12,285 nt of DNA from JACPSX01 sp035288405 [NCBI: bacterium]. Its GTDB lineage: Bacteria; JACPSX01. This document shows positions 1 through 12,285 of this stretch, piece by piece (the stretch's first letter is position 1; every line of letters begins with the position of its first letter). The stretch covers positions 1-12,285 of the forward strand of contig DATEAK010000268.1 in the NCBI GenBank assembly GCA_035288405.1, written 5' to 3'. Under the pieces are notes generated by a model, which did not search any database, was not told the DNA's origin, and saw only the letters and a list, made by a program, of their open reading frames with translations. Position numbers and translations under genes: made by a program.

Positions 1-118
1 GAAGTTTTTCCAGCTTCCCGCTGCAATCCGGACAGCTCTGCAATGGAGGATCTGAGACCCTCTGGATTATTTCCAGCTTCTTCGCGCATTGGCTGCATTT
101 GTACTCGTAAATGGGCAT
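1..118 (-). CDS. FmdB-family zinc-ribbon protein (5' part, runs off left edge)
   Basis: Only the first 39 codons lie in the window. The protein opens MPIYEYKCSQC, the standard start of the FmdB/CxxC zinc-ribbon family, and has two knuckles, C8-x2-C11 and C29-x2-C32, which would bind one zinc ion. Family members are small (often 60 to 110 residues) proteins described as putative regulators; their molecular role is poorly known. The ATG at 118 is preceded by GAGGAG with a 9-base spacer, which fixes the start. Upstream is a sigma-70 promoter with a CIRCE operator over the expected transcription start, so the gene should be repressed by HrcA. The usual CIRCE targets (groES-groEL, hrcA-grpE-dnaK) would be expected further left, outside the window; that is inference. 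Family assignment is secure, function is not. Confidence 0.88.
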   Translation of the reverse strand, partial: MPIYEYKCSQCAKKLEIIQRVSDPPLQSCPDCSGKLEKL

Positions 119-138
119 TACACTGGTCTCCTCGGTGC

Positions 139-165
139 CTAGCACTCTCCACATGGGAGTGCTAA
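139..165 (-). promoter_or_regulatory. CIRCE operator (HrcA binding site)
   Basis: On the plus strand the site reads CTAGCACTC, nine bases, GAGTGCTAA. The CIRCE consensus is TTAGCACTC-N9-GAGTGCTAA, so 17 of 18 arm positions match and the spacer length is exact. It lies just downstream of the -10 box at 167-172 and covers the predicted transcription start of the zinc-ribbon gene, the usual arrangement for repression by HrcA. I saw no second copy in the window. Confidence 0.95.
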
Positions 166-166
166 A

Positions 167-194
167 ATTATAGAATGTTTTCCTTGAGAGTCAA
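167..194 (-). promoter_or_regulatory. Sigma-70 promoter of the CIRCE-controlled unit
   Basis: Reading the minus strand, TTGACT (194-189) and TATAAT (172-167) are separated by 16 bases, a near-consensus housekeeping promoter. The expected start of transcription is near 160, inside the CIRCE element, leaving a leader of about 42 bases before the ATG at 118. The -35 box overlaps the stop codon (193-191) of the preceding gene. Confidence 0.85.
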
Positions 195-760
195 GGTTTT
201 TTGCAAACTCGGGGGATTCTTCCACCCGCCTGCTCATTGGAGGTCCCACGGAGGGCTTTGTAGGCTCCCAGCACAAGATCGAGACCCGGCACGTCAACAT
301 CCCTAAGACATTCAAAGGTCTCCTGATGTACCCGCCTCTCCTCTAATTGACGTTCGAACCCGAAAATGTCAAATTCCTGGAACGAACGGCTAAAGCGGAC
401 CACATGGATGATCTCATGGGTCAGGACATAGAGCATCAAAGTCTCCAAGCGCAGGACCTGCTTCCCACGCCGGATCCTATCCAACACTTTATGGTCCTGA
501 ACACAAACCCGGTAAAACTCGAGCGGCCAGGGACTCCCGTGGCCTGACGGGGAAAAACACTCGTACTTGGCCACCTGGGCCATCGCCTGATCGGTGATTT
601 CCTCTTGGCTGAGAAATGCCAGAGTCCTGAGGTCGTAATGGATGGATCCCCATTCTTCTCTAGAGAGTTGAAAGCGGTGGGACACCAGATCCTCTGTGTT
701 CACCAAGCATTGCTCGACAATCGCAAGCTGCCTGTCACTAAAGTAACGATCCTTTGTCAT
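191..760 (-). CDS. Conserved-looking hypothetical protein with HEXXH motif (putative metalloprotein)
   Basis: A 189-residue protein that I cannot name. Its most telling feature is H115-E-I-I-H119 in a hydrophobic helix-like stretch (LMLYVLTHEIIHVVRF), the HEXXH pattern of zinc metalloproteases. About 20 to 30 residues on there are acidic residues and a histidine (E140, E141, H145, E147) that could supply a third ligand. No signal peptide or membrane segment is visible, so it would be cytosolic. I chose the ATG at 760 because a GAG lies 7 bases upstream and the protein then begins MTKDRYFSDRQ; in-frame starts also exist at 778 (ATG) and 790 (GTG). The gene is co-oriented with the zinc-ribbon gene 72 bases downstream and may read through into it. 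A small HEXXH hydrolase or a degenerate, non-catalytic fold are both possible. Coding status is likely; function is unknown. Confidence 0.72.
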   Translation of the reverse strand: MTKDRYFSDRQLAIVEQCLVNTEDLVSHRFQLSREEWGSIHYDLRTLAFLSQEEITDQAMAQVAKYECFSPSGHGSPWPLEFYRVCVQDHKVLDRIRRGKQVLRLETLMLYVLTHEIIHVVRFSRSFQEFDIFGFERQLEERRVHQETFECLRDVDVPGLDLVLGAYKALRGTSNEQAGGRIPRVCKKP

Positions 761-811
761 GAGAGATCTCTTGTCCATTACAGCCGCCACGTTTTAACCA
801 TTTCACATCTA

Positions 812-840
812 AATCTAGCCTCCGAGGTCGACAACGTCAA
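812..840 (-). promoter_or_regulatory. Candidate sigma-70 promoter for the HEXXH gene
   Basis: Reading the minus strand, TTGACG (840-835) and TAGATT (817-812) are separated by exactly 17 bases. The start of transcription would fall near 805, about 45 bases before the chosen ATG at 760. No operator-like repeat is evident beside it. Confidence 0.5.
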
Positions 841-874
841 CGGCCCGATCCTCTCCCCAAGCTAGGGAAGTTCC

Positions 875-903
875 TTGACAAGAGGGGGGAGGATGCTAAC
901 AAT
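875..903 (+). promoter_or_regulatory. Candidate sigma-70 promoter for the SDR-clpC-arginase unit
   Basis: A consensus TTGACA at 875-880 is followed, after 17 bases, by AACAAT at 898-903, which matches 4 of 6 positions of the -10 consensus. The spacer contains a run of six G. Transcription would begin near 910, leaving a leader of about 60 bases. The -10 is weak, so this is tentative. The rest of the 761-971 gap shows no RNA gene or CIRCE-like repeat. Confidence 0.4.
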
Positions 904-971
904 GGATTTGTCGCCCGGAACAATATTTCCCACAGGTACCCTCGTTCACATCCAGCAGAAGGAGGTTCCCC

Positions 972-1733
972 ATGCGACTACAGGGTAGAGTGGCGATTGT
1001 CACCGGAGGCGGTCACGGGATTGGCCGGGCTTATTGTCTGGGTCTCGCCCGGGAGGGGGCTGCCGTGGTGGCGGCTGACATCCACGGAGACGCAGCCCGC
1101 GAGACCCAACGAGAAATAGAAAAAATGGGAGGGAAAGGGCTCGGGTTGGAGACCGATGTGGCGAGTGTCGAGGGTACCCAGATGATGGCTCAACGCACGC
1201 AAGAAGCCTTTGGACGCATCGATATTCTGGTGAACAACGCTGCAGTCTTTTCCACAATTCCCATATCCCGTGTACCTTTCGATCAAATCCCTCTGGAAGA
1301 GTGGGATCGGGTGATGACAGTGAATCTTAAGGGGCTGCTCCTGTCCTGCCGTGCGGTTGTCCCCGTTATGCGGCGGCAAAAGAAGGGGAAAATCATCAAT
1401 ATCTCCTCGGCCTCCATTTATAAGGGAACCGGCAACCGGATCCACTATGTAACATCAAAGGCCGGGGTTGTCGGCTTTACACGGGTTCTGGCTCACGAAC
1501 TCGGGGATGACGGGATTTGCGTGAACACTGTGGCTCCAGGGTCTACATTGAGTGAATCTCCCGATGACAAATCAGCCGTCACTTTCAGACAATCGGCGAC
1601 TTCGGAACGTTGTTTGAAGCGAATTGAGAGACCCGATGATTTGGTGGGGACCATCCTCTTCCTCTCCTCGGATGATAGCGACTTCATCACGGGTCAGACG
1701 ATCGTAGTTGACGGCGGGACGAGCTTTATCTAG
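972..1733 (+). CDS. Short-chain dehydrogenase/reductase (SDR family oxidoreductase)
   Basis: A 253-residue classical SDR, the usual length for the family. It has the glycine-rich cofactor motif TGGGHGIG at 11-18, an acidic residue D36 at the end of the second strand (which normally favours NAD(H) over NADP(H)), the NNAA motif at 88-91, a structural N118, and the catalytic S146, Y159 and K163 with the expected spacing. The C-terminal ITGQTIVVDGG is also typical. The substrate cannot be read from the sequence; an alcohol, sugar or acyl-type carbonyl are all possible. The start is well supported by AAGGAGG at 959-965, 6 bases before the ATG. It lies 38 bases upstream of the clpC-like gene on the same strand and is probably the first gene of that transcript. 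No key residue is missing. Confidence 0.93.
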   Translation: MRLQGRVAIVTGGGHGIGRAYCLGLAREGAAVVAADIHGDAARETQREIEKMGGKGLGLETDVASVEGTQMMAQRTQEAFGRIDILVNNAAVFSTIPISRVPFDQIPLEEWDRVMTVNLKGLLLSCRAVVPVMRRQKKGKIINISSASIYKGTGNRIHYVTSKAGVVGFTRVLAHELGDDGICVNTVAPGSTLSESPDDKSAVTFRQSATSERCLKRIERPDDLVGTILFLSSDDSDFITGQTIVVDGGTSFI

Positions 1734-1771
1734 AAAACTGGAACACGCCGCACGGAGGTAGAATCGCTTGC

Positions 1772-4270
1772 ATGTATAAATACTTCCGCTTTCTTACCGA
1801 GCAGGTCATTGAGGCAATCAACATCGCCTCCTCCGAGATGATGAATCTCCAGCAGGCGGAACTGACCCCAGAGTTTCTTCTGATCGGCCTTCTAGAGCAG
1901 GACGATTCGCTTGTCCTAAAAATTCTTAGAGAAATGGGCTTTGAGCCTCAAGCGATGAAGGATCAGATTCTCGATCGCATCTACGCCGCTCAGGAAAATC
2001 GCCCTAGACATCCTCGGACCGGACCCATTCAGATTTACCTATCCCGGGAGACAGAGCAGGTCCTGCAAATCGCCAAACGCGAGGCTGACTCGCTGAAGGA
2101 CAAGTTTGTCGGAGTGGGGGCTCTCTTTCTAGTCCTCCTGGACGTTTCCTCCGGCTTTGCCTCCGCTCTGCTCCGGGATCTGGGAATCCATTACGAAAAA
2201 GCCAGAAACGCTCTCCTCAGATTACGCGCCGGCCGTCAGGTGGAAGACCGGGAATCCGAAATGCGCTACGACGTGCTGAGAAAATACACCACGAACCTCA
2301 CGGACCTGGCTCGCCGTGGGGAGCTCGACCCGGTCGTCGGTCGGGAGACAGAAATCAACCGGGTGATTCAAATTCTTTCCCGTCGCAAGAAAAACAACCC
2401 GGTTCTGATTGGGGAGCCTGGCGTAGGCAAGACGGTCATTGTCGAAGGATTGGCACAGAGGATCGTGGATGCAGACGTCCCCGAGAACCTTCTCAATAAA
2501 CAAGTCCTGCAACTGGAGATGTCCGAGGTCATCGCGGGCGCAAAATTTCGGGGAGAATTTGAAGAGCGGCTCAAAGCCCTCAAGGATGAAGTGATCTCAG
2601 CAGCAGGGCAGGTCATCTTGTTCATCGACGAGCTTCACACGGTCGTGGGGGCAGGGGCTGCTTCTGGAGGGCTGGATGCCTCCAACATGTTGAAGCCGGC
2701 TCTGGCTCGGGGGCAGCTCCAATGTATCGGTGCAACTACCCTGGAAGAGTACAAGAAGCACGTTGAGGAGGACAAGGCCCTGGAGCGCCGATTTCAAACC
2801 GTCCTGATCAAAGAACCGACGGTTGAGGAAACTTATAGAGTTTTGCAGGGGTTGAAGTCCAAGTATGAGAGCCATCACCAAGTACATTTTACAGAACAAG
2901 CCCTGCTCCAGGCAGCCAGGCTCGCGGAGCGCTATATTGCAGACCGGTTCTTGCCTGACAAGGCCATTGACCTCGTGGATGAAGCAGGTTCCAAGAAACA
3001 TCTGGACCTAAACTACATCCCCTCCGACATTCGCAAGCTGCAGAAAGAGAGAGACCAAGTCCTCCAGTCCCAACGCAAGGCCTATGAGTCGGAAGACTAT
3101 GAAGCCGCAGCCCGCTACCAGCAGCAAATCCTTCTTATGGACCAGGAGCTAAAGGCCAAGCGTACGAGCTGGCGCAAGACCATTCAGCCCGAGGAAGCCG
3201 CCGTGGACGAGGAAGACATTGCACGGGTTGTCGCGCATTGGACGGGCATCCCGGTAACCCGGATGCTCGAGTCCGAGGCAGAAAAACTCACGCGCATGGA
3301 GGAAAACCTGCACAAGCGCATCATTGGTCAGGACAACGCCGTCAAAGCCGTGAGCAATGCCATCCGGCGCAACCGGGCGGGCTTGAAGGAGCAGAATCGG
3401 CCCATCGGATCCTTCCTCTTTCTGGGTCCCACGGGAGTGGGCAAGACGGAGCTGGCCAAAGCCCTTACCGAATTTCTCTTTGACGACGAAAACAAACTCA
3501 TCCGTCTGGACATGTCCGAATTCATGGAGCGTCACACAGGCTCCAAATTGATCGGGTCTCCTCCCGGCTATGTGGGCTACGGTGAAGGAGGACAACTTAC
3601 CGAAAAAGTTCGCCGCAATCCTTATGCGGTGGTCCTCCTCGACGAGCTTGAAAAAGCCCACCCGGACATCTTCAACATCTTGCTGCAAATTCTCGACGAC
3701 GGACGGCTTACCGACTCTCAGGGGCGTACGGTAAGCTTCAAGAACACCATCATCATCGGAACTTCCAATATCGGCAGTGAGCTCATCACCCGGGAAGCAC
3801 CGGAAATCGGCTTCGTAAGGGATTTCACCCAACAACGCTACGAAGATATAAAGAAGATGGTCCTCCACGAAGTGAAAAAGGTGTTTAAGCCCGAGTTCTT
3901 AAATCGCATCGACGACCTGATCGTCTTCCATCAGTTGACAAAAGCGCACATCCGTCAGATCGTTGACCTCCTCCTGACCACTCTTGCCAAACGTCTCCAG
4001 GAGCGCGAGCTCAACATCGATGTGCACGATGATGTCCGCGAAAAGCTCGCCGAAGAGGGCTACGACCCCTTTTATGGCGCCAGACCCTTGCGGCGTGCCG
4101 TGGAAAACCTCATTGAGAATCCGCTGGCTCAGAAGGTCATCACCGGAGAGTTTTCCTCGGGGGACCGGATACAAATTGCCCTGAATACCGGGGAGATTGT
4201 TTTTACAAAAACTACAGGGCAGGCCATTCCTCAAACCATTTCATCCTCATGGAACCGGTCTATATCTTAG
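1772..4270 (+). CDS. clpC: ClpC-type AAA+ unfoldase (Clp protease ATP-binding subunit)
   Basis: An 832-residue Hsp100 ATPase that unfolds proteins, normally for the ClpP peptidase. The N-terminal domain has two Clp-N repeats (about 4-70 and 82-152). The first AAA+ module has Walker A GEPGVGKT at 214-221 and Walker B ILFIDE at 282-287. A short coiled-coil middle domain (about 415-470) with a UVR-like stretch follows, much shorter than that of ClpB. The second module has GPTGVGKT at 552-559, VVLLDE at 620-625 and sensor-2 GARPLRR at 769-775. An IGF tripeptide at 679-681 matches the loop that docks into ClpP. These features point to ClpC rather than ClpB, and ClpA lacks this middle domain. GGAGGT at 1754-1759 precedes the ATG by 12 bases, slightly far. 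No clpP, ctsR, mcsA or mcsB is in the window. The 3' end overlaps the arginase gene by 22 bases. Confidence 0.93.
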
Positions 4271-5151
4271 GAGTCCCCCTGGATCTGGGGGCAGGACGAC
4301 GGGGCGTCGATATGGGACCCAGTGCCGTGCGTGTCGCAGGGCTCCATCACACCTTGCGAGAGCTCGGACACCAAATCATCGACTGCGGAGACCTGTCGAT
4401 CCCCATTGCGGAAACTCGCTCCTTCGGCCAATCCCACCTGAAATTTCTCCACGAGATTACGGAGACCTGCTCTCGGCTGGCCCAGGAAGTAAGTGAGGTT
4501 TTCCGTAAGGGAGGAGTCCCGCTGGTGCTGGGAGGAGATCATTCATTGGCCATCGGAAGTGTGGCCGGGGTGGCTTCCCACTGGGGCTCGTCGAAGTTCG
4601 GGCTTATCTGGTTTGACGCACACGGGGATATCAATACCCCAGCCACAACGCCGACTGGAAACATCCACGGAATGCCCCTTGCCGTGTTGCTGGGCCATGG
4701 AGATCTTCAGCTGGTAGAACTCGGGGGCGCCACTCCCAAGCTGTCTGGGAAAGATACTGTGCTGGTAGGAGTGCGCCGACTGGATCCAGGAGAGAGGGAA
4801 ATGCTGTCCACGAGCGGGGTAACGGTATTTACCATGCGAGACATCGACGAAATGGGGATGAAAACTGTTGTAGAAGCCGCACTGGACATAGCAACGGCCG
4901 CTGGAAAGCCCCTCCATGTGAGCTTTGATCTCGATGTCATCGACCCCAGCTACGCGCCCGGAGTGGGAACGCCTGCGAACGGGGGAATCACCTATCGGGA
5001 AGCCCACTTGGCCATGGAGCTTATCGCAGATTGCCAGCGTCTCTCTTCCTTTGATTGCGTGGAAATTAATCCACTTCTGGACAACCGAAATCGCACCGCA
5101 GCTCTGGCAGTGGAATTGATCGGCTCCGCCTTCGGCAAATCTATCCTCTGA
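4249..5151 (+). CDS. rocF: Arginase (ureohydrolase family)
   Basis: A 300-residue ureohydrolase, predicted to hydrolyse L-arginine to ornithine and urea with a two-manganese centre. All six metal ligands are visible: H98 in GGDHS, D123, H125 and D127 in DAHGD, and D227 and D229 in SFDLDVIDP. The substrate loop DINTPATTPTGNIHG (N129, H140) closely resembles that of true arginases, and E272 in VEINP corresponds to the conserved active-site glutamate. This favours arginase over agmatinase or formimidoglutamase, although related guanidino substrates are not excluded. The length is typical for bacterial arginases. The ATG at 4249 lies inside the clpC-like gene, 22 bases before the end of that gene, and lacks a good Shine-Dalgarno, so translation is probably coupled to the upstream gene. 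No ornithine or urea pathway gene is adjacent. Confidence 0.92.
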   Translation: MEPVYILGVPLDLGAGRRGVDMGPSAVRVAGLHHTLRELGHQIIDCGDLSIPIAETRSFGQSHLKFLHEITETCSRLAQEVSEVFRKGGVPLVLGGDHSLAIGSVAGVASHWGSSKFGLIWFDAHGDINTPATTPTGNIHGMPLAVLLGHGDLQLVELGGATPKLSGKDTVLVGVRRLDPGEREMLSTSGVTVFTMRDIDEMGMKTVVEAALDIATAAGKPLHVSFDLDVIDPSYAPGVGTPANGGITYREAHLAMELIADCQRLSSFDCVEINPLLDNRNRTAALAVELIGSAFGKSIL

Positions 5152-5159
5152 TCGGTTGC

Positions 5160-5200
5160 AAAAACCCTGAAGCCTACAACGGGCAACGCCAGGCGGCTTC
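5160..5200 (-). terminator. Possible intrinsic terminator for the degP-like gene
   Basis: Reading the minus strand downstream of the protease stop codon, GAAGCC (5200-5195) can pair with GGCTTC (5174-5169) around a 20-base loop that holds a small GGC/GCC hairpin. It is followed by AGGG and five T (5164-5160). The stem is short and the loop large, so it is a weak candidate. No convincing terminator for the arginase gene on the plus strand was seen in this gap. Confidence 0.35.
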
Positions 5201-5223
5201 CTCTGTGCGAGCCGTAAATTCAG

Positions 5224-5235
5224 CTCAAGCTTGAG
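5224..5235. repeat. 12-base perfect palindrome in convergent gap
   Basis: CTCAAGCTTGAG is its own reverse complement. It sits between the convergent arginase and protease genes, 20 bases past the protease stop codon. No T tract follows on either strand, so it is not a standard terminator. It may be chance. Confidence 0.5.
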
Positions 5236-5255
5236 ATCAGGGAGATCCAATCGTC

Positions 5256-6719
5256 CTAGCCTTTGAAGTTCATCGCCACAAAAAGGTGGGACCCCCTGCG
5301 GTTAATCAGGATCAAGACAGTTCCATCAGACGCGCTCTCCCTCACTGCACGCCAGAAATCCTGGACTGTAGGGACTTCTCGCTCGTCAACTTCCTGAACC
5401 AAGTCTCCCTGGCGAATTCCCGCTTGATCGGCCGGTCCCCCAGGCTCCACCCGGGTAACGATCACTCCTCGGGATTGGGAAAGGCCCAAGCCCCGTGCCA
5501 GTTCCGGGGTAAGATCCTGGACGGTCATCCCGTATTGTTGCTGGGCAGGAACCGAGCGGGCAGCCACGGACTCTTCTTTGAGTTCAGCGACGGTCACCCG
5601 TAACTCCAGATCCTTTCCTTTGCGAAGAACCTTTACCGGAACTTCTTTGCCAATTGACGTATTCGCCACTAGCCGAGGAAGCTCCATGATATCTTCCACC
5701 GGCTTCCCATCAAAAGAAACAATAAGATCACCGCGCTGTATCCCCGCTTTCTTTGCCGGTCCCCCTTCGGTGACCTCCGATACCAGGGCGCCTTGCGGCC
5801 GGGGCAAGCCCAGGGACTTAGCCAGGTCCGGTGTCACGGCCTGAATCTGAACCCCAATCCATCCGCGCGTAACCGCCCCCTTCTGCCAGAGCTGCAAGAG
5901 GACCGGTTTCGCCAGGTTTATCGGGGTGGCAAAACCCAGACCCTGCCCCCCGGCAATAATCGCCGTGTTGATACCGATAATTTCCCCTCGCATGTTGATG
6001 AGGGGACCTCCACTGTTGCCGGGGTTAATCGATGCGTCCGTCTGGACGAAGTCGTCGTAAGGACCCGCCCCGATAATTCTCCCTTTGGCGCTTACGATTC
6101 CCGTGGTCACCGTTTGCCCGAGGCCAAAAGGGTTGCCGATCGCCATAACCCATTCCCCGACTCGTAACTTGTCCGAATCTCCCAGGCGGGCGAAGGGCAG
6201 GGGTTGACGAGGAGAAATCTTGATGAGAGCCAGATCGGTCTTCGGATCGCGCCCCACGATTTTGGCGTCGTACTCCTGCTTATCCGAGAGGATGACCTTG
6301 ATTTCGGAAGCACCCTCGACGACGTGATTGTTCGTGGCGATAAATCCATCTTTGTTGATGATGAATCCGGATCCCAAGCTTTGGCGTTTAAATTCCTGCT
6401 GGGGAACGTCTCCAAAGTAGCGGCGAAACAAATCTTCAAACGGGTTACTCTGAAAGGGTCCCTCCCCGGAAGGTCCGCGCTGCGGTCCTTGCCCTTTCAC
6501 TACCTGGGTGGTGCTGATATTAACCACGGAGGGACTAAGCTTCTCCGCCAGGTCCACGAAAGGTGGTAGAGCGACCTGCGGAGATACTCCCGTGCTACCC
6601 TCGGTCCACAAGCTCTGCCCCCATCCCGTTACGGATCCCGAAAGGATCAAGAGAAGGGTCAACGCAAGACACAGCCCCACTGGATTCCGACGAGACTGGA
6701 AACCAATCGAAATCCTCAT
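5256..6719 (-). CDS. Do/DegP-DegQ-type periplasmic serine endoprotease
   Basis: A 487-residue HtrA-family protease that degrades or refolds damaged proteins in the periplasm. The N-terminus has a basic segment (R10, R11), a hydrophobic core of about 13-30 and a likely signal-peptidase site near residues 32-36. The trypsin-like domain shows the full triad: H132 in TNNHVV, D162 in TDLALI, and S236 in GNSGGP. Two PDZ domains follow, about 285-380 and 395-480, the first opening with GWIGVQIQ. Two PDZ domains place it with DegP/DegQ (Do) rather than single-PDZ DegS. The long linker rich in G, P, Q and F (about 75-112) resembles the LA loop that controls oligomer assembly. The ATG at 6719 has AGGAG 8 bases upstream. 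The gene lies 133 bases downstream of lon on the same strand and could be co-transcribed. I found no clear promoter of its own. Confidence 0.93.
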   Translation of the reverse strand: MRISIGFQSRRNPVGLCLALTLLLILSGSVTGWGQSLWTEGSTGVSPQVALPPFVDLAEKLSPSVVNISTTQVVKGQGPQRGPSGEGPFQSNPFEDLFRRYFGDVPQQEFKRQSLGSGFIINKDGFIATNNHVVEGASEIKVILSDKQEYDAKIVGRDPKTDLALIKISPRQPLPFARLGDSDKLRVGEWVMAIGNPFGLGQTVTTGIVSAKGRIIGAGPYDDFVQTDASINPGNSGGPLINMRGEIIGINTAIIAGGQGLGFATPINLAKPVLLQLWQKGAVTRGWIGVQIQAVTPDLAKSLGLPRPQGALVSEVTEGGPAKKAGIQRGDLIVSFDGKPVEDIMELPRLVANTSIGKEVPVKVLRKGKDLELRVTVAELKEESVAARSVPAQQQYGMTVQDLTPELARGLGLSQSRGVIVTRVEPGGPADQAGIRQGDLVQEVDEREVPTVQDFWRAVRESASDGTVLILINRRGSHLFVAMNFKG

Positions 6720-6798
6720 TTGAATTACTCCTATATGTGGTCTTAGTGGTTAGACTTGGCGGGAGTTACTACTTTGATTGAGTTTCTCACCCGGCTCC

Positions 6799-6827
6799 TG
6801 TCGGATACCATTGGCCCTTTTCCGACA
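6799..6827. repeat. Inverted repeat between lon and the degP-like gene
   Basis: A perfect 7-base inverted repeat, TGTCGGA (6799-6805) and TCCGACA (6821-6827), flanks a 15-base centre. It begins 26 bases past the last base of the lon stop codon and lies about 80 bases upstream of the degP-like start. No T tract follows, so it is not a standard intrinsic terminator. It could be an mRNA stabilising stem, a factor-dependent terminator or an operator. Confidence 0.45.
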
Positions 6828-6852
6828 AAGAATTCGGCAGTTACATCTCCGA

Positions 6853-9306
6853 TCAGACTCCGATTTTGCGCCGTCTACGAGATCCTTTCTCCTCCTCCTC
6901 AGAACTCGACTCTGAAGCAACTTTCACCCGCTTCGCAACCTGGCCATCGGAAAATACGACGTCAATAACCTCCTCCATTTTGCTGATAAAGCGAAATTCC
7001 AAGCCGGCCTTCATGTGTTCGGGAATCTCGGGCATATCTTTTTCGTTCTTCCTCGGCAGGACGATCGTCGTAATGCCTGCCCGCTTCGCCGCCAGGACTT
7101 TTTCTTTGATCCCTCCAACGGGCAACACAAGGCCTCTTAGCGTAATTTCTCCCGTCATGGCAACGTCTCCCCGGACAGCCCGGCTGGTCAACAAGGAGAC
7201 CAGCGCCACGAACATGGTGATTCCCGCCGAAGGTCCGTCCTTCGGGATAGCTCCGGACGGCACGTGAATATGAATATCACTCTTATCGTAGAAATTAGAC
7301 GGGATCCCCAAGGCTTTCGCCCTGGAGCGCACGTAGCTCAGGGCTGCCTGGGCCGATTCTTTCATCACGTCTCCAAGCTGGCCGGTCAACGCGAGGCTTT
7401 TTTGTCCGGGCATCCTGGTGGCTTCTACAAAGAGAATGTCCCCTCCCGTAGAAGTCCAGGCCAGTCCTGTGGCAACACCGGGAACGGAGGTTCGCTCGGC
7501 CGCTTCCGAGAAAAACTTAATGGGTCCCAGGTAGCGGGAAATATCTTCGCCTGTCACCTGCACAGTGCCTTGTTTGCCATCGGCCACTTCCTTGGCAATC
7601 GCACGGCAAATCCCAGCAATCTCTCTTTCCAGATTTCGTACTCCAGCTTCTCGGGTATAAGAACGAATGAGTGTTTGCAATGCATCTTCCGCGAAGATGA
7701 CCTGATCTTCCTTCAGACCATTTTCTAAAACTTGTTTTGGAATCAGGAACTGCTTGGCAATCGCCACCTTGTCTTCCTCGGTGTACCCCGGGAGTTCGAG
7801 CACTTCCATCCTATCCTTGAGAGCAGGAGGGATCGGCTCCAGGATGTTGGCCGTGGAGATAAACATCACCCTGGAGAGATCGAAAGGGACATCCAGATAA
7901 TGATCGGAGAAAGAATAATTCTGTTCGGGATCGAGAACTTCCAAGAGGGCTGAGGACGGATCCCCCCGAAAGTCGATGCCAATCTTATCCACCTCATCAA
8001 GCATGAAAATGGGGTTGTTCGAACCTGCTTTTTTCACCCCTTGGATGACCCGTCCGGGCAGCGCTCCAACATAAGTCCGACGGTGACCCCGAATTTCCGC
8101 TTCATCTCGAACTCCGCCCAAAGAAATGCGCACAAATCGGCGTCCAATGGCGCGCGCGATCGAGCGCCCGAGGGAAGTCTTTCCTACACCCGGAGGTCCC
8201 ACGAAGCACAATATGGGGCCTTTCAGATTGTGCCTTAACTTACCTACCGCGAGGTATTCGAGTATCCGTTTCTTAACTTTTTCGAGGTTAAAGTGATCTT
8301 CATCGAGAATCTGTTTGGCCGCAGCCAGATCGAGGTTATCTTCCGTGCTGATCGACCAAGGCAGATCCACAAGCCAATCCAGGTAAGTGCGCGAGACTGT
8401 GTACTCGGCTGCCGCGGGCGACATGCGCGATAGGCGATCAAGCTCTTTTTCTGCGGCCTCGGCAGCTTCTTTGGGCATATTCGCCTTGGTAATTTTTTCG
8501 CGGAGTTCTTTCATCTCCTGGGTGCGCTCGTCTTCTTCCCCGAGTTCTTTCTGAATCGCTTTCATCTGCTCCCGCAGATAGTACTCCCGTTGGGTTTTCC
8601 CCATGCCTTCCTGGATTTGAGACTGGATTTTATCCTTGAGCTCCAAGACCTCCTTTTCTCGATTCGCCAGGATGTTCACTTTCTCCAAGCGCTCTTTGAC
8701 GTCGAGGATCTCCAAAATCTCCTGTTTCACGGAAGCGGGCAGATTAAGGTTCGAGGTAACAAAATTGGCCAGGTGAGAGGGATCCTCCAACTGCATGGTC
8801 AAGTGGGAGATATCTGCGGACAAATAGGGCGCCAAGTCGACTAATTTCTTGAAAAGAGCCTTGAGGTTAATGGTTAGGGCCTCAACTTCAACTCCCTCTG
8901 CGATCCGATCCTTGAGTTCCTCAACTCGAACGTGGATATAGGGATCGGATCCCAAGAATTCCGTGACCCCAAACTTCCCTACCCCTTGAACAATGACGTT
9001 CTTCTTGCCGTCTTGAGTTTTGAAGACCTTTAAGATCTGAGCAAACGTCCCAACCCGGTACAAATCGTCCGGGGTCGGATCCTCGATTTCTGAGCTTTTT
9101 TGAGTAATGACACCGATAATCTCTTCTCGCGCTACAGCGTCTTCCACTAGGCGAACAGACTTCTCCCGGCCTACGACCAGAGGTAAGATCAATCCAGGAA
9201 ACAGCACCGTGCCTCGTAGCGGCAAGATCGAAATTTCTGACGGGGCGGCTACTTTCCCTCCCTCTCCCTCCTCGGGATTTCCTTCTGGTTTTTCCAGTAA
9301 ATTCAT
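6853..9306 (-). CDS. lon: ATP-dependent Lon protease (bacterial LonA type)
   Basis: An 817-residue cytosolic AAA+ protease that degrades misfolded and regulatory proteins. The N-terminal LON substrate-binding domain (about 25-215, starting [13 protein letters not shown]) is followed by a coiled-coil linker. The AAA+ module has Walker A GPPGVGKT at 370-377 and Walker B IFMLDEVD at 433-440. The protease domain carries the Ser-Lys dyad, S693 in PKDGPSAG and K736 in [10 protein letters not shown], 43 residues apart as in E. coli Lon (S679/K722). The protein is slightly longer than E. coli Lon because of a charged C-terminal tail (about 797-817) with a serine/glutamate run followed by [10 protein letters not shown]. 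The ATG at 9306 has GAGG 8 bases upstream. It follows the bactofilin gene by 97 bases and appears to have its own promoter. No CIRCE site is present here, so heat control, if any, is by another route. Confidence 0.97.
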
Positions 9307-9359
9307 TAAGATATCCTCGCTCCTTAATCCGCCATTACGGAAACGCTCTTGTCCTTTTT

Positions 9360-9368
9360 ATTATACCA
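9360..9368 (-). promoter_or_regulatory. Candidate extended -10 promoter for lon
   Basis: Reading the minus strand, TGGTATAAT (9368-9360) is a perfect extended -10 element about 54 bases before the lon start. There is no good -35 box at the standard distance, which extended -10 promoters can lack. A TTGACA (9407-9402) that overlaps the bactofilin stop codon is too far away (36 bases) to pair with it. I saw no hairpin terminator between the bactofilin and lon genes. Confidence 0.5.
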
Positions 9369-9403
9369 CAATATAGCCAACAAATAATCTTACTCTCTCT
9401 TTG

Positions 9404-9865
9404 TCAATTCTTTTGACTGGCTTGTCGAGCAATATCGCGTGAGAATTCTGGGTTAAATAATCGCGAAGGGATTTTCGCCTCTGGCCCTTGCTCCTGCTCT
9501 TCGTCCAACGAGATCATCCGGCAATGCCCCTCATAAACAGCGCCTTCCTCGATAACCAGAATCGGAGTGCTGATATCTCCCACAAGTACGCTCCCTTTCT
9601 GGATTTCAATGCGCTGGTGGGCACGTACATTCCCCTGGATTTTCCCACATCCGATTAAGGTCCCCACGTTGATTTCGGCTTGAACCTCTGCACTTTCTCC
9701 CACAATGAATGTATCCGGCGACAGGATTTCTCCCTCGAATTTTCCGTCCACCCGCACAGTCCCCTGAAAGGAAAGAATACCGTGAAATTGGGTCCCCTCC
9801 CCTAAAAACGCGCGTAACACCTCCCGGTTCGTGTTTTCTTTTTTCCCACTCGACTTCAACACCAC
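9404..9865 (-). CDS. Bactofilin family cytoskeletal protein
   Basis: A 153-residue bactofilin. Members self-assemble without nucleotide into filaments built from a right-handed beta-helix and act as scaffolds for cell shape, polarity or chromosome organisation. The core spans about 20-118 and shows the short repeating pattern of hydrophobic and glycine residues that forms the helix (for example GKFEGEILSPDTFIVGESA, then GKIQGNVRAHQRIEI). It is flanked by a short polar N-terminus and an acidic, then basic, C-terminal tail that is probably disordered. The GTG start at 9865 is fixed by a strong AGGAGGTG six bases upstream. That ribosome site overlaps the parB stop codon, and the genes are 4 bases apart, so expression is probably coupled to parB. 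This supports a role with the segregation machinery, as shown for bactofilins of Myxococcus, but that is inference here. Confidence 0.92.
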   Translation of the reverse strand: MVLKSSGKKENTNREVLRAFLGEGTQFHGILSFQGTVRVDGKFEGEILSPDTFIVGESAEVQAEINVGTLIGCGKIQGNVRAHQRIEIQKGSVLVGDISTPILVIEEGAVYEGHCRMISLDEEQEQGPEAKIPSRLFNPEFSRDIARQASQKN

Positions 9866-9869
9866 GGGT

Positions 9870-10733
9870 TCACCTCCTATCGGCTCGTTTCGCTTTGGTT
9901 AAAATGTCGGCAAGTGCCTGCAAGTCGTCAAGTGAATAATAAGAGATGACAAGAGCCCCTCTCTCGGCCGTACCGTGAATCTCCACCCGTGTCACTAAAG
10001 TCCGGCTTAACTGCTCTGCCAAGGCCTGCAAATGGACATCCCTACGGCTCTGCGGTTGTTTCTTTGGCAGCTTTCGTGCCCGAATTACGGCCTCTTCGGT
10101 TTGTCGCACCGAAAGACCTTGCCGAAGAATCTTACCGCAAAGCTCCTTTTGTTCTTCTACCGTCTTAAGCCCTAACAGGGCGCGGGCATGTCCCATAGTC
10201 AGGCGTCCTGACACTACTTCTGCTTGAATTTCCGTAGGAAGCTTTAACAATCTAAGCTGGTTGGCAACGGTGCTGCGATCTTTTCCCACCCGACGGGAAA
10301 CTTCCTCTTGAGAGAGACTAAATTCAGCGGAAAGCCTTTCATAGGCCCGCGCCTCTTCGATCGGGTTTAGGTCCTCTCTCTGAATGTTCTCAATGAGAGC
10401 AACCTCCAGACGCTCTGCGCCGCTAACTTCTCGCACCAGCCCCGGCACCGTAGAGAGTCCGGCTAACCGGGCGGCACGCCAGCGGCGTTCTCCGGCAATG
10501 AGCTCATACGCCCCCTCAGACACTTTTTGAACGATAACCGGCTGCAACACCCCCCTGGTTCGAATCGATTCCACAAGCCCCTCCAGCCCCTGCCGGTCGT
10601 CGGAAGATAGGTGCCGGGGCTGATCCGGATTCGGCACGATCGCATCCAGGGGGATTTCTTGAATTCCCCGCCCTTCCTCAATTCGAGTTGAGATGAGTGC
10701 CTCCAGTCCTCTACCGAGTGCCTTTCTTTGCAT
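9870..10733 (-). CDS. parB: Chromosome-partitioning protein ParB
   Basis: A 287-residue ParB, the parS-binding CTPase that loads as a sliding clamp around parS and stimulates ParA. The first conserved block is LDAIVPNPDQPR at 29-40. The CTP-binding arginine motif GERRWRA is at 81-87, and ENIQREDLNP at 115-124 is the third block. A helix-turn-helix for parS recognition lies around 141-163, and a C-terminal dimerisation domain fills the last 50 or so residues. The ATG at 10733 gives the usual N-terminus MQRKALGRGLEAL. The frame stays open for 66 more codons upstream, but these only run antisense-free through parA coding sequence in another frame and carry no ParB features, so the longer start is rejected. 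The gene overlaps the end of parA by 23 bases, which implies co-translation. Confidence 0.95.
   Translation of the reverse strand: MQRKALGRGLEALISTRIEEGRGIQEIPLDAIVPNPDQPRHLSSDDRQGLEGLVESIRTRGVLQPVIVQKVSEGAYELIAGERRWRAARLAGLSTVPGLVREVSGAERLEVALIENIQREDLNPIEEARAYERLSAEFSLSQEEVSRRVGKDRSTVANQLRLLKLPTEIQAEVVSGRLTMGHARALLGLKTVEEQKELCGKILRQGLSVRQTEEAVIRARKLPKKQPQSRRDVHLQALAEQLSRTLVTRVEIHGTAERGALVISYYSLDDLQALADILTKAKRADRR
9871..9878 (-). promoter_or_regulatory. Strong Shine-Dalgarno of the bactofilin gene
   Basis: Reading the minus strand, AGGAGGTG lies just before a GTG start at 9865. It covers two bases of the parB stop codon (9872-9870), so ribosomes ending parB can restart here. It decides the bactofilin start. 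Confidence 0.8.
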
Positions 10734-11487
10734 GGTCCAGGAGTTCCTCTGCAAGAGTTCGATAAGCCTGTGCCCCCCGAGAACGTGGATCGTACAACAA
10801 AATGGGGAGACCATGACTCGGGGCTTCGCTGAGCCGGACGCTACGCGGGATAATCGTGTGAAAAACGGTCCCCTCAAAGTGGCGGCGAACCTCATCAGCG
10901 ACTTGCTGAGAGAGCAGCGTTCGTGCATCAAACATCGTCAACAAAACTCCTTCAACGGAAAGGTCCGGGTTTAAGCTCTGCTTGATACGGCGAACAGTCC
11001 GCAACAACTGGGTCAACCCTTCCAAAGCGAAGAACTCACACTGCAAGGGAATAAGAACGCTGTCGGCCGCTGTCAGAGCGTTCAAAGTCAGCAGTCCCAA
11101 GGACGGAGGAGAATCAATTAGAATGAATTCAAACCTGTCGCGCACACCGTTTAGCGCCCGACAGAGACGTTTTTCCCGTTCTTCCAATGAGACGAGTTCA
11201 ATCTCGGCACCAATCAAGTCTACGGTAGCTGGGAACAAATATAGATTCGCGAGCTGGGTAGGAATAATGGCCTTGTCAGCCGGCTCCAAACCGAGAAGGC
11301 ACTGATAAACCGTTATAATTGAATTGGTTTTATCGATTCCCACACCGCTGCTGGCGTTTCCCTGTGGGTCAAGATCAATGAGCAGCGTGGAGTGCCCCCC
11401 AAGGGCTAGGGCTGCACCTAAATTAATAGCGGTGGTGGTTTTTCCCACCCCTCCCTTCTGGTTCGCGACTGCAATAACGCGCCCCAC
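10711..11487 (-). CDS. parA: Chromosome-partitioning ATPase ParA (Soj family)
   Basis: A 258-residue ParA ATPase, which binds DNA non-specifically as an ATP dimer and forms the gradient that moves ParB-parS complexes. The deviant Walker A motif KGGVGKTT begins at 11, with signature lysine K11 and K16. The A' motif DLDPQGNAS is at 38-46 and the Walker B strand FILIDSPPSLG at 121-131. There is no N-terminal DNA-binding extension, so it is the small chromosomal type. Two GTG starts are possible: 11499 has no spacing from any ribosome site, while 11487 has GGTGGAG ending 6 bases upstream and gives MGRVIAVANQKGG, the normal family start, so I chose the latter. parB overlaps its 3' end; parS and rsmG lie upstream. 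Confidence 0.95.
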   Translation of the reverse strand: MGRVIAVANQKGGVGKTTTAINLGAALALGGHSTLLIDLDPQGNASSGVGIDKTNSIITVYQCLLGLEPADKAIIPTQLANLYLFPATVDLIGAEIELVSLEEREKRLCRALNGVRDRFEFILIDSPPSLGLLTLNALTAADSVLIPLQCEFFALEGLTQLLRTVRRIKQSLNPDLSVEGVLLTMFDARTLLSQQVADEVRRHFEGTVFHTIIPRSVRLSEAPSHGLPILLYDPRSRGAQAYRTLAEELLDHAKKGTR

Positions 11488-11493
11488 GCTAAA

Positions 11494-11500
11494 CTCCACC
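11494..11500 (-). promoter_or_regulatory. Ribosome binding site that decides the parA start
   Basis: Reading the minus strand, GGTGGAG ends 6 bases before the GTG at 11487. An earlier in-frame GTG at 11499 lies inside this site and has no usable ribosome site of its own. Confidence 0.6.
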
Positions 11501-11528
11501 TTTAGAAACCATTGACAAATCAGCCTGA

Positions 11529-11558
11529 ATTCTACTCCCCCTCAGGAATGAAAGGCAA
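11529..11558 (-). promoter_or_regulatory. Candidate sigma-70 promoter for parA-parB-bactofilin
   Basis: Reading the minus strand, TTGCCT (11558-11553) and TAGAAT (11534-11529) are separated by 18 bases. Transcription would begin near 11522, about 35 bases before parA. parS lies just upstream of the -35 box, so ParB bound there could affect it. The match is moderate. Confidence 0.45.
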
Positions 11559-11570
11559 GAGCTTTCCCCA

Positions 11571-11586
11571 TGTTTCACGTGGAACA
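11571..11586 (-). other. parS: parS centromere site (ParB loading site)
   Basis: The minus strand reads TGTTCCACGTGAAACA, an exact match to the widely conserved chromosomal parS consensus TGTTNCACGTGAAACA. It lies 3 bases beyond the rsmG stop codon and upstream of parA, a very common position for parS. It is the only copy I saw in the window. Confidence 0.96.
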
Positions 11587-11589
11587 CTT

Positions 11590-12255
11590 TTAGGGTCTCC
11601 GGCGCTGAATCGTCACAAACCGAATTCGAGTCTCCCAGGGGGTGGAGATCTCTTGCACTCCCTTCAGCTCTCCGCCAAACCGCGCACAGATACCAGCTGC
11701 TGGAACGATTTCTTCTTCCAGACCCTCCCCTTTCTGTGCAATGAGAGACCCTCCGGGTTTTATCAGCGGCAGACAGTCCTGAACCAATCGAGAAAGCTTT
11801 AGGGCGGCCCGGGAAACGACCACACTGAATTCTTCCTGAAAAGAGTTCTCTTGGGCAAGCTCGCGCAGGTCCGAACAAACGATTTGCAAGCCAGATAACC
11901 CAAGCAATGCAGCAACATACTTGAGGAAACTGGCCTTTCGTCGCGAGCGCTCAAGCAAAGTCCACTGGCCTTCGGGATGTAAGATTTTTAGCGGGATCCC
12001 TGGGATGCCAGCGCCGCTTCCAACATCTAGACATCTTCCAGCGGAGCCCTCTTCAGGCAATGGCCATAAGGCAGAGCAGGCAAAAAGGTACCGGACAATC
12101 TCTGCTTCGTCTTGTAGAGCTGTCAAATTCACAGTCCGATTCCAGCGCCGAATCTCCCGCAAATAGGCCAGAAAGCGGTCTTTTTGCGGTTCCTGCAATG
12201 GGACCCCTATCCGTTCAAACTCAAAAGTGAGGAAATCTTTAATGTCTGACTTCAT
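11590..12255 (-). CDS. rsmG: 16S rRNA (guanine-N7)-methyltransferase RsmG
   Basis: A 221-residue SAM-dependent enzyme that makes m7G at position 527 (E. coli numbering) of 16S rRNA; its loss gives low-level streptomycin resistance in several bacteria. The N-terminal helical part contains WNRTVNLTA at 38-46, a family signature. The SAM-binding motif LDVGSGAGIPGIPL is at 76-89, followed by LLERSRRKASFL at 100-111, and the later strand motif GGSLIAQKG at 168-176. Length is normal. The ATG at 12255 has only a weak ribosome site, as is common when the gene follows mnmG closely. The 30 bases to its right, to the window edge, probably hold the end of such a neighbour but are too short to identify. 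The stop codon lies 3 bases before parS. Confidence 0.96.
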   Translation of the reverse strand: MKSDIKDFLTFEFERIGVPLQEPQKDRFLAYLREIRRWNRTVNLTALQDEAEIVRYLFACSALWPLPEEGSAGRCLDVGSGAGIPGIPLKILHPEGQWTLLERSRRKASFLKYVAALLGLSGLQIVCSDLRELAQENSFQEEFSVVVSRAALKLSRLVQDCLPLIKPGGSLIAQKGEGLEEEIVPAAGICARFGGELKGVQEISTPWETRIRFVTIQRRRP

Positions 12256-12285
12256 ATCCGGATGTGGCGCTACGATGTTTGTCCG

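Follow-up and report, generated by a model that had tools for sequence, protein, structure and literature searches.

The closest described system is that of Ruc (Rv0991c), the founding redox-regulated chaperone of its family, and the account given here follows the accessible portions of the report on it (Becker et al. 2020, PMC7448276). The ruc gene is repressed by HrcA and its expression rises at 45 degrees. Reduced Ruc binds one zinc through its cysteines and is inactive. The oxidised protein prevents aggregation and promotes refolding by DnaKJE, and its tail is required (PMC7448276). Mutants were made at C8/C11 and C29/C32, and the cysteine-to-serine variants are free of zinc and active without oxidation (PMC7448276). 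Moreover, rv0991c-rv0990c is given among the HrcA operons in the part available of PMC8557902, and the excerpt of a review places ruc in the HrcA-repressed Hsp60 regulon (PMC13091356). The pairing of CIRCE/HrcA with a zinc ribbon is already known from this one bacterium. In our literature search we found no work joining HrcA with the name FmdB, or CIRCE/HrcA with a zinc ribbon; the link is published under Ruc and Rv0991c. Selenocysteine forms of FmdB are on record (PMC2398784 and PMC13188914, both as partial texts), also implying thiol chemistry. A preliminary description of the DNA studied here had called its FmdB-type protein poorly understood. This cannot be upheld, since Ruc, with the same N-terminal domain, the same cysteines and HrcA control, has been characterised (PMC7448276, available part).

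The window, that is the whole stretch of 12,285 bases analysed, carries a promoter, a CIRCE and a zinc-ribbon gene, all on the minus strand and in an order running from position 194 downward. The features are as follows:

191-790, minus strand: upstream ORF of 199 aa with an HEIIH motif, matched by no Pfam or NCBIfam model at E 0.001
189-194, minus strand: -35 hexamer TTGACT, in overlap with the upstream ORF's stop codon
167-172, minus strand: -10 hexamer TATAAT, with a spacer of 16 bases to the -35 hexamer
139-165, minus strand: CIRCE operator, predicted HrcA site, TTAGCACTC-N9-GAGTGCTAG, agreeing with the consensus at 17 of 18 positions
128-133, minus strand: Shine-Dalgarno-like GAGGAG, 9 bases 5' of the ATG, as read from the sequence
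1-118, minus strand: 5' part of an fmdB/ruc-type zinc-ribbon gene, 39 codons, by PF09723, TIGR02605 and alignment

The near-consensus sigma-70 promoter of the preliminary description, given there without a strand, reads on the minus strand and scores 11 of 12. It is the best of five promoter-like sites in positions 1-2000, as against a mean of 1.3 in shuffles of that region. The CIRCE had been described as almost perfect and is so: an inverted repeat with 9-base arms around nine bases, differing from the consensus (TTAGCACTC-N9-GAGTGCTAA) in a single outer base. It is the sole match at up to 3 mismatches in all 12,285 bases, and none of 200 dinucleotide-preserving shuffles contained any CIRCE at this threshold. 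The operator lies at the promoter, one base past the -10 hexamer, so that transcription is expected to start within CIRCE; the position over the start site, likewise claimed before, is predicted from the -10 hexamer. The ATG of the zinc-ribbon gene is found at 118-116, with CIRCE 20 bases 5' of it. We make no claim that the 199-aa upstream ORF belongs to the CIRCE unit; used as a query in 23 genomes of the class of G025 it returned nothing, and an empty return of this kind proves nothing. On the plus strand, positions 182-196, which overlap the -35 hexamer of the minus-strand promoter, form a hairpin of six pairs without mismatch, and six T come next. We know of no plus-strand gene that terminates at this hairpin.

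The 39 codons score well above the cut-off with PF09723 Zn_ribbon_8 (58.8 bits, cut-off 34.4, E 5.1e-16) and with TIGR02605, the model named 'FmdB family zinc ribbon protein' (57.7 bits, cut-off 31.3, E 9.2e-16), which confirms the assignment of an FmdB-type zinc-ribbon gene directly after CIRCE. The protein is visible to residue 39, at which the left edge of the window, position 1, truncates the gene, and its translation up to the edge is MPIYEYKCSQCAKKLEIIQRVSDPPLQSCPDCSGKLEKL. Both this translation and its alignment to relatives display CxxC-N17-CxxC with Cys 8, 11, 29 and 32. Among the matches listed, L089 comes nearest as a zinc ribbon linked to CIRCE, sharing 22 of the 39 residues. In a classical chaperone operon groES, groEL, hrcA or dnaK comes first after CIRCE; here the fmdB-type gene does. 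What the window holds is a true gene of the Ruc kind with CIRCE at its head.

Further genes in the window touch protein quality control. Positions 1772-4270 (plus strand) encode a two-domain Clp ATPase, whose best NCBIfam model is ClpB, below its cut-off; Pfam and NCBIfam identify a Do/HtrA protease at 5256-6719 and Lon at 6853-9306, both on the minus strand. All three quality-control genes lie close to where fmdB begins, and no CIRCE at up to 3 mismatches was found at any of them. Positions 9404-12285 (minus strand) hold bactofilin and parA (Pfam) in a row with ORFs that look parB-like and rsmG-like by eye. A bactofilin/parA/parB/rsmG-type order is often seen near replication origins.

We estimate at roughly three in four the probability that the left end of the window carries the promoter region and the first codons of a gene under HrcA control that encodes a Ruc-type chaperone of the FmdB family. 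Under normal conditions, HrcA bound to CIRCE over the transcription start would block the sigma-70 promoter. In HrcA systems elsewhere, misfolded proteins occupy GroEL and HrcA loses activity. Under such a load of misfolded protein, repression would be lifted here and the zinc-ribbon gene transcribed. Its product would hold one zinc via Cys8, 11, 29 and 32. Upon oxidation the zinc would be released, unfolded proteins would be bound via a disordered C-terminal tail, and DnaK would refold them. For the window itself, we infer HrcA binding, heat induction, the tail and the activity. A role in proteostasis, perhaps through sensing of zinc or redox state or by helping a chaperone, had been suggested beforehand; it is supported by what has been shown for Ruc (PMC7448276, in the sections available). 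Together with the recurrence of CIRCE described below, the Ruc data support the proteostasis reading of FmdB genes where CIRCE is present.

An exact-pattern scan of one genome per species (84,980 species), for a CIRCE core followed within 9-51 nt by an MPxxYE[YF] start, yielded the CIRCE-fmdB arrangement in at least 117 stretches, which are not a random sample. By record label, the matches listed comprise 104 of Actinomycetota type, 7 Chloroflexi/Dehalococcoidia, 2 Myxococcales, and one each from Ignavibacteriales, Armatimonadota, 'Proteobacteria' (L089) and 'Acidobacteriota' (L031). L031 is discounted as evidence for Acidobacteriota, as it groups with an Acidimicrobiia-type row in the tree. 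Its FmdB differs little from that of L045, which is recorded under Actinomycetes, and it falls among rows of that type; the bin is probably mislabelled or mixed. The pair pattern is strict, with exact GCACTC arms and GG before ATGCC, so that the species-wide scan and both phylum samples (395 and 396 genomes) undercount.

In Actinomycetota, the phylum of G014 (the Ferrithrix genome, with locus L015), the pairing occurs in 12 of 396 genomes including the seed. In the phylum of G001 it was found directly in 1 of 395, the seed alone. The reversed-pattern control gave 0 in every genome of both samples. The phylum of G001 is the nearest reachable one; matches to the window's Lon, run within this phylum in samples of 99 and 395 genomes, reach at most 68% at full length and 69% in one partial match. 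The host therefore probably belongs in or near the phylum of G001, without a close relative in the samples, and is probably not an actinomycete. The survey for CIRCE followed by an FmdB-type gene, as proposed in the preliminary description, has therefore found the pairing in several phyla, and its generality in the nearest phylum had to be rejected. Within the class of G014, 24 of 40 genomes have a family member over the cut-off, and in 7 of these 24, the seed included, a CIRCE with no more than 1 mismatch lies immediately 5' of it (paired by eye). Among 41 Chloroflexota genomes, likewise paired by eye, the seed alone has the pairing. Since the pairing is rare in these samples, most Zn_ribbon_8 genes there are without CIRCE. 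The CIRCE-fmdB pairing is real, recurrent and patchy.

A promoter-like -35/-10 pair scoring at least 6 is present in the 54 bases at CIRCE in 81% of 115 CIRCE-fmdB loci, compared with 23% of base-shuffled copies of the same regions, and in 20 of the 28 loci with a score of at least 8 it ends at the CIRCE edge. Some genomes in the class of G014 have double operators, in which the starts of two CIRCE sites are separated by 24-36 bases (G456:C25, G448:C59, G436:C11, G439:C466, G431:C6, G425:C29 and G453:C1).

Where read, CIRCE in the phylum of G001 heads other genes. Allowing up to 2 mismatches, we found 61 sites spread over 36 of 59 genomes and read 30 of them by eye, one per genome. Downstream were groES (19), hrcA (6) and rpoH (5); fmdB followed directly at none of the 30. 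Pfam confirmed these calls in five cases, namely one of each kind and two from the rpoH-fmdB and groES-fmdB operons described next, and the RpoH model of NCBIfam accepts both rpoH examples. These targets agree with the published delta-proteobacterial regulon (PMC545781, as far as its available part goes). Family members do occur inside CIRCE operons in at least 2 of the 59 genomes, a count taken from PF09723 members among the matches listed, so that pairings with weak members may be missed. L173 (G025) reads CIRCE-rpoH-fmdB, with 9 bases from rpoH to a TTG and 15 to an ATG of fmdB, and its FmdB protein has a Ruc-like tail. L174 (G044) reads CIRCE-groES-fmdB with a gap of 11 bases between the two genes. 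Its FmdB protein has 67 aa, lacks the KGxGF motif and carries two additional cysteines in the later part of the chain; it therefore need not be a Ruc and may be another type of family member.

The CIRCE-linked proteins are largely uniform. Cysteines at 8, 11, 29 and 32 only, counted over the first 50 residues, are found in 95 of the 117 listed, and five more have these or slightly shifted positions plus one extra cysteine. Six have cysteines at 8, 28 and 31, and four at 8, 11 and 32 or 33; in these ten a His occupies position 12 or 29, next to where a cysteine is lacking, and zinc may still be bound. Of the 117, 112 retain the motif KGxG[FW]. The other five are three open-ended or shifted reads, including L115, and L044 and L104, which read SGSGF. 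Residues past 58 consist to a median of 100% of S/G/K/E/D/T/P/A/Q/N/R in the 114 complete proteins, with the lowest hydrophilic share (64%) in the frameshifted L115. In an AlphaFold2 model of L089, pLDDT is about 46-58 in the tail from residue 51, as against 92-94 for residues 1-40.

Seven of the 117 listed proteins (L001, L008, L010, L042, L064, L080 and L085) have no cysteine anywhere in the chain. All are of Solirubrobacterales type and keep CIRCE and the tail. They form one group with support 100/97 in a tree of 113 of the 117 listed rows and 64 columns, in which many forks are unresolved and the bootstrap is not fully settled; L115, which looks frameshifted, and the open-ended L018, L057 and L101 are left out of it. 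In the genome of L042 (G015, Paraconexibacter antarcticus), the cysteine-free protein is the only family member over the cut-off in a six-frame search (34.5 against 34.4 bits). In a whole-protein scan, L042 (32.6 bits) and L001 (32.4) fall just under the same cut-off of 34.4. AlphaFold2 predicts for the cysteine-less form a 40-residue strand-bearing domain with pLDDT 95-96 and a low-confidence tail, from an alignment that held four-cysteine homologues and may carry the fold over. A structure search with this model gave no significant match, and a sequence search for solved relatives returned weak matches only, two of them named zinc fingers or zinc-finger proteins. The part of PMC7448276 at hand makes no mention of cysteine-less forms.

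The assignment of CIRCE to fmdB has to be weighed against the idea that the true target is a chaperone gene further downstream, with the zinc-ribbon gene only a short leader. What comes downstream of the window's gene lies beyond position 1, a point past which no relative was found to extend, and in the Chloroflexota-type locus L073 dnaJ follows fmdB immediately. By crude ORF calling, the next long ORF is on the same strand in 35 of 83 assessable loci (34 of the 117 listed were not assessable). In the remaining 48 of 83 it is convergent, and CIRCE at those loci would serve fmdB alone. Neighbours were identified by Pfam scans of 21 chosen ORFs from 13 of the 117 listed loci. Here dtd (D-Tyr-tRNA deacylase), not a chaperone gene, comes after fmdB in four of the seven Chloroflexota-type loci (L016, L026, L030 and L107), while L084, too short, and L048, where no ORF right after fmdB was scanned, gave no neighbour. 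The dtd product is a proofreading enzyme. As the neighbour contexts vary while CIRCE-fmdB stays, fmdB itself is the likelier target rather than a passenger, and we regard a mere leader function as unlikely. This bears also on the preliminary description of the gene as leading a heat-shock unit: it is the first gene after CIRCE, but a multi-gene unit cannot be claimed, as the window ends within this gene and so does not show whether it leads a unit, and most assessable relatives have a convergent neighbour.

The FmdB protein could also be a transcription regulator, acting in a second tier under HrcA. The family is annotated as 'putative regulatory protein, FmdB family' (PMC2398784 and PMC11022373, in the parts available), and in Foldseek the cysteine-less model hits mycobacterial RNA polymerase complexes first, matching chains of these, with RbpA lower and a best E of 0.17. 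Such a role would also fit the ability of zinc ribbons to bind RNA polymerase or nucleic acid. On the other hand, a cysteine-less clade with a low-complexity tail fits a holdase at least as well, and the family member studied in PMC7448276, as its available part reports, is a chaperone. We consider a regulator quite improbable. Still less credit is due to the notion that the palindrome is a chance match or a site for some other regulator: the shuffled sequences contained no CIRCE, the promoter geometry fits CIRCE control, the arrangement recurs in at least 117 stretches, and the reversed pattern gave 0 in every genome of the two phylum samples. An HrcA-regulated gene for a Ruc-type chaperone remains our preferred reading.

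The recurrence across phyla and the cysteine-less clade are the modest novelty of this work. The family is tied to heat-shock control beyond the species in which this was first shown, while many annotations still say 'FmdB, putative regulatory protein'. We tentatively suggest, with rather more doubt than confidence, that CIRCE-ruc forms a branch of the HrcA regulon which recurs across several phyla, and in which a Solirubrobacterales-type clade may have lost all four zinc cysteines, kept CIRCE, KGxGF, the tail and probably the fold, and so become a constitutive holdase. If true, this clade would be without a redox switch, its holdase governed by heat-shock transcription alone, and would be a natural counterpart of the Ruc cysteine-to-serine variants (PMC7448276, accessible sections). 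It would offer a ready test of the purpose of the zinc-cysteine switch, as nature has removed the switch and kept the rest.

Among known systems, the delta-proteobacterial HrcA/CIRCE regulon has the same operator, TTAGCACTC-N9-GAGTGCTAA, but Table 8 in the available part of PMC545781 gives groESL, hrcA-grpE-dnaK-dnaJ and rpoH as its members, without fmdB. Hsp33 is alike in principle, a four-cysteine zinc switch that becomes a holdase when oxidised, whereas the accessible text of PMC7448276, from which this account is taken, states no sequence similarity to Ruc beyond the four zinc cysteines. Ruc itself differs in that a SigH site overlaps its HrcA site (PMC7448276, same portions), while the promoter of the window is of sigma-70 type. 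Shared features are the N-terminal CxxC-N17-CxxC with cysteines at the identical positions 8, 11, 29 and 32, CIRCE in the window and HrcA control in Ruc (according to the sections available), and the hydrophilic tail that the CIRCE-linked relatives of the window gene share with Ruc.
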